NCBI GenBank assembly: GCA_029238665.1
Contig: JAQWFQ010000012.1
Location: forward strand, 124,001 to 188,000
Length of the DNA stretch: 64,000 nt
Direction: 5' to 3'
DNA from: Crocinitomicaceae bacterium
Lineage (GTDB): Bacteria; Bacteroidota; Bacteroidia; Flavobacteriales_D; Crocinitomicaceae
Position 1 is the stretch's first letter. Each line of letters begins with the position of its first letter. Below the pieces are notes generated by a model. It saw only the letters and a list, made by a program, of their open reading frames with translations, was not told the origin of the DNA and did not search any database. This document shows, one piece after another, positions 1 through 64,000 of this stretch. A program made the position numbers and the translations under genes.

Positions 1-710
1 GCATCTGTAAAGTACCCATATGCCTCATCCCAGTGGTGCTCCATTAATGTGTAATATTTTCCGCCTGCGGCATCTACAGCTGTTGTGTTGTCAACGTCCA
101 TTTTTCCAGCTCCAAAATATGTGTTTAGTGCTTGGTTTAAGAAAACAGCACCCATCAGTCCTTTTTCAATGACCTGAACTTTTTCGACACCATTTGCATC
201 TACTAGATAGGTGCTTGTTCCAGAAGAAAGAGTTCCCGCCTGTCCGTTGGTAGCTGTCGTAGCATTGTCCATACTGGCTGTTGCCAACTCATCCATAAAC
301 AGTTCGAATACGGCAACATCGGCTGTAAAACATTTATTTTTTAACTGTTTTGTTGAGGTGAATGAAAAGAACCCATTTCCATCGTTGTTCTCGTTTGCAA
401 ATGCATCTTTGATTATTTGCGCATCAAGTGCTGTAGAGGTACCTGTTTTCATATAGGTAACCATTTCGCTAAGTTGATTTAGACGATCCGTTTGCCCACT
501 AAAACTTACCGTTGAATTTCCATCTGTATCTGTGAATGAAAACGTAGAAGGAATGGTATAAAGCGTAGAAGGATCATAAGTACAGCTTCCATCGTCTTTT
601 TTTGCTTTTGGACTGTAGTTGTTTGCTGCTTCATCTGTACAACCTTCTTTTCTACAAGAAACTGTAGTTATTCCAATGATTGCGACGAGTATTAATAATG
701 AATTTTTCAT
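1..710 (-). CDS. DUF4856-type lipoprotein, 3' end outside window
   Basis: The reading frame starts at the ATG whose complement lies at 708-710 and is still open at base 1, so only about the first 236 residues are visible. The N-terminus is a lipoprotein signal ending in a Cys near residue 19 (VSC-RKEG). It is followed by the Cys-bracketed Asp/Asn motif GCTDEAANNYSPKAKKDDGS, a short segment common at the N-terminus of Bacteroidota surface lipoproteins. The rest (a sexually unremarkable Ser/Thr-rich globular region ending in MEHHWDEAYGYF) resembles the DUF4856 family. That family is often found near imelysin-like and iron-uptake genes; this is family knowledge, not seen here. It is divergent from the cytochrome b561 gene and shares a palindrome-rich control region with it. 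Confidence 0.7.
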   Translation of the reverse strand, partial: MKNSLLILVAIIGITTVSCRKEGCTDEAANNYSPKAKKDDGSCTYDPSTLYTIPSTFSFTDTDGNSTVSFSGQTDRLNQLSEMVTYMKTGTSTALDAQIIKDAFANENNDGNGFFSFTSTKQLKNKCFTADVAVFELFMDELATASMDNATTATNGQAGTLSSGTSTYLVDANGVEKVQVIEKGLMGAVFLNQALNTYFGAGKMDVDNTTAVDAAGGKYYTLMEHHWDEAYGYFTD

Positions 711-736
711 GTGTTTAACGAATTAAAATTTTGTTA

Positions 737-744
737 CAAAATAA
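737..744 (-). promoter_or_regulatory. possible -7 box of the DUF4856 gene
   Basis: On the minus strand this reads TTATTTTG, one mismatch from the Bacteroidota -7 consensus TAnnTTTG. A TTG lies 20 nt further upstream (765-767), inside the first copy of the 39-bp module, so a protein bound there would cover the -33 region. The match is imperfect and the call is tentative. Confidence 0.35.
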
Positions 745-764
745 CGGTATTGGTAACCTTTACG

Positions 765-803
765 CAATACCTTAAAAAGGGTATTTAAAATCAATCTAAA
801 TAA
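765..803. repeat. 39-bp regulatory module, copy 1
   Basis: This copy matches 911-949 at 31 of 39 positions in the same orientation. It holds two inverted repeats: AATACC (766-771), 8 nt, GGTATT (780-785); and TTTAAA (784-789), 5 nt, TCTAAA (795-800). The second is a 6-5-6 palindrome with one mismatch. It lies just upstream of the DUF4856 gene and is a candidate operator. Confidence 0.55.
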
Positions 804-910
804 CATAAATAAAGACGTGGCCAATGCCTTAAAATCATGTATTATTTAGGTGTAATTTTTCACCTTTTTAATAAAGTTGATGCAAAGTAATGGAGAATTC
901 ACTTCCTTTA

Positions 911-949
911 CAATACCACAAAAAAGGTGTTTAGATTTATTCTAAATAA
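911..949. repeat. 39-bp regulatory module, copy 2
   Basis: Second copy of the module. AATACC (912-917), 8 nt, GGTGTT (926-931) is followed by a perfect 6-5-6 palindrome, TTTAGATTTATTCTAAA (930-946). It ends 2 nt before the TAACTTTG -7 box of the cytochrome b561 gene, so a bound protein would cover the promoter spacer. I infer repression by a dimeric regulator, possibly metal-responsive given the neighbouring genes. Confidence 0.55.
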
Positions 950-951
950 AC

Positions 952-959
952 TAACTTTG
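952..959 (+). promoter_or_regulatory. -7 promoter box of the cytochrome b561 gene
   Basis: TAACTTTG is a perfect match to the Bacteroidota TAnnTTTG element and lies 23 nt before the ATG at 983. The perfect palindrome at 930-946 sits immediately upstream, where the -33 element would be, and no clear separate TTTG -33 box is visible. Confidence 0.6.
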
Positions 960-982
960 ATTACGATTTAAAACGTAGAGCT

Positions 983-1540
983 ATGCCAGAAAAAAAATAC
1001 ACACTTCCTTACCGTTTGTTGCATTGGGCGATTGCATTTTCAATGTTATTTATGCTATTAACCATTTTCTTGAGATTGAACTGGATGAATAAGCATAACA
1101 TGGCTGATATAATGACTGCAGGGTTAAGCGAGTTAAACATCGCTATAGGAGAAGATGAGGCAATCTCAATTGCTAAATCGATACGCAGGCCTATGTGGAA
1201 CTGGCACGTATACATTGGCTATGTATTGGTTGGTTTGTATATACTTCGAATGCTTTTAATTCTGAAAGAAGGATGGAAGTTCTCTTTCAAAGGAAAGTTA
1301 AGGGAAAGGGTTAAATCGTGGAGCTACGCACTTTTTTATATACTCTTGGCATCGGCGTTAACTTCTGGACTAATTATTGAATTTGGTCCGCGGGAATACA
1401 AGCATACGACAGAAGAATTCCATGAACTATCGTTGTATTGGTTAATCCTATTTATTGTAATCCACTTTACAGGACTTGTTATTGCCGAGAAGTTTGATAA
1501 TAAGGGAGCCGTAAATAAAATGATCACGGGAAGAGATTAG
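983..1540 (+). CDS. cytochrome b561-family membrane protein
   Basis: A 185-residue integral membrane protein with four predicted helices. Candidate heme-axial histidines sit within or at the ends of helices: H14 (LLHW), H75 (NWHVYIG), H147 (FHEL) and H161 (VIHFTG). This pattern fits the cytochrome b561 family (prokaryotic b561/COG3038 type), which carries electrons across the inner membrane between quinol or small donors and an acceptor. A long polar loop (residues about 35-70) between helices 1 and 2 is larger than usual. The gene stands alone, ends at a strong terminator, and shares a palindrome-bearing region with a divergent surface lipoprotein. I infer co-regulation, perhaps iron-dependent. 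The electron partner is unknown. Confidence 0.8.
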   Translation: MPEKKYTLPYRLLHWAIAFSMLFMLLTIFLRLNWMNKHNMADIMTAGLSELNIAIGEDEAISIAKSIRRPMWNWHVYIGYVLVGLYILRMLLILKEGWKFSFKGKLRERVKSWSYALFYILLASALTSGLIIEFGPREYKHTTEEFHELSLYWLILFIVIHFTGLVIAEKFDNKGAVNKMITGRD

Positions 1541-1549
1541 TCGATATAA

Positions 1550-1578
1550 AAAATGGAAACCGGTAAGGTTTCCATTTT
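1550..1578. terminator. bidirectional intrinsic terminator
   Basis: A perfect 12-bp stem (AAAATGGAAACC, 1550-1561, with GGTTTCCATTTT, 1567-1578) closes a 5-nt loop. The A/T ends give U-rich tails on both strands. It lies between the convergent ends of the cytochrome b561 gene (1540) and lepA (1598). Confidence 0.85.
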
Positions 1579-1597
1579 GATCATATGTGGTAAACGA

Positions 1598-3394
1598 TTA
1601 ATCGTTCAGTTTCAACACCGCTAAAAAGGCTTCTTGTGGAATTTCAACACGTCCAACCTGACGCATACGCTTCTTTCCTGCTTTTTGTTTTTCAAGAAGT
1701 TTACGCTTACGAGAAATGTCTCCTCCATAACATTTTGCAGTTACATCCTTACGCAAGGCTTTAATTGTTTCTCGTGCAATTACTTTAGCTCCAATTGCAG
1801 CTTGAATTGGAATTTCAAATTGTTGCCTAGGGATTAACTCCTTTAGCTTTAGGCAAATACGTTTCCCTAAGTTATAAGCGTTTGACCTGTGAACTAATGC
1901 AGACAAAGCATCTACAACTTCAGCATTTAACATTAGGTCCATACGGATTAGGTCAGAAGTTCTATATCCAATTGGGTGGTAATCGAAGGATGCATAACCC
2001 CTCGATACGGTCTTTAATTTATCATAAAAGTCGAATACAATCTCACCCATTGGCATCTCAAAGGACAACTCAACACGGTCTTGTGTTAAATATACCTGGT
2101 TTGTCAATTCTCCACGTTTGTCAATACATAAATTCATGATTTGACCGACATATTCAGACTTTGTAATAACCTGTGCTTTGATATACGGTTCTTCAATTCG
2201 GTCCATTCCTGAAGGGTCAGGAAGTTCAGAAGGGTTGTTTACAATCTTTTCAACATCAGGAGTTTTATTCATGAAGGCTTTGTACGAAACATTTGGAACC
2301 GTAGTGATTACCGTCATCTTAAACTCACGTTCTAGGCGCTCTTGAATAATTTCCATGTGGAGCATTCCTAAGAATCCACAACGGAAACCAAACCCAAGTG
2401 CGGCAGAAGATTCAGCTTCAAAAACCAAGGAAGAATCATTCAACTGAAGTTTCTCCATGGAATACCTCAACTCTTCGTAGTCTTCAGTGTCAACGGGATA
2501 TATACCAGCAAATACCATTGGTTTTACATCCTCAAAACCTTTAAGCATTTCTTGCGTAGGGTTTTCATGTGTTGTAATTGTATCTCCAACTTTAACTTCA
2601 GCCGCCTTCTTAATACCAGAAATAATGTAACCAACATCTCCAGCTTTAACTTCTTTTTGAGGGGAGAGATCCATTTTTAAAATCCCAACCTCTTCAGCAT
2701 TATACGACTTTCCTGTATTTAAAAATTTAACTTTATCTCCTTTGCGAATCACCCCGTTTTTAACTCGGAAATAGGCAATAATTCCTCTGAAAGAGTTAAA
2801 TACTGAGTCAAAAATCATTGCTTGTAATGGTGCTTCTTCATCTCCTTTTGGCGCAGGAATACGGTCAATTACAGCTTTTAATATTTCTTCAACACCTAAG
2901 CCTGTTTTACCAGATGCAGGAATTACTTCGTTCGGGTCACAACCGATTAATTCAACAATTTGATCGGTAACTTCTTCTGGTTGTGCACCAGGCAAGTCCA
3001 TTTTATTTAAAATTGGAATAATCTCTAAATTGTGCTCTAAGGCTAAGTATAAATTTGATATTGTTTGTGCTTCAATTCCTTGAGAGGCATCTACAATTAA
3101 TAGAGCTCCTTCACAGGCAGCAATGGAGCGCGAAACCTCGTAAGAGAAATCAACATGTCCAGGTGTGTCAATTAAATTCAAAACATATTCTTCACCACCT
3201 AGGCTATAATTCATTTGAATTGCATGGCTCTTAATGGTGATTCCGCGTTCACGTTCCAGGTCCATATCATCCAACGCTTGGTTCTGCATTTCTCTATCAG
3301 AAATAGTCCCTGTTGTCTGTAATAAGCGATCTGCGAGTGTACTCTTCCCGTGATCAATATGTGCAATAATGCAAAAGTTTCGAATGTTCTTCAT
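1598..3394 (-). CDS. lepA: elongation factor 4 (LepA), translational GTPase
   Basis: A 598-residue ribosome-binding GTPase that acts on the translating ribosome, with a back-translocation or initiation-quality role proposed for the family. Visible motifs are the P-loop AHIDHGKST near the N-terminus, RGITIKSH in switch I, DTPGHVDF, and NKMDLPGA for guanine recognition. The LepA-specific C-terminal domain ends in [19 protein letters not shown]. An in-frame extension to 3430 exists, but the conserved [19 protein letters not shown] start sets the ATG at 3392-3394. The gene appears monocistronic and its stop faces a strong bidirectional terminator. Identity is secure. Confidence 0.98.
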
Positions 3395-3427
3395 ATCGGT
3401 ATAACACTGTCTAATTGACACAGCATG

Positions 3428-3446
3428 CAAAAATACACCAAAATTA
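3428..3446 (-). promoter_or_regulatory. candidate lepA promoter boxes
   Basis: Two perfect minus-strand TAnnTTTG matches lie side by side: TATTTTTG (3435-3428) and TAATTTTG (3446-3439), 33 and 44 nt upstream of the lepA ATG. I cannot tell which is used, and no convincing -33 element is visible for either. Confidence 0.45.
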
Positions 3447-3477
3447 TGAATTGCAGGAGTATGGGGCTGTAAAACAT

Positions 3478-3507
3478 TGAACGGGAAAGGCTAACCTCTC
3501 CCGTTCA
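3478..3507 (-). terminator. hairpin downstream of the MutS-like gene
   Basis: A 9-bp perfect stem (TGAACGGGA, 3478-3486, with TCCCGTTCA, 3499-3507) has further GG/CC pairing inside the loop. On the minus strand it is followed by a short T run. It lies about 165 nt beyond the stop of the MutS-like gene. The 3508-3672 stretch between them is AT-rich and holds nothing recognisable. Confidence 0.55.
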
Positions 3508-3672
3508 AAAACTAAATTACTAACTTATTTATGAAAACTAATCTCATATTAAATACGCTGTAAACATTGAAATAGTATATCCGTATTGGAAGTTTAACAT
3601 TTTTTTTCAATTGATTATGAGTGGGATGAAGTCTTTCTGTGTGTTTTTATACTTGAAATTATAGTTTTTGCA

Positions 3673-5442
3673 TTACACAATTTCCATTTTCCGAAGTAAG
3701 AACGAAGCATTCATGTTTTGACAAACTCCAAGTTTGATTTTATAGTCAAAGAAAAGTTCATCATCTATAATTTGTGCATCAAAGTAATAGTTCTTGATTT
3801 CGGGGTGTGTTTTAGACAGTTCACATAAACTTAAATCGTGTGTTGCAATAAGTCCTGTTGACTTACTAGCTATTAATTTTTCTAAAAACTGTTGAGACCC
3901 TTCGGCTTTATCTTTACTATTTGTTCCTTTTAGAATTTCATCCAGTATGACAAAATAGTCGTCAGTTTTTAGCGCATCTACAATGAATTTTAAACGCTTC
4001 AATTCTGAAAAGAAATAAGATTCAGCATTCTGTAAAGAGTCTGAGGTGCGCATACTCGAAATTACCTTGCATGGGTTATAGACATATGATTTTGCCCAAA
4101 CAGGAAGCCCGCAATTTGCCATAACAAGATTCAGAGCAACGGTTCTAAGGAAGGTTGATTTACCCGCCATGTTAGCACCTGTAATGATGAAAAAATCGGT
4201 GGAATTAATAGTGATATTATTCGAAACTAAATCTCCTTTTAGCAGAAGGGGATGCCCAAGTTTTTCGGCGACAAGCTTTTTGGACTCATCGTTTGAAATG
4301 GTTGGATAGATGTAGCTTGGATTATTGAAGGTAAGTGTCGCCATTGAGTTTTTTGCATCGAAATACTCGATTACATCAAACCAGTCTTTAACCTGTTTGG
4401 CGTTTTCTTGAATCCAAGATTCTATACGCCTCCCGAAAATGATATCCCAAAGAAAAAAACCATTAATAATAGGAGTTAGGAAAATATTGTTCCGATTTCC
4501 TAAGTTACTGATGTCTTTTGTCAGTGCTTTAAGTTTTGTTGAAGCGGGAGTTTCATTGAAATAAATTTTTTCGCGCTGCGCTTTAAGGAGTGTTGACTCG
4601 AAGGATTCACGCTCAATAATTTTGAGCAATGCTGCATATTGAGATAGCGTATCTTGCACTTTTGTTGCACGGTAATATAGTGCGCTTGTTTTTTTTACAA
4701 ACGTTCCAACTATTGTGAGCCCGAGCATTAACCAAAGCAGGATTATACCGCCTGAAATTAAATGCATTGTATACGCAGCAATTAATCCGATGGAAATGAG
4801 TGAAAATACAGCAGGCAGGTGTTTGGTGATAGGAGGCAGGTAGGGCTTGTAGTGTGATAACCAATTAAGAATTGGTTCAGAATCACTTTCGCCTTCAACA
4901 ATTGCAGCAGTTGTCTTAAAGTGGTGTCTAAATACGGCTTTTTTACAAAGTTCTTTATTTGCTTCTTGCTTTTGTTGTATGCCTTTTATGTGGTTTTCAT
5001 TTAGCCAAAAAGCCAATAATTCTTCTCCTTTCTTTGTTTCGGTTCTATTAATAAGCTGAAATAATGATCCCTGTCCAAACAGGTCGATGTCTTGGTTGTA
5101 TTTATGACCCTCAAAGATATATGTACTTCCATTTGAAATCTGAGATAGGTCTCCTTCTAAAACCTGTACTTCTAAAGCGTTTAGCTCGAGGCTTTTTTTT
5201 AGGTAGGTTATTTGTGCTTTTAAATCGGAAGACTTAGATACGAGTTTCAAAAAAAGAATTAGCCCAACGGTAAAACTTATCCCAACGAGCATACTGTTTT
5301 CAAAAAACAAGTAAGTAATTAAAGTAGTTCCAACAAACGTGGAAAGACGTAGCATAGAAAACAAGAAGGTTTTCTTCTTCTGTTTAGAAAGCAGAGTAGA
5401 AGTTTCTTTAATGCGTGAATTGTAATAATTTTGGGGATTCAT
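3673..5442 (-). CDS. membrane-anchored MutS-like ATPase (MutS domain V family)
   Basis: A protein of about 589 residues with the MutS ATPase core: Walker A GANMAGKST near residue 422, Walker B VILDEIL near 498 and a following ATHDLSL switch. The usual N-terminal mismatch-binding domains are missing. In their place are hydrophobic segments, a pair near residues 30-65 and another pair near 210-250, suggesting membrane anchoring. Such short MutS homologues are common in Bacteroidota and are not canonical mismatch repair enzymes; their role is unknown. A longer frame reaches 5475, but it would begin inside the terminator hairpin of the upstream sucB operon, so I place the start at the ATG at 5440-5442. 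Confidence 0.85.
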   Translation of the reverse strand: MNPQNYYNSRIKETSTLLSKQKKKTFLFSMLRLSTFVGTTLITYLFFENSMLVGISFTVGLILFLKLVSKSSDLKAQITYLKKSLELNALEVQVLEGDLSQISNGSTYIFEGHKYNQDIDLFGQGSLFQLINRTETKKGEELLAFWLNENHIKGIQQKQEANKELCKKAVFRHHFKTTAAIVEGESDSEPILNWLSHYKPYLPPITKHLPAVFSLISIGLIAAYTMHLISGGIILLWLMLGLTIVGTFVKKTSALYYRATKVQDTLSQYAALLKIIERESFESTLLKAQREKIYFNETPASTKLKALTKDISNLGNRNNIFLTPIINGFFLWDIIFGRRIESWIQENAKQVKDWFDVIEYFDAKNSMATLTFNNPSYIYPTISNDESKKLVAEKLGHPLLLKGDLVSNNITINSTDFFIITGANMAGKSTFLRTVALNLVMANCGLPVWAKSYVYNPCKVISSMRTSDSLQNAESYFFSELKRLKFIVDALKTDDYFVILDEILKGTNSKDKAEGSQQFLEKLIASKSTGLIATHDLSLCELSKTHPEIKNYYFDAQIIDDELFFDYKIKLGVCQNMNASFLLRKMEIV

Positions 5443-5446
5443 AGGT

Positions 5447-5483
5447 GTAAAAAAAGGCTTTTGTAAAACGTACAAAAGCCTTT
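5447..5483 (-). terminator. intrinsic terminator of the sucA-sucB operon
   Basis: A perfect 13-bp stem (AAAGGCTTTTGTA, 5453-5465, with TACAAAAGCCTTT, 5471-5483) closes a 5-nt loop. On the minus strand it runs into seven T residues. It lies about 70 nt after the sucB stop and directly before the MutS-like start. Confidence 0.9.
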
Positions 5484-5552
5484 AGAAGTATTATATGATA
5501 AATTTCAGTTTATTGAAAACCGTTCTTGTGATAATTATAAATGCTTTCCCTT

Positions 5553-6815
5553 CTACAATCCTAGGAGAACTTCAGTAGGGCTTTTTGCACCAAAAATCAT
5601 TCGTTCAGGGTTCTCTAACATTTCTTTCACCTTGACTAAGAAGCTTACAGATTCTTTACCATCAATAATTCTGTGGTCATAAGATAAAGCAAGGTACATA
5701 ATTGGACGAATTTCAACCTTTCCATTAATCGCAACAGGTCTTTCAACAATGTTATGCATTCCAAGAATAGCAGATTGTGGAGGGTTAATAATTGGAGTCG
5801 ACAGCATCGATCCGAATACACCACCATTTGTAATTGTGAACGTACCTCCAGTCATTTCGTCTGGCGTAATTTTCCCATCTCGTGCTTTAATTGCTAATCG
5901 TTTTATCTCTCGCTCAATTTCGGCTAATGACATTTGCTCTGCGTTACGTACAACAGGAACCATTAATCCTTTTGGTGAAGAAACAGCAATGCCAATGTCT
6001 GCATAATCATGAAGAATCATTTCTTTCCCGTCAATTTGTGCGTTTACAGCAGGGTATAGGTTCAATGCTTCTGTTACAGCTTTTGTAAAGAAAGACATAA
6101 ACCCAAGATTTACCTCATGGTAATCAGCAAATGCTTTTTTATATTTTGCACGTAAATCCATGATAGGCTTCATATCAACTTCATTGAATGTAGTTAACAT
6201 GGCCGTGTCATTTTTTACAGCAACTAATCGTTCTGCAATTTTACGACGCATTAATGACATTTTTTCGCGAGACTGTTCTCTAGTTCCACCCCAGCCTTGT
6301 GCAGCAGCAGAGGAGAATCCAGCAGCCATAGCAGCAACGACATCTTGTTTCGTGATGCGTCCATCTTTACCTGTACCACTTAATTGGTTTGAGTTAATCC
6401 CATTTTCTGCCATTATTTTAGCAGCAGCAACAGACGGAGTCCCTGTTGCGTACGATTTTTTCTCATTTACTGGATTTGGGCTGGGTGCAACTGGCTTAGT
6501 TTCTTCTTTAACAGGAGCAGTCACTACTTCTGGAGTAGCAACCTCCCCTGCAGAAACAAATCCTTCTGGTTTTTTTGCGCTGGTATCAATCAGGCAAACA
6601 ACAGCTCCAACGTTAACCGTATCACCATCTTCCGCTTTCAGTGTAATGATACCACTTTCTTCAGCAGGCAATTCTAATGTTGCTTTGTCAGAGTCTACTT
6701 CGGCAATTGCTTGATCCTTTTCAACATAGTCACCATCAGAGACTAACCATTGTGCAATCTCTACTTCAGAAATTGACTCTCCTGGACTTGGCACTTTCAT
6801 TTCTAATACTGACAT
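5553..6815 (-). CDS. sucB: 2-oxoglutarate dehydrogenase E2, dihydrolipoyl succinyltransferase
   Basis: A 420-residue E2 subunit of the 2-oxoglutarate dehydrogenase complex; it transfers the succinyl group to CoA in the cytoplasmic TCA cycle. The N-terminal lipoyl domain carries [10 protein letters not shown] with the lipoyl lysine at K44. A Pro/Ala/Val-rich linker follows, then an E3/E1-binding domain ([15 protein letters not shown] to [11 protein letters not shown]) near 120-165. The C-terminal catalytic domain has YDHRIIDG with H381 and D385. It lies 42 nt downstream of sucA, so the two are one operon with a strong terminator after it. The E3 subunit gene is not in this window. Confidence 0.97.
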
Positions 6816-6857
6816 ATCTCTAACTTTAATTTTTTATTATAAACGACTTAGCCGTTA

Positions 6858-9590
6858 CTATTTTTTAGTGTTCACTTTAGCGTAGGCAAACAACTCATTA
6901 AACAAGCGCTCTAATCTTCTTTTGTGAAGGTCATGAGAACCTCCGGCAGCAGCAGCTGACGGGCGTCTACAGATTCCAATTAGGCTTAAGCTTCTTAATT
7001 GCATAGCCATATAAGTCCAAGCACCCATGTTTTCAGGTTCTTCTTGTGCCCAAATTAAATTCTTGGCATGCTTATATTTTGCAAGAATTTCATCTATTTG
7101 AGTTGCTGGCAGTGGGTATAATTGTTCTATTCGAACAAAGGCCATGTTATCAACACCTAATTCCTCTGCCTTTTCAGTTGCTTCGTAATAGAACTTACCT
7201 GAACAGAAAACTACAGTATCAATGTTTTTAACATTTGCTGTTGGATCGTCAAGAACTTCCTGAAAGCTTCCTTTTGCCATAGCGTCTAGTGTAGATGTAG
7301 CTCTAGGATGACGCAATAATAATTTTGGAGAGAAAACAACTAATGGCTTTCTAAATTCACGTTTCATCTGCCTTCTCAACAAGTGAAAGTGATTCGCAGG
7401 AGTAGACGTATTGACAATCTGTATATTCAAGTCAGCACATTGCTGTAAGAAACGTTCCATACGGCCACTTGAGTGTTCAGCACCTTGGCCCTCGTATCCA
7501 TGAGGGAGCAACATAACCAATCCACTTTGAGTTGACCATTTATCTTCACCAGCGGTAATAAACTGATCGACGATAATTTGTGCTCCATTGTAAAAATCTC
7601 CAAATTGTGCCTCCCAAATTGTCAAGCCATTTGGACAAGCTAGTGAGTAGCCATATTCATACCCTAATACACCATATTCTGAAAGAAACGAGTTGTATAT
7701 TGTAAATGGTGCTTGCGTTTTTGAAAGCATGTTTAGTGTGACCACTTCTTCTTCAGTATCTTCTGTTTTAACGACAGCATGACGGTGAGAAAAAGTTCCT
7801 CTTTCAACATCTTGCCCCGAAATACGAACAGGGTGACCTTCGTCTAAAAGTGTTGCATAAGCAAGCATTTCAGCGGTTCCCCAATCCAGGCGATCTTCTT
7901 TAATCGCATTGAATCGATCTTTGAAAATCTTAGATATTTTTCTGAAATATTTTTTCCCCTCTGGAAGCGTTGCTAGTTTTTCGCCAAGTTCATTCAACTT
8001 CTTTTTACTTACTCCAGTTGAAGGTGATTTAATGAAGTCTGCGGCCTTACCACTTCTATACCCCTCCCAAGCATCGCTTAAGAAATCGTATACCAGTGCT
8101 TTTTCATGTTTTCTAGATTCTTTAAATTCGTCCTCTAGATAATCGTTAAACTCGTCTGTAAACTTCTTGGCCTCTTCTCTATTTAGAACACCTTCTCCAA
8201 TTAGTTGGTTCAGGTAGATGTCTTTTAAGCCTGGGTGTTTAGCTATAAGGTTATATAGGTTTGGTTGCGTAAATTTAGGCTCATCACCTTCGTTATGGCC
8301 GTATTTTCGGTATCCCAATAAATCAATAAAAATATCGCCATTGAAATGTTGGCGGTACTCCATAGCCATTTCCATTACTTGAATTACAGCTTCAATGTCG
8401 TCGCCATTTACATGAAAGACAGGACAGAGTGTAGTTTTTGCAACATCAGTACAATATGTTGAAGAACGTCCATCCAAGTAGTTTGTAGTAAACCCAACCT
8501 GATTGTTAGTAACAATATGAATAGTTCCACCGGTTTTATAGCCATCTAATTGGGCCATTTGCACTGTTTCATAAACAACTCCTTGACCAGCAATTGCAGC
8601 GTCTCCGTGAATTAATACGGGACAAACTTTTTTATAATCGTAATTTAATTTATGCTCAACTTTCGCTCTTGAAATCCCTTCTACAACAGGGTTAACCGCT
8701 TCTAGATGAGAAGGATTTGGAGAAAGGGTAAGTACAAGGTCTTTTCCTTTTTTTGATTTAACAAACGAAGTAAATCCTTGGTGATACTTAACGTCGCCAT
8801 CAAAGCGTTCATCAATTTCAAATTCTTTCCCTTCAAATTCTGAGAAAATATCTTTTGGTCGTTTTTCAAAAATATTGGTGAGGGTATTTAAACGCCCTCT
8901 ATGTGCCATTCCAACCACAAACTGTTCAACACCGTTGTCTGATCCCTTTTGAACTAGTGTATCCAAAGCTGGAATTAAGGCTTCTAACCCTTCAACAGAA
9001 AAACGTTTTTGCCCTACGAATTTTTTCCCTAGAAAAGATTCAAAACCTGTTGCTTGAGCCAACTTCTTAAAAATATCGATTTTACGATTTGCGTCGTATT
9101 TTGGTCGATTTTTTAATTCAATGGTTTGTTTAAACCATTGAATACGGTTTGGTTCATGCATGTACATATATTCAATACCAATGGATTGACAATATGTTTC
9201 CTCAAGGTCTTTAATGATTTCTCGAAGTGTTGCTGGACCAATTCCAATTTCTTCTCCTGCTTGAAAAACAACGTCTAAGTCACTTTCTTCTAAGTTGAAG
9301 TTTGCAATATCAAGGGAGGGTGCATATTTCCGTCTGTCTCTTACCGGGTTTGTTTTTGTAAAAAGATGGCCACGGTTTCGATAACCGTCAATCAAATTAA
9401 TTACGTTAAACTCCTTACGGAAGTTTTCAGGGATTTCGCCCCCATCTTCAAAGTTAGTTCTAGCAAAATCAAATCCTTCAAAGAATTTTTTCCAGCCGAG
9501 ATCAACACTCTCAGGGTCTTGAATGTACGATTTGTACAAATTGTCAATTGCGTTTACATCCGCATTTCCAACATATGATACTTTATCCAT
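6858..9590 (-). CDS. sucA: 2-oxoglutarate dehydrogenase E1, thiamine diphosphate-dependent
   Basis: A 910-residue E1 subunit that decarboxylates 2-oxoglutarate and passes the succinyl group to the SucB lipoyl arm. Expected motifs are visible: an N-terminal segment (NLYKSYIQDPESVDLGWKKF) that contacts E2, GMAHRGRLNTL, GDAAIAGQGVVYETVQM and RKYGHNEGDEP in the thiamine diphosphate region, and near the C-terminus WAQEEPENMGAW. Length is close to the usual 930. It is the first gene of the sucAB operon, with a good -7 box about 30 nt upstream. No anomaly seen. Confidence 0.97.
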   Translation of the reverse strand: MDKVSYVGNADVNAIDNLYKSYIQDPESVDLGWKKFFEGFDFARTNFEDGGEIPENFRKEFNVINLIDGYRNRGHLFTKTNPVRDRRKYAPSLDIANFNLEESDLDVVFQAGEEIGIGPATLREIIKDLEETYCQSIGIEYMYMHEPNRIQWFKQTIELKNRPKYDANRKIDIFKKLAQATGFESFLGKKFVGQKRFSVEGLEALIPALDTLVQKGSDNGVEQFVVGMAHRGRLNTLTNIFEKRPKDIFSEFEGKEFEIDERFDGDVKYHQGFTSFVKSKKGKDLVLTLSPNPSHLEAVNPVVEGISRAKVEHKLNYDYKKVCPVLIHGDAAIAGQGVVYETVQMAQLDGYKTGGTIHIVTNNQVGFTTNYLDGRSSTYCTDVAKTTLCPVFHVNGDDIEAVIQVMEMAMEYRQHFNGDIFIDLLGYRKYGHNEGDEPKFTQPNLYNLIAKHPGLKDIYLNQLIGEGVLNREEAKKFTDEFNDYLEDEFKESRKHEKALVYDFLSDAWEGYRSGKAADFIKSPSTGVSKKKLNELGEKLATLPEGKKYFRKISKIFKDRFNAIKEDRLDWGTAEMLAYATLLDEGHPVRISGQDVERGTFSHRHAVVKTEDTEEEVVTLNMLSKTQAPFTIYNSFLSEYGVLGYEYGYSLACPNGLTIWEAQFGDFYNGAQIIVDQFITAGEDKWSTQSGLVMLLPHGYEGQGAEHSSGRMERFLQQCADLNIQIVNTSTPANHFHLLRRQMKREFRKPLVVFSPKLLLRHPRATSTLDAMAKGSFQEVLDDPTANVKNIDTVVFCSGKFYYEATEKAEELGVDNMAFVRIEQLYPLPATQIDEILAKYKHAKNLIWAQEEPENMGAWTYMAMQLRSLSLIGICRRPSAAAAGGSHDLHKRRLERLFNELFAYAKVNTKK

Positions 9591-9618
9591 TATTTCTTAT
9601 GCACAGTTTATGGAAAAC

Positions 9619-9626
9619 CAAAGTTA
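9619..9626 (-). promoter_or_regulatory. -7 box of the sucAB operon
   Basis: The minus strand reads TAACTTTG, a perfect TAnnTTTG, 28 nt upstream of the sucA ATG. No TTTG -33 element is evident at the usual spacing. Confidence 0.5.
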
Positions 9627-9687
9627 GACAATTTGAATACTTCTGGCCATTAGATTGACGAAAAATGCTTGATAATATGTTAGATTT

Positions 9688-10038
9688 TTAAAAAAGCCCC
9701 CTTAAATGGACTTTATAAGCCTCTCTTTGTAGAATTAATATACTTAATTCACCTGAAATGTTTGGGCTTTTAAGCAGGGTTGTAAAATCCGATTGTGGGA
9801 TGTCAATTTGATACAAGAGTTGTAATAATTGTGTTTCCCCTAATTTCATCACTTCAATGAGTTTTGACTCGATTTCCTGGATGATTTGATCATAATTGAG
9901 CTTTTTCAATGAAAATTGCGCAGTAAAATTGACTCCTGACTGGTTAAAGTCTTTCATAATTTGCAACTGTGTTTTTAAGACAAAATCATTTGATTGAAAG
10001 GCTGAATCAAGGTCATTTTTAGAAAGAAATAGCATCAT
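9688..10038 (-). CDS. small conserved-looking protein downstream of metG, function unknown
   Basis: A 116-residue protein that I do not recognise. It begins MMLFLSKNDLDSAFQS (either Met could start) and is predicted mostly alpha-helical, with no signal peptide or membrane helix. It is charged and Leu/Gln-rich (ESKLIEVMKLGETQLLQLLYQIDI), which would suit a cytoplasmic helical bundle or an adaptor. The start lies 9 nt after the metG stop, so it is almost certainly cotranscribed with metG. The translation ends in GLF at a run of T residues. Codon use matches its neighbours. Confidence 0.65.
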   Translation of the reverse strand: MMLFLSKNDLDSAFQSNDFVLKTQLQIMKDFNQSGVNFTAQFSLKKLNYDQIIQEIESKLIEVMKLGETQLLQLLYQIDIPQSDFTTLLKSPNISGELSILILQREAYKVHLRGLF

Positions 10039-10047
10039 TTTTAACCC

Positions 10048-12102
10048 TTAATGAATGCCACACCCAGCTTCAAAAGCTTTTTCTGGAGACATAAAGCTTA
10101 GGTTTCCATTTGCGTCTTCAGCCATTAGAATCATTCCTTGAGATTCAACTCCCCGAATTTTACGCGGAGGTAAATTCATTAATACGGTCACTGTTTTTCC
10201 AACAACCTCCTCAGGAGAATAATGCTTTGCAATTCCTGACACAATTGTTCGAGTGTCTAAGCCAGTATCTACTATTAGCTTCAGTAATTTGTCCGCTTTC
10301 TTTACTTTTTCTGCTTCAAGAATAGTCCCTAGACGGATATCCATTTTCGTGAATTCATCAAAGGATGCATCTTCTTTTTGCGGGTCAAAAATGGTTTCAA
10401 CTGTTTTTGTTGCTTCTAGTTTTTCTATTTCAGTTTCTACTAACGAGTCTTCAATTTTTTGAAACAGAATACTTGGCTTATTTGTTAAATGTCCAACAGA
10501 AATTAAGTCAATGTTACCTGCATGACCCCAGCTTGATGTTTTATACCCCAAGAATTCAGATAACTTTTCGGCAGTTTCAGGTAAAAATGGTTGGAGAACA
10601 ATGCTCAAGTTTGCTGTAATTTGTAAGGCAATATTCATGATTGTTTCAACGCGAACAGGGTCTGTTTTCACCAATTTCCAAGGCTCCATGTCAGCTAAAT
10701 ACTTGTTTCCAAGTCTTGCTAAGTTCATTGCTTCGGCCTGTGCTTCTCTAAACTTGTATTTATAAGAAAGGGCTGATATTTTTCCTGGAATAGCGTTTAT
10801 TTGAGCAATTACATCGCTGTCATAATCGGTTAGTTCACCCAGTGCAGGAACTTTCCCATCATAATATTTTTGTGTTAGAACTAAAGCTCGATTTACAAAG
10901 TTTCCTAGAATGTCCGCCAATTCACTGTTTATTCGAGTTTGATACTCTTTCCAAGTAAACTCACTGTCTTTTGTTTCCGGAGCAATAGAAGTAAGTACAT
11001 ACTTTAATTCATCTATTTTATCTGGATAGCGTTCAATGTACTCGTGTAGCCAAACAGCCCAGTTTCTAGAGGTAGAAAATTTATCTCCTTCTAAGTTTAA
11101 AAATGCGTAGGCAGGAACATTATCAGGTAAAATTAAATCACCGTGTGCTTTAAGCAGGATAGGAAATATAATTGCATGAAATACAATATTATCTTTTCCT
11201 ATAAAGTGAACTAATTTACGGTCTCCCGTCCAATAGTCCTTCCAGTTTTTATTGTTATCAATTGCCCATTGTTTTGTTGCTGAAATGTATCCAATAGGAG
11301 CGTCTAACCAAACATATAAAACTTTTCCATCGCTCCCTTTAACAGGAACTTTTACCCCCCAGTCCAAATCTCTTGTCATGGCACGAGGGCGAAGACCTCC
11401 ATCAATCCATGACATACATTGACCAACAACTTGATTTCTCCATTTAGAGGCATCGTGTTGTTTCACGCCATCAAGAACACCGTCATTTACCCATTCTTTA
11501 AGCCATTGTTCATGATTTTGCATTGGTAAGTACCAGTGCGAAGTCGTGCGCATAACAGGTGTGTTACCGCTTAAGGTTGACTTGGGATTGATCAAATCTG
11601 TAGGGCTTAAAGCGGAGCCACATTTCTCACATTGGTCCCCATAAGCGCCATCGTCTTTACAACTTGGACAGGTTCCTGTAATGTAGCGATCAGCTAAAAA
11701 CTGGTTATACTCTTCGTCATAATATTGTTCGCTCGTCTCCTTTGTGAATTGTCTTTTATTATCTAAGACTTTAAAAAATTCTTGTGCAGTTTCGTGGTGA
11801 ATTTCACTTGATGTTCGATGAAAAATATCAAATGAAATCCCAAAATCGTTAAAAGCCTTGCCAATGATTCCATTGTATCTTTCTACAATTTCTTCCGGGG
11901 TGATTCCTTCTTTTTTTGCACGTAAAGTAATAGCGGCACCATGCTCGTCACTTCCACAAATGAAAGCAACATCATGGTTGTTCATACGTAGAAAACGCAC
12001 AAAAATATCAGACGGTAAATAAACACCAGCAACGTGTCCTAAATGAAGGGGCCCGTTAGCATATGGTAAAGCAGCTGTAACAGTGAATTTTTCTTTTGTC
12101 AT
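10048..12102 (-). CDS. metG: methionyl-tRNA synthetase with C-terminal tRNA-binding domain
   Basis: A 684-residue class I aminoacyl-tRNA synthetase that charges tRNA-Met in the cytoplasm. The HIGH motif appears as HLGH (H20-H23). A zinc-knuckle insertion has [18 protein letters not shown], and the KMSKS equivalent is KFSTS near residue 340. The last 110 residues (from [20 protein letters not shown]) form an EMAP II/Trbp111 OB-fold tRNA-binding domain used for dimerisation and tRNA affinity. A small unknown gene follows after 9 nt. Identity is secure. Confidence 0.98.
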
Positions 12103-12127
12103 TTCGAGATGATGAAATTGTTTGTCG

Positions 12128-12135
12128 CAAAGTTA
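12128..12135 (-). promoter_or_regulatory. -7 box of metG
   Basis: The minus strand reads TAACTTTG, a perfect TAnnTTTG, 25 nt upstream of the metG ATG. No clear -33 element. Confidence 0.45.
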
Positions 12136-12179
12136 ATAAAAGCAAGTGCTACTTACTAATAAACAGAACGGGTACATTT

Positions 12180-13517
12180 TTACAGTGTCGTTTCAACTTC
12201 AACAAAACGAATATCAAAAGCTTCGAGCTCTTTTAAAATAGGAGTATAGATGTCTTTCTGAACAGGAAGGGTAACTCCTTTAGTTGTTAAATTACCTGTA
12301 AGAATCATTTTAGCACATATTGCAGCCGGTATTCCAACAGTGTTGGACATTGAGGTATACATCTGATCTTCTCCTATGTTTACCATGTGAGATGATATTG
12401 CATGTTTCTCATTGTTTAGCTCGTATTCAAATTGATGAACCATAACAAGCATGTCTTTATCTTGTGGGTCTAAGGACAGCTTAGCGACAAGTATTTTTTG
12501 AAGTACTTGTGCTGGCGTTGCATTTTCCACCTCCAATAATGGTTTGTCATCAAACAGTCCAAGCCATTCAAAACGGCTATAAAGCTCCAGCCGTTCAGGA
12601 CGTAAAAAGTCTTTGAATTTACCTTCAACTGTTTTTTCTGCGTTGTATGGGAGAAAGGAGTTAAGGAATTTTCTCGGGGTTAAATCTTTTGTGTTTATTA
12701 ATGTGTAGGTGTCATCAGTCATTCCCAATTCAATGAAGAGATCCCATGCTTTACAGTAGCCCGGTCTTCTTAAAGTTCCTCTAAAAATAGTTGGAATATC
12801 TTCTAACCCATATGTTGCTCTATACGACAATGAATCACGATTTGCATAGCCTACAAAATCACCAAATCCCTCAACATTTATATGGTCGAGCCTTCTATAT
12901 AACCTGTTGTACGGAATGTACTTGTATTGGTTGTTACGTTTAAAACAAGCTGCCCCTCCTTGACCTGCAAGCACAACATTTCGAGGGTTCCAAGTGAACT
13001 TGTAATTCCAAGGGTTGTTGTCAGATTCTGGTGCAACTAACCCGCCACAAAACGATTTAAAGCTGGTTACTTTACCACCTTTAGACTTTATTTCATCAAT
13101 GATTTTCATGGCGCTCATATGATCTAATCCTGGATCAACACCAATTTCATTCATAATAACAATACCAGCATCTTTTGCATCTTGATCAAGCGCTCTCATT
13201 TCTGGAGAAATATAAGAAGGCGTAATAAGGTTTGTTTTAAGGTCAATACAATCTTTGGCAACATCCAGGTGAAAGCGTGCGGGTAACATGGAAATTACGA
13301 GGTCTGCTTTTTCAATTTCAGGTTTTCGTTCGTCTGCATTTAAGGCATTGAAACTTAACCCAATACCGTTGCGATGGCCATTGATTTTGGCGTTTACTAA
13401 ATCGATGTCGCGATCAACAATACGTACCTGCCACTCGTGAGCGATAGAATTTTCTAATAAGTATCGAATAAGAGATGACGCTGAAAGACCAGCACCTAGT
13501 ACGAGAATCGTTTTCAT
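12180..13517 (-). CDS. saccharopine dehydrogenase/reductase family protein
   Basis: A 445-residue NAD(P)-dependent oxidoreductase of the saccharopine dehydrogenase (Lys9-like, COG1748) family. The Rossmann motif VLGAGLSASSLIRYL lies at the extreme N-terminus, and the family signature NEIGVDPGLDHM appears around residues 128-139. The C-terminal region has the SHMVNIGEDQMYTSM and VGIPAAICAKMIL segments seen in Bacteroidota homologues. The substrate is probably a lysine-pathway intermediate, but this is inferred from the family and not tested by context. It appears monocistronic and has one of the best promoters in the window. Confidence 0.87.
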   Translation of the reverse strand: MKTILVLGAGLSASSLIRYLLENSIAHEWQVRIVDRDIDLVNAKINGHRNGIGLSFNALNADERKPEIEKADLVISMLPARFHLDVAKDCIDLKTNLITPSYISPEMRALDQDAKDAGIVIMNEIGVDPGLDHMSAMKIIDEIKSKGGKVTSFKSFCGGLVAPESDNNPWNYKFTWNPRNVVLAGQGGAACFKRNNQYKYIPYNRLYRRLDHINVEGFGDFVGYANRDSLSYRATYGLEDIPTIFRGTLRRPGYCKAWDLFIELGMTDDTYTLINTKDLTPRKFLNSFLPYNAEKTVEGKFKDFLRPERLELYSRFEWLGLFDDKPLLEVENATPAQVLQKILVAKLSLDPQDKDMLVMVHQFEYELNNEKHAISSHMVNIGEDQMYTSMSNTVGIPAAICAKMILTGNLTTKGVTLPVQKDIYTPILKELEAFDIRFVEVETTL

Positions 13518-13534
13518 ATAAACTTGATTTAGGT

Positions 13535-13566
13535 CAAATGTATATAATGAAATTGCCGATTCAAAA
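13535..13566 (-). promoter_or_regulatory. promoter of the saccharopine dehydrogenase-like gene
   Basis: Minus strand: TTTTG (13566-13562), 19 nt, then TACATTTG (13542-13535), 17 nt before the ATG. Both elements and the spacing match the Bacteroidota sigma-A promoter (TTTG, 19-21 nt, TAnnTTTG). Confidence 0.7.
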
Positions 13567-13631
13567 CGTTAAAACAAATAGTTTTAAACCAATAGATTGT
13601 TGAATTAAATCGTTGAGACTCTAGCTCGAAA

Positions 13632-14996
13632 TTATTCATTGCGTACCTTGATGAACTTCATTGTTTTAGCGTTTCTGAAGTTATCATTTAATAACAGGTA
13701 GTAAATTCCAGGCTCTAAATTGGTTACGCTGATTGTCATTGATTGTGATGGGATGTGTGTAGAGCTTTGAATAATTCTTCCTGCTTGATCCATAATTGAA
13801 ATTTTCAATTGAGAACCGGCGGCATTACTAATTCGTAAGTTGATGTCAGATTTAGTTGGGTTAGGATGAAGAGTAATTGTTCCAAACGACAGGTCGTTAA
13901 GTGAGGCCATGTTGTGGAATAACAATTCTGAAAGTCCAATACAACCATTTGTAAAAGTGACCTGAACAGAATAGTTTCCTGATGTATTTGCATTGTGTGA
14001 CTGCGCTGTTGCTCCTGGTATTGGATTTCCTTCAAAATACCATTGGTAAGAATTACCGATAATTGTAGTTAGCGTATCATTACTCTGTGCTATTGTAACT
14101 ATAGGAACAATTTCCATTACCGTATTAATAGGAGTTGAAATACACGATTGATTCTCACCATAAATGACGTGCGATGATGATTTTCCAGCTTCAATAAAAG
14201 TAACACCATCTAAGTCCATTATATGCTCAGTAGTATTTATTAATGTACTTGTTATAGAGGATAACTGTCCCTCAATGTTGTTCCCAAAACCAAATACAGA
14301 ATTATCATTACGTTGAACTAAAGTGGTGTATTGCCCGGTAGAAATAGATCTAGCACCTTGAATATTAATTTCAATTGGACTCAGTTCGTTTGAGAATGTC
14401 CCCGTCCCCAGTTGTCCATATGTATTACTCCCGGTAGTATAAACCTTCCCGTTTGTAAGAATAAAAGCAGAATGAGTTGCTCCACCTTGAGCGTTAATTA
14501 CATTCCTTAATGGAGACAGTGTAGGAGATAGCCTGTTATTTAAATCATCAAGACCTAGCTGTCCTGAACCATTATTCCCCCACACAAAAAAATCGCCAGT
14601 TGCGTTAATTGCAAAACTATGGTATTCTCCAGCTCCAATACTGACAATATTAGACATCCCTGAAATTATAAGAGGAGTGTTCGAAGAGGTTAAATTACCT
14701 TGACCAAGCTGCCCAAAATCATTGTTTCCGACTGTAAAAACTGTTCCATCATTACGTAAAATCACGAAGTGAGATTTACCGCCAGCAATTGAATCTACAT
14801 TTGTTATGTTCGTATTCAGAAAAGGAAAATTAATAACCGCATTATTTCCAGTCCCTAGCTGTCCTTCGGTGTTATTCCCCCATACGTAAACGGTTCCTGT
14901 TAGATCAACAGCCATGCTACTTGATTCAGAAGTGGCGACTGTTTTAATATTGGTTAATGTTGGTACCTGTTGAATTGTATTTGAGCTCGTCTGCAT
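13632..14996 (-). CDS. RCC1-repeat protein with T9SS sorting domain, 5'-truncated
   Basis: The frame encodes 454 residues with at least five RCC1-type repeats (VYVWGNNTEGQLGTGN, VFTVGNNDFGQLGQGN, FFVWGNNGSGQLGLDD, VYTTGSNTYGQLGTGT, VFGFGNNIEGQLS). An Ig/PKD-like stretch (YQWYFEGNPIPGATA) follows, then a type A T9SS C-terminal sorting domain (LHPNPTKSDINLRI to KFIKVRNE). Such proteins are exported through Sec and then T9SS, yet no signal peptide is present: the ORF starts at MQTSSNTIQQVPTLTN, in the middle of what looks like a repeat unit. A TGA lies in frame just upstream. It overlaps the 3' end of the DUF4412-like frame by 53 nt. I think the 5' end was lost, so the product is probably not secreted. 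Confidence 0.75.
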   Translation of the reverse strand: MQTSSNTIQQVPTLTNIKTVATSESSSMAVDLTGTVYVWGNNTEGQLGTGNNAVINFPFLNTNITNVDSIAGGKSHFVILRNDGTVFTVGNNDFGQLGQGNLTSSNTPLIISGMSNIVSIGAGEYHSFAINATGDFFVWGNNGSGQLGLDDLNNRLSPTLSPLRNVINAQGGATHSAFILTNGKVYTTGSNTYGQLGTGTFSNELSPIEINIQGARSISTGQYTTLVQRNDNSVFGFGNNIEGQLSSITSTLINTTEHIMDLDGVTFIEAGKSSSHVIYGENQSCISTPINTVMEIVPIVTIAQSNDTLTTIIGNSYQWYFEGNPIPGATAQSHNANTSGNYSVQVTFTNGCIGLSELLFHNMASLNDLSFGTITLHPNPTKSDINLRISNAAGSQLKISIMDQAGRIIQSSTHIPSQSMTISVTNLEPGIYYLLLNDNFRNAKTMKFIKVRNE

Positions 14997-15294
14997 AGTT
15001 GAGAGTAGCGTATTTACCCATCATACTACTTATGAGAGTTATAGCGGCATTGGTTGACTTGTTTATTCGGATAGAAGTCGTGTAAAGCTCCCCCATTTTA
15101 AAGTCAATTCGATTTCTTCCCTCCGCAAAATAAATTTCCATTTTGCTGTCCCTTAACATAGCGACTCCTTGCCGTACAGATAAAGTCGTATCATTAGCTT
15201 TGACGTCAATATTGTATTGAATATATCCTTCTTCTAGCTGTGAAAACGCAAATTTCCCAAAAAAGAGTATAGCAATTAATGTGTAATTTCTCAT
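14944..15294 (-). pseudogene. truncated DUF4412-like secreted protein gene
   Basis: The frame starts at the ATG at 15292-15294 and encodes a Sec signal peptide (MRNYTLIAILFFGKFAFSQ), then EEGYIQYNIDVKAND and MEIYFAEGRNRIDFKMGEL. This looks like the N-terminal half of a DUF4412-type periplasmic or outer-membrane-associated protein, a family normally near 200 residues. Similarity fades after YATLNYADELKY, and the frame stops 14 codons later, inside sequence that in another frame encodes the RCC1 protein. A deletion joining two genes would explain both truncations. The product, about 116 residues, might still be made. Confidence 0.55.
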
Positions 15295-15298
15295 ACTA

Positions 15299-15306
15299 CA
15301 AATATA
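15299..15306 (-). promoter_or_regulatory. -7 box 4 nt before a start codon
   Basis: The minus strand reads TATATTTG, a perfect TAnnTTTG, only 4 nt before the ATG of the DUF4412-like gene. Transcription would begin at or next to the ATG. Confidence 0.45.
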
Positions 15307-15343
15307 GAAACAATTTAAAGCCATACTTTGCGGGGTTTAGATA

Positions 15344-15372
15344 TTGAAAATCTTTTTTAATTCTTAGTTTTG
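15344..15372 (+). promoter_or_regulatory. promoter of yebC
   Basis: TTG (15344-15346), 18 nt, then TAGTTTTG (15365-15372), 23 nt upstream of the yebC ATG. The -7 box is perfect; the spacing is about one nucleotide short of typical. Confidence 0.5.
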
Positions 15373-15395
15373 TTTTTGAAATTAATTGTAAAAAA

Positions 15396-16106
15396 ATGGG
15401 TAGAGCATTTGAATACCGTAGAGCCGCAAAAGAAAAACGTTGGGACAAAATGTCTAAATTATTTCCGAAATTAGGGAAAGCCATAACGATGGCTGCTAAA
15501 GAAGGAGGTACGGATCCGGATATGAATGCCACTCTTCGTTCTGCAATTAAAAATGCGAAGGCGCAGAACATGCCAAAGGACAATATAGATGCTGCAATTA
15601 AACGTGCAGACGGAAAAGATGCAGAGTCCTACTCAGAGATGAACTATGAAGGAAAGGGCCCTCACGGAGTACTTGTTTATATCGAGTGTGCTACAGACAA
15701 TCCAACACGAACAATTGCTAATGTGAAATCATACTTTAATAAAGCAGGAGGGTCTTTAGTTGGAAATGGATCGTTGGAGTTTATGTTTAATCGAAAATGT
15801 GTTTTTGAGTTTGAGAAAACAGAAGAAATGAATATTGAGGAACTTGAATTTGAATTAATTGATTCAGGTTTAGAGGAAATAGAAGCGGTAGCTGACAAAG
15901 TCTTTGCCTATGGTGATTATACAGCGTTTGGTGAACTGTCTACAGCGTTAGAAGGGTTAAACATTGATGTTACTAAATCCAATTTAGAACGCATCCCAAC
16001 ATCTCCAGTGAGCTTCAGTGAAGACCAGCTTGTTGACATTGAAAAAATGTTAGATAAAATTGAAGATGATGACGATATTCAGCAGGTTTTTACAAATATT
16101 GAATAG
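15396..16106 (+). CDS. YebC/PmpR family protein
   Basis: A 236-residue cytoplasmic protein of the YebC/PmpR family. The N-terminus [20 protein letters not shown] differs slightly from the usual MAGHSKWANIKHRK but has the same Lys/Arg-rich form, followed by [13 protein letters not shown] and [14 protein letters not shown]. Members are DNA-binding regulators, or in recent work factors that help ribosomes through difficult sequences; I cannot decide between these here. The C-terminus is acidic ([14 protein letters not shown]). The gene is monocistronic with its own promoter, and the next gene starts 93 nt later. The symbol yebC applies as a family label. Confidence 0.93.
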
Positions 16107-16199
16107 CGCTAAAGGGTAATTTTATTGCTATCGTATAGAATAAACAGAAAATAAATCAGTTCATATACCTGTTAACTATTTTGAATAGATCTAATTAGA

Positions 16200-18830
16200 A
16201 TGATTAAAAGATTAAAACATGTTTTTTATTGCTTAGTTGCACTTGTATTCGTTTATAGCTGTTCAACCGAAAAAAACACACTGATAAGTCGATCGTATCA
16301 TGGGTTAAACGCACACTACAATGGGTATTACAATGCAAACGAACTGATCAATGAGTCGCTTAATACGTACCGATCCTCGTTAGAGGAAGATTTTTATTCC
16401 CTATTACCCATTGATGCCGTTCCGAATAAAGAGGAAATTATAGGAATGTACCCTGCCATTGATACAGCGATACATAAATGTACCAAGGTGATTAAAGATC
16501 ATAGCATGCCGAGTAATGACCGTCCTGCGAGGAAAAAGGACGAGCACAACAGGTGGATAGATGAAAATTGGGTTACAGTAGGACAGGCTCTTTACTATCG
16601 TCTCGATTATGAAGGAGCAATTAAAAACTTCAAGTTCATTAAGAAATTCTATAAAAATGACCCATCGTTATATGTTGGTGAATTGTGGATTGCTAAAACG
16701 AGAATTGCTCAAGGGAAATACACCGAAGCTAAATTAAGTCTAGATAAATTAGATAAGGCAATCGTTGAAGAGGTATCTAGAGAAACAAAGCGGTTTAGGA
16801 AATTAAAAAAGAAGAAAAAAGGCAATGAAATCGCAAAGTTTCCCAAAAAAATAAAATTTGATCTAGAGAAAACAAAGGCAGATTTAGCATTGAAAAGAGG
16901 CAAGAAGAAAGATGCAATTACGCATTTGGAATCGTCGTTGTCATTTGCTAAAAAGTCAAAAGATAAAGCACGGGTACACTTTGTTCTTGGCCAACTATAT
17001 GAAGCAGTTGGGAATAATCCAATGGCAAGCAATCACTATGCAAAGGTGTTGAAAAAGGATGCTCCATTTCAAATGAGTTTTAATGCACGGTTAAAGAAAG
17101 CGTCGTTAGGAAGTAGTGAAAAGAAACGGTTAGATCTATTTAAGATGTTGAAAGATGCTAAAAACGCACCCTTCAAAGATCAGATTTATTATGCACTTGC
17201 AGACATAGAGCTTAAAGAAGAAAATGAGCCAAAAGGAATTGAATACTTACACCAGTCAGCGTTTTATTCTACAAAAAATACACGTCAAAAAGGGATGGCT
17301 TATGAGCGTTTGGCTGACATGAGTTTTGACAAAAGAAAGTATGTTAATGCCCAAAAGTATTATGACTCATGTGCTACGGTTATTAATGATAACTACCCAA
17401 ATGCAGAAGTTATTCGCAATAAGGCATCTAACTTGGCAGACTTGGTTGTTGCAGTAGAGACCGCTCAATATGAGGACAGTGTCCAGATGATTGCAGGGTT
17501 AGATGAGGCCGGGCGTAAAGATTTCTTAAAGGCTTTAATCAAAAAGATTAAAGCAGACGATGCTAGACAGAAAGAAAAGGAAGCAGCAAGGCTAAGGGAA
17601 TTGCAAGCGAACGAAAACCTCTTTGTTCAAAGTGGAGAGGGGTCTAAGTGGTATTGGAATAATGCAAAGTCAAGGGCAGAAGGGCTAGATGACTTTAAGC
17701 GTCTTTGGGGAACTCGTGAAAATGAGGATGATTGGCGTCGTTCAGAAAAAATTGTACTTGGAGATTTTACAGAGATTGAAGTGGATGATTTAGGTGTAGA
17801 CACTTTGGTTATTCCAGACGACACATTAACGGTTGAGTACCTCTCTTTAAAGCTACCTCTAACGGATTCATTACTGGCAATTTCTAATGTTAAGCTACTT
17901 AAATCACGTTATGATGCCGGTGTTATTTACAAAGAGTTATTGCAAGAAAAAGAGATGGCTGCCTATGAGTTTGAAGCAGTCTTAAGTAAGAATATAGAGA
18001 ATAAACATAATTTAATGTCTGCGTTCCAATTGTATAAACTTCGAGAAAAAACGAATGCCGCTAAAGCGGAGGGACACAAGTCTTATATTTTAAATAATTA
18101 CCCAAATAGTGATTACGCAAACTATCTAAGAGACCCGAATTTTTTCCTAAAGAAGAAGGAGCGTGATGCATTGGCAGAACAGGAGTATGTGAAGATATTA
18201 GACCGCTATAACCGTAAGCTATATTACCCTGTCATTTCAAAAGCAACAATTGTTATTACAGACGAAAAAGACAATGTATTTCGATCAAAATATATGCTGT
18301 TAAAGGCCTTGTCTATTGGGCAGATAAATGAAGACAAAAGTGAATTGTTACCAACTTTGAATGCTGTCGTATCCGAATACCCGAAAACATTAGAGGCAGA
18401 TAAAGCACTTGAAATGATTGATATTATAGAGAACGGCTACTCTAAAAATATACCTGCTGATTTTGGAAACAAATCATTGTTTAATTATGACGATAAAGCG
18501 AGGCAAATGGTTATCGTTTTCTTAGATGAAGATGATAATTCAAGCCTGTCTAAGGCTAAAATAGTCGATTTTCACCGTGAATTTTTTAGTCGAGATAAAT
18601 TGAATGTAAGCTCTAAAATATACAGCCCAAAACAAAGTATTGTCTTAACTCGATATTTTGAAACTGAAGCAGAAGGAACAGAATATATTCGCATTTATAA
18701 GAAAACAAGAAAGTATCTGTTAGACTTGCAAAACGCGAAAATTTTAATGATCACATCAGAGAATCTAAAGGTCTTGTTTGAAAAACAAAACTTACCGGAA
18801 TATGAATTATTTTACGAAGAATATTATTAG
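16200..18830 (+). CDS. porW: T9SS periplasmic lipoprotein PorW/SprE
   Basis: An 876-residue TPR lipoprotein. The signal peptide ends in VYSC-STEKNT, with the acylated Cys at about residue 21. The segment LISRSYHGLNAHYNGYYNAN directly after it is characteristic of the PorW/SprE family. TPR-like helical repeats cover roughly residues 115-470 and 620-750, with a Lys-rich stretch (RKLKKKKKGN) near 200. PorW/SprE is required for type IX secretion and gliding, and links the PorLM motor to outer-membrane components. Its presence agrees with the T9SS sorting domains elsewhere in the window. A bactofilin gene follows after 3 nt and an ATP synthase accessory gene after that. Confidence 0.88.
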   Translation: MIKRLKHVFYCLVALVFVYSCSTEKNTLISRSYHGLNAHYNGYYNANELINESLNTYRSSLEEDFYSLLPIDAVPNKEEIIGMYPAIDTAIHKCTKVIKDHSMPSNDRPARKKDEHNRWIDENWVTVGQALYYRLDYEGAIKNFKFIKKFYKNDPSLYVGELWIAKTRIAQGKYTEAKLSLDKLDKAIVEEVSRETKRFRKLKKKKKGNEIAKFPKKIKFDLEKTKADLALKRGKKKDAITHLESSLSFAKKSKDKARVHFVLGQLYEAVGNNPMASNHYAKVLKKDAPFQMSFNARLKKASLGSSEKKRLDLFKMLKDAKNAPFKDQIYYALADIELKEENEPKGIEYLHQSAFYSTKNTRQKGMAYERLADMSFDKRKYVNAQKYYDSCATVINDNYPNAEVIRNKASNLADLVVAVETAQYEDSVQMIAGLDEAGRKDFLKALIKKIKADDARQKEKEAARLRELQANENLFVQSGEGSKWYWNNAKSRAEGLDDFKRLWGTRENEDDWRRSEKIVLGDFTEIEVDDLGVDTLVIPDDTLTVEYLSLKLPLTDSLLAISNVKLLKSRYDAGVIYKELLQEKEMAAYEFEAVLSKNIENKHNLMSAFQLYKLREKTNAAKAEGHKSYILNNYPNSDYANYLRDPNFFLKKKERDALAEQEYVKILDRYNRKLYYPVISKATIVITDEKDNVFRSKYMLLKALSIGQINEDKSELLPTLNAVVSEYPKTLEADKALEMIDIIENGYSKNIPADFGNKSLFNYDDKARQMVIVFLDEDDNSSLSKAKIVDFHREFFSRDKLNVSSKIYSPKQSIVLTRYFETEAEGTEYIRIYKKTRKYLLDLQNAKILMITSENLKVLFEKQNLPEYELFYEEYY

Positions 18831-18833
18831 GCT

Positions 18834-19238
18834 ATGAAAAAGAAAGGAGGCATGTCGTTAGAAAATCCAGATCGATTAAATATAATTGTTGAGGGCTCTA
18901 GGGTTCTTGGAGATATGATTACAGATTCTAACCTTCGTATTGATGGCGAAGTTTTAGGTAATGTGACTTCAGCATCTAAGGTTGTGGTAGGCGAAAACGG
19001 ACGTATTACAGGAGACCTAACATGTACTGACGCAGATATTGAGGGCCATGTAAAAGGAGTTATGAAAATTGATGGGCTACTTGCGTTAAGATCGAAGTCT
19101 GTAGTTGATGGAGATATTACAACGTCTAAATTTGAAGTTGAGGAGGGCGCACAGTTTTCTGGAAGTTGTAAGATGAATAACTTCATAAGCACACCAGAGC
19201 CGAGTTCTGAAACAACACAAGAAGATTTAATCTACTAA
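18834..19238 (+). CDS. bactofilin (polymer-forming cytoskeletal protein)
   Basis: A 134-residue bactofilin. Its core (SRVLGDMITDSNLRIDGEVL, then VVVGENGRITGDL, ADIEGHVKGVMKIDG, SVVDGDITTSKFEVEEG) has the regular six-residue spacing of a right-handed beta-helix. Bactofilins polymerise without nucleotide and scaffold cell-wall or envelope machinery at the inner membrane. It begins 3 nt after porW and its stop overlaps the atpZ start (TAATG), so it is probably cotranscribed with both. The short polar N- and C-termini are normal for the family. Confidence 0.93.
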   Translation: MKKKGGMSLENPDRLNIIVEGSRVLGDMITDSNLRIDGEVLGNVTSASKVVVGENGRITGDLTCTDADIEGHVKGVMKIDGLLALRSKSVVDGDITTSKFEVEEGAQFSGSCKMNNFISTPEPSSETTQEDLIY

Positions 19239-19468
19239 TGAAGCCGAACCCCAAAAAAACTAACAATTTTTCTAAGTACGCTCGATTTTCAGCCCTTGGA
19301 ATTCAAATGGGTGTAATAATTGGTTTCTTTTCGTGGCTTGGCGTATTTTTAGATGATCGATATCAATCTAAAACCGGTTGGTGGACAATAGGCCTGTCAT
19401 TGTTTGGTGTAACAGCTGCATTGTATCTCGTGATTCGAGTGGTGATAAAATTAAGTAAAGACAAATGA
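19238..19468 (+). CDS. atpZ: AtpZ/AtpI-type ATP synthase accessory protein
   Basis: A 76-residue inner-membrane protein with two helices: IQMGVIIGFFSWLGVFLDD (about 23-41) and GWWTIGLSLFGVTAALYLVI. The short DDRYQSKTGWW loop matches the AtpZ family. AtpZ-type proteins help assemble or supply ions to the Fo c-ring. The start overlaps the bactofilin stop by one base, and the stop overlaps the next gene by 4 nt, so translation is coupled along the set. Position just ahead of atpB supports the call. Confidence 0.85.
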   Translation: MKPNPKKTNNFSKYARFSALGIQMGVIIGFFSWLGVFLDDRYQSKTGWWTIGLSLFGVTAALYLVIRVVIKLSKDK

Positions 19469-19857
19469 CCTTAAGTAAACTGTTTCTAAAACGCTTTGTG
19501 CCATTGGTGGCTATCGTAATCACGCTACATGTCGTATTGGTATTCACGAAGGTGCTGGGAGGAACGTTTCAACCTGCATTAATAATTGACCTACTTCTTT
19601 TTTTGATGTTTGGCGCAGGAGCAATGCTGATCGGACCTGGGTTAGACAAAGATCCAGAGAATTTTGTTAACCGTTTTTTGATTCTTACAACCGTCCAACT
19701 TTTAGCTGCAATGTCAATTTTAGCTGCACTAGCATACGTGAAAATGACAGACATGAAAACGATAGCATTACAATTTATATCACTATTTGTTGTATTGTTA
19801 GTAATACAATCATTTCTGTTAGTTAAAGGCGTCAAAAATCACAATGTAAACGAATAA
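19465..19857 (+). CDS. AtpI-like four-helix membrane protein of the ATP synthase cluster
   Basis: A 130-residue protein with four predicted transmembrane helices (about 13-31, 37-57, 68-90, 97-120) and little polar sequence outside them. No catalytic motif is visible. Its position between atpZ and atpB matches the poorly conserved Fo assembly protein (subunit I) in other Bacteroidota clusters; I base the call mainly on that. Start overlaps atpZ by 4 nt. After its stop, 142 nt contain a small GGG/CCC hairpin (19859-19880) and the atpB promoter. Confidence 0.65.
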   Translation: MTLSKLFLKRFVPLVAIVITLHVVLVFTKVLGGTFQPALIIDLLLFLMFGAGAMLIGPGLDKDPENFVNRFLILTTVQLLAAMSILAALAYVKMTDMKTIALQFISLFVVLLVIQSFLLVKGVKNHNVNE

Positions 19858-19933
19858 ATAAGGGCTGTTTTACCCCCTTAACTTAGAGGAAATGCAATAG
19901 TTTGAAAAATTCTTATGCTTTAATTAAAAAATC

Positions 19934-19964
19934 TATGAAAATTATAAATATTTCTATAACTTTG
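19934..19964 (+). promoter_or_regulatory. promoter of the atpBEFHAG operon
   Basis: TATG (19934-19937, one mismatch from TTTG), 19 nt, then a perfect TAACTTTG (19957-19964), 35 nt before the atpB ATG. This allows the structural ATP synthase genes to be transcribed separately from porW-bactofilin-atpZ. Confidence 0.6.
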
Positions 19965-19999
19965 CGCCAAATTTTAAGCTATTTAATTAACATTGAATA

Positions 20000-21100
20000 A
20001 TGGCACTTAGAAGTATGATTAAGGCATTTTTAGCAGTTATGTTCGTAAGTTCGGCGGTTTTTGCGTCTGAACATGAATCGTCTCATGGACACGAAGAAAA
20101 AGCATTTAACGTAAATGAAATGATTATGCACCACATTAGTGATGCGCATGAATGGCATTTATGGGGTGATTCACACAACGGAACAACAATCTATCTTCCG
20201 ATCATTTTGATCGATGGTGGTTTGAAAATGTTTTCTGCCTCTCATTTATACCATGGTAAGTCTGTAACAGCACTAGATGATGACGGAAAAGAATACCACT
20301 ACAATGTTGGTGAAGGTGTTGCTGAAGGTTATGCTCTTTTTCATGAAACAATTTATAAACTAGAGCACGGTGAGTTACATTTTGAAGGGGGGCATCCTCA
20401 CAACGCGGCACCGTTAGATTTTTCAATTACAAGAAATGTAGCATCATTATTTATCACATTCTTTTTAATGATATTAATTATGTTCTCTGTAGCTAGATTT
20501 TACAAGAAAAATGGTGCTGTTGCCCCAAAAGGAATCGCGAAATTTATTGAGCCATTGATTATATTTGTTAGAGACGATATAGCGAAAGCAAATATTGGCG
20601 AAACGAAGTATAAGAAATACGTTCATTATCTATTGACTATCTTTTTCTTTATATGGGTTTCTAACTTAACAGGATTAATTCCATTGTTAGGGTCTAATTT
20701 AACAGGAAACATTTCAGTTACTTTATTCTTAGCAACAGCTACGTTATTGGTAACGGTATTTTCAGGAAATAAAAATTATTGGAAACACATATTTGCAACT
20801 CCAGGGGTTCCTGTAGCTTTGTTGCCAATTATGATTCCTATTGAGGTAGTTGGGATTTTAACTAAGCCTTTTGCATTGATGGTTCGTTTGTTTGCGAACA
20901 TTACTGCAGGGCATATTATTATCTTGGCTTTAATTTCTATCATCTTTATTAATCAATCTGCAGGTTGGGGGTTCTTATCCGTACCTATGGCATTGTTTAT
21001 TTCGGTGTTAGAGTTGTTGGTGGCTTTCTTACAAGCGTATCTATTTGCAATGCTTTCTGCATTGTTTATCGGTGCTGCAGTGGAAGAAGCACATCATTAA
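20000..21100 (+). CDS. atpB: ATP synthase Fo subunit a
   Basis: A 366-residue subunit a of F-type ATP synthase, which forms the proton half-channels against the c-ring. The C-terminal half contains the conserved helices, including LMVRLFANITAGHIIILALI with the essential arginine, and FLQAYLFAMLSALFIGAAVEE. The N-terminus has a signal-like helix (AFLAVMFVSSAVFASE) and about 100 His-rich periplasmic residues (HESSHGHEEK, MIMHHISDAHEWHLWG). Such N-terminal extensions are usual in Bacteroidota subunit a and make it longer than the roughly 270 residues in E. coli. Confidence 0.97.
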   Translation: MALRSMIKAFLAVMFVSSAVFASEHESSHGHEEKAFNVNEMIMHHISDAHEWHLWGDSHNGTTIYLPIILIDGGLKMFSASHLYHGKSVTALDDDGKEYHYNVGEGVAEGYALFHETIYKLEHGELHFEGGHPHNAAPLDFSITRNVASLFITFFLMILIMFSVARFYKKNGAVAPKGIAKFIEPLIIFVRDDIAKANIGETKYKKYVHYLLTIFFFIWVSNLTGLIPLLGSNLTGNISVTLFLATATLLVTVFSGNKNYWKHIFATPGVPVALLPIMIPIEVVGILTKPFALMVRLFANITAGHIIILALISIIFINQSAGWGFLSVPMALFISVLELLVAFLQAYLFAMLSALFIGAAVEEAHH

Positions 21101-21124
21101 TTAATTAGTAACTTTTAAAAATAA

Positions 21125-21349
<225 letters not shown>

Positions 21350-21356
21350 GAATTAT

Positions 21357-21389
21357 AATCTTGTCGCGACAAATAGTTGCGACAAGATT
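21357..21389 (+). other. intra-operon hairpin between atpE and atpF
   Basis: A perfect 11-bp stem (AATCTTGTCGC, 21357-21367, with GCGACAAGATT, 21379-21389) closes an 11-nt loop. There is no T tract on the plus strand, so it is unlikely to be a full terminator. An mRNA-stabilising or processing element that favours atpE is the more likely reading. Confidence 0.6.
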
Positions 21390-21422
21390 TAAATTAGAAA
21401 TTAACGTAAATAAAAAATAAAA

Positions 21423-21917
21423 ATGGAATTAGTTACTCCGGACTTAGGTCTTTTATTTTGGACAGGGATTGTATTTTGCATTCTTTTGTTTCTTTTAGTA
21501 AAGTTTGCTTGGAAGCCAATCTTAAGTGCTGTTAATGCACGTGAAGAGAAGATTTCTAGCGCTTTAGAATTAGCTGAAAAGACTAAGGAAGAAATGAAAA
21601 CGCTTCAAGCGGCAAATGAAAACTTGTTGAAAGAAGCACGGTCTGAAAGAGATTCAATGATTAAAGACGCAAAAGAAGTTGCTTCTAAAATGGTTGAAGA
21701 CGCTAAAGGAACGGCAAAAGTTGAAGCTAGTAAGTTAGTTGCAGCAGCAAGAGAGTCTATTAATGCTGAGAAAGGTGCTGCAATTGCAGAGCTTAAAACT
21801 CACATGGCAACCTTCTCTATTGAGATTGCTGAGAAAGTTGTTCGTGGAGAACTTTCTTCTGCAGAAAAGCAAAAAGCACTAGCTGATAAGCTTGTAGATG
21901 ATATTAACTTGAATTAA
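21423..21917 (+). CDS. atpF: ATP synthase Fo subunit b
   Basis: A 164-residue peripheral-stalk subunit. One N-terminal helix (LLFWTGIVFCILLFLLVKFAW, about 10-30) anchors it in the membrane and the rest is a long, charged, Ala/Glu/Lys-rich coiled coil (SSALELAEKTKEEMKTLQAA onwards) that ties Fo to F1. Length and layout are typical. It starts 73 nt after atpE, beyond the hairpin, and is followed 11 nt later by atpH. Confidence 0.96.
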   Translation: MELVTPDLGLLFWTGIVFCILLFLLVKFAWKPILSAVNAREEKISSALELAEKTKEEMKTLQAANENLLKEARSERDSMIKDAKEVASKMVEDAKGTAKVEASKLVAAARESINAEKGAAIAELKTHMATFSIEIAEKVVRGELSSAEKQKALADKLVDDINLN

Positions 21918-21928
21918 TAAATTCAAAG

Positions 21929-22462
21929 ATGAAAAGTACGAAAGTAGCAACAAGATATGCGAAGTCTTTATTGGAATTAGCAATTGAACAAGATAAAATT
22001 GATTCAATTCTTGGTGATATGAATTTCTTGCTTACAACGAACAGTGAAACGCGTGATTTCGAGAGTTTGATCGCAAGCCCAATCGTTAACACGGATAAGA
22101 AGATTGAAATTTTCGAAAAAGTGTTTTCACAATTTGAAGATGTTACGATGTCTTTCGTTAAATTAATTACGAAAAACAGACGTGAATCACACCTTCCGGC
22201 AATTGCGCAATCGTTCAGTGATCAGGTAAAGGAATTTAAAGGCATTGTTCCAATGACAATTACTTCAGCTGCTCCTCTTGATAGTTCTACTAGAGAGAAG
22301 ATCGTTGCTAAAGTACAAGCGTCAGTTAAGGGACAGTTAGAAATAGAAGAAAAGATAGATGAATCCTTAATAGGAGGGTTCGTGGTAAGAATGGGAGACA
22401 TGCAAATTGACGCCTCTGTTTCAAACCAGTTTAATAATTTAAAACAACGTTTAGCACGTTAA
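21929..22462 (+). CDS. atpH: ATP synthase F1 subunit delta
   Basis: A 177-residue delta subunit (OSCP homologue) that caps the F1 hexamer and binds subunit b. The N-terminal helical domain begins KVATRYAKSLLELAIEQ, and the C-terminal domain carries the family motif IDESLIGGFVVRMGDMQIDASVSNQ, which ends in the usual LKQRLA. It lies between atpF and atpA with short spacings (11 and 31 nt), as in other F-ATPase operons. Confidence 0.96.
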   Translation: MKSTKVATRYAKSLLELAIEQDKIDSILGDMNFLLTTNSETRDFESLIASPIVNTDKKIEIFEKVFSQFEDVTMSFVKLITKNRRESHLPAIAQSFSDQVKEFKGIVPMTITSAAPLDSSTREKIVAKVQASVKGQLEIEEKIDESLIGGFVVRMGDMQIDASVSNQFNNLKQRLAR

Positions 22463-22493
22463 TTTTGGCTTAGCCAAGTAAACAATACACTAG

Positions 22494-24068
22494 ATGGCAG
22501 ATGTAAAATCAGCAGAAGTTTCTGCAATATTAAAAGAGCAACTTTCAGGTTTCCGTTCAGAAGCTGAATTGCAAGAGGTTGGTACCGTACTAACAATTGG
22601 TGATGGTATTGCTCGTATTTACGGATTGAAAGGAGTTCAATACGGTGAATTGATTGAGTTCGATAGCGGACTACAAGGAATCGCGTTAAACTTAGAAGAA
22701 GACAACGTAGGAGCCGTTCTTTTAGGACGTTCAATTGAAGTAAAAGAAGGAGACACTGTAAAGCGTCTTGGTCGTATTGCTTCTGTTAAGGTAGGTGAAG
22801 AAATGGTAGGGCGTGTTGTTGATACGCTAGGTAACCCAATTGATGGTAAAGGGCCAATCGGTGGTGAGTTATTTGAAATGCCAATCGAACGTAAAGCACC
22901 AGGTGTTGTTTTCCGTGAGCCGGTAACTGAGCCTCTTCAAACAGGAATTAAGGCAGTTGATGCGATGATTCCTATTGGACGTGGACAGCGTGAGTTGATT
23001 ATTGGTGACCGTCAGACAGGTAAAACTACTGTGGCCATTGATACGATCATTAACCAAAAAGAATTTTACGATAGAGGAGAACCTGTTTTCTGTATTTATG
23101 TAGCAATTGGACAAAAAGGTTCAACGGTTGCAGGAATCGTTAAGAAATTAGAAGATGCAGGTGCTATGGCTTATACTGTGATTGTTGCGTCTAATGCAGC
23201 TGATCCAGCTCCAATGCAATTTTATGCTCCAATGACAGGTGCAGCAATTGGTGAGTACTTTAGAGATACAGGTAGACCAGGACTTATCATCTTTGATGAT
23301 TTATCTAAGCAAGCAGTAGCATACCGTGAGGTATCATTGTTATTGCGTCGTCCTCCAGGACGTGAAGCGTACCCAGGAGATGTATTCTACCTTCACTCAA
23401 GATTATTAGAGCGTGCAGCAAAAATCATTAATGATGATTCTATTGCTTCTCAAATGAACGATTTACCTGAATCATTGAAAGGTAAAGTGAAAGGAGGAGG
23501 TTCTTTAACAGCACTTCCTATTATTGAGACACAAGCAGGTGATGTTTCTGCGTATATCCCAACCAACGTAATTTCAATTACTGATGGTCAGATATTCTTA
23601 GAAGGTGATTTATTTAATGCGGGTATTCGTCCAGCAATTAATGTTGGTATTTCTGTTTCTCGTGTAGGTGGATCTGCTCAAATTAAGTCAATGAAAAAAG
23701 TTGCCGGAACATTGAAGCTTGATCAAGCACAATACCGTGAGCTAGAAGCATTTGCTAAGTTTGGATCTGATTTAGATGCTGCAACGAAATCTGTACTTGA
23801 TAAAGGTGCTCGTAACGTTGAGATCTTGAAGCAAAAAGAAGGTGACCCATACCCAGTTGAAAGACAAGTTGCAATTATTTTTGTAGGAACAAAAGGATTA
23901 ATTCAAAATGTTCCAGTAAACAAAGTAAAAGCATTTGAAGCTGAGTACTTGGATTATTTAGATGCAAAACATGCTGATATCATGGCTTCTTTGAAGTCTG
24001 GAAAATATTCAACTGAAGCAACTGACGTTTTAACGAAAGTAGCTAAAGAGTTAGCAGCAAAATATTAA
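22494..24068 (+). CDS. atpA: ATP synthase F1 subunit alpha
   Basis: A 524-residue alpha subunit, the regulatory nucleotide-binding partner of beta in the F1 head. The N-terminal beta-barrel is followed by the Walker A motif GDRQTGKTT near residue 170, the segment [20 protein letters not shown], and [20 protein letters not shown]. The arginine finger region [15 protein letters not shown] is present. Length and motifs are normal. Beta and epsilon (atpD, atpC) are not in this window, which is common in Bacteroidota, where they sit elsewhere. Confidence 0.98.
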
Positions 24069-24082
24069 TAGTTAGGAATTAT

Positions 24083-24107
24083 GAGTGATGAACATTGTTC
24101 ATCACTC
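24083..24107. repeat. nested inverted repeat between atpA and atpG
   Basis: GAGTGATGAAC (24083-24093) pairs perfectly with GTTCATCACTC (24097-24107) around a 3-nt loop. Imperfect outer arms (GTTAGGAATTATGA near 24071 and TCATTCATAAC near 24117) extend it, and ACTCATCAT (24111-24119) gives an alternative pairing. It resembles intergenic palindromic repeats rather than a terminator, since no T tract follows. Confidence 0.5.
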
Positions 24108-24137
24108 AAAACTCATCATTCATAACTAAATAAGACG

Positions 24138-25013
24138 ATGGCAAATTTAAAGGAAATAAGAAATAGGATTACTTCTGTAAGTTCAACAATGCAGATCACT
24201 TCAGCAATGAAGATGGTTTCTGCGGCTAAGTTGAAAAGAGCTCAGGACGCTATTACTCAAATGAAACCTTATGCTGAAAAGCTTCAGGAGATTTTAGGTA
24301 ATTTAAGCGCTACGCTTGATCTTTCAGAAAATGCTTATTCTGAGGTTCGCGAAACTAAGAATGTGCTAATTATTGGAATTACTTCAAACAGAGGTTTGTG
24401 TGGTGGTTTTAATAATAACATCTTCAAGAAAGTTAGTAATTTGGTGAATGAAGAATATAAGGATGCTAATCCTAAAGTTCTTTGTTTAGGAAAGAAGATA
24501 AAAGACCTTTATAAAAAAACAGACAATTACTACATTAACGATGAAGTGGCTGCTGTTGAGGATATTTTTGCTGACTTAAGTTTTGAGAATAGTGCCGTTA
24601 TTGCTGAAAGCGCAATGAACGCGTTTGTTGCGAAAGAATTTGACAAAGTAGTTGTCGTTTACAATAGCTTTATCAATGCTGCAAGTCAGGAAGTGAAAGC
24701 TGAACAGCTTCTACCTATTATTCCTACGGTGAATGAAAATGAACAAGGGGCCGGAGATTATATTTTCGAACCTGGTAAATCAGAAATCGTTGAAGACCTT
24801 ATTCCTAAATCGTTGAAGGTTCAATTGTTTAAGGGCTTATTAGACTCAAATGCATCTGAGCATGGTGCACGTATGACAGCAATGCATAAAGCAACAGATA
24901 ACGCAGATGACTTAAAAAGAAACTTGACGTTATCTTACAACAAAGCCCGTCAGGCAGCTATTACAAATGAAATTTTAGAAATTGTTGGTGGTGCAGAAGC
25001 ACTAAACGGTTAA
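24138..25013 (+). CDS. atpG: ATP synthase F1 subunit gamma
   Basis: A 291-residue central-stalk subunit that couples c-ring rotation to catalysis. The N-terminal coiled-coil helix starts KEIRNRITSVSSTMQITSAMKMVSAAKL, and the C-terminal one includes EHGARMTAMHKATDNADDL and YNKARQAAITNEILEIVGGA, both diagnostic. The middle Rossmann-like part has TSNRGLCGGFN. It is the last gene of the operon and a strong terminator follows 20 nt later. Confidence 0.97.
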   Translation: MANLKEIRNRITSVSSTMQITSAMKMVSAAKLKRAQDAITQMKPYAEKLQEILGNLSATLDLSENAYSEVRETKNVLIIGITSNRGLCGGFNNNIFKKVSNLVNEEYKDANPKVLCLGKKIKDLYKKTDNYYINDEVAAVEDIFADLSFENSAVIAESAMNAFVAKEFDKVVVVYNSFINAASQEVKAEQLLPIIPTVNENEQGAGDYIFEPGKSEIVEDLIPKSLKVQLFKGLLDSNASEHGARMTAMHKATDNADDLKRNLTLSYNKARQAAITNEILEIVGGAEALNG

Positions 25014-25032
25014 ATAGAATTATATAATTTAT

Positions 25033-25063
25033 AAAAAAGCCTTCCAATTTGGGAGGCTTTTTT
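25033..25063 (+). terminator. intrinsic terminator of the atp operon
   Basis: AAAAAAGCCTTCC (25033-25045) pairs with GGGAGGCTTTTTT (25051-25063) over 13 bp with one G-T wobble, a 5-nt loop and a six-T tail. Only 26 nt separate it from the next start codon. Confidence 0.92.
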
Positions 25064-25076
25064 ACGTTAAGACTAT

Positions 25077-25084
25077 TAACTTTA
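25077..25084 (+). promoter_or_regulatory. -7-like box 5 nt before a start codon
   Basis: TAACTTTA matches TAnnTTTG except for the last base and ends 5 nt before the ATG at 25090. Because the atp terminator ends at 25063, the promoter of the next gene must lie in this short gap or overlap the terminator. Confidence 0.4.
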
Positions 25085-25089
25085 AGATT

Positions 25090-25818
25090 ATGAAATATTT
25101 GTTGAGTATCATTTTCCTAGCCAGTTTAACTAGTTTTGCACAAGAACGAGCAAAAATCAAAGACAATAGAGCGTATCGTGAGCTTCAAACCTCAGTGGCT
25201 GAAAAAAGTATTGTTGAGCTTAAGGAGGGTGTATTGTTGGTAAGGCTAAACATGCGTAAAAGAGAAATAGCTTATTATGAAAGTTTTGGAAACGCAAAAG
25301 GAGCAGAGAAGACTCGGAAAAAGCAAGAAAAACAAAACAATCAAATTGTAAAAGGATTTTCAGAACAATTTGACTTCTGTAAGGTGTATTATTTTGCTAT
25401 GGAAGATTCTAGAATGTTACTCGAGGGACAACAAGACTCGGTTAAGTTCTATGACTCGAGTATGAAGGAGGTAAATACAGTTCAGTTGAATTCTAAAAGC
25501 TATTTCATTAGCGAATTTGGTGTTGTAGAATCTGACACGGTTTTTTATTACAAAGGAACAACTCCAGACCCAGGAAGTGTTAACAACCCTGAGGGAGTCA
25601 GTTATTATGGCGATCAAAAAAACAACTTGCCTGCACTGGTAATACGGAACAATAAGTTTTATCAATTAAAAGAGCCCTTTCCTTATTATTCAGCATATAA
25701 CCCTGGAGGAAATGTCAATAAGCGTTACGCAAATACGATCGGTAAATTAAACGCAAAATTGAATGCTTATTACCTAAAGGTAAAACAGCAAGAAGGTGTT
25801 AATACAGGGTCTAACTAA
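25090..25818 (+). CDS. secreted protein of unknown function
   Basis: A 242-residue protein with a Sec signal peptide (MKYLLSIIFLASLTSFAQ) and no membrane helix or recognised domain after it. The mature part is charged, with a Lys/Gln-rich helix (KTRKKQEKQNNQIVKGFSEQ) around 75-95 and beta-rich segments later (YFISEFGVVESDTVFYYKG). It looks like an envelope protein of the kind conserved among marine Flavobacteriales, but I cannot assign a function. Its 3' end overlaps the convergent glycosyltransferase gene by 4 nt. A very short leader is likely. Confidence 0.75.
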   Translation: MKYLLSIIFLASLTSFAQERAKIKDNRAYRELQTSVAEKSIVELKEGVLLVRLNMRKREIAYYESFGNAKGAEKTRKKQEKQNNQIVKGFSEQFDFCKVYYFAMEDSRMLLEGQQDSVKFYDSSMKEVNTVQLNSKSYFISEFGVVESDTVFYYKGTTPDPGSVNNPEGVSYYGDQKNNLPALVIRNNKFYQLKEPFPYYSAYNPGGNVNKRYANTIGKLNAKLNAYYLKVKQQEGVNTGSN

Positions 25819-26999
25819 GAGAAAAACCAGTAATCTTTTCCTTTAGTTTTGTGTAGAGATAACAGGAAAGACTCAACGTCTTTTTTATCTGTAGGAGAAG
25901 CTACTGAAATGATTATTTGTGGGTTATTTAATAGTTTGATTGCCGAATAATGCTGAAGAATTACCCCGTAAATGTCTTTGCCAATTTTTCGATCATTGTC
26001 ACATACCCAATGAATTTCAGCGTGTGTGTTTAGAAATAATCGAGATAAATCTTTTCCATTTTTCCCTGCTCCCCAAATAACCAATGGCCTGGAAGTATCG
26101 CGTTCAATCCGGTTGAAGTAGTTTGCCTTGAGTTCGAAAAAACGATTGTCTTTATAACAGTCCCAGTTCCTAGAGATACGGTCTGCCCGATCTCTCCAAA
26201 AATGTAAGACAGTGTCTAGGCCTATAATTTTCAGCTTTTGTTCATAAAAGCGAAAGCATAAATCATAATCTTCTGGAAAAACAGAAGGGTTAAACCCACC
26301 AACCAAATCAAAATCGGTTCTATAAACCAACCAACAGTTTGACGGAATTACGCATTCCCGATAAATTTCAACGGCATGTGAGTTTAAGCGAGCTACTTGA
26401 CAGAGCCATTCGTCATACCGCTTAAACCCATTTCCTATGACACTTTCATCTGAAAAATAAGAAGTTCCACCGGTAATAACAGTTCCCTTTCCGTTAGTAA
26501 TAAGGGCTTTTAACATGAGGGTAAGCTTGTATGCGGGCATTTTGTCATCAGAATCCATGCGGTGTATACAATCACCTTTACTTTGGCTGTACCCTACGCG
26601 GAGTGCCTCAAGTAAGTTGGCTTCATCAAGGTGGATCACTTTAATTCTCACATCTAAACGCTCATAATTTTTTAGCACAGATAATGATGAGTCTACAGAA
26701 CCATTGTTTACAGCAATCAACTCCCAGTTTCCATACGATTGTCCAAGAATAGAATCGATACAATCATGTAGGTACTTCTCCGTATTGTGAACGGGCATTA
26801 CAATGGATATGAGAGGAGTTGAGTGGTGCATAAAATTACAACGTGGCTGGAAAGGTATCAATTGTTTTGAAAACAGTCGGGGAATATCTTCATCATTCTC
26901 AAGAAACATTCCTTCAAGGGCTTTTACTGTATTCACAAAGTACCTTTCAAAACTCTTTGAAAGGATAGCTCTTAGTCGTTTTGAATTTGCTATTTTCAC
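25815..26999 (-). CDS. family 2 glycosyltransferase
   Basis: A GT-A fold glycosyltransferase of up to 394 residues. The nucleotide-sugar motif is LISIVMPVHNTEKYL, followed by AVNNGSVDSSL, the DxD-type metal site HRMDSDDKM, and FPEDYDLCFRFYE. The C-terminal part (SRPLVIWGAGKNGKDLSRLF to WVCDNDRKIG) looks like a small Rossmann-type nucleotide-binding region, an appendix seen in some GT2 enzymes. The longest frame begins with GTG at 26999, only 3 bp from the divergent ftsX start. An ATG at 26907-26909 (GMFLENDED) is a reasonable alternative that would leave room for the ftsX promoter. The acceptor substrate is unknown. Confidence 0.85.
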   Translation of the reverse strand: MKIANSKRLRAILSKSFERYFVNTVKALEGMFLENDEDIPRLFSKQLIPFQPRCNFMHHSTPLISIVMPVHNTEKYLHDCIDSILGQSYGNWELIAVNNGSVDSSLSVLKNYERLDVRIKVIHLDEANLLEALRVGYSQSKGDCIHRMDSDDKMPAYKLTLMLKALITNGKGTVITGGTSYFSDESVIGNGFKRYDEWLCQVARLNSHAVEIYRECVIPSNCWLVYRTDFDLVGGFNPSVFPEDYDLCFRFYEQKLKIIGLDTVLHFWRDRADRISRNWDCYKDNRFFELKANYFNRIERDTSRPLVIWGAGKNGKDLSRLFLNTHAEIHWVCDNDRKIGKDIYGVILQHYSAIKLLNNPQIIISVASPTDKKDVESFLLSLHKTKGKDYWFFS

Positions 27000-27002
27000 A
27001 CT

Positions 27003-27893
27003 ATGGCAACGAATGTAGACAGGTTAAATAAACGCGGAGTAAAGTCCAGTTATGTATCAACAATCATTGGGATTTCTTTGGTTTTATTCATGATAGGGAT
27101 TGTACTGGGTGGTGTTTTTGGTTTGGATAATATTCAGCGTCAAGCAAAGGAAAATTTACAAGGAGATTTGTTTTTTAAGCCAGAAATGAATCCGGCAGAC
27201 ATTAAACAAGTAGAGCAAGAATTAAAAACATGGAAACAATTTAACGAGGTGTTTTATGTTTCTCCTGAACGTGCAATTGAAGAGTTTACGGGGCAGGATC
27301 AAAATGCAGACAATATTCTTGAAATTTTTGAAGGCTACAACCCATTGCCTCCAACAATTGGATTTAAACCCAAGGTTGAGCATGCAACATTAAAAGGAAT
27401 GCAAGGCATAAAGCAAGACCTGTTAGCAGCTTATGGTGATCGATTAGACGAAGTGAGTTACGACGAATCAAGTGTTAAGTCGGTAAACCTCGGATTTAAA
27501 CAATTTGTTTATTTATTTGGCGCAGTAGCACTGCTTTTAATTATTGTTGCTGTAGCAATGATTAACAATACAATTCGCTTGGCCTTGTATTCAAAACGAT
27601 TCTCAATTAAAACAATGCAACTTGTTGGAGCTACTTCAACATACATACGAAGGCCATTCTTATTACAAGCTATTGGAATCGGTATTGTAAGTGGTATAAT
27701 TGCGATGGCATTACTTTTCGGTCTTTTTTATGCCTTAAACAATTTAGTTGATTCAATTGAAATTTCATACTCCATAGAGACGTTCTTAATACTGCTCGGT
27801 TCTTTGGTTTTTATTGGTGTGGTAATCACGTATATTTCAACATGGTTCGCTCTTAACAAATATTTGAGAATGAAATTGGATGATTTGTATTAA
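27003..27893 (+). CDS. ftsX: cell division protein FtsX (ABC transporter permease-like)
   Basis: A 296-residue permease-like protein with four membrane helices: one near residues 20-42 and three after residue 165 (VYLFGAVALLLIIVAVAMIN; IGIGIVSGIIAMALLFGLFY; FLILLGSLVFIGVVITYIS). The periplasmic domain between them, and the NNTIRLALYSKRFSIKTMQLVGAT loop, are typical. FtsX with FtsE controls peptidoglycan hydrolases at the septum; ftsE is not adjacent here. A DUF3098 gene and uppP follow, the usual order in Bacteroidota. Confidence 0.92.
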   Translation: MATNVDRLNKRGVKSSYVSTIIGISLVLFMIGIVLGGVFGLDNIQRQAKENLQGDLFFKPEMNPADIKQVEQELKTWKQFNEVFYVSPERAIEEFTGQDQNADNILEIFEGYNPLPPTIGFKPKVEHATLKGMQGIKQDLLAAYGDRLDEVSYDESSVKSVNLGFKQFVYLFGAVALLLIIVAVAMINNTIRLALYSKRFSIKTMQLVGATSTYIRRPFLLQAIGIGIVSGIIAMALLFGLFYALNNLVDSIEISYSIETFLILLGSLVFIGVVITYISTWFALNKYLRMKLDDLY

Positions 27894-27898
27894 ATTTG
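27891..27898 (+). promoter_or_regulatory. -7 box 4 nt before the DUF3098 start
   Basis: TAAATTTG, a perfect TAnnTTTG, includes the last base of the ftsX stop region and lies 4 nt before the ATG at 27903. It could drive a leaderless transcript of the DUF3098-uppP-truB genes. Confidence 0.4.
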
Positions 27899-27902
27899 GC
27901 GC

Positions 27903-28220
27903 ATGAGTGTAAATAATTCAAAATCGAGTAAGATGAGTTCAATTGAAGATGTATCCAGTAAAGAATCAGTTTCATTAAAGGAGTTTAATAAAACGGCTCC
28001 ATTTTCATTTAGTGCAAAAAACTACAAGATATTGCTCATTGGACTTGGGGTTAATATTCTTGGGTTTCTGTTAATGATTGGAGGTGCTACTGATGACCCT
28101 ACAAAGTTTGACGCGAGTGAATTGTTTAGCAATACGCGTATAACGATTGCACCGATGCTTATTGTATTGGGCTACATTGTTATCGCAGTTGCAATTATGA
28201 AAAAGCCAAAGGCCAAATAA
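27903..28220 (+). CDS. DUF3098 membrane protein
   Basis: A 105-residue protein with a Ser/Lys-rich cytoplasmic N-terminus of about 35 residues and two membrane helices (ILLIGLGVNILGFLLMIGG and ITIAPMLIVLGYIVIAVAIM). The segment FSAKNYKILLIGLGVNILGFLLMIGG-TDDP is characteristic of DUF3098. The function is unknown. The gene is regularly found between ftsX and uppP in Bacteroidota, which points to the cell-envelope pathway. It lies 9 nt after ftsX and 12 nt before uppP. Confidence 0.85.
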   Translation: MSVNNSKSSKMSSIEDVSSKESVSLKEFNKTAPFSFSAKNYKILLIGLGVNILGFLLMIGGATDDPTKFDASELFSNTRITIAPMLIVLGYIVIAVAIMKKPKAK

Positions 28221-28232
28221 AATTAAAATTCA

Positions 28233-29048
28233 ATGAGCTTTCTTGAGGCAATAATACTTGGGATAATTCAGGGGCTAACTGAGTTTTTACCCGTAAGTAG
28301 TAGTGGTCATTTGGAATTGGCAAAATCCATACAGGGCCAAGACCTTACAGGAGAATCGAGTATGATGCTGACTGTTGTTTTGCATTTTGCAACGGCATTA
28401 AGTACCGTACTTGTGTTTAGAAAAGACATTCTAGAAATCGTAAGGGGACTTACGCAGTTTAAAAATAACGAAGCATTTAAGTTTTCTATAAAAATCATCT
28501 TATCAATGATTCCAGCAGCAATTGTGGGGATTTTATTTGACGATATCTTGGAGTCCTTTTTTGTCGGTCAAGTTTTACTTGTTGGCTGTATGTTGATTTT
28601 AACAGGACTCATTTTATTCCTTGCAGATCGAGCAAAAAACACAAATAAAGAAGTAAGTACTTCAAATTCAATTGTAATCGGTATTGCTCAGGCTGTTGCA
28701 ATTTTACCCGGAATCTCAAGATCTGGAGCAACAATTGGAACGTCAGTTTTATTGGGTGTAGATAAATCAAAAGCGGCACGTTTTTCATTCTTAATGGTTG
28801 TCCCGTTAATTTTCGGGAAAATTGCAAAAGACATGACAAGTGAAGAATTTGTGGGAATGATTTCTGGTGAAGTGGATCTCGGAATTTCAGTTGGCGCTAT
28901 TTCCGTTGGTTTTATTGCAGCCTTTATCACAGGTATCATTGCGTGTACTTGGATGATTACGATTGTTAAGAAAAGCAAATTGTCTTATTTTTCATATTAC
29001 TGTTTCACCGTTGGTCTTATAGCTATAGGTTGGACGCTATTTAATTAA
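28233..29048 (+). CDS. uppP: undecaprenyl-diphosphate phosphatase (BacA/UppP)
   Basis: A 271-residue polytopic membrane enzyme that recycles undecaprenyl diphosphate to the monophosphate carrier for peptidoglycan and glycan synthesis. Both catalytic segments are present: GLTEFLPVSSSGHLEL near residues 13-28 and PGISRSGATIGTSVLLG near 155-171, followed by ARFSFLMVVPLIFGK. Length and helix pattern are standard. It sits 2 nt ahead of truB in the ftsX-uppP-truB set. Confidence 0.96.
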   Translation: MSFLEAIILGIIQGLTEFLPVSSSGHLELAKSIQGQDLTGESSMMLTVVLHFATALSTVLVFRKDILEIVRGLTQFKNNEAFKFSIKIILSMIPAAIVGILFDDILESFFVGQVLLVGCMLILTGLILFLADRAKNTNKEVSTSNSIVIGIAQAVAILPGISRSGATIGTSVLLGVDKSKAARFSFLMVVPLIFGKIAKDMTSEEFVGMISGEVDLGISVGAISVGFIAAFITGIIACTWMITIVKKSKLSYFSYYCFTVGLIAIGWTLFN

Positions 29049-29050
29049 AA

Positions 29051-29746
29051 ATGATAACAGAATTTGCTGCAGGAAGCACAATCTTAGTAGATAAGCCGCT
29101 TGAGTGGACATCGTTTGATGTGGTCAATAAACTTCGCTGGCATCTGAGAAAAAAACTCGGGGTGAAAAAGTTAAAGGTTGGTCACGCAGGCACATTAGAC
29201 CCATTAGCTACGGGGCTGTTGGTAATTTGTATTGGAAAACATACGAAACAAATCAACGACCTTATGGTTGGGAATAAAACATACACCGGAACCTTTCTAG
29301 TTGGAAAAACAACCCCTTCTTACGATTTAGAATCCGAATATAATGCAGAATTTCCGACTGATCATATCAATGATACGTTATTAGAATCTGTTCGAGAATC
29401 CTTTATTGGCGAACAAGATCAAGTTCCACCTATTTTTTCTGCAAAACAGGTTAACGGTAAAAGAGCATATGACTTAGCGCGTGCTGGAGTAGCACTTGAA
29501 TTAAAAGCAAACAAAATTACGATTCATGACTTTCAAATAGATGCATCTAGTTTTCCAGAAGTAAGGTTTGAATTAACGTGTAGTAAAGGAACGTATATCC
29601 GGTCAGTTGCGCATGATTTTGGGCTTAAACTCAACTCGGGCGCAACTTTAATCGCGTTGAGGCGTACACGATCAGGGGCACAAAACATAGAAGAAAGCAA
29701 GTGTGTAGAGGAATGGATTGATTTTATTGAGAACTCTCCCCTCTAA
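29051..29746 (+). CDS. truB: tRNA pseudouridine(55) synthase TruB
   Basis: A 231-residue enzyme that isomerises U55 in the T-loop of tRNAs. The catalytic motif GHAGTLDPLATGLL holds the essential Asp (about residue 46), and the KPLEWTSFDVVNKLRW, YTGTFLVGKTTPSYDLES and CSKGTYIRSVAHDFG segments are all typical. The protein is short because it lacks the C-terminal PUA domain of longer homologues, as is usual in Bacteroidota. It starts 2 nt after uppP and is probably cotranscribed with it. Confidence 0.96.
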   Translation: MITEFAAGSTILVDKPLEWTSFDVVNKLRWHLRKKLGVKKLKVGHAGTLDPLATGLLVICIGKHTKQINDLMVGNKTYTGTFLVGKTTPSYDLESEYNAEFPTDHINDTLLESVRESFIGEQDQVPPIFSAKQVNGKRAYDLARAGVALELKANKITIHDFQIDASSFPEVRFELTCSKGTYIRSVAHDFGLKLNSGATLIALRRTRSGAQNIEESKCVEEWIDFIENSPL

Positions 29747-29760
29747 AATGTTAATTTTAG

Positions 29761-29768
29761 TACCTTTG
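29761..29768 (+). promoter_or_regulatory. -7 box of queA
   Basis: TACCTTTG is a perfect TAnnTTTG, 14 nt after the truB stop and 50 nt before the queA ATG. No good -33 element was seen. Confidence 0.5.
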
Positions 29769-29818
29769 CATCCTTGAAAAAAGAGAATAACATAAACGGG
29801 ATTGTTGTTATGAATAAA

Positions 29819-30868
29819 ATGAAACTATCGCAGTTCAATTTTGACCTGCCAGAAGAATTAATTGCAGAGTACCCAAGCGATAATCGTGATGAGTCACGTT
29901 TAATGGTAATCCATAAGGATACTGGAGAAATCGAGCATAAATTATTTAAAGACGTTATTAACTACGTTGATGAAGGTGATGTGCTGATTATGAATAACAC
30001 GAAAGTGTTTCCAGCGCGTATGTATGGAAATAAAGAAAAGACAGGAGCTAAGATTGAAGTTTTCTTATTGAGGGAATTGAATCGCGAGAGTCTTTTGTGG
30101 GATGTTTTGGTTGACCCTGCGCGTAAAATTAGAATTGGGAATAAATTGTATTTCGGAGAAGACGATTCGTTAGTTGCTGAGGTAATAGACAACACTACAT
30201 CTAGGGGTAGAACACTTCGTTTCCTTTTTGATGGTCCATATGAAGATTTTAAGAAGGCAATCACTAAACTAGGTGAAACACCGCTTCCAAAGTACATCAA
30301 ACGTGAGGTTGAGGAGACGGATGAAGATCGTTACCAGACAATTTATGCAAAAGAAGAAGGTGCTGTTGCAGCTCCAACTGCTGGGCTTCATTTTTCTAGA
30401 CAACTAATGAAACGTTTAGAGCTTAAGGGGGTCGATTTTGCTGAGGTAACACTACATATTGGATTGGGAACATTCCGCCCGGTAGAAGTTGAAGACTTGA
30501 CAAAGCATAAAATGGATTCTGAGCAAATTTCAATCCACCAGCCTTGTGTTGACATGGTGAATAATGCGAAGAAGAATAAAAAGAAAATAATTGCTGTTGG
30601 TAGTACGTCAATGCGTGCAATCGAAACATCAGTTTCAACAGATGGTTTACTGAAGCCTTATGATGGATGGACAAATAAGTTTATTTTCCCTCCGTATGAC
30701 TTTAGTATTGCAGACGTGTTGATTACAAACTTCCACACGCCGCTATCAACATTGTTAATGATGATTTCTGCATTTGGAGGTCATGAATTGATGATGAGCG
30801 CATACCAAGAAGCAATAAAAGAAAAGTATAGATTTTACTCTTATGGTGATGCAATGATGATCATCTAA
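29819..30868 (+). CDS. queA: S-adenosylmethionine:tRNA ribosyltransferase-isomerase
   Basis: A 349-residue enzyme that moves the ribosyl part of SAM to 7-aminomethyl-7-deazaguanine in tRNA, giving epoxyqueuosine. The N-terminus [20 protein letters not shown] is conserved and sets the start at 29819; longer in-frame starts (TTG 29774, ATG 29810) add unrelated residues. Other motifs are [24 protein letters not shown] and [18 protein letters not shown]. The gene has its own promoter box and a strong terminator, so it is likely transcribed alone or as the end of the truB unit. Confidence 0.97.
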
Positions 30869-30891
30869 TAAAAGTGATTCGATAAAACGTT

Positions 30892-30925
30892 AAAAGGATG
30901 TTGATTGTTTCAGCATCCTTTTTTT
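30892..30925 (+). terminator. intrinsic terminator after queA
   Basis: AAAAGGATGTTGA (30892-30904) pairs with TCAGCATCCTTTT (30910-30922) with one G-T wobble, a 5-nt loop and a run of seven T residues. It lies 23 nt after the queA stop. Confidence 0.9.
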
Positions 30926-31032
30926 GTACCCATTTGTTTTCTAGAAAATTCATTACAAAAAACAAGCGATAATGGAATTGACTATTTATATTAATTCTAA
31001 CAGTTTTGTGTTTTTAACGCATAAATAATAAC

Positions 31033-31040
31033 TATTTTTG
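31033..31040 (+). promoter_or_regulatory. -7 box of the cytochrome oxidase cluster
   Basis: TATTTTTG is a perfect TAnnTTTG, 18 nt before the heme O synthase ATG. A TTTTG at 31004-31008 is about 4 nt too far upstream to be an ideal -33 element. The rest of the 30926-31032 gap shows nothing else. Confidence 0.5.
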
Positions 31041-31058
31041 TAGCGCAAATTTTCGTTA

Positions 31059-31967
31059 ATGGCTAGTGTTTCACCAAGTATGGGGGTTAAAGGGAAAGTG
31101 AAGACTTATATGGTCTTTACAAAGTTCCGACTATCTGCCTTGGTTATCATTTCGGCCCTTTCAGGATATTTATTTGTTGGAGGTAACGACGGATTGGAAT
31201 TGACTTTTCTATTGGTCGGCGGGCTGTTTATAACTGCAGCGTCAAATGGTGCAAATCAAATATGGGAGCGTGAGCTAGACATCCTTATGAAGCGCACTGA
31301 AAAAAGACCTCTTCCTCAAGGTGAAATGTCTGTCAATGAAGCATATATTGTGGTTACAGTTTCATTGATTGTTGGCGCAGTTTTACTTTATCTCATTAAT
31401 CTTCCATCTGTTTTATTGGGGTTGTTGGCATTCGTACTTTATGTGTTTGCATACACACCAATGAAACGAATTTCTCCATGGGCTGTTTTTGTTGGTGCAA
31501 TTCCCGGAGCTATTCCTCCTATGCTTGGAGCTATAGCTTGCACAGGAAAGTTTGGATTAATTCCAGGGATTTTATTTTTTGTACAGTTTATTTGGCAGTT
31601 CCCACATTTCTGGGCCATTGCATGGGTTGCTTACGACGATTATAAAGCGGGAGGCTTCTCCTTGTTGCCATCGAAACATGGAAAATCAAAAAATTCGGCA
31701 TACCAGATGGTTATTTGGTCAATTGCCTTGATTCCGTTCAGCCTTTTACCATGGGTGATAGGTGCTTCAGGGATTTATTCAATGGTTATTGCTACGTTGT
31801 TGGGGGTTGGTTTTTTCTATTACGCATATAGACTATTGTTAACCTGTGACGATAAGGACGCGCGAAAGTTGATGTTCGCATCATTTATCTATTTGCCAAT
31901 TATGCAGTTTGCCTATGTTTTCGATCGTAATTTGGATATTATCGAATCATTTCTGAGCATTAATTAA
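31059..31967 (+). CDS. ctaB: protoheme IX farnesyltransferase (heme O synthase)
   Basis: A 302-residue UbiA-type prenyltransferase with about eight or nine membrane helices. It attaches farnesyl to heme b to make heme O for the terminal oxidase. The prenyl-diphosphate site is NQIWERELDILMKRTEKRPLP near 68-88, and a second Asp-bearing loop is AYDDYKAGGFSLLPSKHG around 190-210. It is the first gene of a cluster with COX III, COX IV and Sco genes, which fits its role in a heme-copper oxidase. Also called cyoE. Confidence 0.96.
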   Translation: MASVSPSMGVKGKVKTYMVFTKFRLSALVIISALSGYLFVGGNDGLELTFLLVGGLFITAASNGANQIWERELDILMKRTEKRPLPQGEMSVNEAYIVVTVSLIVGAVLLYLINLPSVLLGLLAFVLYVFAYTPMKRISPWAVFVGAIPGAIPPMLGAIACTGKFGLIPGILFFVQFIWQFPHFWAIAWVAYDDYKAGGFSLLPSKHGKSKNSAYQMVIWSIALIPFSLLPWVIGASGIYSMVIATLLGVGFFYYAYRLLLTCDDKDARKLMFASFIYLPIMQFAYVFDRNLDIIESFLSIN

Positions 31968-31980
31968 AATTTTAGCAGTC

Positions 31981-33039
31981 ATGAAACAAGATTTTTCACA
32001 AGATGGTAATAAAGAACAAATGGACACGGCACGAAAAAATCTTGTCTATGTTTCAATGTTCAGTATTATTATGATGTTTGCTGGATTAACATCTGCCTAC
32101 ATCGTCTCTATGGGAGATTCTTTCTGGTTGAAATTCACGTTACCAACAGCTTTTTGGATCAGCACAGGACTTATTGCATTGAGTAGTATTTGCATTCAGT
32201 CATCGGTATTTTTTGCTAAAAAAGGGAATAAACCTGCAATGCAAGCAGCAATTTCAATCACACTTGTGCTGGGAATGGCGTTCATTTATTTCCAGTTTAA
32301 AGGATACGGTCAATTAATTGACAATGGGGTGCATCCAGTTGGGAATCACATCATTGTTACCGATGGAAAATACGGGGATTACTTTGAGGTAAAATACAAA
32401 GGCAACTTTGTTGAAGTGAACGGAAATGACTTTTTATTGAAAGGTGAAAAGATGACAGAATCTGAAATGATAGCCTATCAGAATTTCATGTCTCAATTTT
32501 TAGAGGTGAGTGAAAAGGAACCATTTACGATTAAGGAATACGGAAAGGAGTTCGAGTTATTTTTCTTAAATACTCCGTTAAAACTTGTAGAGGGAAGGTT
32601 GTTTTCTGAAGAAGATGGCGAGCTAAAATTTTTAGACCGTTTGCGTTTGAAAGAGTTGGCAATTAATGTACGTGATAATCGCGGCGATTTTTTCGTTCAA
32701 GGAACAATGGGGAAAGATTTTCACGTGTACTATAAAGGCAAAGAATTACAGTATAAGAATCGCGAATTGCAGATGAATGGGAAGAAACTTTCTAATTACC
32801 TGCAAATTAAATCAATGGAAGCTGCAGACACCGCTTCGTCGTACTTGTTTCTAATTACATTTTTACATTTACTACATATTGTTGTGACGCTGTTTTATGT
32901 TTTAAAACTCGTAAGACACTCATTTTCAGGTAAAATTAATAAAGAGGAAAACCTTACCCTTCAAATGGGCGCTATTTTCTGGCACTTTCTGGGGGTATTA
33001 TGGGTCTATTTATTACTTTTTTTACTTTTTATTCATTAA
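31981..33039 (+). CDS. cytochrome c oxidase subunit III-like, with large loop insertion
   Basis: A 352-residue member of the COX III family, an oxidase subunit in the inner membrane. Helices lie near residues 22-44, 55-78, 88-105, 285-310 and 328-350, with LITFLHLLHIVVT matching the conserved TGFHGLHV region and WHFLGVLWVYLLLF the last helix. Between helices 3 and 4 lies an insert of about 165 residues (about 117-282), where standard COX III has a short loop. The insert holds an internal repeat (FEVKYKG…GEKM at 135-158; FHVYYKG…GKKL at 247-270). A second COX III gene follows after 24 nt. Confidence 0.88.
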   Translation: MKQDFSQDGNKEQMDTARKNLVYVSMFSIIMMFAGLTSAYIVSMGDSFWLKFTLPTAFWISTGLIALSSICIQSSVFFAKKGNKPAMQAAISITLVLGMAFIYFQFKGYGQLIDNGVHPVGNHIIVTDGKYGDYFEVKYKGNFVEVNGNDFLLKGEKMTESEMIAYQNFMSQFLEVSEKEPFTIKEYGKEFELFFLNTPLKLVEGRLFSEEDGELKFLDRLRLKELAINVRDNRGDFFVQGTMGKDFHVYYKGKELQYKNRELQMNGKKLSNYLQIKSMEAADTASSYLFLITFLHLLHIVVTLFYVLKLVRHSFSGKINKEENLTLQMGAIFWHFLGVLWVYLLLFLLFIH

Positions 33040-33063
33040 ACTTGCATATAAAATTTTTCAAGC

Positions 33064-34089
33064 ATGGCAGGACACGCTTCCAAACAAATTGACTCTAAAA
33101 CACTATGGGGAGGTAAAACTTCACCATTTAGCACAAGCTACGGAAAGCTAATGATGTGGTTCTTTTTAGTGTCTGATGCACTAACATTTAGTGGATTCCT
33201 TATTTTTTACGGCGCTAACAGACACAGTTACGGAGGTTCTTGGCCAATTGGAGAGGAAACGTTTAACTCATTGCCGTTTTTAGGTCATGGATACCCATTA
33301 ATTTATGTGGCATTAATGACGTTTATTCTTATTGTTTCTTCAGTAACAATGGTGTTGGCTGTTGAGGCGGGACATCGAATGGACAAGCGTGGAGTTGTTA
33401 AATGGATGATCGCAACAATTATTGGTGGATTCTTTTTCTTAGGATCTCAAGCTTGGGAGTGGTCTCACTTTATTCACGGATCTGACTTTGGAAAAGTGGA
33501 ATTAAACGATGGATCTTTAGCGATTGTTAAAGGGCATTTTGGTGAAATTGAACATTTCACAGTAACCAAGGCTGGTGATCACCACCATGTTGGGGATAAA
33601 ATCACTGAAGATTTAGCGCATACTTATAAGCACGCAGTTTCAGAAGGTCACCTTAACAACAATGTGATTACACTTCACGATGGTTCTGAGGCAACTGTTG
33701 AAAAGCACGAAAACGAGCACCTGAAATTACTTGTTAAAGAAGATGGAGGGACGCACAAAAAAGGAGACGTTATAGAAGGAAACGAAGCCGCTGTTATTTA
33801 CGAAGGTATTGTGAATTCTGGAGATGCTGATAGAGTGATTTATGGAGCAAATCTTGAAGAGAATGAGTATGGGCCAAACCAATACGCTCAGTTCTTTTTC
33901 TTTATTACAGGTTTTCACGGTTTTCACGTTTTTACAGGTGTATTAATCAACATTTTAATTCTTATGGGAGCCATAAGAGGTGTTTATCATAAACGAGGGC
34001 ATTACGAAATGGTTGAGAAAACAGGACTTTATTGGCACTTTGTTGATTTAGTTTGGGTATTCGTATTTACATTCTTCTACTTAGTATAA
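33064..34089 (+). CDS. cytochrome c oxidase subunit III, with His-rich repeat insertion
   Basis: A 341-residue COX III. Conserved helices include LMMWFFLVSDALTFSGFLIF (29-48), GGFFFLGSQAWEWSHFIHG (121-139), FFFFITGFHGFHVFTG (277-292) and LYWHFVDLVWVFVFTFFYL. The insert at residues about 140-270 falls at the same place as in the preceding paralogue but is unrelated in sequence. It is His- and acid-rich and contains two similar units of about 50 residues, starting LNDGSLAIVKG and LHDGSEATVEK. It is the more canonical of the two tandem subunits III; COX I and II are not in this window. Confidence 0.92.
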   Translation: MAGHASKQIDSKTLWGGKTSPFSTSYGKLMMWFFLVSDALTFSGFLIFYGANRHSYGGSWPIGEETFNSLPFLGHGYPLIYVALMTFILIVSSVTMVLAVEAGHRMDKRGVVKWMIATIIGGFFFLGSQAWEWSHFIHGSDFGKVELNDGSLAIVKGHFGEIEHFTVTKAGDHHHVGDKITEDLAHTYKHAVSEGHLNNNVITLHDGSEATVEKHENEHLKLLVKEDGGTHKKGDVIEGNEAAVIYEGIVNSGDADRVIYGANLEENEYGPNQYAQFFFFITGFHGFHVFTGVLINILILMGAIRGVYHKRGHYEMVEKTGLYWHFVDLVWVFVFTFFYLV

Positions 34090-34115
34090 TTATCAAAAAA
34101 ATTAAATTCTCGATT

Positions 34116-34484
34116 ATGGAAAGAGATGATATTGTTGAATATTCGTTAGATGGCCACCACAGTGAAGAGGCTGGAGTTAAAATCCGTAAAAAGATTTGGT
34201 TTGTTACAGCTCTTTTAACTGCTATTACAGCTGTTGAGGTTGCACTTGGAATGATGATAAAACAAGGTTCTGAAGCATGGCCAATTGTTAAATGGGGCTT
34301 TATTGTTCTAACAATGGTTAAAGCAGGATACATTGTTTTGGTATTTATGCACTTAGGTGACGAAAGAAAATCATTGAAGTCTGTGATTTTAATACCTTAC
34401 TTTATCTTTATTGCATACCTTATTTTCATTCTATTATGGGAAGGTACAGCTATTGGAGAAGTGCTTTCTACATACGGAAGCTAA
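34116..34484 (+). CDS. cytochrome c oxidase subunit IV (caa3/quinol oxidase type)
   Basis: A 122-residue protein with three membrane helices (IWFVTALLTAITAVEVALGM, IVKWGFIVLTMVKAGYIVLVFMHLG, VILIPYFIFIAYLIFILLW). It matches the small prokaryotic subunit IV, which stabilises the oxidase; VLVFMHLGDERKSLK is the family signature. The start at 34116 (MERDDIVEYS) is chosen over an in-frame upstream codon that lies within the COX III gene. It sits 26 nt after COX III and 11 nt before the next gene. Confidence 0.9.
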   Translation: MERDDIVEYSLDGHHSEEAGVKIRKKIWFVTALLTAITAVEVALGMMIKQGSEAWPIVKWGFIVLTMVKAGYIVLVFMHLGDERKSLKSVILIPYFIFIAYLIFILLWEGTAIGEVLSTYGS

Positions 34485-34495
34485 TAACACTACAT

Positions 34496-35179
34496 ATGGA
34501 AGTGAAAAGTAATGCTGGACACGCAAAGAGAATTCTAGCCATTCTACTTGTTTTTGGTCCGGCTTTTATTTTGATCTTTATTGCAACGCGAAGCTGCAGT
34601 CATAACTTTAAGGAGCTAGATGACTATGGTGTCGCAGACAACTATGCTTTTATTGATGCTCAAGGGATCAAGCATACTGTAGACGATTTTAAAGAGTACT
34701 CCGTATTAATTAATGTTCTCCAGCCAACTTGCCCTGAAAATTGTTCTGTTTCTTTCTGGCACTTAAATCATTTGATTTATCAAAAGATGCGTGACAACGC
34801 AAGAAAAAAAGGTTCCTTAAGAATTATCACATTTGTTACAGATGGAAAAGGGAATCCATTGAAAGATTTGTCTGCCGTTAGTGATATGTTAGCTGATCAG
34901 GTGGAAGGGTATGATCCTAATATTTGGATTGTGGCTTCTGGAGATCCAAAAAAATTATACGATTTTGAGCACAACAATGCACGCTTACTTCAAGAAGGTG
35001 ATATGTATTATGGTGGGGAAGCATTTCAAGAATTAATGCTGTTATTGGATAAAAAAAATCACCTCAGAATGGTACTTTCAGGAAAGTCTGAAGGAATGAT
35101 TCGTCGAATGCGTGAACATGTCGCTTTATTAAAGAAGCAATACGATAAAGAAAATGCTAAAGACCTTAAAAAGAAGTAA
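34496..35179 (+). CDS. membrane-anchored Sco-like thioredoxin-fold protein, copper His missing
   Basis: A 227-residue protein with one N-terminal helix (13-30) and a thioredoxin-like domain facing the periplasm. A CxxxC pair (C79-PEN-C83 in LQPTCPENCS) sits where Sco proteins have CPTIC. The distal copper-binding His of Sco proteins aligns by eye with Q178. It may therefore act as a thiol-disulfide reductase for CuA assembly and not as a copper carrier. The start is at 34496 (MEVKSNAGHAKR). It overlaps the next gene, a canonical Sco protein, by 26 nt. A role in oxidase assembly is inferred from position. Confidence 0.75.
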   Translation: MEVKSNAGHAKRILAILLVFGPAFILIFIATRSCSHNFKELDDYGVADNYAFIDAQGIKHTVDDFKEYSVLINVLQPTCPENCSVSFWHLNHLIYQKMRDNARKKGSLRIITFVTDGKGNPLKDLSAVSDMLADQVEGYDPNIWIVASGDPKKLYDFEHNNARLLQEGDMYYGGEAFQELMLLLDKKNHLRMVLSGKSEGMIRRMREHVALLKKQYDKENAKDLKKK

Positions 35180-35822
35180 CCTTCTTATTTTTATTGGATT
35201 CGTTCTGTTTTCGTGCAGTGAAAACAAGGGCCGTGTTTTGCCAATATTGGGAGAGCGTGATGTCATGTACTCAATGGTGAATGGAAAAGAAGTTTCAGAT
35301 ACAATTTACCATAAAGTCCCAGCATTTCACTATTTGAATCAGGACTCTGTAATGATTACATCTGAGTCTATGAAAGGAAAAGTTTGGATTGCTGATTTTT
35401 TCTTTTCTCACTGTCCCACTATTTGTCCTCCAATGACTTCTGAGATGAAGCGTTTAAATCTTGAAACGCAAGATTTGGCGGAATACATTCAGTTTTTGAG
35501 TTTTTCAATTGACCCAGAACGCGACACGCCTACGCGGTTAAGAGCATATCGTTCTATTTATGATATAGCAGTTTCTAATTGGCATTTTTTTACTGGAGAT
35601 GAAGCGGAAACTCACCTGCTGGCAAAGTCTTTTTTTAATGGTGCTGAACGTGATGCTGAAGCAGAAGGAGGCTTTGGACATACAGACTATTTTGCAATTG
35701 TTGACAAAGAAGGGTATGTTCGTGGAATTTACCAAGGAACAAATAAAGAACAAGTAGACTTATTACAAGCAGATTTAAGAAAACTATTAACTATTGAATA
35801 TGGAATTATTGGATCAAAATAA
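35154..35822 (+). CDS. SCO1/SenC family copper chaperone lipoprotein
   Basis: A 222-residue lipoprotein (signal ending LFSC, C21) with a complete Sco domain: C87 and C91 in HCPTICPPM, SIDPERDTPTRLR near 118-130, and the third ligand H176 in GFGHTDYFAIVD. Sco proteins deliver copper to, or reduce, the CuA site of cytochrome c oxidase subunit II. It overlaps the preceding Sco-like gene by 26 nt and the following DUF420 gene by 23 nt, so the three are translationally linked. Confidence 0.93.
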   Translation: MLKTLKRSNLLIFIGFVLFSCSENKGRVLPILGERDVMYSMVNGKEVSDTIYHKVPAFHYLNQDSVMITSESMKGKVWIADFFFSHCPTICPPMTSEMKRLNLETQDLAEYIQFLSFSIDPERDTPTRLRAYRSIYDIAVSNWHFFTGDEAETHLLAKSFFNGAERDAEAEGGFGHTDYFAIVDKEGYVRGIYQGTNKEQVDLLQADLRKLLTIEYGIIGSK

Positions 35823-36327
35823 AGTAAAGCAAGCCAAGTTATTAATCTATACACTTTCAGCTGTGATTCCAGTTGTTGTTGCGGTTCTTTTTGGTATTAA
35901 GATTGAAGGCGTCGACCTATCTTGTTTGCCCCCAGTTTATGCAACCATTAATGGAGTAACAGCAGTATTATTAGTCCTTGCTCTTGTTGCCATTAAAAAG
36001 AAAAACATGAAACTTCACAGAGGTTTAATTCGAGTGTGTCTGTTGCTTTCTCTATTGTTTTTGGCTTTATACGTGTCGTATCACATGACGTCGAACTCTA
36101 CGGAATACGGTGGAGAAATGCGAGGCTTATACCTTGTTATTCTTATCTCTCATATTTTGCTAAGTATTGCAGTTATCCCTTTGGTGCTATTCACTTATTT
36201 GTTCGCTTGGCAAGGGCAGTTTGAAAAGCATAAAAAATGGACGCGATTTACTTGGCCAATTTGGTTTTATGTTGCAGTTACAGGAGTTTTAGTTTACCTA
36301 ATGATTTCACCGTACTATTTAAGCTGA
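35800..36327 (+). CDS. DUF420 membrane protein (CtaM-like oxidase assembly factor)
   Basis: A 175-residue protein with five predicted membrane helices. Features of DUF420 are the early segment LPPVYATINGVTAVLLVLAL, KKNMKLHRGLIRVCLLLSLL and the ILLSIAVIPLVLFTYLFAWQGQFEKHKKW block with conserved His. Members such as CtaM are needed for assembly of aa3-type oxidases. The start is the ATG at 35800, inside the Sco gene. Its 3' end overlaps the convergent Gly-rich lipoprotein gene by 13 bp. Confidence 0.88.
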   Translation: MELLDQNKVKQAKLLIYTLSAVIPVVVAVLFGIKIEGVDLSCLPPVYATINGVTAVLLVLALVAIKKKNMKLHRGLIRVCLLLSLLFLALYVSYHMTSNSTEYGGEMRGLYLVILISHILLSIAVIPLVLFTYLFAWQGQFEKHKKWTRFTWPIWFYVAVTGVLVYLMISPYYLS

Positions 36328-37334
36328 TCTAAACTGAACTCTTGAAAGTTTAACGGTTGAATTCTTCCATCGAGACCATTTCTTCCCGACCAGCCTCTAG
36401 TGCCATTTTTACCAATTGTTCCAGCAATTTGTCCGGCTAATGGTGTACCTCCTTTACCAAATGTACCTCCTTTTCCGGGTGCCCCATGATTCCCGCCATC
36501 GGTTAAATAGTTTAATTTAGGCTCAATCTGTGAATTGTTGGGGTGAATTGTTACATGAACTGTTCCGCCATTTCCACCATCGCCACCACGACCACCATGC
36601 CCTCCATCACCACCGTGACCTGGACGCTTGTATTTCCCGTTGTTTAACGATCCATTTCGACCATTTCCACCATCGCCACCATGTCCACCGTTTCCACCAT
36701 TTCCCCCTTTAAGGTTGAATGTAATGGACCCTTCACCAAGTGTTTTATATCGCCAAACTTCATTTGTTTGTTGATTTATAACGTAAATATGAGTGAGGTT
36801 GTTTTCAAGCCAAATATTAGACACATAGCGTTCAGCACTTTGGCCGTTTGTTCCGTGTGTCCCATTGGCTCCGTGTCTCCCATCGCGCAATAACAACCTG
36901 CTACCTCGGTTTTTTTGACTCACACCATCTATACCATTATTCCCTTTAGCATCTATAGTCAAATCACCTTTAAAGTTCATTCGAATGCTATCTGTCGCTT
37001 GAAATATTAGTTCTTTATCCGTAATGGTAATGTTGACATTCGCGGTGTTTTCACTAAATGATGTTGGGTGTTTTACAATTTTAAACGATTTAGTTAACCC
37101 ATTTCGAACAATGTCTTCTGAAATTAGTGTAAGCTTTCTATTGTTGGTTACGTCTAGCTCAGAACCATCGTTCATGATAACCATTACCTTGGCTTCAATT
37201 GTACTCCCAAAGTTAATTGGCTCAATAGGATTATATTCAATATAAGCTGTGCGAATCTCATTTACTTCTAATCGTTTAAAGCTACCACAAGAGCTAAGTA
37301 TTAACAGGGACAATGAGAGAAAAAGATACTTCAT
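36315..37334 (-). CDS. Gly-rich repeat lipoprotein
   Basis: A 339-residue lipoprotein (MKYLFLSLSLLILSSC, C16). Residues about 17-135 form a globular part with beta-rich sequence (IEAKVMVIMNDGSELDVTNN). The rest is dominated by Gly-Gly-X and Gly-X-X runs: DGRHGANGTHGTNGQS, GGNGGNGGHGGDGGNG, GHGGDGGHGGRGGDGGNG and GAPGKGGTFGKGGTPLAG. These resemble collagen-like or glycine-rich surface fibres. No enzyme motif is visible. It probably sits on the outer membrane. The Gly repeats use varied codons, so they are likely selected at protein level and not a recent DNA expansion. Confidence 0.8.
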   Translation of the reverse strand: MKYLFLSLSLLILSSCGSFKRLEVNEIRTAYIEYNPIEPINFGSTIEAKVMVIMNDGSELDVTNNRKLTLISEDIVRNGLTKSFKIVKHPTSFSENTANVNITITDKELIFQATDSIRMNFKGDLTIDAKGNNGIDGVSQKNRGSRLLLRDGRHGANGTHGTNGQSAERYVSNIWLENNLTHIYVINQQTNEVWRYKTLGEGSITFNLKGGNGGNGGHGGDGGNGRNGSLNNGKYKRPGHGGDGGHGGRGGDGGNGGTVHVTIHPNNSQIEPKLNYLTDGGNHGAPGKGGTFGKGGTPLAGQIAGTIGKNGTRGWSGRNGLDGRIQPLNFQEFSLDQLK

Positions 37335-37358
37335 ATTGTTTTTTTTTGAGTAAAGTCA

Positions 37359-38483
37359 TTAATTAGCAATAGTACAGATAACCTTCCATATTTCATCGGC
37401 GGTGTTGTCCCATGAAAAGAGTGTGCTGCGTTTAAGTCCTTTTTGACTTAACTCTTTTTGAATAGCGGGGTTCTTTACAATGTAGCTCATTTTTTCACGA
37501 ATATCATCGATATTGAAAGGGTCACAATAAATTGCGGCATCACCAGCAACTTCTGGCAGCGATGTTTTATTTCCTGAAAGTATAGGTGTTCCACACTTCA
37601 TTGCTTCCACCAACGGAATACCAAAACCTTCAAAATAAGGGATGTATGTCAACAAGCTTGCTGCGCCCATAATTTCAGCTAAATCGGAAAGAGAAACATG
37701 CCCTGTAAATAGAATGTGATCACGAACAAATGGTGAGATTTCAATACCGTTTAGTTTTTTACCAAACATTTCTGTACCAACAATTACTAATTTATGTTGA
37801 TCTTCAGGATTCTCCTGTTTAAATTGCTCAAATGCAGCAATAAGGCGACCTACATTTTTTCTTGGATGTAGCGCCCCAACAAACAAGAAATACGGATTTC
37901 CATTTGCATACGTTAATCGAGCACTATTTTTTTGATCTAAATGCAAGGGCTTAAACTGAGAAGACGCACCATTCCATAGTGGGCTTACTTTAGAGGTATC
38001 AATACTGTATTTTGAACAAATGTCTTTTTTCGAGTATTCAGACACGGTTAAAATGTGTGCTGCTTTATGCGCAAATTTTGGAAAAAATCGACGCAAGTAT
38101 TTCCGCATAAGCCAGGGAATGTCATCGGGGTTGTGCTCGAAATTAATGTCGTGAATTACAGCAATCTGTTTCACCTTACTTTTTAGTGATAAATAACCAT
38201 CAGGAGAAAGAAAAACATCTGCCTTATATTTTTTCAAAGCTCTTTTTACAGAAAATTCAAACCAAATATAGAATAAGAATGGGTGCCTTGCTGGTGGGTT
38301 TAATATTACAGGAGTAACATTGTCACCAAAAATAAACTTCTTGTCGAAGGGCCTATCAAAGAAAAAGATAAAGTCATGCTCTGGGTGCTTTTCAACCAAT
38401 CGTTTCACCACTTCATATGTGTACCAGCCAAAGCCTTCCATTTTTGAAGCGAGTAAAAAACGTGTATTTACAGCAATCCGCAT
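37359..38483 (-). CDS. GT4 family (group 1) glycosyltransferase
   Basis: A 374-residue GT-B fold glycosyltransferase. The N-terminal half starts MRIAVNTRFLLASKMEGFGWYTYEV, and the C-terminal half contains FLFVGALHPRKNVGRLIAAF, TGHVSLSDLAEIMGAASLLTY and the donor-binding segment YFEGFGIPLVEAMKCGTPIL with its EX7E-type acid pair. Such enzymes build cell-surface glycans from nucleotide sugars. It lies 8 nt after the MBL hydrolase gene on the same strand. The specific sugar is unknown. Confidence 0.93.
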   Translation of the reverse strand: MRIAVNTRFLLASKMEGFGWYTYEVVKRLVEKHPEHDFIFFFDRPFDKKFIFGDNVTPVILNPPARHPFLFYIWFEFSVKRALKKYKADVFLSPDGYLSLKSKVKQIAVIHDINFEHNPDDIPWLMRKYLRRFFPKFAHKAAHILTVSEYSKKDICSKYSIDTSKVSPLWNGASSQFKPLHLDQKNSARLTYANGNPYFLFVGALHPRKNVGRLIAAFEQFKQENPEDQHKLVIVGTEMFGKKLNGIEISPFVRDHILFTGHVSLSDLAEIMGAASLLTYIPYFEGFGIPLVEAMKCGTPILSGNKTSLPEVAGDAAIYCDPFNIDDIREKMSYIVKNPAIQKELSQKGLKRSTLFSWDNTADEIWKVICTIAN

Positions 38484-38491
38484 TTTATGAT

Positions 38492-39136
38492 TTAAAATTG
38501 AAGAATATAATTTGTTGCTTTTTCTTGACCAATTGTCGTTTCACCACCATGACCACAGTAAACAACCGTTTCTTCAGGAAGTTTAAATAGGACATTATGA
38601 ATCGAGTTTTTTAAGATTTCAAGATCCCCTCCAGGCAAGTCCGTTCTACCAAAACTTCCGGCAAAAAGAACATCCCCATTAATGACAAATCCATTTTCTT
38701 TGTTGTAAAAAACCACATGCCCCGTTGCGTGTCCTGGCGTGAATTTCACTTCAAATTTAATGTTCCCAAAAGCGATAAAATCACCATCATTAAGCATTTT
38801 GTTGGGCGCTGGCGGAGCCAAATACCCCGGATATCCATAAATAGATGCATAGTCTGAAACGGAGTTCAATGTTTGCAAGTCTTCTTTATGCAGGTAGAAA
38901 TCAATATCAAACTTAGCGAGTACAAAAGCACAACCGAGTACATGATCAATATGCGCATGGGTTAAGAGGAGTGCTGCAGGCGTTAGATTGTTCGTCTCAA
39001 TATAACTTACCAATTCATCCTGCTCATGTTTTTCGTAGCAACCGGGGTCAATAATTACACAATTAACGCCGTCTTGAACAATGTATGTATTTTCTTGAAA
39101 TCCATTGAATGAGAACTTCTGAATAGATAATGCCAT
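38492..39136 (-). CDS. MBL-fold metallohydrolase (glyoxalase II-like)
   Basis: A 214-residue zinc hydrolase. The metal-binding motif is LTHAHIDHVLG (residues about 58-68), with further ligands in TPGHATGHVVF, NGDVLF and CGHGGETT. This arrangement fits the YcbL/GloB-type group, which hydrolyses thioesters such as S-lactoylglutathione analogues; the real substrate is uncertain. The start MALSIQKFSFNGFQENTYIV is typical of Bacteroidota members. It precedes the GT4 gene by 8 nt and may be cotranscribed. Confidence 0.92.
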   Translation of the reverse strand: MALSIQKFSFNGFQENTYIVQDGVNCVIIDPGCYEKHEQDELVSYIETNNLTPAALLLTHAHIDHVLGCAFVLAKFDIDFYLHKEDLQTLNSVSDYASIYGYPGYLAPPAPNKMLNDGDFIAFGNIKFEVKFTPGHATGHVVFYNKENGFVINGDVLFAGSFGRTDLPGGDLEILKNSIHNVLFKLPEETVVYCGHGGETTIGQEKATNYILQF

Positions 39137-39211
39137 TCTTTTTTAGCTTAAAAATACAATGATTTTCTCGAAACAAACAGGCGCGGCATAATTTTTGAAT
39201 AACTCTTTAAT

Positions 39212-39219
39212 TATATTTG
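39212..39219 (+). promoter_or_regulatory. -7 box of the 39234 lipoprotein gene
   Basis: TATATTTG is a perfect TAnnTTTG, 14 nt before the ATG at 39234. No -33 element at the usual spacing. Confidence 0.5.
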
Positions 39220-39233
39220 TAAAAAATAGAATT

Positions 39234-39770
39234 ATGAAATATACTTTTTTAGTAATTGTTGGAATTATTTTAACGAGTTGTGGAACGAGAGTCCCTTATA
39301 CAAACCAAATTAAAGATGAGTTTGGGTTGGAAACAGAACAGCAAATGAGAAAAGTGCAGTTTTTTACTTCTGCGACAATTATTTTAGAAAAGAATAAGAA
39401 GTCAGGAAATCAAAGTACAGATAATGATGGGGCTTTAGTTTCTGCGTCAAATACAAATCAAGAACGTATAATTATTCCTATGGGAACAAAGTGTGTTTTT
39501 GACAGTTATGGAGATAATGGTGAGTTGACCCTGCGCTTTGAAATAGGTATTGGAAAAACAATTTCATTCTTAATGAGGGGTGGTTCTACTTCTGGGAAAT
39601 ATTACCTAAAAGCAGACTGGAAAAGCAGACAGAGAGGTGGAGATGTTGTTTATGGCAATGATCTTTATGTTGCTACAACTGCCAGTGCAACAGCATATTT
39701 ACAAGTTATTCGCAAACGATTGCAAAAAACAAAACGCAAAGACAGAGTAGTTAAAGGAATGAGGGTTTAA
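39234..39770 (+). CDS. lipoprotein of unknown function
   Basis: A 178-residue lipoprotein with signal MKYTFLVIVGIILTSC (C16). The mature part starts GTRVPYTNQIKDEFGLETEQ and continues with predicted beta strands (RKVQFFTSATIILEK, ERIIIPMGTKCVFDSYG, ELTLRFEIGIGKTISFLM). It ends in a basic tail (RKRLQKTKRKDR). I do not recognise the family. The start at 39234 is preferred to an upstream in-frame TTG because it yields a clean lipoprotein signal. It is monocistronic and ends at a terminator. Confidence 0.75.
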   Translation: MKYTFLVIVGIILTSCGTRVPYTNQIKDEFGLETEQQMRKVQFFTSATIILEKNKKSGNQSTDNDGALVSASNTNQERIIIPMGTKCVFDSYGDNGELTLRFEIGIGKTISFLMRGGSTSGKYYLKADWKSRQRGGDVVYGNDLYVATTASATAYLQVIRKRLQKTKRKDRVVKGMRV

Positions 39771-39791
39771 TTCTAAATTAAACTTTTATTG

Positions 39792-39818
39792 AAAGGTCGC
39801 TTATTGGCGGCCTTTTTT
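39792..39818 (+). terminator. intrinsic terminator after the unknown lipoprotein gene
   Basis: AAAGGTCGC (39792-39800) pairs with GCGGCCTTT (39807-39815), with one G-T wobble and a 6-nt loop, followed by six T residues. It overlaps the stop of the convergent small ORF. Confidence 0.85.
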
Positions 39819-40011
39819 ATTCTCCTAAAGTTATGTGATGAATTTCAGTGATTTCTTTTTCCTGAACCTTAGGTGTAGAACCCTTTTTTTTAAATAAGAA
39901 ATAAGATAGAACCGCGAGCAGAAACACATAAAATATAATTTTCAGGAGGTACATTTTAGATACGGGCGGACTTGTATATCGTTTAAAATCAATTTTCCGT
40001 TCTTTCTTCAT
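39817..40011 (-). CDS. small single-helix membrane protein, unknown
   Basis: A 64-residue protein with a basic N-terminus (MKKERKIDFKRYTSPPVS), one membrane helix (YLLKIIFYVFLLAVLSYFLF, about 21-40) and a short charged C-terminus. The basic residues before the helix suggest a cytoplasmic N-terminus. It is divergent from galE and convergent with the lipoprotein gene at 39234. Coding is supported by the clean layout and by the absence of any competing frame, but I know no family for it. Confidence 0.6.
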   Translation of the reverse strand: MKKERKIDFKRYTSPPVSKMYLLKIIFYVFLLAVLSYFLFKKKGSTPKVQEKEITEIHHITLGE

Positions 40012-40035
40012 ACGGTAAATTTAAATCTATTCTTT

Positions 40036-40043
40036 TAACTTTG
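40036..40043 (+). promoter_or_regulatory. -7 box 6 nt before the galE start
   Basis: TAACTTTG, a perfect TAnnTTTG, ends 6 nt before the galE ATG. A transcript starting a few bases downstream would have almost no leader. Confidence 0.5.
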
Positions 40044-40049
40044 GGATTC

Positions 40050-41078
40050 ATGAATGAATCAAAACACATATTGGTCACAGGCGGAGCTGGATACATTGGC
40101 TCTCACACGGTGGTAGAGTTAATTGAACATGGCTATATCCCGGTTATTGTTGATGATTTCTCAAATTCAACAGAACAAGTAATTGAAGGCTTAAAGGAAA
40201 TAACAAAAACAACGATAATTGTCCATAGGATTGACACGTGTGATTTCACTAAATTAAAAGCAATATTTGAGTTGTATTCGTTTGCGGGAGTAATTCATTT
40301 TGCAGCATTTAAAGCGGTTAGAGAATCTATCCAAGAGCCTTTGAATTACTATAGAAACAACCTGTCTGGACTTATCAATGTGCTCGATTTATCGAAAGAA
40401 TTTGAAGTAAAAAACATTGTGTTTTCTTCGTCATGTGCTGTTTATGGAAACCTTGATGGAGGTAAGGTTGTCTCTGAAGAAACGGAGCCGAAAGAAGCGA
40501 CATCTCCTTATGGAAGCACGAAGAGTTTTGGAGAACAAATAATTAGCGATTTAATTAAGAGCGGTGTAGACATTAAAGCACTTAACTTGAGGTATTTTAA
40601 CCCAATTGGGGCGCACAGTTCGACATTAATCGGTGAACTGCCTTTGGGTAGCCCTAATAATTTAATGCCCATCATTACACAGTCGGCTGTCGGTAAGTTT
40701 GGTGAAATTAAGGTATATGGAAACGACTACAATACCGTTGATGGCACATGTGTTCGTGATTATGTACATGTTGTTGATGTAGCCAATGCGCATGTAAAAG
40801 GGTTAACTTGGTTAATAGAGCAGGATCATGCCCTAGAAGAACACATTAACATTGGTACCGGAAAGGGGACAAGTGTTTTAGAAATTATTGAAACTTTCGA
40901 GCGCATTTCGAAAACAAAATTAAATTGGAGTTTTGCCCCAAGAAGGGACGGAGATGTAGCAGAAATATATGCAGACGCATCTAAGGCAATACAAGTTTTA
41001 GGATGGAAATCAAATAAGACAGTTGAACAGGCGGTGTCTGATGCTTGGGACTGGGAATTAAAATTAAAACATGGTTAA
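40050..41078 (+). CDS. galE: UDP-glucose 4-epimerase
   Basis: A 342-residue extended short-chain dehydrogenase that interconverts UDP-glucose and UDP-galactose for glycan synthesis. The NAD-binding motif is VTGGAGYIGSHT (near residue 10), the catalytic YxxxK is SPYGSTKSF near 150, and FSSSCAVYGN holds the partner Ser/Thr. DGTCVRDYVHVVDVANAHV is also typical. A TTG at 40041 is in frame, but the ATG at 40050 (MNESKHILVTGGAG) gives the normal length. The stop overlaps the next gene by 8 nt. Confidence 0.95.
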   Translation: MNESKHILVTGGAGYIGSHTVVELIEHGYIPVIVDDFSNSTEQVIEGLKEITKTTIIVHRIDTCDFTKLKAIFELYSFAGVIHFAAFKAVRESIQEPLNYYRNNLSGLINVLDLSKEFEVKNIVFSSSCAVYGNLDGGKVVSEETEPKEATSPYGSTKSFGEQIISDLIKSGVDIKALNLRYFNPIGAHSSTLIGELPLGSPNNLMPIITQSAVGKFGEIKVYGNDYNTVDGTCVRDYVHVVDVANAHVKGLTWLIEQDHALEEHINIGTGKGTSVLEIIETFERISKTKLNWSFAPRRDGDVAEIYADASKAIQVLGWKSNKTVEQAVSDAWDWELKLKHG

Positions 41079-41817
41079 AATAGGATTATTACTAGGAATG
41101 TGCTTTGTAGCATTAAGTTCATTTTCTCAGTATGATGGAGAGGGAGCTGATGAAGTGTCACGATTTAGGCCTGGTGCAATGTGGTTTTATACAGGAGTTA
41201 GACCTGCAAAGGCAGACAAACCGTCTAAATATGACCGATTAATTGTTGACGTTACTTACAATGATTGGATTGGAGATGAGGATCTTTTCCAAAATAGCTG
41301 GGCATCAATTGGGGCGAATACCAATTTAATGTTTGATATTCCGTTAACAAAAGGAAATACAGTTGCATTGGGGTTAGGGGTTTCACATCAGTATACAAAT
41401 GTTCGACACGATAATAAATTTGTTGTGGATGAGGATGCTAACACCACAACTTACGCCTTTAAAGATTCCACAGATCTTTTTAGAAAAAGTATGTTTATCG
41501 GAAATAGTTTTTCTGTTCCATTTGAATTAAGGTTTAGAAGTTCAAGTTGGAAACACGTTAAATTTCACCTTGGATTTAAGCTTGGATACCAAGTAAACAC
41601 CTTATCGAAAAACGTTTCCATCATTAAAGGGCAGAAAGAAGTATCTAAACGTTATGGATCGGCAGATGAAAATAAGTTCATCTATTCAGCACATGCACGT
41701 TTAGGATTTCGAAAATGGGCGCTATATGCGAGTTATAATTTCAATACGATATTCTCGAACAGTAAAAGCACCCAGTTAAATGCAGTTCAATTTGGGTTGA
41801 GTAGATCTCTTTTTTAA
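41071..41817 (+). CDS. outer-membrane beta-barrel-like secreted protein
   Basis: A 248-residue protein with a Sec signal peptide (MVKIGLLLGMCFVALSSFSQ) and alternating hydrophobic/polar strands (GNTVALGLGVSHQYTNVRHD, WKHVKFHLGFKLGYQVNTLS, KWALYASYNFNTIF) ending in QFGLSRSLF, a terminal aromatic as in outer-membrane barrels. It resembles the PorT-type barrel group of Bacteroidota in general form only; I would not assign PorT. It overlaps galE by 8 nt and is followed 7 nt later by tatD. Confidence 0.75.
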   Translation: MVKIGLLLGMCFVALSSFSQYDGEGADEVSRFRPGAMWFYTGVRPAKADKPSKYDRLIVDVTYNDWIGDEDLFQNSWASIGANTNLMFDIPLTKGNTVALGLGVSHQYTNVRHDNKFVVDEDANTTTYAFKDSTDLFRKSMFIGNSFSVPFELRFRSSSWKHVKFHLGFKLGYQVNTLSKNVSIIKGQKEVSKRYGSADENKFIYSAHARLGFRKWALYASYNFNTIFSNSKSTQLNAVQFGLSRSLF

Positions 41818-41824
41818 ATCACCT

Positions 41825-42592
41825 ATGTTTATTGACACACATACACATCTGTTTTCAGACGTTTTTGATGAGGATAGGGATCAAGTCATTCAGCGTGCTA
41901 TCCAGTCGGGAGTAGAATTATGCTTATTGCCGAATATTGATGTGGATACCATTGATGCAATGCATGAGTTGGAGTTAAAGTATCCAGAAAATTGTCATTC
42001 AATGATGGGGCTTCATCCAGGTTCAGTAGGAGAAGACTGGAAAAACAAGTTAGATATAATTAAGACCAATCTTTTTTCAAGAGAATACATTGCGGTTGGT
42101 GAAATAGGAATGGATTTGTATTGGGATAAAACCTACATTGATGCCCAGCGAGAAGTGTTTGCACAACAAGTTAGGTGGGCCAAGGAGTTAAAAATTCCTG
42201 TTGTTATTCATGCAAGGTCAGCATTTCAAGAAATCTATGAGGTATTAGACGTGTTGGATGACGAGAACCTTTCAGGCGTATTCCATTGTTTTACAGGAAC
42301 ATTAGACGACGCTAATAAAATAGCAGAGTATCATAATTTTAAGTTGGGTATTGGAGGAGTTCTAACCTATAAGAATGCAAAACTAGACCGAGTAATAAAA
42401 CAAATCCCCCTAGATCAACTGATTTTGGAAACCGATTCACCATACCTACCCCCAACCCCACATCGGGGGAAACGAAATGAAAGTTCATATCTGTTGCACG
42501 TTGCTGAAAAATTGGCAGATGTTTACGGACTTCCATTGCAAGAAATTGAAAAACAGACTACAGAAACCGCAAAGAAATTGTTTAAGCTTTAG
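41825..42592 (+). CDS. TatD family metal-dependent hydrolase
   Basis: A 255-residue TIM-barrel hydrolase. Metal ligands appear in DTHTHLF at the N-terminus, VGEIGMDLY (Glu near 92), VVIHARSAF, GVFHCFTG and ETDSPYLPPTPHRGKRNES. TatD proteins are 3'-5' DNA/RNA exonucleases or deoxyribonucleases; the cellular role here is not shown by context. It lies 7 nt after the beta-barrel gene and 14 nt before the asparaginase gene, so it is part of the galE-ansA unit. Confidence 0.94.
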   Translation: MFIDTHTHLFSDVFDEDRDQVIQRAIQSGVELCLLPNIDVDTIDAMHELELKYPENCHSMMGLHPGSVGEDWKNKLDIIKTNLFSREYIAVGEIGMDLYWDKTYIDAQREVFAQQVRWAKELKIPVVIHARSAFQEIYEVLDVLDDENLSGVFHCFTGTLDDANKIAEYHNFKLGIGGVLTYKNAKLDRVIKQIPLDQLILETDSPYLPPTPHRGKRNESSYLLHVAEKLADVYGLPLQEIEKQTTETAKKLFKL

Positions 42593-42606
42593 AAAAACGA
42601 GAATAG

Positions 42607-43638
42607 ATGGAATCAAAACCGAGGATACTAATAATTTATACGGGCGGAACGATTGGAATGATTAAAGATTCTGAGACAGCTCAATTAACAACGGTAAACT
42701 TTGACCACATCTATGACCATTTACCTGAATTAAGGCGGTTAAATGTAGCCTTGGAGTCCGTAAGTTTTGAGGACCCTATCGACTCATCGGAAATAGCAAT
42801 TACGCATTGGAAGCAGATTGCTGAAAGCATCTTTGAGAATTACACTAAATACGACGGATTTGTTGTGTTACATGGCTCTGATACGATGTCTTATACTGCT
42901 TCTGCATTGAGTTTCATGTTTGACGGGTTGAAAAAACCGGTTATTCTTACAGGTTCTCAGCTGCCAATAGGAACAATTCGCACAGACGGCAAGGAGAATC
43001 TGATTACTGCCATCGAAATTGCAGCATCTCGTGATGTAAACCAGAACCCATTAATTCAAGAAGTTGCGGTGTACTTCGACTATAAACTTTTCAGAGGGAA
43101 TAGAAGCATGAAGGATTCGGCAGAGCACTTTGAGGCATTTAAGTCTCCCAACTACCAAGAACTTTGTGAGGCTGGTGTGCAAATTCGATATAATACGGAT
43201 AAGTTTTACAGGACAGAACAAGACACATTTAGTTTAAACACGAACTTTAATGATCGGATAGCCTTACTGAAATTATTCCCTGGAATAAACACGGAACTCT
43301 ACAAAGGTATTTTCAATTCGACTGCGGTTGATGGATTAATTCTAGAAACTTTTGGAGCAGGAAATGCATCCAACTCAAGAGCGTTTAAAGATGTAATTGC
43401 ACGATTTATAGCTGAAGGTGGTATTGTATTGAACATTACACAGTGTAACTCTGGATCAGTAAAGCAAGGCATGTATAAAACAAGTTCATTTTTTAATGAA
43501 ATAGGAGTCATCAGTGGTGCTGATATGACAACAGAAGCTGCAGTGACAAAAATGATGTCGGTTCTTGACCGAAATGACATTGAAAAAACGAAAAAACTAC
43601 TTGCTAAAAACTTACGTGGAGAGTTAACTGAGAACTGA
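42607..43638 (+). CDS. ansA: type I L-asparaginase
   Basis: A 343-residue cytoplasmic-type asparaginase that hydrolyses L-asparagine to aspartate and ammonia. The first catalytic Thr is in ILIIYTGGTIGMI, the second in VVLHGSDTMSYTASAL, and the PVILTGSQLPIGTIRTDGKENL loop follows. Absence of a signal peptide supports the type I assignment. It is the last gene of the galE-barrel-tatD-ansA run. The following 61 nt lead to a tRNA-Ser gene with its own -7 box. Confidence 0.94.
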   Translation: MESKPRILIIYTGGTIGMIKDSETAQLTTVNFDHIYDHLPELRRLNVALESVSFEDPIDSSEIAITHWKQIAESIFENYTKYDGFVVLHGSDTMSYTASALSFMFDGLKKPVILTGSQLPIGTIRTDGKENLITAIEIAASRDVNQNPLIQEVAVYFDYKLFRGNRSMKDSAEHFEAFKSPNYQELCEAGVQIRYNTDKFYRTEQDTFSLNTNFNDRIALLKLFPGINTELYKGIFNSTAVDGLILETFGAGNASNSRAFKDVIARFIAEGGIVLNITQCNSGSVKQGMYKTSSFFNEIGVISGADMTTEAAVTKMMSVLDRNDIEKTKKLLAKNLRGELTEN

Positions 43639-43680
43639 AATAAACTCACTCATTCCTAATCTAAACTTCAATTGATTTAC

Positions 43681-43688
43681 TACATTTG
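43681..43688 (+). promoter_or_regulatory. -7 box of the tRNA-Ser gene
   Basis: TACATTTG is a perfect TAnnTTTG, 11 nt before the first base of the tRNA, which gives a very short 5' leader. Confidence 0.6.
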
Positions 43689-43699
43689 CCCCTGTAAAC

Positions 43700-43784
43700 G
43701 GAGAGGTGGCAGAGTGGCTGAACGCGCACGCTTGGAAAGCGTGTTTACGGAAACGTAACGGGGGTTCGAATCCCCCTCTCTCCG
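43700..43784 (+). tRNA. tRNA-Ser (anticodon GGA)
   Basis: A class II tRNA of 85 nt. The acceptor stem GGAGAGG pairs with TCTCTCC (one G-T pair), the anticodon arm is CACGC-TTGGAAA-GCGTG with anticodon GGA, a long variable arm follows (TTTACGGAAACGTAA region), and the T arm is GGGGG-TTCGAAT-CCCCC. The discriminator base is G at 43784. CCA is not encoded, since the next bases are CAA. Confidence 0.95.
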
Positions 43785-44085
43785 CAAGCAAAATGAAGGA
43801 CTGGCATTGTCAGATCTTTTTTATTTTCAAGAGGAAAATAAAATTGGTTTGAATTTTCGGATTGGAAATGAAAAATAAACGCAGTAAACTTCATTTAGCC
43901 TTGTGTTAATTAACCCTAAAATGGGATCACGGAGTAATCCCCACTCGTTTTTTAATTCAAGAATTTTGATTTTTCCTTAAAAAAAGGAGTTGCTGAAACT
44001 CGGTACGTAAAGAAGTATAGCTTTGCTTGTAACAAATGTTACTGTGGAGAATAGATTTTGACTTATTTTTGTATCTGAGATTTAG
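43785..44085. other. 301-nt stretch without a gene
   Basis: After the tRNA, a weak hairpin (CTGGC…GTCAG, 43801-43813) is followed by a T run at 43817-43822 and may be the tRNA terminator. Further on is a small hairpin with GGGAT and ATCCC arms near 43923-43941. A -7 box, TATTTTTG, lies at 44064-44071, 14 nt before the DUF983 ATG. I see no coding frame and no recognisable RNA gene. Confidence 0.5.
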
Positions 44086-44499
44086 ATGAGTATGATAAAG
44101 AAAGGGACGAAGTTATATAGTATTATTAAAAGCAAATGTCCGCATTGCCAAGAAGGCTCCTTTTTTGAGGGGTCCATGTTTAAAGGAACCCCCAAACAAA
44201 AATGTGATGTATGTCAGGAGCCATTTAGTAAGGAACCTGGATTTTATCAAGGTTCATATTATGTTGTGTATGCATTAGGAGTAGCTGTGTTTGTTACAAT
44301 TTGGTGTTCCATAGAATTGTTTATAGGCGACATTGGGTTTAGAGGGGATTTAATCTCAGTTATAGTGGGGCTTATTTTAACAGCACCGTTCACTTATCCT
44401 TTATCAAAAACGATTTGGGCAAATATGTTTTTCCATTATAATGGACATCTAAAAGATGAAAATAACGAATTAGAATCAGGTGAGGGAAGAGTTAGTTGA
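44086..44499 (+). CDS. DUF983 zinc-ribbon membrane protein
   Basis: A 137-residue protein. A four-Cys zinc ribbon (KCPHC near residue 18-21, KCDVC near 42-45) precedes FSKEPGFYQGSYYVVYALGVAV, the DUF983 signature, and two membrane helices follow (about 55-78 and 88-110). Function is unknown. The gene overlaps the Crp/Fnr gene by 20 nt, so the two are translationally coupled. The C-terminus is acidic (KDENNELESGEG). Confidence 0.88.
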   Translation: MSMIKKGTKLYSIIKSKCPHCQEGSFFEGSMFKGTPKQKCDVCQEPFSKEPGFYQGSYYVVYALGVAVFVTIWCSIELFIGDIGFRGDLISVIVGLILTAPFTYPLSKTIWANMFFHYNGHLKDENNELESGEGRVS

Positions 44500-45112
44500 A
44501 AGTTACGGTTACCTTTTTGAAGAAGCATTAATACAAGAAATTGTCGATGTTGGCCACGAGGTTAAAATTAAAAGCGGCGAGGTGTTAATCGATTATGGGC
44601 AAAATGTGAAACACATGCCCTTATTGATTAAAGGAGCAATAAAAGTCTTAAGACAGGATGACGATGGAGATGAATTGCTACTTTATTTTTTAGAAAATGG
44701 AGATACTTGTACAATGACAATGACTTGTTGTATGGGAGAATCACAGAGTGAGGTAAAAGCAATTGCAGAAAAGGATAGCACTCTTTTTTTGTTACCTGTT
44801 GAAAAAATGGCTGAGTGGACAAGAACGTATAAGGGCTGGATGGCTTTTGTGTTTGAAAGTTATAACAATCGTTTTAATGAAATGTTAGAGGCGATTGATA
44901 GCCTTGCTTTTAGTAATATGCATGACCGACTATATAAATACCTTAAAAATAAGGTGATGGTAAATAAATTGACGGTGTTAGAAGCAACGCATCAAGAGAT
45001 TGCGTATGACTTACACACATCACGCGTAGTTATCTCACGCCTATTGAAAAGTTTAGAAAACGAAAAAAAAGTTAAGCTGTTTAGAAATAAGCTGGAGGTT
45101 ATTGATTTTTAG
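44480..45112 (+). CDS. Crp/Fnr family transcriptional regulator
   Basis: A 210-residue regulator starting with GTG within the DUF983 gene. The N-terminal cyclic-nucleotide-binding-type beta-roll covers about 25-110 (VLIDYGQNVKHMPLLIKGAI, then LYFLENGDTC). It carries a Cys-rich stretch, GDTCTMTMTCCMGESQSE, that could bind a metal or sense redox. A winged helix-turn-helix (ATHQEIAYDLHTSRVVISRLLKSLE) forms the C-terminus near 165-195. It lies directly ahead of the rhodanese, HMA and multicopper oxidase genes and may control them; this is inferred from position only. Confidence 0.9.
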   Translation: MREELVESYGYLFEEALIQEIVDVGHEVKIKSGEVLIDYGQNVKHMPLLIKGAIKVLRQDDDGDELLLYFLENGDTCTMTMTCCMGESQSEVKAIAEKDSTLFLLPVEKMAEWTRTYKGWMAFVFESYNNRFNEMLEAIDSLAFSNMHDRLYKYLKNKVMVNKLTVLEATHQEIAYDLHTSRVVISRLLKSLENEKKVKLFRNKLEVIDF

Positions 45113-45140
45113 CGTGTTAAACAGGTGTTATGGTATAAAA

Positions 45141-45539
45141 ATGAAATATATGAAGATAGGATTGGCATTATTAATAACGAGTTTTTTGTATTTAAGCTCC
45201 TGCAATCAGGAGCCTACTGATGTTTGTCAAACACAAACATCTGCAGTTTTAAAAAGGATTTCGCAAAAAGAATTTCTGAACGTTTTAAAAAGAGACACGT
45301 CAGTACAACTGATCGATGTTCGAACACCAAATGAGTTTCAAGCAGGTAAAATAAGTGAGGCGATCAACATTGATTTTTTAAAGCCATCGTTTGAAGCTGA
45401 ACTTCTGAAATTAAATAAATCTCAATTAACATTGATTTATTGCCAGTCAGGTGGAAGGAGCGCTAGCGCACTAAAAAAGATGAAAGATCTTGGATTTAGT
45501 AATGTTCGTGAATTAGAAGGGGGCTATGGAAACTGGTAA
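45141..45539 (+). CDS. rhodanese-domain lipoprotein
   Basis: A 132-residue lipoprotein (signal MKYMKIGLALLITSFLYLSSC, acylated Cys at about 21) with one rhodanese domain. The active-site loop is IYCQSGGRSAS with the catalytic Cys, preceded by QLIDVRTPNEFQAGKI. Rhodanese proteins transfer sulfane sulfur or handle thiols in the periplasm. The ATG at 45141 is preferred to the TTG at 45102, which would spoil the signal. The 3' end overlaps the HMA gene by 14 nt, so the two are coupled. Confidence 0.9.
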   Translation: MKYMKIGLALLITSFLYLSSCNQEPTDVCQTQTSAVLKRISQKEFLNVLKRDTSVQLIDVRTPNEFQAGKISEAINIDFLKPSFEAELLKLNKSQLTLIYCQSGGRSASALKKMKDLGFSNVRELEGGYGNW

Positions 45540-45819
45540 AAACAACATAATAATTAAACAATTAGAGGTTCAAAACCTGAGGTGTACGGGCTGTGAAAAG
45601 ACCATTGTATCAAAAATACCGTCTATACTGGGTGTGGATGAGGTTACGGTTAATGTTAATCAGTCCGTTGTTCGGGTTCAGGTAACAAGTAACGAAGTTG
45701 TAAGACTAGTGATTGATAAACTGTCACAATTGGGCTACCCAATCGTCTCGGATGAAAATTCAATGGGTAAAAAAGCAAAGTCCATTGTTAGTTGTGCCGT
45801 TGGAAAAATGTCAAGTTAA
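45526..45819 (+). CDS. HMA-domain metal-binding protein (CopZ-like)
   Basis: A 97-residue protein with one heavy-metal-associated fold. The metal site is CTGC (C20, C23) in VQNLRCTGCEKTIVSKI; the usual Met of the MxCxxC motif is replaced by Leu. The beta-alpha-beta pattern is complete to LSQLGYPIV. A 25-residue tail (KKAKSIVSCAVGKMSS) carries a third Cys. CopZ-type proteins shuttle Cu(I) in the cytoplasm. Overlap with the rhodanese gene and closeness to cupredoxin genes support copper handling. Confidence 0.88.
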   Translation: METGKNNIIIKQLEVQNLRCTGCEKTIVSKIPSILGVDEVTVNVNQSVVRVQVTSNEVVRLVIDKLSQLGYPIVSDENSMGKKAKSIVSCAVGKMSS

Positions 45820-45826
45820 TTTGTAG

Positions 45827-45834
45827 TATATTTG
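45827..45834 (+). promoter_or_regulatory. -7 box 5 nt before a GTG start
   Basis: TATATTTG, a perfect TAnnTTTG, ends 5 nt before the GTG at 45840. It probably starts a separate, nearly leaderless transcript for the Cys-rich protein and possibly the copper genes beyond. Confidence 0.5.
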
Positions 45835-45839
45835 TAATT

Positions 45840-46283
45840 GTGAGAAACGATATTAAAAGTATAATAACTGCGTGCTTTGCAGTACTTTTTTTAACCCTAA
45901 GTTGTGGGGTTACTGTTTCTAACGTGTACTGTTCAATTGGAAGTCGATGGATTCTGGGTACAGAAATTCCTCCCTGTGAAAAGGAGCTTGATGTTAAGAA
46001 ATCTTGCTGTAAGTTTGAAAATAACTGTGGCAAGACAGAGCAGAAGAATAATGAAAGTAGAAGTACACAGACATACAAATTTAAATTTGACTTTGATAGC
46101 GAGAAAGCATCAACATTGGGAGTAGATGTCGTAAACAAGATGTTTACATTAAAAACAACCCCTTTGCTTAGTCGAATTAATTCATCATTGATTACCTCTA
46201 AGGAGGATTGTTGTTTAAGGTTTCATCCGCCACCGGATTTATTAAACCCTAACCAGATTAAGTTACAGACTTTCCGTATTTGA
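45840..46283 (+). CDS. Cys-rich HYC_CC_PP-like secreted or anchored protein
   Basis: A 148-residue protein starting with GTG. An N-terminal helix (IITACFAVLFLTLSCGVTVS) is a signal or anchor. Then come VYC (29-31), a vicinal CC (56-57), another Cys at 63, a later CC (in EDCCLRF) and HPPPDLLNP near the end. These spaced motifs match the HYC_CC_PP family of Bacteroidota, with V for H in the first motif. Function is unknown. The many thiols and the copper-protein neighbours suggest metal binding. A longer in-frame start at 45792 would overlap the HMA gene. Confidence 0.6.
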   Translation: MRNDIKSIITACFAVLFLTLSCGVTVSNVYCSIGSRWILGTEIPPCEKELDVKKSCCKFENNCGKTEQKNNESRSTQTYKFKFDFDSEKASTLGVDVVNKMFTLKTTPLLSRINSSLITSKEDCCLRFHPPPDLLNPNQIKLQTFRI

Positions 46284-46367
46284 TTTTTTGAAATTTTTAT
46301 AGTTTACCGACCATTTTAATGGCTTCGGCTTTTCAAGTATTAATTCAACTTTTTAAAATCAATTATC

Positions 46368-46931
46368 ATGAAGACTATTTTATTATCAATTTTATTACTT
46401 ACATCAACATCAATTTTTGCTCAAAGCATGACCCTTTCTCACAGTGGAATAACTCCGAATAGTGAGCTGACGGTAACGGTTGGACAATCTATCGAGTTTA
46501 TTCATGGGGGAGGGGGACAACACCCTATGACAGAGGGCTGGCAATCTGGCGAGTATTCAACACCAATCCCATTTGCTACACAGACTGTGAGTTTTTCAAA
46601 CCCTTCTGTAACTTTTACCCTTGACACACCGGGAGTTTATTACTTTCACTGTGGGACAAATCCTGCAAACGATGATCTTTGGGGAAAAATAACGGTGTTA
46701 GATAGTGGAGCAGGTGTACTCGAAAATCAAATGACAAGAGTTGTTATTTCTCCAAATCCAGTTGTTGATGTGCTTTCTCTATCTAACATAGAGGAAGAGG
46801 TTTTTATATACGATACTAAAGGTGAAATGATGATGAAAACGTCATCTAAAACAGTAGATGTAAGTCAGCTTCCTTCTGGCGTGTATATAGTTAAATCAAA
46901 AAGCTTAAGGAGTAAATTTATCAAACAGTAA
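46368..46931 (+). CDS. cupredoxin-like protein with T9SS sorting domain
   Basis: A 187-residue protein: signal peptide MKTILLSILLLTSTSIFAQ, a plastocyanin-like domain (20-112), and a type A T9SS sorting domain (VVISPNPVVDVLSL to SKFIKQ). Type 1 copper ligands are partly present: H52 (QHPMTEG) and C95 (YYFHCGTNP). The usual second His a few residues after the Cys (HCGxHP in related proteins) is Asn98 here, and no axial Met follows. It may bind copper differently or have lost the site. It is exported to the cell surface by T9SS and sits 3 nt ahead of another T9SS protein. Confidence 0.82.
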   Translation: MKTILLSILLLTSTSIFAQSMTLSHSGITPNSELTVTVGQSIEFIHGGGGQHPMTEGWQSGEYSTPIPFATQTVSFSNPSVTFTLDTPGVYYFHCGTNPANDDLWGKITVLDSGAGVLENQMTRVVISPNPVVDVLSLSNIEEEVFIYDTKGEMMMKTSSKTVDVSQLPSGVYIVKSKSLRSKFIKQ

Positions 46932-46934
46932 ATC

Positions 46935-47630
46935 ATGAAAAATATAATCACACTTGTTTTGACCATGTCATTATTTACAATGACAGGTTTTGCGCAGCTA
47001 TCATTTAGTTGGGACCCCAATGATACGATAGTTCAAAATGTTGATTCAGACATGTATACTGAACTGGATATTCACCAAATTAATTTAACGGGTGACACCC
47101 TAGAGTTGGGGATAGAGGTTGTATACAATGATATTCCGGCAACCTGGGACGGTATGATTTGCATACAGGGGTTGTGTTTAGGTGCAATTCAACCAGTGGG
47201 GTTTACAGCTCAGATGTCGCCAATTTATGACACTATGTATGGATACACCAAACTTACTGTATTTCCACAAGGAGGCTTAGAAAGTTGTAAATTAAGAATC
47301 AGAGTATATGATGTGAATAGCCCGTCGGAGAGTGACACCTGTACTTGGATCCTGAATTCAGTATCAACAAATGATATCAATGAAATTAGCAGTGGTGAAC
47401 TAACTGTTTTCCCTAATCCAGCTTCTGGCCTGTTTAAAATCACATCTAAAACCCCATTTAATGAGGTTTGGATAACTGACCTTCAAGGAAGAAAAGTGAA
47501 GCATATAGCACTAGATTCAACATCTGAAATAGCAATTCCCACAGGTAACTTGTTATCGGGCGAATATTTTGTTGAGGTAATTTCTGATTCGGAACTTATC
47601 GAACGAATAAAATTAATGAAGTATGAGTAA
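46935..47630 (+). CDS. secreted protein with T9SS sorting domain, unknown
   Basis: A 231-residue protein with a signal peptide (MKNIITLVLTMSLFTMTGFAQ), a beta-rich domain of about 120 residues with no recognised family (SFSWDPNDTIVQNVDSDMY onwards, three Cys including ICIQGLCLG), and a type A T9SS domain (LTVFPNPASGLFKIT to IERIKLMKYE). It is embedded in the cupredoxin/multicopper oxidase cluster, 3 nt after the cupredoxin gene, and overlaps the next gene by 8 nt. It may be a surface partner of those proteins. Confidence 0.8.
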   Translation: MKNIITLVLTMSLFTMTGFAQLSFSWDPNDTIVQNVDSDMYTELDIHQINLTGDTLELGIEVVYNDIPATWDGMICIQGLCLGAIQPVGFTAQMSPIYDTMYGYTKLTVFPQGGLESCKLRIRVYDVNSPSESDTCTWILNSVSTNDINEISSGELTVFPNPASGLFKITSKTPFNEVWITDLQGRKVKHIALDSTSEIAIPTGNLLSGEYFVEVISDSELIERIKLMKYE

Positions 47631-48483
47631 AATTATTTTAGCTAGTATTCTCACATTCATTGTTGGATTTAATGGCATGTCAGGGACTGTGACCAAATCC
47701 TTGTATATTGTTTCGGGCTCGTTGTTATCGGTAGATAATAATTTAAGCCCTTACATTACGTTTAACGACAATCCTGTTTTCACACAAGAGAACCCTATTA
47801 TAAATTTATATATTGGTGACACACTTGATTTATGGGTTTATAATACTGATTTAGTAGATCACGGGTTTGTGATTAACGACGTAAATGTTTCCATAAATAT
47901 TGCTCCGGGAGATTCCGTTTTCGTTCAACAAGAATTTGCGTCTTCGGGAGTTTTTATATATCATGATTCTCAAGAGTATCCAAAATACACTTATTTAGGT
48001 TTGGCGGGATTAATAGTGGTAAAGGACCATAGTCAGCCATGTTTTTATTGGAATTTAAAAGAACACAATGCTGATTGGAATAATCAATTGTTTAATGGGG
48101 GAACTGTAAATTGGAGTGATTATGACCCAAAGTACTTTACGATAAATGCACGAAGTAATCCAAATATAAATATGGATACATTAGCGCGAATTACAGGCTC
48201 GATTGGAGATACACTTCACCTTCAAATAGCGAACACCGGACAAGGAGTACACTCAATTCATTTTCATGGCTATCATGGTGTTATAAAATATAGCAGTAAA
48301 AACCCGAGTCATATTGGAAGAGAAAAAGATACTTTTCCGATTTACCCAATGGAAACAATGACTATTCAGATTATACCAGATAAGTCAGGAGAATATCCTG
48401 TTCATGACCACAATTTAGCAGCAGTAACAGGGAATAATATTTATCCAAATGGAATGTTTTCAACAATACTTATTACACCATGA
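47623..48483 (+). CDS. multicopper oxidase-like protein A: two cupredoxin domains, no sorting domain
   Basis: A 286-residue protein with a Sec signal (about 1-21). Two cupredoxin domains lie at about 25-135 and 172-286, joined by a linker with DYDPKYFTINARS. Domain 1 lacks copper motifs (isolated H80 and H114, no Cys). Domain 2 has HSIHFHG (H210, H213, H215) and HDHNLAAVTGNNIYPNGM (H261, H263), like the first domain of small laccases, but no type 1 Cys. It therefore has about half of a trinuclear copper site. The stop overlaps the start of protein B in ATGA. No T9SS domain is present, unlike its partner. Confidence 0.82.
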   Translation: MSKIILASILTFIVGFNGMSGTVTKSLYIVSGSLLSVDNNLSPYITFNDNPVFTQENPIINLYIGDTLDLWVYNTDLVDHGFVINDVNVSINIAPGDSVFVQQEFASSGVFIYHDSQEYPKYTYLGLAGLIVVKDHSQPCFYWNLKEHNADWNNQLFNGGTVNWSDYDPKYFTINARSNPNINMDTLARITGSIGDTLHLQIANTGQGVHSIHFHGYHGVIKYSSKNPSHIGREKDTFPIYPMETMTIQIIPDKSGEYPVHDHNLAAVTGNNIYPNGMFSTILITP

Positions 48484-49664
48484 GAAACAATTCAATCTTA
48501 ACTCTAGTACTTTCTATCATTTTATCATTTTCAATCGAGGCCCAAATAGATGTAGTTCAGAACATTTTTTCTAAGATGGATATTGCTCCACAACATACTT
48601 TATGGGATGGCAGTCAGACAATGTTGATGGGATACACTAAACTTATGGGAGCAGCCATAGACATACCTGGTCCAACTTTAAACTATATAGAGGGTGATTC
48701 AATTGAATTGAAGTTGAGGAATATGTCGCAGGGAGCATCACACACTATTCATTTACATGGTTTGGATGTGGATCAACAAAATGATGGCGTTCCTCACCTT
48801 TCTTTTGAAGTTGGGCATAATGAAACCAAGTCTTATTTTTTCAAGGCGCCCCACCCAGGAACATATTTATACCATTGTCATGTTACGTCAACGTTACATG
48901 TTCAAGCTGGAATGTACGGGTTACTGATTGTTAGACCTTCTTCGAGTAACCTCACTTGGAATGGAGGGCATCATTTTCATCAGGAAAAAGCATGGATGAC
49001 ATCAGAGTTGGATACTATTTGGCATTCAGACTCCATAATAAATCAACCGCATGATACTACTACGAATCAGGTCTTACTCCCTGATTACAATCCCCAGTAT
49101 TTCTTTATAAATGGCCGATCAGAAAATCAGTTGTCTAGTCAAACAATCTCTGCAAGTGTTGATGAAAACATCCTGCTTCGACTAGCAAATATTGGTTTTT
49201 ATGGGAATAAATATGTGTTCCCGTATCAGCTTGGCGCTAAGGTCATTTCTTCAGATGGAAGGCCCTTTCCTATAGAGGAAATAACGGATACTCTTGTGGT
49301 TTTACCAGGCGAGCGTTATCAAGTTTTATTTGAGCCTGAAATTGAGTTTTCAGATTACATCTCAGTGTCTTATTTTGATTTAAATACAATGCAGGATTTA
49401 AACACACAAAATGTTTCAATTGATGTGCAGGGATTTCTTTCCCTACCAGAATTAAATATTTCTGGCTTTGAGGCGTACCCGAACCCTGTGACAAACGTTT
49501 TACACCTGAAAAATGTGCAAAAAGAGCATGTTCAGATTTTAGATGCATCGGGAAAACACATTTGTTTCATTAAAAACACAGGGTCAGTGGATGTAAGTAG
49601 GCTTCAAAAAGGAGTTTACTTTTTAAAAGGAAAAAAGAAGACTGTCAAATTTATTAAACAATAA
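48480..49664 (+). CDS. multicopper oxidase-like protein B with T9SS sorting domain
   Basis: A 394-residue protein: Sec signal (MRNNSILTLVLSIILSFSIEAQ), cupredoxin domain 1 (about 30-153), domain 2 (about 200-320, linker DYNPQYFFINGRS), and a type A T9SS domain (FEAYPNPVTNVLHL to KFIKQ). Domain 1 has HTIHLHG (H88, H91, H93) and YHCHVTSTLHVQAGM (H132, C133, H134, H140, M145). These are type 1 plus half the type 2/3 ligands, as in the last domain of laccases. The HCH to His spacing is two residues longer than usual. Domain 2 has no copper motif. It overlaps protein A by 4 nt. Confidence 0.88.
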   Translation: MRNNSILTLVLSIILSFSIEAQIDVVQNIFSKMDIAPQHTLWDGSQTMLMGYTKLMGAAIDIPGPTLNYIEGDSIELKLRNMSQGASHTIHLHGLDVDQQNDGVPHLSFEVGHNETKSYFFKAPHPGTYLYHCHVTSTLHVQAGMYGLLIVRPSSSNLTWNGGHHFHQEKAWMTSELDTIWHSDSIINQPHDTTTNQVLLPDYNPQYFFINGRSENQLSSQTISASVDENILLRLANIGFYGNKYVFPYQLGAKVISSDGRPFPIEEITDTLVVLPGERYQVLFEPEIEFSDYISVSYFDLNTMQDLNTQNVSIDVQGFLSLPELNISGFEAYPNPVTNVLHLKNVQKEHVQILDASGKHICFIKNTGSVDVSRLQKGVYFLKGKKKTVKFIKQ

Positions 49665-49674
49665 AATATTCAAT

Positions 49675-50430
49675 ATGATTATTCAATCGAAAATACGAAT
49701 TGCATTTATAGCGTTCTTTGTCTTGAGCTCATGTTCTAACTTAGACCCAACCGATACAATTAAAGATGACACATCCTTCAATGTAATGTGGAAAGGAGCA
49801 TTAAAAAAAATGATGCATGAAGGGGATCTTTCGGCAAAGATAGATTTGTCAGATCTGGAAAACACGGAACACTTATACGCGCTTGGAGCAATAGAAAATT
49901 TAAAAGGTGAAGTTCAAATATTCGACAGTAAACCGTTGAACACACTGGTTGCGGGTGATGATTTAATGTTTGACAAGTCATTCGATAAGAAGGCAGCCCT
50001 GTTGGTTTACGCATCGGTAAACAAATGGAAGACAATTGCTATTCCTGAAAGCGTAAAAAGCTATGAGCAATTAGAAGAATACGTTAAGGTTTCGGCTAAA
50101 GAGAACCAGGTCAATACAAATGAACCCTTTCCTTTTTTAATAGAAGGAACCCCTAAGTCGTTTGACTGGCATGTCATTAATTGGAAGGACGGTGACAATG
50201 CACATTCCCATGAAAAACACATAAGTTCAGGACTTCATGGAACAGTCGAGGGTGTTCCGGTTCAAATGTTAGGGTTTTATTCAAACTCGCACCACGCTAT
50301 TTTTACGCACCACACCACGAACATGCATATCCATGTGAAAACGGATAGTAGTAAAATAGCCGGACATGTTGACGGATTAACTTTGGGGGATAACATGATT
50401 TTAAAGTTACCTCTTATTGAATCCCTATAG
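49675..50430 (+). CDS. acetolactate decarboxylase-like lipoprotein
   Basis: A 251-residue lipoprotein (C20 in VLSSC-SNLD). The mature part resembles alpha-acetolactate decarboxylase: LYALGAIENLKGEVQIFDSKP near 67-87 matches the LDGE strand region, and H218-x-H220…H231 (NMHIHVKTDSSKIAGHV) repeats the spacing of the three zinc ligands in Bacillus ALDC (H194, H196, H207, from memory). A His cluster (HSHEKHISSGLHG, NSHHAIFTHH) precedes it. A secreted lipid-anchored form in a copper cluster suggests either extracytoplasmic ALDC activity or reuse as a metal-binding protein. It lies 10 nt after protein B and ends the cluster. Confidence 0.65.
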   Translation: MIIQSKIRIAFIAFFVLSSCSNLDPTDTIKDDTSFNVMWKGALKKMMHEGDLSAKIDLSDLENTEHLYALGAIENLKGEVQIFDSKPLNTLVAGDDLMFDKSFDKKAALLVYASVNKWKTIAIPESVKSYEQLEEYVKVSAKENQVNTNEPFPFLIEGTPKSFDWHVINWKDGDNAHSHEKHISSGLHGTVEGVPVQMLGFYSNSHHAIFTHHTTNMHIHVKTDSSKIAGHVDGLTLGDNMILKLPLIESL

Positions 50431-50529
50431 TAATGATTCCAATTTAGAGGAAGGTTAAGCGATCATTCTTTGTGTACTATTTGATGCAAATTCTTACGAA
50501 AAGAAATCTGTCTTAAAAGATCAGAACAC

Positions 50530-50545
50530 AATCTTTCGGAAGATT
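50530..50545 (+). other. small hairpin in the gap before exbB
   Basis: AATCTT (50530-50535), TCGG loop, AAGATT (50540-50545). A perfect 6-bp stem with a stable tetraloop, but no T tract. It lies 100 nt after the ALDC-like gene and could be a weak 3' end. The rest of the 50431-50612 gap shows nothing. Confidence 0.3.
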
Positions 50546-50612
50546 TAGACTTTCAACGGCGTGTCTCATGTATTTTAATGCATTTGCATCGTTAATGTGA
50601 AATAAATTTTAG

Positions 50613-50620
50613 TATTTTTG
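50613..50620 (+). promoter_or_regulatory. -7 box of the exbB operon
   Basis: TATTTTTG is a perfect TAnnTTTG, 45 nt before the exbB ATG. No good -33 element. Confidence 0.5.
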
Positions 50621-50665
50621 ACTCTGAAAATTAAACTTAGAACACGATTAATTAATCTTTTGAAC

Positions 50666-51505
50666 ATGAAAAAAACAATTAGTTCTTTAGCAATTGCAGC
50701 AGCAATGACATTTGGTTTTGTAAACCTTGGATCAGCTCAAGACACATTAAGTAATGTAGCCACTGATACTGTAGCTACTGAAATGGTAGATTCTACAACT
50801 TCAATTGCTGATCAAGCAACAGAAGGAGCAAGTGAAACAGCTGTGGTTACAGAAGAAGTTGTCGAATTAGATTTCGTGCAAACATTAAAGCAAAAGTACA
50901 TTGAAGGTGATCCATTCTGGATGACTCCGGTACTTATCTGTTTAATTATTGGTTTAGCACTTTCTATTGAGCGTATTGTGTACTTAAACTTATCTACAAT
51001 TAACACGAAGAAATTTTTAGACGAGGTTGAAACGGCATTGAAGAATTACGGTGTTGAAGCAGCGAAAGAAATTTGTCGTAATACAAGAGGACCAATTGCA
51101 TCTATTTTCTACCAAGGATTAGATCGTTCTGAAGAAGGAATTGAAATGGTTGAGAAATCAGTAGTTGCTTATGGAGGAGTTCAAATGGGACTTTTAGAAA
51201 AAGGACTTTCTTGGTTAGCATTATTTATCGCTTTGGCACCAATGCTTGGTTTCTTAGGAACAGTAATTGGAATGATTTTCGCCTTCGATAAAATTGTATC
51301 TGATGGACAAGTATCTCCAACAACAGTTGCCGGTGGTATTAAGGTATCGCTTTTAACAACGGTATTTGGTTTGATTGCTGCAATTATTCTTCAAGTATTT
51401 TACAACTACATCGTTTCTAAAGTAGACGGATTGGTTAATGAAATGGAAGATTCATCAATTTCTCTAGTAGACATGATGTTGAAGCATAAAATTGCGAAGG
51501 TATAA
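50666..51505 (+). CDS. exbB: MotA/TolQ/ExbB proton channel family protein
   Basis: A 279-residue energy-transduction protein. An N-terminal signal-like helix (MKKTISSLAIAAAMTFGFVN) is followed by about 50 Thr/Glu-rich residues, then the ExbB core: helix 1 MTPVLICLIIGLALSIERIV, and helices 2-3 LALFIALAPMLGFLGTVIGMIFAF and TTVFGLIAAIILQVFYNYIV with the Thr/Pro/Gly motif. ExbB with ExbD and TonB powers outer-membrane transport. The ATG at 50666 is preferred to an upstream TTG. The three following genes form one operon with it. Confidence 0.92.
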   Translation: MKKTISSLAIAAAMTFGFVNLGSAQDTLSNVATDTVATEMVDSTTSIADQATEGASETAVVTEEVVELDFVQTLKQKYIEGDPFWMTPVLICLIIGLALSIERIVYLNLSTINTKKFLDEVETALKNYGVEAAKEICRNTRGPIASIFYQGLDRSEEGIEMVEKSVVAYGGVQMGLLEKGLSWLALFIALAPMLGFLGTVIGMIFAFDKIVSDGQVSPTTVAGGIKVSLLTTVFGLIAAIILQVFYNYIVSKVDGLVNEMEDSSISLVDMMLKHKIAKV

Positions 51506-51549
51506 GGTCGCCTTTTTAGACTAAATTATTAATCTTTAAAGTAAACGAC

Positions 51550-52023
51550 ATGGATACTAAAAAACTCAATTTATATATGAGTATTCTGAAAATCGGACTC
51601 GTTGCAATAGGTGTTATTTTATCCCTATTCATCATCGGAGGACCGAACATGGAGAGTACTATTGAAGCTCAAGAAACATTTAGAGAAGGTTCTAGTATGA
51701 GTTTGGTTACATCCTTTACAGGATTCATCATCTTTGCTAGTGTTGGTTTAATTCTTTTGTTTTTTGTAGCTCAACTAATTACAAATCCCAAAAAGACAGT
51801 TTTGTCTATTATTGGGTTATTAGTCGCACTTGTATTGTACCTAATCTTTTTAATGATTGGAACAGGTGATACAAATGAATCGTTAGCATTGCTAGAAGAT
51901 GTTCAAGTAGATCAAGGAACAATTGCATCTTCGTCTGCTGGACTTTACACTGTTATTTCAGGAGTAATTTTAGCATTGTTAGCTGCAGTATTTGGTCCTT
52001 TATTGGGGCGTTATAGAAAATAA
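51550..52023 (+). CDS. membrane protein of the ExbB/ExbD operon, unknown
   Basis: A 157-residue protein with four predicted helices (about 10-28, 48-74, 82-104, 130-150), no signal peptide and no known motif. It sits between exbB (44 nt before) and the first exbD (6 nt after), a position seen repeatedly in Flavobacteriales, so it is probably an accessory part of the proton-channel complex. I cannot name the family. Confidence 0.75.
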   Translation: MDTKKLNLYMSILKIGLVAIGVILSLFIIGGPNMESTIEAQETFREGSSMSLVTSFTGFIIFASVGLILLFFVAQLITNPKKTVLSIIGLLVALVLYLIFLMIGTGDTNESLALLEDVQVDQGTIASSSAGLYTVISGVILALLAAVFGPLLGRYRK

Positions 52024-52029
52024 TAAAAG

Positions 52030-52794
52030 ATGGCAAAACGCGAAATTCCTGAAATAAATGCGGGTTCGATGGCGGATATCGCTTTCTTGCTTTTGATTTT
52101 CTTCTTGGTTACTACAACGATGGATAAAGATCAAGCATACATCAGAAGTATTCCAAAAAGGGTAGAGGTAACAACCCCTCCCGTTGATGTTGAGCAAAGA
52201 GACATCCTTGCAATTCGTGCGAACAGTAAAAATGAATTGATGGTTCGTAAAGAACTTATGTCAAATGCAGATGATATTTCTGAACGTGTGGTAGAGTTTT
52301 ATACGTTCAATGAATTGAAAAATGATGTGACAAGCAATTTTCCATTGTATTCGCGCATTAGTCTTGTAGAGATCGAAGGTAGAATTGAAGCTGCATTGGC
52401 CGATGCCGAGGCTGTTGAAGCAACACCGGGAGCGTCACAAGATATCATTGACTTTAAGTATACAATTCTGAAAGAGTGGGAAAATAAAAAACGTGCACTT
52501 CAACTTTATGGAAAGTCTGAACTTCCAGAAATTTCCTCTCAAGCTCACGTCCGTATTGAAGTTCAAAAAGGAACAGAATATGGATTGTTTTCAAAAATCC
52601 AGTCGGAATTAGAAGAAGCAATTTTCATTTTACGCGACAAGGCAGCAAAAGACGTCTTTAAAGAAAGCTACAGTACAATTAAGAGTCGTTATGCCGTGGA
52701 TAAAAAGAAGGATGCAAAAATGGATAAAGAAAAGTTAGATCTTTTGAAAATATTGTATCCAGACAAGTTCATAGAAGTAACACCTAAAAAGTAG
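52030..52794 (+). CDS. exbD: ExbD/TolR family protein, long form
   Basis: A 254-residue protein. Near the N-terminus, EINAGSMADIAFLLLIFFLVTTTMD contains the single helix and the conserved Asp that faces the ExbB channel. The periplasmic part is about 200 residues, roughly double a standard ExbD (near 140), with an inserted helical segment (EIEGRIEAALADAEAVEATP to ILKEWENKKRAL) around 115-160. Bacteroidota operons commonly have two unequal ExbD proteins. A second one starts 4 nt after this stop. Confidence 0.92.
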   Translation: MAKREIPEINAGSMADIAFLLLIFFLVTTTMDKDQAYIRSIPKRVEVTTPPVDVEQRDILAIRANSKNELMVRKELMSNADDISERVVEFYTFNELKNDVTSNFPLYSRISLVEIEGRIEAALADAEAVEATPGASQDIIDFKYTILKEWENKKRALQLYGKSELPEISSQAHVRIEVQKGTEYGLFSKIQSELEEAIFILRDKAAKDVFKESYSTIKSRYAVDKKKDAKMDKEKLDLLKILYPDKFIEVTPKK

Positions 52795-52798
52795 AAAT

Positions 52799-53320
52799 AT
52801 GTCAAAGTTTAAAAAAGATGACAAGAAAGGTGCTCCGGGGGTAAATACATCATCATTACCTGATATTGTATTTATGCTTTTATTCTTCTTTATGGTAGCG
52901 ACAACAAGTAAGGAGTCAGATCCTACGGTGAAGGTTATTCAACCAGAAGGATTAAGAACAACAGACATGACGCCATATAAACAACGCTCTGAGATAGACT
53001 TTCTTTATTTAGGAAAGCCTTTAAACCCTGCGCGTGCTGCAAAGTACGAAGCAAGAGGGATGGAGTTCTTGTTGTTTATGGACAATGTTGCTCAGTCTAA
53101 CCCAGATGATTTATACAATGTAAACGCAATACGTCGTTGGAAGTTAGATAAATTTGAATCGAAACCTGCTCGAATGAGTGAACCTATAGAGTCTGTTATT
53201 ACATGTGTAAAAGCAGATAAAGGAGCGCCATCAGGGATGATTTTCGATATTAGAAAAGAATTACAAGATATTGATGCGTTAACAATCGCTTACGCGGTTA
53301 GAGATAACGGAAATATTTAG
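52799..53320 (+). CDS. ExbD/TolR family protein, second copy
   Basis: A 173-residue ExbD. The helix VNTSSLPDIVFMLLFFFMVATT carries the conserved Asp. The periplasmic domain is longer than in E. coli ExbD and ends in IRKELQDIDALTIAYAVRDNG, the usual terminal strand-helix. With the preceding copy it may form a heteromeric ExbD pair in the channel. It is the last gene of the operon, followed 15 nt later by a strong terminator. Confidence 0.92.
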   Translation: MSKFKKDDKKGAPGVNTSSLPDIVFMLLFFFMVATTSKESDPTVKVIQPEGLRTTDMTPYKQRSEIDFLYLGKPLNPARAAKYEARGMEFLLFMDNVAQSNPDDLYNVNAIRRWKLDKFESKPARMSEPIESVITCVKADKGAPSGMIFDIRKELQDIDALTIAYAVRDNGNI

Positions 53321-53335
53321 TCAATCAAAACGTTT

Positions 53336-53370
53336 AAACCCCGGTTTGTTTGTCAATCCGGGGTTTTTTT
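53336..53370 (+). terminator. intrinsic terminator of the exb operon
   Basis: AAACCCCGG (53336-53344) pairs perfectly with CCGGGGTTT (53358-53366) around a 13-nt loop, followed by T residues to 53370. Confidence 0.92.
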
Positions 53371-53409
53371 GTGCGCTTTAATTAACAAGAGAACAAACAC
53401 CTAATCAGC

Positions 53410-54432
53410 ATGGGTTTAAATTCACTTTTCAAGTTACGTGAACAGGCAACAAAGGAAATTGTGACACTGCTAGATACCGCTGTGTTAGGAACAAATGGAG
53501 CACATTACAAGCACTTAGACTCCAAAGAGAAGATCGAGCAGGCAGACAGTCCATTATTTCTTACATTGGAACGAAACGAAAGCACATTGGGTAATGTTAC
53601 ATTTTGTCGAAGAGAAAGGCTTTGGTACGTCCGATATTTTGCTTTTTCACCCCTGCTTCAGTCGACAGGCAAATCAAAGTCCAAAGGACATGGCTTATTG
53701 AAAAGAGAATTAACACAATTCTTCACCAGTGCATTTGAGGGTGAATATGGGGAAGCTCCTCATGCATTGTATGCTTACATTGACCCTGAAAATGAGAAGA
53801 GTCTGTGGATGAGTGAAAATTTTGGTTTTGAGAAAAGTGCTGAAATTACGACACAAACATTTAGCCGCATAAACCCTAAGGTGAAAGTCTCAGTTCAAAA
53901 AGTAGAAGCGTGGAGAGAAGTAAAAGAATTTGTAAGAGCTCACTTTGGGAATCAAACGCATTATTTTGAAGCGCAAGTTAACCAAGGACCATATTATGTT
54001 TGGAGATCGGAAGACAAGGATATTTTAGGTTTTGCAAAAATATCAACGGCTAAATGGGAAATTAAACGGTTTCCAGGGAGACTCGGAGGCTTTTTAGTTA
54101 AAGCAATGCCTTTTATTCCAGGCTTGTCGAAAATTTTAAAACCAAAAAACCATGTATTCTTAGCCCCTGAGGCAGTTTTTGTAAAAGACCCAAGTCAAAT
54201 GGGGGTGTTTTTAGAATCAATTTTAAATCTTGAGCAGCAAAAATTAATGATTTGGTGGGTTGACAAAAGAGACCCTAATTATGTGGCGAGCCAAAATTGT
54301 ACGAATTGGGGAATTTTAAATCGGTTTATAGGAACAATTACGGCAAACTTGGTCGTAAAAAGAAACCCTAACATGACACAAAAAACCGATTCCACAAATT
54401 CTGTCTATACATCAGGCTTTGATTTTATTTGA
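53410..54432 (+). CDS. GNAT-like protein, unknown substrate
   Basis: A 340-residue cytoplasmic protein without signal peptide. The segment VTFCRRERLWYVRYFAFSPL…GHGLLKRELTQFF, then LYAYIDPENEKSLWMSENFGF, has the strand-helix order of a GNAT acetyltransferase, with GKSKSKGHGLL in the acetyl-CoA loop position. The second half (WKI…FPGRLGGFLVKAMPFIPGL) looks like a further GNAT-related domain, so it may be a double-GNAT protein. No partner is evident. It precedes pth by 30 nt. Confidence 0.65.
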   Translation: MGLNSLFKLREQATKEIVTLLDTAVLGTNGAHYKHLDSKEKIEQADSPLFLTLERNESTLGNVTFCRRERLWYVRYFAFSPLLQSTGKSKSKGHGLLKRELTQFFTSAFEGEYGEAPHALYAYIDPENEKSLWMSENFGFEKSAEITTQTFSRINPKVKVSVQKVEAWREVKEFVRAHFGNQTHYFEAQVNQGPYYVWRSEDKDILGFAKISTAKWEIKRFPGRLGGFLVKAMPFIPGLSKILKPKNHVFLAPEAVFVKDPSQMGVFLESILNLEQQKLMIWWVDKRDPNYVASQNCTNWGILNRFIGTITANLVVKRNPNMTQKTDSTNSVYTSGFDFI

Positions 54433-54462
54433 TTCTTGTAAATTTACAGTAATACATAAGAA

Positions 54463-55026
54463 ATGAAATATCTCGTTATTGGTTTAGGAAACCCTGGAAG
54501 TAAATATGAAGAAACGCGACATAACATCGGGTTTAAAGTTGTGGACGAGTTTGTCAAGCAGCGCGAAGGAAGTTTTGAAACCGAAAAACTGGCCGACGTA
54601 GCGCGAATTAAATTTAAAGGGAGACAGGTTGTTGTTATTAAGCCGACAACATTTATGAATCTATCAGGTAAATCTGTGAATTATTGGATGCAACAAGAAA
54701 AAATTTCAAAAGAAAATATTCTTGTAATTACAGACGACATTGCTCTGCCTTTTGGGAAGCTTCGCATGAAAGGAAAAGGATCTGATGGGGGACATAATGG
54801 GCTAAAAGACATTCAATCAGTCTTAAACACACCGCAATATGTTAGGCTTAGATTTGGTGTAGGCAACGACTTTTATCCGGGCCGACAATCGGACTATGTA
54901 TTGGGAGAGTGGTCAAAAAATGAACGATTAGATATTCCTGGACGCATTGATGTAGCCACGGAATTTATTAAGGGGTTTGTCTCTATTGGACTTCAGTTAA
55001 CAATGACAAACTGGAACAATAAATAG
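54463..55026 (+). CDS. pth: peptidyl-tRNA hydrolase
   Basis: A 187-residue esterase that frees tRNA from prematurely released peptidyl-tRNA. Motifs: LVIGLGNPGSKYEETRHNIGFKV with the catalytic His (about H20), KPTTFMNLSGKSV, and ITDDIALPFGKLRMKGKGSDGGHNGLKDI. All expected active-site residues (Asn10, His20, Asp near 93) can be placed. The TAA is followed by a weak terminator hairpin. Identity is secure. Confidence 0.97.
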   Translation: MKYLVIGLGNPGSKYEETRHNIGFKVVDEFVKQREGSFETEKLADVARIKFKGRQVVVIKPTTFMNLSGKSVNYWMQQEKISKENILVITDDIALPFGKLRMKGKGSDGGHNGLKDIQSVLNTPQYVRLRFGVGNDFYPGRQSDYVLGEWSKNERLDIPGRIDVATEFIKGFVSIGLQLTMTNWNNK

Positions 55027-55054
55027 TCTTTCGCAGTAAATTTTTAATGGCATG

Positions 55055-55077
55055 AAGCTATAGCGGTGGCTTTTTTT
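55055..55077 (+). terminator. probable terminator after pth
   Basis: AAGCTAT and GTGGCTT form a stem of 6-7 bp with two G-T wobbles around AGCG, followed by seven T residues. It lies about 30 nt after the pth stop. Confidence 0.55.
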
Positions 55078-55084
55078 AAGTTAA

Positions 55085-55099
55085 AGGTTAATCTAACCT
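55085..55099. promoter_or_regulatory. perfect palindrome upstream of asnS
   Basis: AGGTTAATCTAACCT is a perfect 6-3-6 inverted repeat. It covers the position where the -33 element would lie for the -7 box at 55110-55117. The half-site AGGTTA resembles DtxR/IdeR-type operators (TTAGGTTAG-CTAACCTAA), but that may be chance. Confidence 0.4.
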
Positions 55100-55109
55100 A
55101 GTTTCTTGT

Positions 55110-55117
55110 TATTTTTG
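55110..55117 (+). promoter_or_regulatory. -7 box of asnS
   Basis: TATTTTTG is a perfect TAnnTTTG, 21 nt before the asnS ATG at 55139. Confidence 0.5.
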
Positions 55118-55138
55118 AAACATTCAATAAAACATCGA

Positions 55139-56578
55139 ATGAAAAGAGAAAAAATTAAAGATATTCTTGCTGCCGGTAAAGTCGGAGATTCAGTACTTGT
55201 AAAAGGATGGGTAAGAGCATTTAGAAGCAATCGATTTATTCAGGTAAATGATGGCTCTACAATTAAAAATATTCAAGCGGTTGTTGACTTTGAGAATTTT
55301 GATGAAGCACTATTGAAACGCGTTTCTACAGCTGCTGCAGTTGCAGTTAGTGGTGAAATTGTTGAATCTCAAGGGGCAGGACAGTCAATAGAAATTAAGG
55401 TGAGTGAAGTTGAAATTTTAGGCGATGCGAATCCAGACGATGTTCAGAAAACAGTAATGCAGCCTAAAAAGCATAGTTTAGAGTTTTTACGCGAACAGGC
55501 ACATTTACGTTTTAGAACAAATACATTTGGCGCTGTTTTTAGAATACGCCACGCAGTTGCATTTGCAATAAACAAGTTCTTTAATGACCGTGGATTTTAC
55601 TATTTACATACACCGATTATAACAGGCTCAGATGCAGAGGGCGCTGGAGAAATTTTTCAAGTAACAAATTTAGATCCTTTAAACCTTCCAATTGCTGAAG
55701 ATGGGTCAATCGATTACAAGCAAGATTTTTTCGGAAAGCCAGTGAATTTAACCGTTTCAGGACAGCTAGAAGCGGAACTTGGAGCAATGGCATTGGGCCA
55801 GGTGTATACATTTGGACCTACCTTTAGAGCCGAAAACTCGAACACTTCAAGACACCTTGCTGAGTTTTGGATGGTTGAGCCAGAGGTGGCTTTCAATGAC
55901 TTGAAAGACAACATGGATTTGACAGAAGACTTTTTGAAATATTTGTCCAACTACGTTTTAACCAATTGTGCAGATGACCTTCAGTTTTTGAATGATAGAG
56001 AAGTAAACGAACAAAAATCAAAACCACAAAAAGACCGCAGTGAGCTAACGCTTAAAGAACGTCTAGAATTTGTGGTAAATAATGAGTTTAAGCGATTAAC
56101 ATACACAGAAGCAATTCAGGTATTAAGAAACTCAAAACCATTTAAGAAAAAGAAATTCCAATACGATGTTGAATGGGGAATTGACTTACAAAGTGAGCAT
56201 GAACGTTATTTAGTAGAAAAAGAATTTAAATGCCCTGTAATTCTAACGGACTATCCTGCCGGAATAAAAGCGTTTTACATGCGTCAAAATGACGATGGAA
56301 AAACAGTTGCCGCAATGGACGTATTGTTTCCTGGTATTGGCGAAATTGTTGGTGGTTCACAACGTGAAGAACGGTTAGATGTATTAAAGTCAAAAATGGC
56401 TGATTTCAATATCCCAGAAGAAGATTTAGCATGGTATTTAGATACGCGTAAGTTCGGTACTGCGCCACATGCAGGGTTCGGTCTTGGATTTGAACGTATG
56501 ATTATGTTCGTTACTGGTATGACAAATATTCGTGACGTTATTCCTTTCCCGAGAACACCACAAAATGCAGAATTTTAA
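55139..56578 (+). CDS. asnS: asparaginyl-tRNA synthetase
   Basis: A 479-residue class II aminoacyl-tRNA synthetase. The N-terminal OB-fold anticodon-binding domain ([20 protein letters not shown]) leads to motif 1 in [24 protein letters not shown], motif 2 in [25 protein letters not shown], and motif 3 in [29 protein letters not shown]. The AsnRS-specific insertion near 280-330 is present. The ATG at 55139 ([13 protein letters not shown]) is preferred to an upstream TTG at 55106. Identity is secure. Confidence 0.97.
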
Positions 56579-56631
56579 TTCCAGGCATGATTTTGGAAAA
56601 AAATCAGTAAATTACTAGGAATAGCACATAA

Positions 56632-58077
56632 ATGGCATTAAAACAATTCTTATCTACAAAGTTAGAACAGCGACTTTCTCCTCAGCAAATTCAACTCATG
56701 AAATTGCTGCAGGTGCCTACGATGGAATTGGAGCAACGAATAAAGCAAGAAATTGAAGAGAATCCGGCGCTTGAAGAAGGTGCAGAAAAAGATGAGGATG
56801 ATTTTGATGAAAGCGAAGACATTGACCAAGATGACATCTCAGACGAGGAGGACTTCAACATTGATGATTATTTAAGCGATGATGCTGATTACAAGACACA
56901 CATAAACAATACCAGTAAAGACGATGAGGAGAAGGTTATTCCTTTGTCGGGCGATCAATCCTTTCAAGAGCGGATTATTGTACAAATGCACTTACTCGAT
57001 TTAGATGATGTAGCGTTTACGATAGCTGAGATGATTATAGGAAATCTTGATGAGTCTGGGTACTTGAATCGTGGTCTGGAATCACTTGTAGATGATTTAG
57101 CGTTTTCTACAAATATCATGGTAACCGAATCAGAGGTTGAGGAGATCTTATACATGATTCAAAAATTAGACCCTGCTGGAATAGGAGCGCGCGATTTGAG
57201 GGAATGCCTTTTACTACAGATAAACCGAAAGCAAGACGGGAATATTACACGGTATACGGCTAAGAAAATACTGGAAGAACACTTTTCAGAATTCACAAAA
57301 AAACATTATCAAAAAATCATCAAAAAACTGGAAATTTCAGATGCAGATTTGAAAGAAGCAATTGATGAAATAGTGAAGCTAAACCCCAAGCCAGGGGGGT
57401 CAATGAAGGAGTCAGGAGGAAACTATCCGCAAATTATTCCCGATTTTGCAATTGTTGAAAATGAAGGCCAGCTTCAATTGACGATAAATGGGCGGAACGC
57501 ACCAGATTTAAAAGTTAGCAACCAATACAAGAACATGCTTCGAACGTATGCTGAAGGAGCGAAAGCTTCTAAGTCAGACAAGGAAGCGTTTTCATTTGTG
57601 AAGCAAAAACTAGATGGCGCTAAGTGGTTCATTGATGCAATTAAACAGCGTCAAAACACCTTGTTTATGACCATGAATGCAATCATGAACTATCAGAAAG
57701 CATATTTTTTGTCGGGCGATGAAACACAATTGAGGCCAATGATTTTAAAGGACATTGCTGAGATTGTTGAAATGGACATCTCTACAGTTTCACGTGTTGC
57801 AAACAGTAAATACGTTCAAACAAGTTCAGGTATTTTGTTATTAAAATATTTCTTTTCGGAGTCACTTTCTACAGATTCAGGAGAAGAAGTTTCTACACGT
57901 GAAGTAAAGAAAATTCTTTCTGAAGCCATTGATAATGAGGAAAAGCGCAAGCCATTGACAGATGAGAAATTGGCGAACTTACTCAAAGAGAAAGGCTATA
58001 ATATAGCACGAAGAACAGTCGCTAAATATAGAGAGCAGCTAAACATTCCTGTTGCCCGCCTTAGAAAAGAATTGTAG
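56632..58077 (+). CDS. rpoN: RNA polymerase sigma-54 factor
   Basis: A 481-residue sigma factor. The activator-interaction region I is QQIQLMKLLQVPTMELEQRIKQEIEENPALEEG near 20-50. A very acidic linker follows (EDDFDESEDIDQDDISDEEDF), then the core-binding domain, the helix-turn-helix (LKDIAEIVEMDISTVSRVAN), and the RpoN box ARRTVAKYREQLNIPVARLRKEL at the C-terminus. It directs transcription from -24/-12 promoters with enhancer-binding proteins, none of which is encoded nearby. The stop overlaps the next GTG start by one base. Confidence 0.97.
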   Translation: MALKQFLSTKLEQRLSPQQIQLMKLLQVPTMELEQRIKQEIEENPALEEGAEKDEDDFDESEDIDQDDISDEEDFNIDDYLSDDADYKTHINNTSKDDEEKVIPLSGDQSFQERIIVQMHLLDLDDVAFTIAEMIIGNLDESGYLNRGLESLVDDLAFSTNIMVTESEVEEILYMIQKLDPAGIGARDLRECLLLQINRKQDGNITRYTAKKILEEHFSEFTKKHYQKIIKKLEISDADLKEAIDEIVKLNPKPGGSMKESGGNYPQIIPDFAIVENEGQLQLTINGRNAPDLKVSNQYKNMLRTYAEGAKASKSDKEAFSFVKQKLDGAKWFIDAIKQRQNTLFMTMNAIMNYQKAYFLSGDETQLRPMILKDIAEIVEMDISTVSRVANSKYVQTSSGILLLKYFFSESLSTDSGEEVSTREVKKILSEAIDNEEKRKPLTDEKLANLLKEKGYNIARRTVAKYREQLNIPVARLRKEL

Positions 58078-58730
58078 TGAAGGTTTTCTCACAAATTATC
58101 TCGTGGGTATTTATGCCTCTCTTTATGCCTATTTACGCATTGTTACTCGTAATGTTTATTCCGGCAGAAGAACAACAGTTTTATGGGTTAGAATGCCTAG
58201 ACTGCATTTACCTTTTAAGTTTTCAGGTTAAGAAAGCCTTGCTTTATATGTTTATGATTTTCTGTGTTATTGCACCAGGAATTTCATTTATGCTATTGAA
58301 AAGAAATGGCGTAATCAACACCCTAAGTATGGAGACAAGGGCTGAAAGAACAGCGCCTATTATCATCATGTTTATTTATTGTTTAGGATTATATTTAATG
58401 CTCACATATACTACAAATACAGTTACCCTACCGAAATTTATTTATTCCTTGGCATTATCGGGAGTAATTGTTACGGGCTTATTTGTTTTACTCAACCAGT
58501 GGAAAAAGGTAAGTATACATGCTGCTTCAGCGGGGATGTTTACAGGATTCATATTGGCATATACCAGCTTTAATTTAAAGTTTGGAATTGGAATGTTCAT
58601 AGGGTCAATACTAATATCCGGAATCGTAATGACGGCTCGAAGTTACCTTCAAAAACACACAATGCAAGAGCTCATAGTGGGTTGGTTTACAGGAGTGTTC
58701 ATCACATTTATAGTGAACTACTTTTATTGA
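58077..58730 (+). CDS. PAP2-like polytopic membrane protein
   Basis: A 217-residue protein with about six membrane helices, starting with GTG that shares one base with the rpoN stop (TAGTG). Two segments resemble the C-terminal phosphatase motifs of PAP2 enzymes: KVSIHAASAGMFTG and ARSYLQKHTMQELIVGWFTG. The N-terminal motif (KxxxxxxRP) is not clear, although KRNGVINTLSMETRAERTAP is in that place. It may be a diverged lipid phosphatase or a non-catalytic relative. Coupling to rpoN is common in Bacteroidota but unexplained. Confidence 0.7.
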   Translation: MKVFSQIISWVFMPLFMPIYALLLVMFIPAEEQQFYGLECLDCIYLLSFQVKKALLYMFMIFCVIAPGISFMLLKRNGVINTLSMETRAERTAPIIIMFIYCLGLYLMLTYTTNTVTLPKFIYSLALSGVIVTGLFVLLNQWKKVSIHAASAGMFTGFILAYTSFNLKFGIGMFIGSILISGIVMTARSYLQKHTMQELIVGWFTGVFITFIVNYFY

Positions 58731-58772
58731 TAAGTCGTAAAAAATAATTACTTTTATACAAAACAAGGTAAG

Positions 58773-59693
58773 ATGAAAACACTATTTACAATATTGACTT
58801 TTTTATATGCAAGTACTGCGTGTTATAGCCAGAATGACACAATAGCGGCACAAGACACAAATACCTACCGCATCGTAAAGACAGATGGAAGCGAGTTGGT
58901 TGGTAAGATCATTAGTCAAAATGAACGGGAGGTTCTTTTTGTTACAAAATATACGCGTCAGTTTTATATTCCCCAACATGTTATTAAGGAGATCATTGTG
59001 CTGGATAATTCAGACTTTAATCATAATGGAGAGTTTGTTGGTGAGGATAAATTTGCTACACGCTATTTTATTACAACCAATGGATTGCCGATAAAAAAGG
59101 GTGAACACTATGTTCAATGGAACTTGTTTGGCCCAGACTTTCAATTTGGACTAGGCAAGAATTTTGGTGTTGGTGTTATGACTTCATGGTTAGGAATGCC
59201 AATAATTGGAACGGTAAAGAAAAGTTGGGAGCTTGGTGAACGCGCTCAGTTTGCAGTGGGAGGTTTAGCTGGATTTGGCTCATGGGCAGCTCCTGATTGG
59301 GGATTAGCCTTGCCTTTTGGAACATTGTCTTTTGGAGACCGATCAGCCAACATTGCAATCTCAGGTGGCTATGGTGCTGTATGGCAAGATGGAGATGTAA
59401 ATGGCCGAGCTATCACTAGTCTTGCGGGTATGGTAAAGGTTTCACCAAAAATAAGCATCGTTTTTGACTCGTTTATTATGCTTCCAGGGAAAAGTATAGA
59501 ACACACAGAGTATTATCCAGATGGTTCATATACTTATACGAACCGTCGACCAGGATTCGCATTATTGATCCCTGGAATTCGATGGCATCAAAGTGAGAAC
59601 AAGGCCATTCAGTTTGGGTTTAGTGGTGTAATTACAGATGGTGAGGTTATACCTGTGCCAATTCCTATGGTACAGTGGTACAGAACACTTTAG
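58773..59693 (+). CDS. secreted outer-membrane beta-rich protein, unknown
   Basis: A 306-residue protein with a Sec signal (MKTLFTILTFLYASTACYSQ). Residues 30-75 form a small domain (RIVKTDGSELVGKIISQNER, EVLFVTKYTRQFYIPQHVIKEI) like those that sense or bind at the envelope. The rest is Gly- and aromatic-rich strands (FQFGLGKNFGVGVMTSWLG, WGLALPFGTLSFGDRSANIAIS) ending in VQWYRTL, consistent with a beta-barrel. Function is unknown. The preceding space has a TACTTTTA box at 58749-58756. Confidence 0.72.
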   Translation: MKTLFTILTFLYASTACYSQNDTIAAQDTNTYRIVKTDGSELVGKIISQNEREVLFVTKYTRQFYIPQHVIKEIIVLDNSDFNHNGEFVGEDKFATRYFITTNGLPIKKGEHYVQWNLFGPDFQFGLGKNFGVGVMTSWLGMPIIGTVKKSWELGERAQFAVGGLAGFGSWAAPDWGLALPFGTLSFGDRSANIAISGGYGAVWQDGDVNGRAITSLAGMVKVSPKISIVFDSFIMLPGKSIEHTEYYPDGSYTYTNRRPGFALLIPGIRWHQSENKAIQFGFSGVITDGEVIPVPIPMVQWYRTL

Positions 59694-59789
59694 GCTGTTC
59701 GTTTTACAAAAAGAGAGTGTTTTCTTGGTGTGTAATCATAGAGTATTGTGTGCAACGAGTAAGGGTTAATTAATTTAAGTATCTTAACT

Positions 59790-60587
59790 ATGCATACTCA
59801 AATTTCAAAATTGTTTTTTAGTCTAATTATAATAGCGGTTTCGTTATTCACATATTTGTTTGTATTCGAGACTAAAGTCTATGACGCCCTCTCTCAAGAA
59901 GACCATATTATTGAATATTTGAGCTCATTATTTCTCTTACTTTCGAGTGTTATTTTTTTGAAAGTAATTTTTTATTCAAGAAATCACAATCTAACGAATG
60001 GTAAATGGGTAACCGTTTTATTTATAGCTGTATCCACACTATTTTTTTTAGCTGCTGGCGAATAAATTAGCTGGGGGCAACGAATATTTAATTTCTCAAC
60101 CCCAGAGTACTTATTGTCAATAAATGATCAAAATGAATTTAATTTTCACAATATAGACAAGAAGTTTTTTGATAGATTGTTGGATCGAATTACTATCGTG
60201 TTTATTATGATTACCTCTATTCTTGTAATGCTTAAAAAAGAGAAAGTTATAGGGGTCAAAGTTCCGGGAACATATATTATATGTGCTTTTGCAATTACGG
60301 TATTTTATAGACAAGGTAGTGGATTAAACTTTTATCATCTTGTTTACATTCCTTTGATAGGGTTGCTTATACAGGCATTTTCAAATAAAGTAAAACAAAC
60401 GATATTAGCTGTAATAATCATGTTGATAGTTTCATTTTTAATCCCAATTATACATACTAAGTATTATCATTTATTTCCATTACACAACAACAGTGCAAAT
60501 GAATTTAAAGAATTTCTTTTTTGCCTTTGTTGTTTTGCTTATTCGTATGGGATTATGAATCAAAAAATAGTACAGAAAACCCGATAG
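59790..60587 (+). pseudogene. polytopic membrane protein gene interrupted by an in-frame TAA
   Basis: One frame runs from 59790 to the TAG at 60585-60587 (265 codons plus stop), broken only by TAA at 60063-60065. Translation around the stop gives LFFLAAGE-stop-ISWGQRIFNFSTPEYLLSIN. A widespread bacterial membrane-protein family has AAGEEISWGQRIF at this point, so the stop replaces the second Glu (GAA to TAA). Upstream there are three helices; downstream about four more, with NDQNEFNFHNID just after the break. Either it is a recent pseudogene, a sequencing error, or the stop is read through. The downstream half (from an ATG at 60114) could be made separately. Confidence 0.75.
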
Positions 60588-60639
60588 AAAGTAAAACTTC
60601 AATAACAAAAAGCATTAAATAACGACTCAAGCTAAAACG

Positions 60640-62352
60640 TTAAGCTACAACTTGAATTGTCAGTACATCATCCGTTTTTGTAACCTTTGTTAAGCCATGC
60701 TTCCCAAGCCCTTTAACGCCTTTGTCCCACTGCTTGTTTGACAAACCTGCAGCCTCTTTCAGCGTGTTCAATTCCATGGATTGTTCTTTCGAAAGAATAT
60801 CAAAAATCAACTGTTCATTTTCAGATAAGTCAGGACCTTGTTTACCAAAAACTTCAGGCCTCATTTGAGGGAATAAAATAACCTCTTGTATAGACTCATT
60901 ATTGGTTAAGAACATAATTAAACGATCTATTCCTATCCCTAATCCAGATGTAGGGGGCATACCATATTCCAATGATCTTAAAAAGTCGTAATCAACAAAT
61001 TCTCCAGCTTCATCATCTCCTTTAGCAGCTAGTTTTAACTGTTCTTCGAAGCGTTCTTTTTGATCGATAGGGTCATTTAACTCTGTATAAGCGTTGGCCA
61101 ATTCTTTACCACAAATCATTAGCTCAAAACGTTCTGTCAAACTCGAGTCGTCTCTGTGCTCTTTACAAAGTGGAGACATTTCTTTTGGATAGTCAGTAAT
61201 GAATGTTGGTTGGATATAGTTCCCTTCACATCGTTCACCAAAAATTTCATCAATCAGTTTGCCTTTACCCATTGTTTCATCAGCAGCAATTCCATTTGCC
61301 AAACACCAAGTACGCAACTCTTCTTCTGTTTTATCCTTGATATCGAATGAAGTGAAATCAATAATTGCTTGACGCATTGTAACCCTTTGATACGGAGCTT
61401 TAAAGTTTATTTTATGCGCTCCAAAAGTAGCTTCAGTAATTCCATTTACAGCAATAGCACAATGTTCTAAAAGTTGTTCAGTGAAATCCATCATCCAGTT
61501 GTAGTCCTTATAAGCTACATAAATTTCCATCATAGAAAATTCAGGATTATGGGTTCTGTCCATCCCTTCGTTTCGGAATGTTTTTGCAAATTCAAAAACA
61601 CCATCAAACCCTCCAATTAAGGTTTTCTTTAAATACAACTCACATGCAATTCTTAAATACATGGACACATCTAACGAGTTGTGGTGTGTAATAAATGGAC
61701 GAGCAGCAGCGCCTCCAGGTATTGGTTGTAAAATAGGGGTCTCTACTTCATGGTACCCTCTCTCCACAAAAAAAGAACGCATGGCATGCATTAATTTTGA
61801 TCGCTTTATGAATACCTCCTTTACATGTGGGTTTACAACTAAATCTGCATAACGTTGTCTATAACGCATTTCTGGATCTGTAAATGCATCGTGGATGTTT
61901 CCTTCAGCATCTGTTTTAGGAAGTGGTAATGGTTTTAACGATTTACTTAAGAGGCAAATTTCACTAACTTTAATTGATGTTTCACCAACCTTTGTTTTAA
62001 AAACGGTTCCTTTGATCCCTACGAAATCACCGAGGTCCATTAGTTTTTTAAATACCGTATTGTAGTGTGTTTTATCTTCACCAGAACATATTTCGTCACG
62101 ATTAACGTAAACTTGAATTCGTCCTTTTGAGTCTTGAATTTCAGCAAAAGAAGCCTTCCCCATATCGCGTTGAGACATCATTCTACCTGCAATACAAACT
62201 TCTTTACCTTCTTGAAAGTCCTGTTTTATAGCCGTCGAATAATCTGTTACTGGATATAATGCTGCTGGATATGGGTTAATACCTAAATCGCGCAATTTTG
62301 TCAACTTTTCTCTACGTTGAATCTCTTGATCTGAATGTTCGATTGTGCTCAT
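60640..62352 (-). CDS. lysS: lysyl-tRNA synthetase (class II)
   Basis: A 570-residue class II synthetase. The OB-fold anticodon domain (VCIAGRMMSQRDMGKASFAEIQD) is followed by motif 1 in MRSFFVERGYHEVETPILQPIPGGAAARPF, motif 2 in FEFAKTFRNEGMDRTHNPEFSMMEIY and motif 3 in GMPPTSGLGIGIDRLIMFLTN. The last 65 residues (LSENEQLIFDILSKEQSMEL…LTIQVVA) form an extra C-terminal domain with a winged-helix look that standard LysS (about 505 residues) lacks; it is common in Bacteroidota. Its promoter box is at 62370-62377. Confidence 0.96.
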   Translation of the reverse strand: MSTIEHSDQEIQRREKLTKLRDLGINPYPAALYPVTDYSTAIKQDFQEGKEVCIAGRMMSQRDMGKASFAEIQDSKGRIQVYVNRDEICSGEDKTHYNTVFKKLMDLGDFVGIKGTVFKTKVGETSIKVSEICLLSKSLKPLPLPKTDAEGNIHDAFTDPEMRYRQRYADLVVNPHVKEVFIKRSKLMHAMRSFFVERGYHEVETPILQPIPGGAAARPFITHHNSLDVSMYLRIACELYLKKTLIGGFDGVFEFAKTFRNEGMDRTHNPEFSMMEIYVAYKDYNWMMDFTEQLLEHCAIAVNGITEATFGAHKINFKAPYQRVTMRQAIIDFTSFDIKDKTEEELRTWCLANGIAADETMGKGKLIDEIFGERCEGNYIQPTFITDYPKEMSPLCKEHRDDSSLTERFELMICGKELANAYTELNDPIDQKERFEEQLKLAAKGDDEAGEFVDYDFLRSLEYGMPPTSGLGIGIDRLIMFLTNNESIQEVILFPQMRPEVFGKQGPDLSENEQLIFDILSKEQSMELNTLKEAAGLSNKQWDKGVKGLGKHGLTKVTKTDDVLTIQVVA

Positions 62353-62369
62353 AAAATTTATTAAGTGAG

Positions 62370-62377
62370 CAAAGATA
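62370..62377 (-). promoter_or_regulatory. -7 box of lysS
   Basis: The minus strand reads TATCTTTG, a perfect TAnnTTTG, 17 nt upstream of the lysS ATG. Confidence 0.5.
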
Positions 62378-62459
62378 AGGATTTACGCAGAATCACGAAG
62401 GTTTCTTGCACATCTGTTATACAATTCACATTTAGTAACGAATAATAAAGAATTCGAAT

Positions 62460-62467
62460 TATCTTTA
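62460..62467 (+). promoter_or_regulatory. -7-like box 4 nt before the hemJ start
   Basis: TATCTTTA, one mismatch from TAnnTTTG, ends 4 nt before the ATG at 62472. It has the same spacing as boxes at 15299 (minus) and 27891. Confidence 0.4.
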
Positions 62468-62471
62468 CACT

Positions 62472-63011
62472 ATGGATTTTGATACGATAAAGGCATTACA
62501 TATCATTTTTGTGGTAAGTTGGTTTGCAGGACTCTTCTATATCGTTCGTTTGTTTGTCTATCATACCGAAGCACAAGAAAAGGATGAGGTTGAGAAAAGA
62601 ATTCTTTCCACCCAGTTTGAAATCATGGAAAAGCGCCTTTGGTGGATTATCACAACTCCGGCAATGGTTTTAACGCTCGTTTTCGGAACGTGGATGATTG
62701 TTTTAAATACTGATTACTACCTCCAGGCGAGTTGGATGCATATAAAATTATCCTTTGTAGCGTTGTTGTTAGTTTATCATTTTGTATGTCAAAAAATCCT
62801 TTTTAATTTCACGAAAGGAAACTTTAATTGGAAGTCAGGGTCATTGAGATTATGGAACGAAGTTGCCACCCTATGCCTGGTCGCAATTGTCTTTTTGGTG
62901 TCATTGAAAGACGCCATGAACTGGATTAAAGGAACAGTCGGTTTTTTTGCAGTAGCTGTCGGACTAATGATTTTGATAAAAATATATAAGCGACTTAGAA
63001 CACCAAATTAA
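62472..63011 (+). CDS. hemJ: protoporphyrinogen IX oxidase HemJ
   Basis: A 179-residue protein with four or five membrane helices. HemJ oxidises protoporphyrinogen IX to protoporphyrin IX in heme synthesis. Conserved residues are H10 in KALHIIFVVSWFAGLFYIVRL, VYHTEA, the LWWIITTPAMVLTLVFG helix, WMHIKLSF and LRLWNEVATL, which together identify the family (also annotated as CopD-like). It starts 119 nt from the divergent lysS gene and may be leaderless. The crotonase gene follows after 23 nt. Confidence 0.92.
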   Translation: MDFDTIKALHIIFVVSWFAGLFYIVRLFVYHTEAQEKDEVEKRILSTQFEIMEKRLWWIITTPAMVLTLVFGTWMIVLNTDYYLQASWMHIKLSFVALLLVYHFVCQKILFNFTKGNFNWKSGSLRLWNEVATLCLVAIVFLVSLKDAMNWIKGTVGFFAVAVGLMILIKIYKRLRTPN

Positions 63012-63034
63012 ACACCAATTAATTAGAAAATAAG

Positions 63035-63811
63035 ATGTACAACAACTTACTTGTAGCACAAAAAGGACAAATCAACACAATCACAATTAATCGTCCAAAG
63101 CAATTAAATGCGCTGAATAAAGAAACGATAGAGGAATTGCATAAAGCCATTCAGATGGCAGACCAAGATTCAAATACTGGGGTTATTATTTTAACAGGCT
63201 CGGGAGAAAAATCGTTTGTAGCAGGTGCTGATATTAAGGAGTTTGCAGACTTTACAATTGCGCAGGGAGGAGAACTAGCTCAGAAAGGACAAGAAATTCT
63301 TTTTTCATTTATTGAAAATTGCTCAAAGCCGGTTATTGCCGCTGTTAATGGATTTGCATTGGGTGGAGGGCTTGAACTTGCAATGTGTGCACATATTCGA
63401 GTGGCATCGTCTAATGCAAGAATGGGCCTACCAGAGGTTGGCTTAGGTGTTATACCGGGTTATGGAGGAACACAACGATTGGCGCAACTAGTTGGTCGTG
63501 GAAAAGCAAACGAATTGGTTTTTACGGCAGGTATGATTAAGGCAGACGAGGCCTTAACATGGGGCTTAGTAAACCATGTTGTTGAATTGGGTGAGTTAAT
63601 GGCTAAAGCGGAAGAGATTGCCGGTCGCATTTTAAACAATTCAGGGACTGCAATTGCTTCGGCAATTCGGGCGGTTAATGCAAATTATATGGATAGCGTT
63701 AATGGATATGATGTCGAAATTGAAGAATTTGGCAAGTGTTTTGGAACAGCAGACTTTAAAGAAGGAACAACAGCCTTTTTAGAAAAAAGAAAACCTAATT
63801 TTAGAAAATAA
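63035..63811 (+). CDS. enoyl-CoA hydratase (crotonase) family protein
   Basis: A 258-residue crotonase-fold enzyme. The oxyanion-hole segments are SFVAGADIKEF (near 62-72) and GFALGGGLELAMCAHIRVA (near 105-123). The two catalytic glutamates expected in enoyl-CoA hydratases can be placed at E113 region (GGGLELAM) and in GLPEVGLGVIPGYGGTQRL (near E138). This supports 2-trans-enoyl-CoA hydration, as in fatty-acid or butanoate metabolism. The next gene begins immediately after the stop. Confidence 0.93.
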   Translation: MYNNLLVAQKGQINTITINRPKQLNALNKETIEELHKAIQMADQDSNTGVIILTGSGEKSFVAGADIKEFADFTIAQGGELAQKGQEILFSFIENCSKPVIAAVNGFALGGGLELAMCAHIRVASSNARMGLPEVGLGVIPGYGGTQRLAQLVGRGKANELVFTAGMIKADEALTWGLVNHVVELGELMAKAEEIAGRILNNSGTAIASAIRAVNANYMDSVNGYDVEIEEFGKCFGTADFKEGTTAFLEKRKPNFRK

Positions 63812-64000
63812 TTGAATCCGCTGAAGAGTTTATTGGGGCAAACAGCCATTTATGGGTTACCGACAATTGTCGGGAGGCTATTGAATTATCTGCTGGTACC
63901 ACTTTATACACTCGTTTTGCCTGCGGCAGAATATGGAAAGGTTTCTGAAATTTATGCTTGGGTAGCTTTTTTAATTGTCTTGCTTACTTTTGGTATGGAG
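63812..64000 (+). CDS. polysaccharide flippase-like membrane protein, 3' end outside window
   Basis: An open frame starts with TTG directly after the crotonase TAA and continues to the window edge, giving 63 residues: NPLKSLLGQTAIYGLPTIVG, RLLNYLLVPLYTLVLPAAEYG, then KVSEIYAWVAFLIVLLTFGME. The first helix pair (GQTAIYGLPTIVGRLLNYLLVPLYT, split here around the Arg) is typical of Wzx/MATE-type lipid-linked glycan flippases of Bacteroidota. Start choice rests on the lack of any other codon before the conserved segment. Only the first two to three helices are visible. Confidence 0.75.
   Translation, partial: MNPLKSLLGQTAIYGLPTIVGRLLNYLLVPLYTLVLPAAEYGKVSEIYAWVAFLIVLLTFGME

Follow-up and report, generated by a model that had tools for sequence, protein, structure and literature searches.

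A candidate multicopper oxidase of Bacteroidota whose trinuclear copper site may be shared by the products of two overlapping genes

The A and B genes, their copper motifs and their neighbours

The window, a 64,000-nucleotide stretch of DNA from a Crocinitomicaceae bacterium, carries two adjacent genes on its forward strand that encode cupredoxin proteins, designated here A and B. Protein A (286 aa, 47623..48483) consists of a signal peptide, a first cupredoxin domain without a copper site and a second with half of a predicted trinuclear site, and it has no T9SS tail. Protein B (394 aa, 48480..49664) consists of a signal peptide, a first cupredoxin domain with a predicted type 1 site and the other trinuclear half, a second without a copper site, and a C-terminal T9SS type A sorting domain (Por_Secre_tail, 49476..49655, identified by Pfam and NCBIfam). 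The stop codon of A and the start codon of B share the sequence ATGA (48480..48483), a four-base overlap that points to translational coupling. An initial annotation, made from sequence alone, had described this arrangement, and its coordinates, overlap and residue numbers were all correct. Its claim that each protein has its own signal peptide is plausible by eye at each N-terminus, and its claim of two cupredoxin domains per protein held, with Pfam, an AlphaFold2 model and Foldseek matches to two-domain oxidases in agreement. The similar inter-domain linker that it reported is also present (DYDPKYFTINARS in A, DYNPQYFFINGRS in B). Its description did not mention the T9SS tail of B. Pfam places Cu-oxidase_2 at residues 179-265 of A, and Cu-oxidase_3 and Cu-oxidase, plus the sorting tail, on B. 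Cu-oxidase_2 was found in 26/26 A homologues, and the sorting tail in 36/37 B homologues and 0/26 A homologues.

The predicted copper ligands lie in four motifs. Domain 2 of A contains HSIHFHG (H210, H213 and H215; 48250..48270) and HDH (H261 and H263; 48403..48411), of which H213, H215, H261 and H263 are predicted trinuclear ligands. Domain 1 of B contains HTIHLHG (48741..48761), which would supply a type 1 ligand (H88) and two trinuclear ligands (H91 and H93), and HCHVTSTLHVQAGM (48873..48914), which would supply two more trinuclear ligands (H132 and H134) and the remaining type 1 ligands (C133, H140 and M145). Taken together, A and B hold the complete motif set of HxHG, HxH, HxxHxHG and HCHx(n)HxxxxM. 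The type 1 ligands of domain 1 (H, C, H, M) are present in B (82/82) and not in A, and neither A nor B carries all eight trinuclear ligands on one polypeptide in any of 83 pairs.

The best solved relatives of both proteins are 3g5w and 2zwn, type C two-domain multicopper oxidases (for B against 3g5w, a PDB search gave E 8.7e-18), and A and B are homologous to this type over both domains. Domain 2 of A aligns to domain 2 of 3g5w and 2zwn (HAIHTHG...HDH), and domain 1 of B aligns to their domain 1 (HTIHWHG...HCHVNVNEHVTMRGM). Another genome, G020, encodes an unsplit type C enzyme with all twelve ligands on one chain. HSIHFHG of A aligns with HNLHLHG of this unsplit enzyme and with HAIHTHG of 3g5w, and HDH of A aligns with HDH in domain 2 of 3g5w and 2zwn. 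H140 of B lies seven residues past C133 where the usual spacing is five, and the unsplit enzyme has the same spacing (HCHWGTLMHMQAGM). One element of the initial annotation needs refining: its histidine set included H210 of A, which, as inferred from sequence alone, is not a trinuclear ligand and occupies the place of a type 1 His. The eight trinuclear histidines would be 213, 215, 261 and 263 of A and 91, 93, 132 and 134 of B.

Directly upstream of A, as in 57 of the 74 loci having enough upstream sequence, lies a gene for protein C (231 aa, 46935..47630, forward strand), which has a signal peptide, a beta-rich domain of ~120 aa recognised by eye, and a T9SS tail that is also present in 31/31 of its homologues. 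An alignment of these homologues shows an invariant C76 and C81 (CxxxxC) and a near-invariant W71 and M94, and Pfam and PDB searches returned no family for protein C besides the sorting tail. It could conceivably be a third subunit or a copper donor. Ahead of C lies a gene for a cupredoxin-like protein that has one domain and a T9SS tail (46368..46931, forward strand; Pfam and NCBIfam), and such a gene precedes C-A-B in another locus (L080) too. It is probably part of the same transcription unit, and it may be an electron donor or copper carrier, although this remains only a possibility. Farther upstream, an HMA domain protein (PF00403; 45526..45819, forward strand) places the locus in a copper-homeostasis context, and several loci likewise have HMA genes ahead of C-A-B. 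A CCP_MauG di-haem peroxidase gene occurs near A-B in 21 loci, 19 of which also have MbnP. Loci with both, on either strand, include L083, L094, L109, L125 and L139, which suggests a link of MbnP/MbnH to a putative multicopper oxidase. The neighbours, on which alone this inference rests, point to the handling of copper or another redox metal at the cell surface, for instance through Cu(I) oxidation. On the other side of B, a lipoprotein-like gene (49675-50430) weakly resembles alpha-acetolactate decarboxylase (5e-5, under the cut-off) and follows B in L080 and L082 too.

Conservation, pairing and B homologues without A

Ligand conservation was assessed across 83 A/B pairs from Bacteroidota (one labelled Ignavibacteriae). 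H213, H215, H261 and H263 of A are each present in 83/83, and the eight predicted ligands of B are present either in 83/83 (H88, H91 and H93, in HTIHLHG) or in 82/82 (H132, C133, H134, H140 and M145). All motif residues being invariant, their conservation is far beyond chance. Eighty of the loci came from a database search whose pattern included the A histidines, so the conservation of A is partly selected there, and the B counts are not; relatives found by ordinary homology search, without a pattern, show the same conservation of A. H218 of A is also invariant although it lies outside the copper sites, so invariance alone is no proof of a ligand role.

The confinement of copper motifs to domain 2 of A and domain 1 of B, as originally described, holds across the 83 pairs: the copper site is never restored in domain 1 of A or domain 2 of B. 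At the positions of the unsplit enzyme's domain-1 site the residues of A are mixed, with His mostly kept only at the first, H80-like, position (75/83), and at the positions of its domain-2 site the residues of B are mainly N, I, P, F and L/M.

The two genes are also tightly paired. A is followed by an adjacent B on the same strand in 80/80 database loci, drawn from Flavobacteriales, Cytophagales, Saprospirales, Sphingobacteriaceae and one Ignavibacteriae record. Among 60 relatives searched, 24 genomes hold an intact pair, always with A ahead of B, each intact A lying beside a B and each strong B accompanied by A. In a 25th relative, G049, both genes are pseudogenes, a joint loss. What remains there (L059:6500-8400, on G049:C3) has stops and frameshifts in A and B, with SPFHFHG and HNH left over from the A motif. 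The division into two genes is kept in more than 100 pairs of other bacteria, and the window's own genome has three paralogous pairs with both genes in each. Its two further C-A-B operons lie at G000:C4:4689-6673 (L051) and G000:C31:2944-4955 (L052), the latter adjoining genes that by eye resemble those for a CusB-type efflux protein and a copper ATPase. Of 78 homologous loci, 41 have the four-base overlap and 73 have a spacing between -4 and +7 bases; in the database loci B usually overlaps A by one to four bases.

The initial annotation had named genomes with A and B fused in one ORF as a check, and no true fusion was found among the loci searched. The sole candidate, a 692-aa ORF (L124:4932-7007), was rejected: a run of eight G near the end of A is followed by out-of-frame A sequence, a homopolymer frameshift that is probably a sequencing error.

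It had also held that a wide occurrence of B homologues without A, active alone, would refute a shared site. In a wider phylum sample, full-length B homologues without A occur in only four genomes of one genus (L160:5213-6193, L161:5576-6556, L162:5231-6172 and L163:2978-3919). HTIHLHG is replaced there by VSLYC or VSLFC and HCH by YSP, so that every copper ligand is gone, those of the type 1 site included. A tyrosinase-domain gene lies 3' of the B homologue in L160, with look-alikes in the other three loci. All four homologues branch with B in an unrooted tree. Within this sample, then, no B that lacks an accompanying A retains copper ligands, and B is not widespread without A. A copper-free B might serve another copper enzyme, though we offer this only tentatively. 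With no outgroup for A, B and the unsplit enzymes, the tree does not resolve whether A and B arose by a single duplication. A plasmid search for extra unsplit enzymes of type C brought up other oxidases for the most part, and only the Deinococcus one was used.

A linked model and covariation between the two proteins

The two proteins were modelled as one linked chain by reading the intergenic stop of L127, whose A is 44% identical to that of the window, as Gln. The B signal peptide serves as the linker in this construct, the stop codon that is read through is counted as part of the linker, and the rows of the linked alignment were limited to stop read-through loci. AlphaFold2 gave a confident model (pLDDT 88.9, pTM 0.90). 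In Foldseek comparisons of the whole model, TM-scores by query length were 0.65 for ceruloplasmin, 0.61 for the factor VIII heavy chain (A1-A2; 0.58 by target) and 0.69 for MnxG, and single two-domain chains reached only 0.40 against the whole model. Because scores above ~0.5 require A and B to superpose together, the model predicts that they pack one after the other like the two-domain units of ceruloplasmin and factor VIII, with domain 2 of A against domain 1 of B. In ceruloplasmin, contacts between the second domain of one unit and the first domain of the next are pseudo-equivalent to the contact of domain 6 with domain 1 that holds the trinuclear centre. Such packing would therefore place domain 2 of A and domain 1 of B at a trinuclear-type interface. 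A predicted complex structure was among the checks initially suggested, and to this extent it supports the proposal; it remains a model prediction, and no His-His distances were obtained from it. An isolated construct of domain 2 of A and domain 1 of B was poorly folded (pTM 0.45).

Covariation was computed from 84 pairs (~67 effective sequences). Of the 30 highest-ranking column pairs between the proteins, 18 fall in domain 2 of A with domain 1 of B, 2.9-fold over expectation. The same domain combination takes 16/30 within the largest clade alone, and 2-10 of 30 once partners have been shuffled inside two coarse groups. Covarying columns beside the ligands include 257, 259, 274 and 281 of A with 99, 104, 107, 137 and 143 of B. 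The signal is confounded by relatedness, which was not fully controlled. The mirror-tree correlation of A with B is 0.69 overall; on the 58 loci that also have C it is 0.63, against 0.43 for A-C and 0.46 for B-C, which is suggestive only.

The proposed enzyme, its rivals and its relatives

We consider it likely, with a probability of about 0.82, that A and B are two subunits of one multicopper oxidase. This reading is based on homology, ligand conservation, reciprocal loss, obligate pairing, the confident linked model and inter-domain covariation, all of which are shown; copper occupancy, the proximity of the two His sets, stoichiometry and oxidase activity are inferred. The initial annotation had proposed an A/B heteromer sharing one site, and the pairing, the ligands, the linked model and the covariation support it.

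In the proposed scheme, the ancestor of A and B would have been a type C two-domain multicopper oxidase, a kind that normally assembles as a homotrimer in which each interface pairs domain 1 of a chain with domain 2 of its neighbour around a trinuclear centre, and the paralogues would have lost opposite halves of the site, A retaining the domain-2 half and B the domain-1 half with the type 1 copper. Since each chain has one half only, a complete site would need contact between domain 1 of B and domain 2 of A. The type 1 copper of B (H88, C133, H140 and M145) would receive electrons from a reductant and pass them, by way of HCH, on to a trinuclear centre formed by H91, H93, H132 and H134 of B and H213, H215, H261 and H263 of A, where O2 would be reduced to water. 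The axial Met points to a modest potential of the type 1 copper. A three-fold A/B ring has room for one complete site, as in ceruloplasmin, so we infer an AB, A2B or AB2 assembly that should stand closer to ceruloplasmin than to a homotrimer with three sites; by the same inference, homotrimers of A alone or B alone would lack half of every site. The T9SS tail of B is the basis for inferring a cell-surface location of the enzyme, and given that A has no such tail, either A is exported together with B or the complex remains in the periplasm. A bolder form of this reading, which we also find probable, is an obligate heteromer with one trinuclear centre between two gene products that have reciprocally lost half-sites, arranged in a ceruloplasmin-like ring that may include C, with A exported to the surface by means of B's tail.

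Of the alternatives, the one that survives best, though unlikely, is that A and B are separate co-operonic copper proteins without a trinuclear centre, B being a blue-copper carrier or scavenger and A a His-rich copper binder. In its favour, a complete type 1 site is present on B alone, the neighbours (MbnP, HMA proteins and a cupredoxin) handle copper, and the sorting tail is on B and not A, so that their compartments could differ. Against it, there are exactly eight trinuclear histidines, four on each protein, invariant in 83 pairs; the HCH motif would be superfluous in a plain blue-copper protein; B homologues without A are also without any copper ligand, type 1 included; and the linked model and inter-domain covariation tie the two proteins together.

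A mononuclear type 2 copper at the A/B interface, as in copper nitrite reductase (CuNIR), is very unlikely. The top NCBIfam score of B is to Cu_nitrite_red (65.5 bits), and the CuNIR site, too, sits where domain 1 of a chain meets domain 2 of the following one. However, the cut-off of that family (TIGR02376) is 296.3 bits, so B falls far below it and membership is not met. B has both HTIHLHG and HCH, whereas fewer histidines make up the type 2 site of CuNIR; the HxHG and HxH of A are missing from CuNIR; all eight histidines are invariant; and the best PDB matches are two-domain oxidases rather than CuNIR. That an ordinary single-chain oxidase gene has been broken by a frameshift or sequencing error, as an overlap of just four bases might suggest, is all but excluded by the recurrence of the arrangement in more than 100 pairs, three times in the window's genome, and by the only apparent fusion, L124, being itself the frameshift.

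The two-subunit reading can be set against several known systems. Two-domain multicopper oxidases form homotrimers whose active sites lie where identical chains meet (PMC3192119), and in type C the type 1 copper is in the N-terminal domain (PMC13151041). A and B resemble type C enzymes, such as the Nitrosomonas europaea blue copper oxidase (3g5w) and a metagenomic laccase (2zwn), in having two cupredoxin domains per chain, with the type 1 copper and the trinuclear HxxHxHG and HCH in domain 1 and HxHG and HxH in domain 2. Type C enzymes are the closest two-domain fold matches, and their site lies at an inter-subunit interface, as is proposed for A/B. Unlike A/B, where the two sides of the interface would come from different genes, known type C members have both halves on each chain. 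Ceruloplasmin, coagulation factors V/VIII and MnxG form a ring of two-domain cupredoxin units, and the A+B model can be superposed on consecutive units of that ring. Only one trinuclear centre is present in ceruloplasmin; in contrast to its six domains on one chain, the A/B proteins are bacterial, come from separate genes and provide four domains per AB. Heterodimeric fungal laccases are likewise multicopper oxidases acting as heterodimers, and in Pleurotus POXA3 a sensu stricto laccase forms the large subunit, with a small protein as its partner (PMC3129051). The copper site of these laccases is not known to be split between chains. The Mnx complex (MnxE/F/G) is also a multi-subunit bacterial multicopper oxidase, and MnxG was a Foldseek match, but MnxG bears the whole trinuclear site, and MnxE/F are not known to be multicopper oxidase halves.

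A search of the literature, limited to open-access full text, returned no case of a trinuclear site divided between two gene products, and a hetero-oligomeric multicopper oxidase of this kind appears not to have been described. Should the two-subunit reading be correct, the pair would be a natural example of active-site halves lost reciprocally after duplication, and an intermediate between three-site homotrimeric two-domain enzymes and one-site ceruloplasmin, a step usually discussed only via single-chain fusions. The halves of its trinuclear centre would also be separately mutable. A/B pairs would escape any search that requires the four motifs to occur together in a single protein, and they offer a test of whether the T9SS exports a partner without a sorting tail. 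In one locus, ~2.5 kb downstream of an A-B pair, there is a two-domain oxidase-like ORF (L134:9503-10771) that scores 67 bits with the A profile and 124 with the B profile, and it could be an unsplit enzyme beside a split pair.
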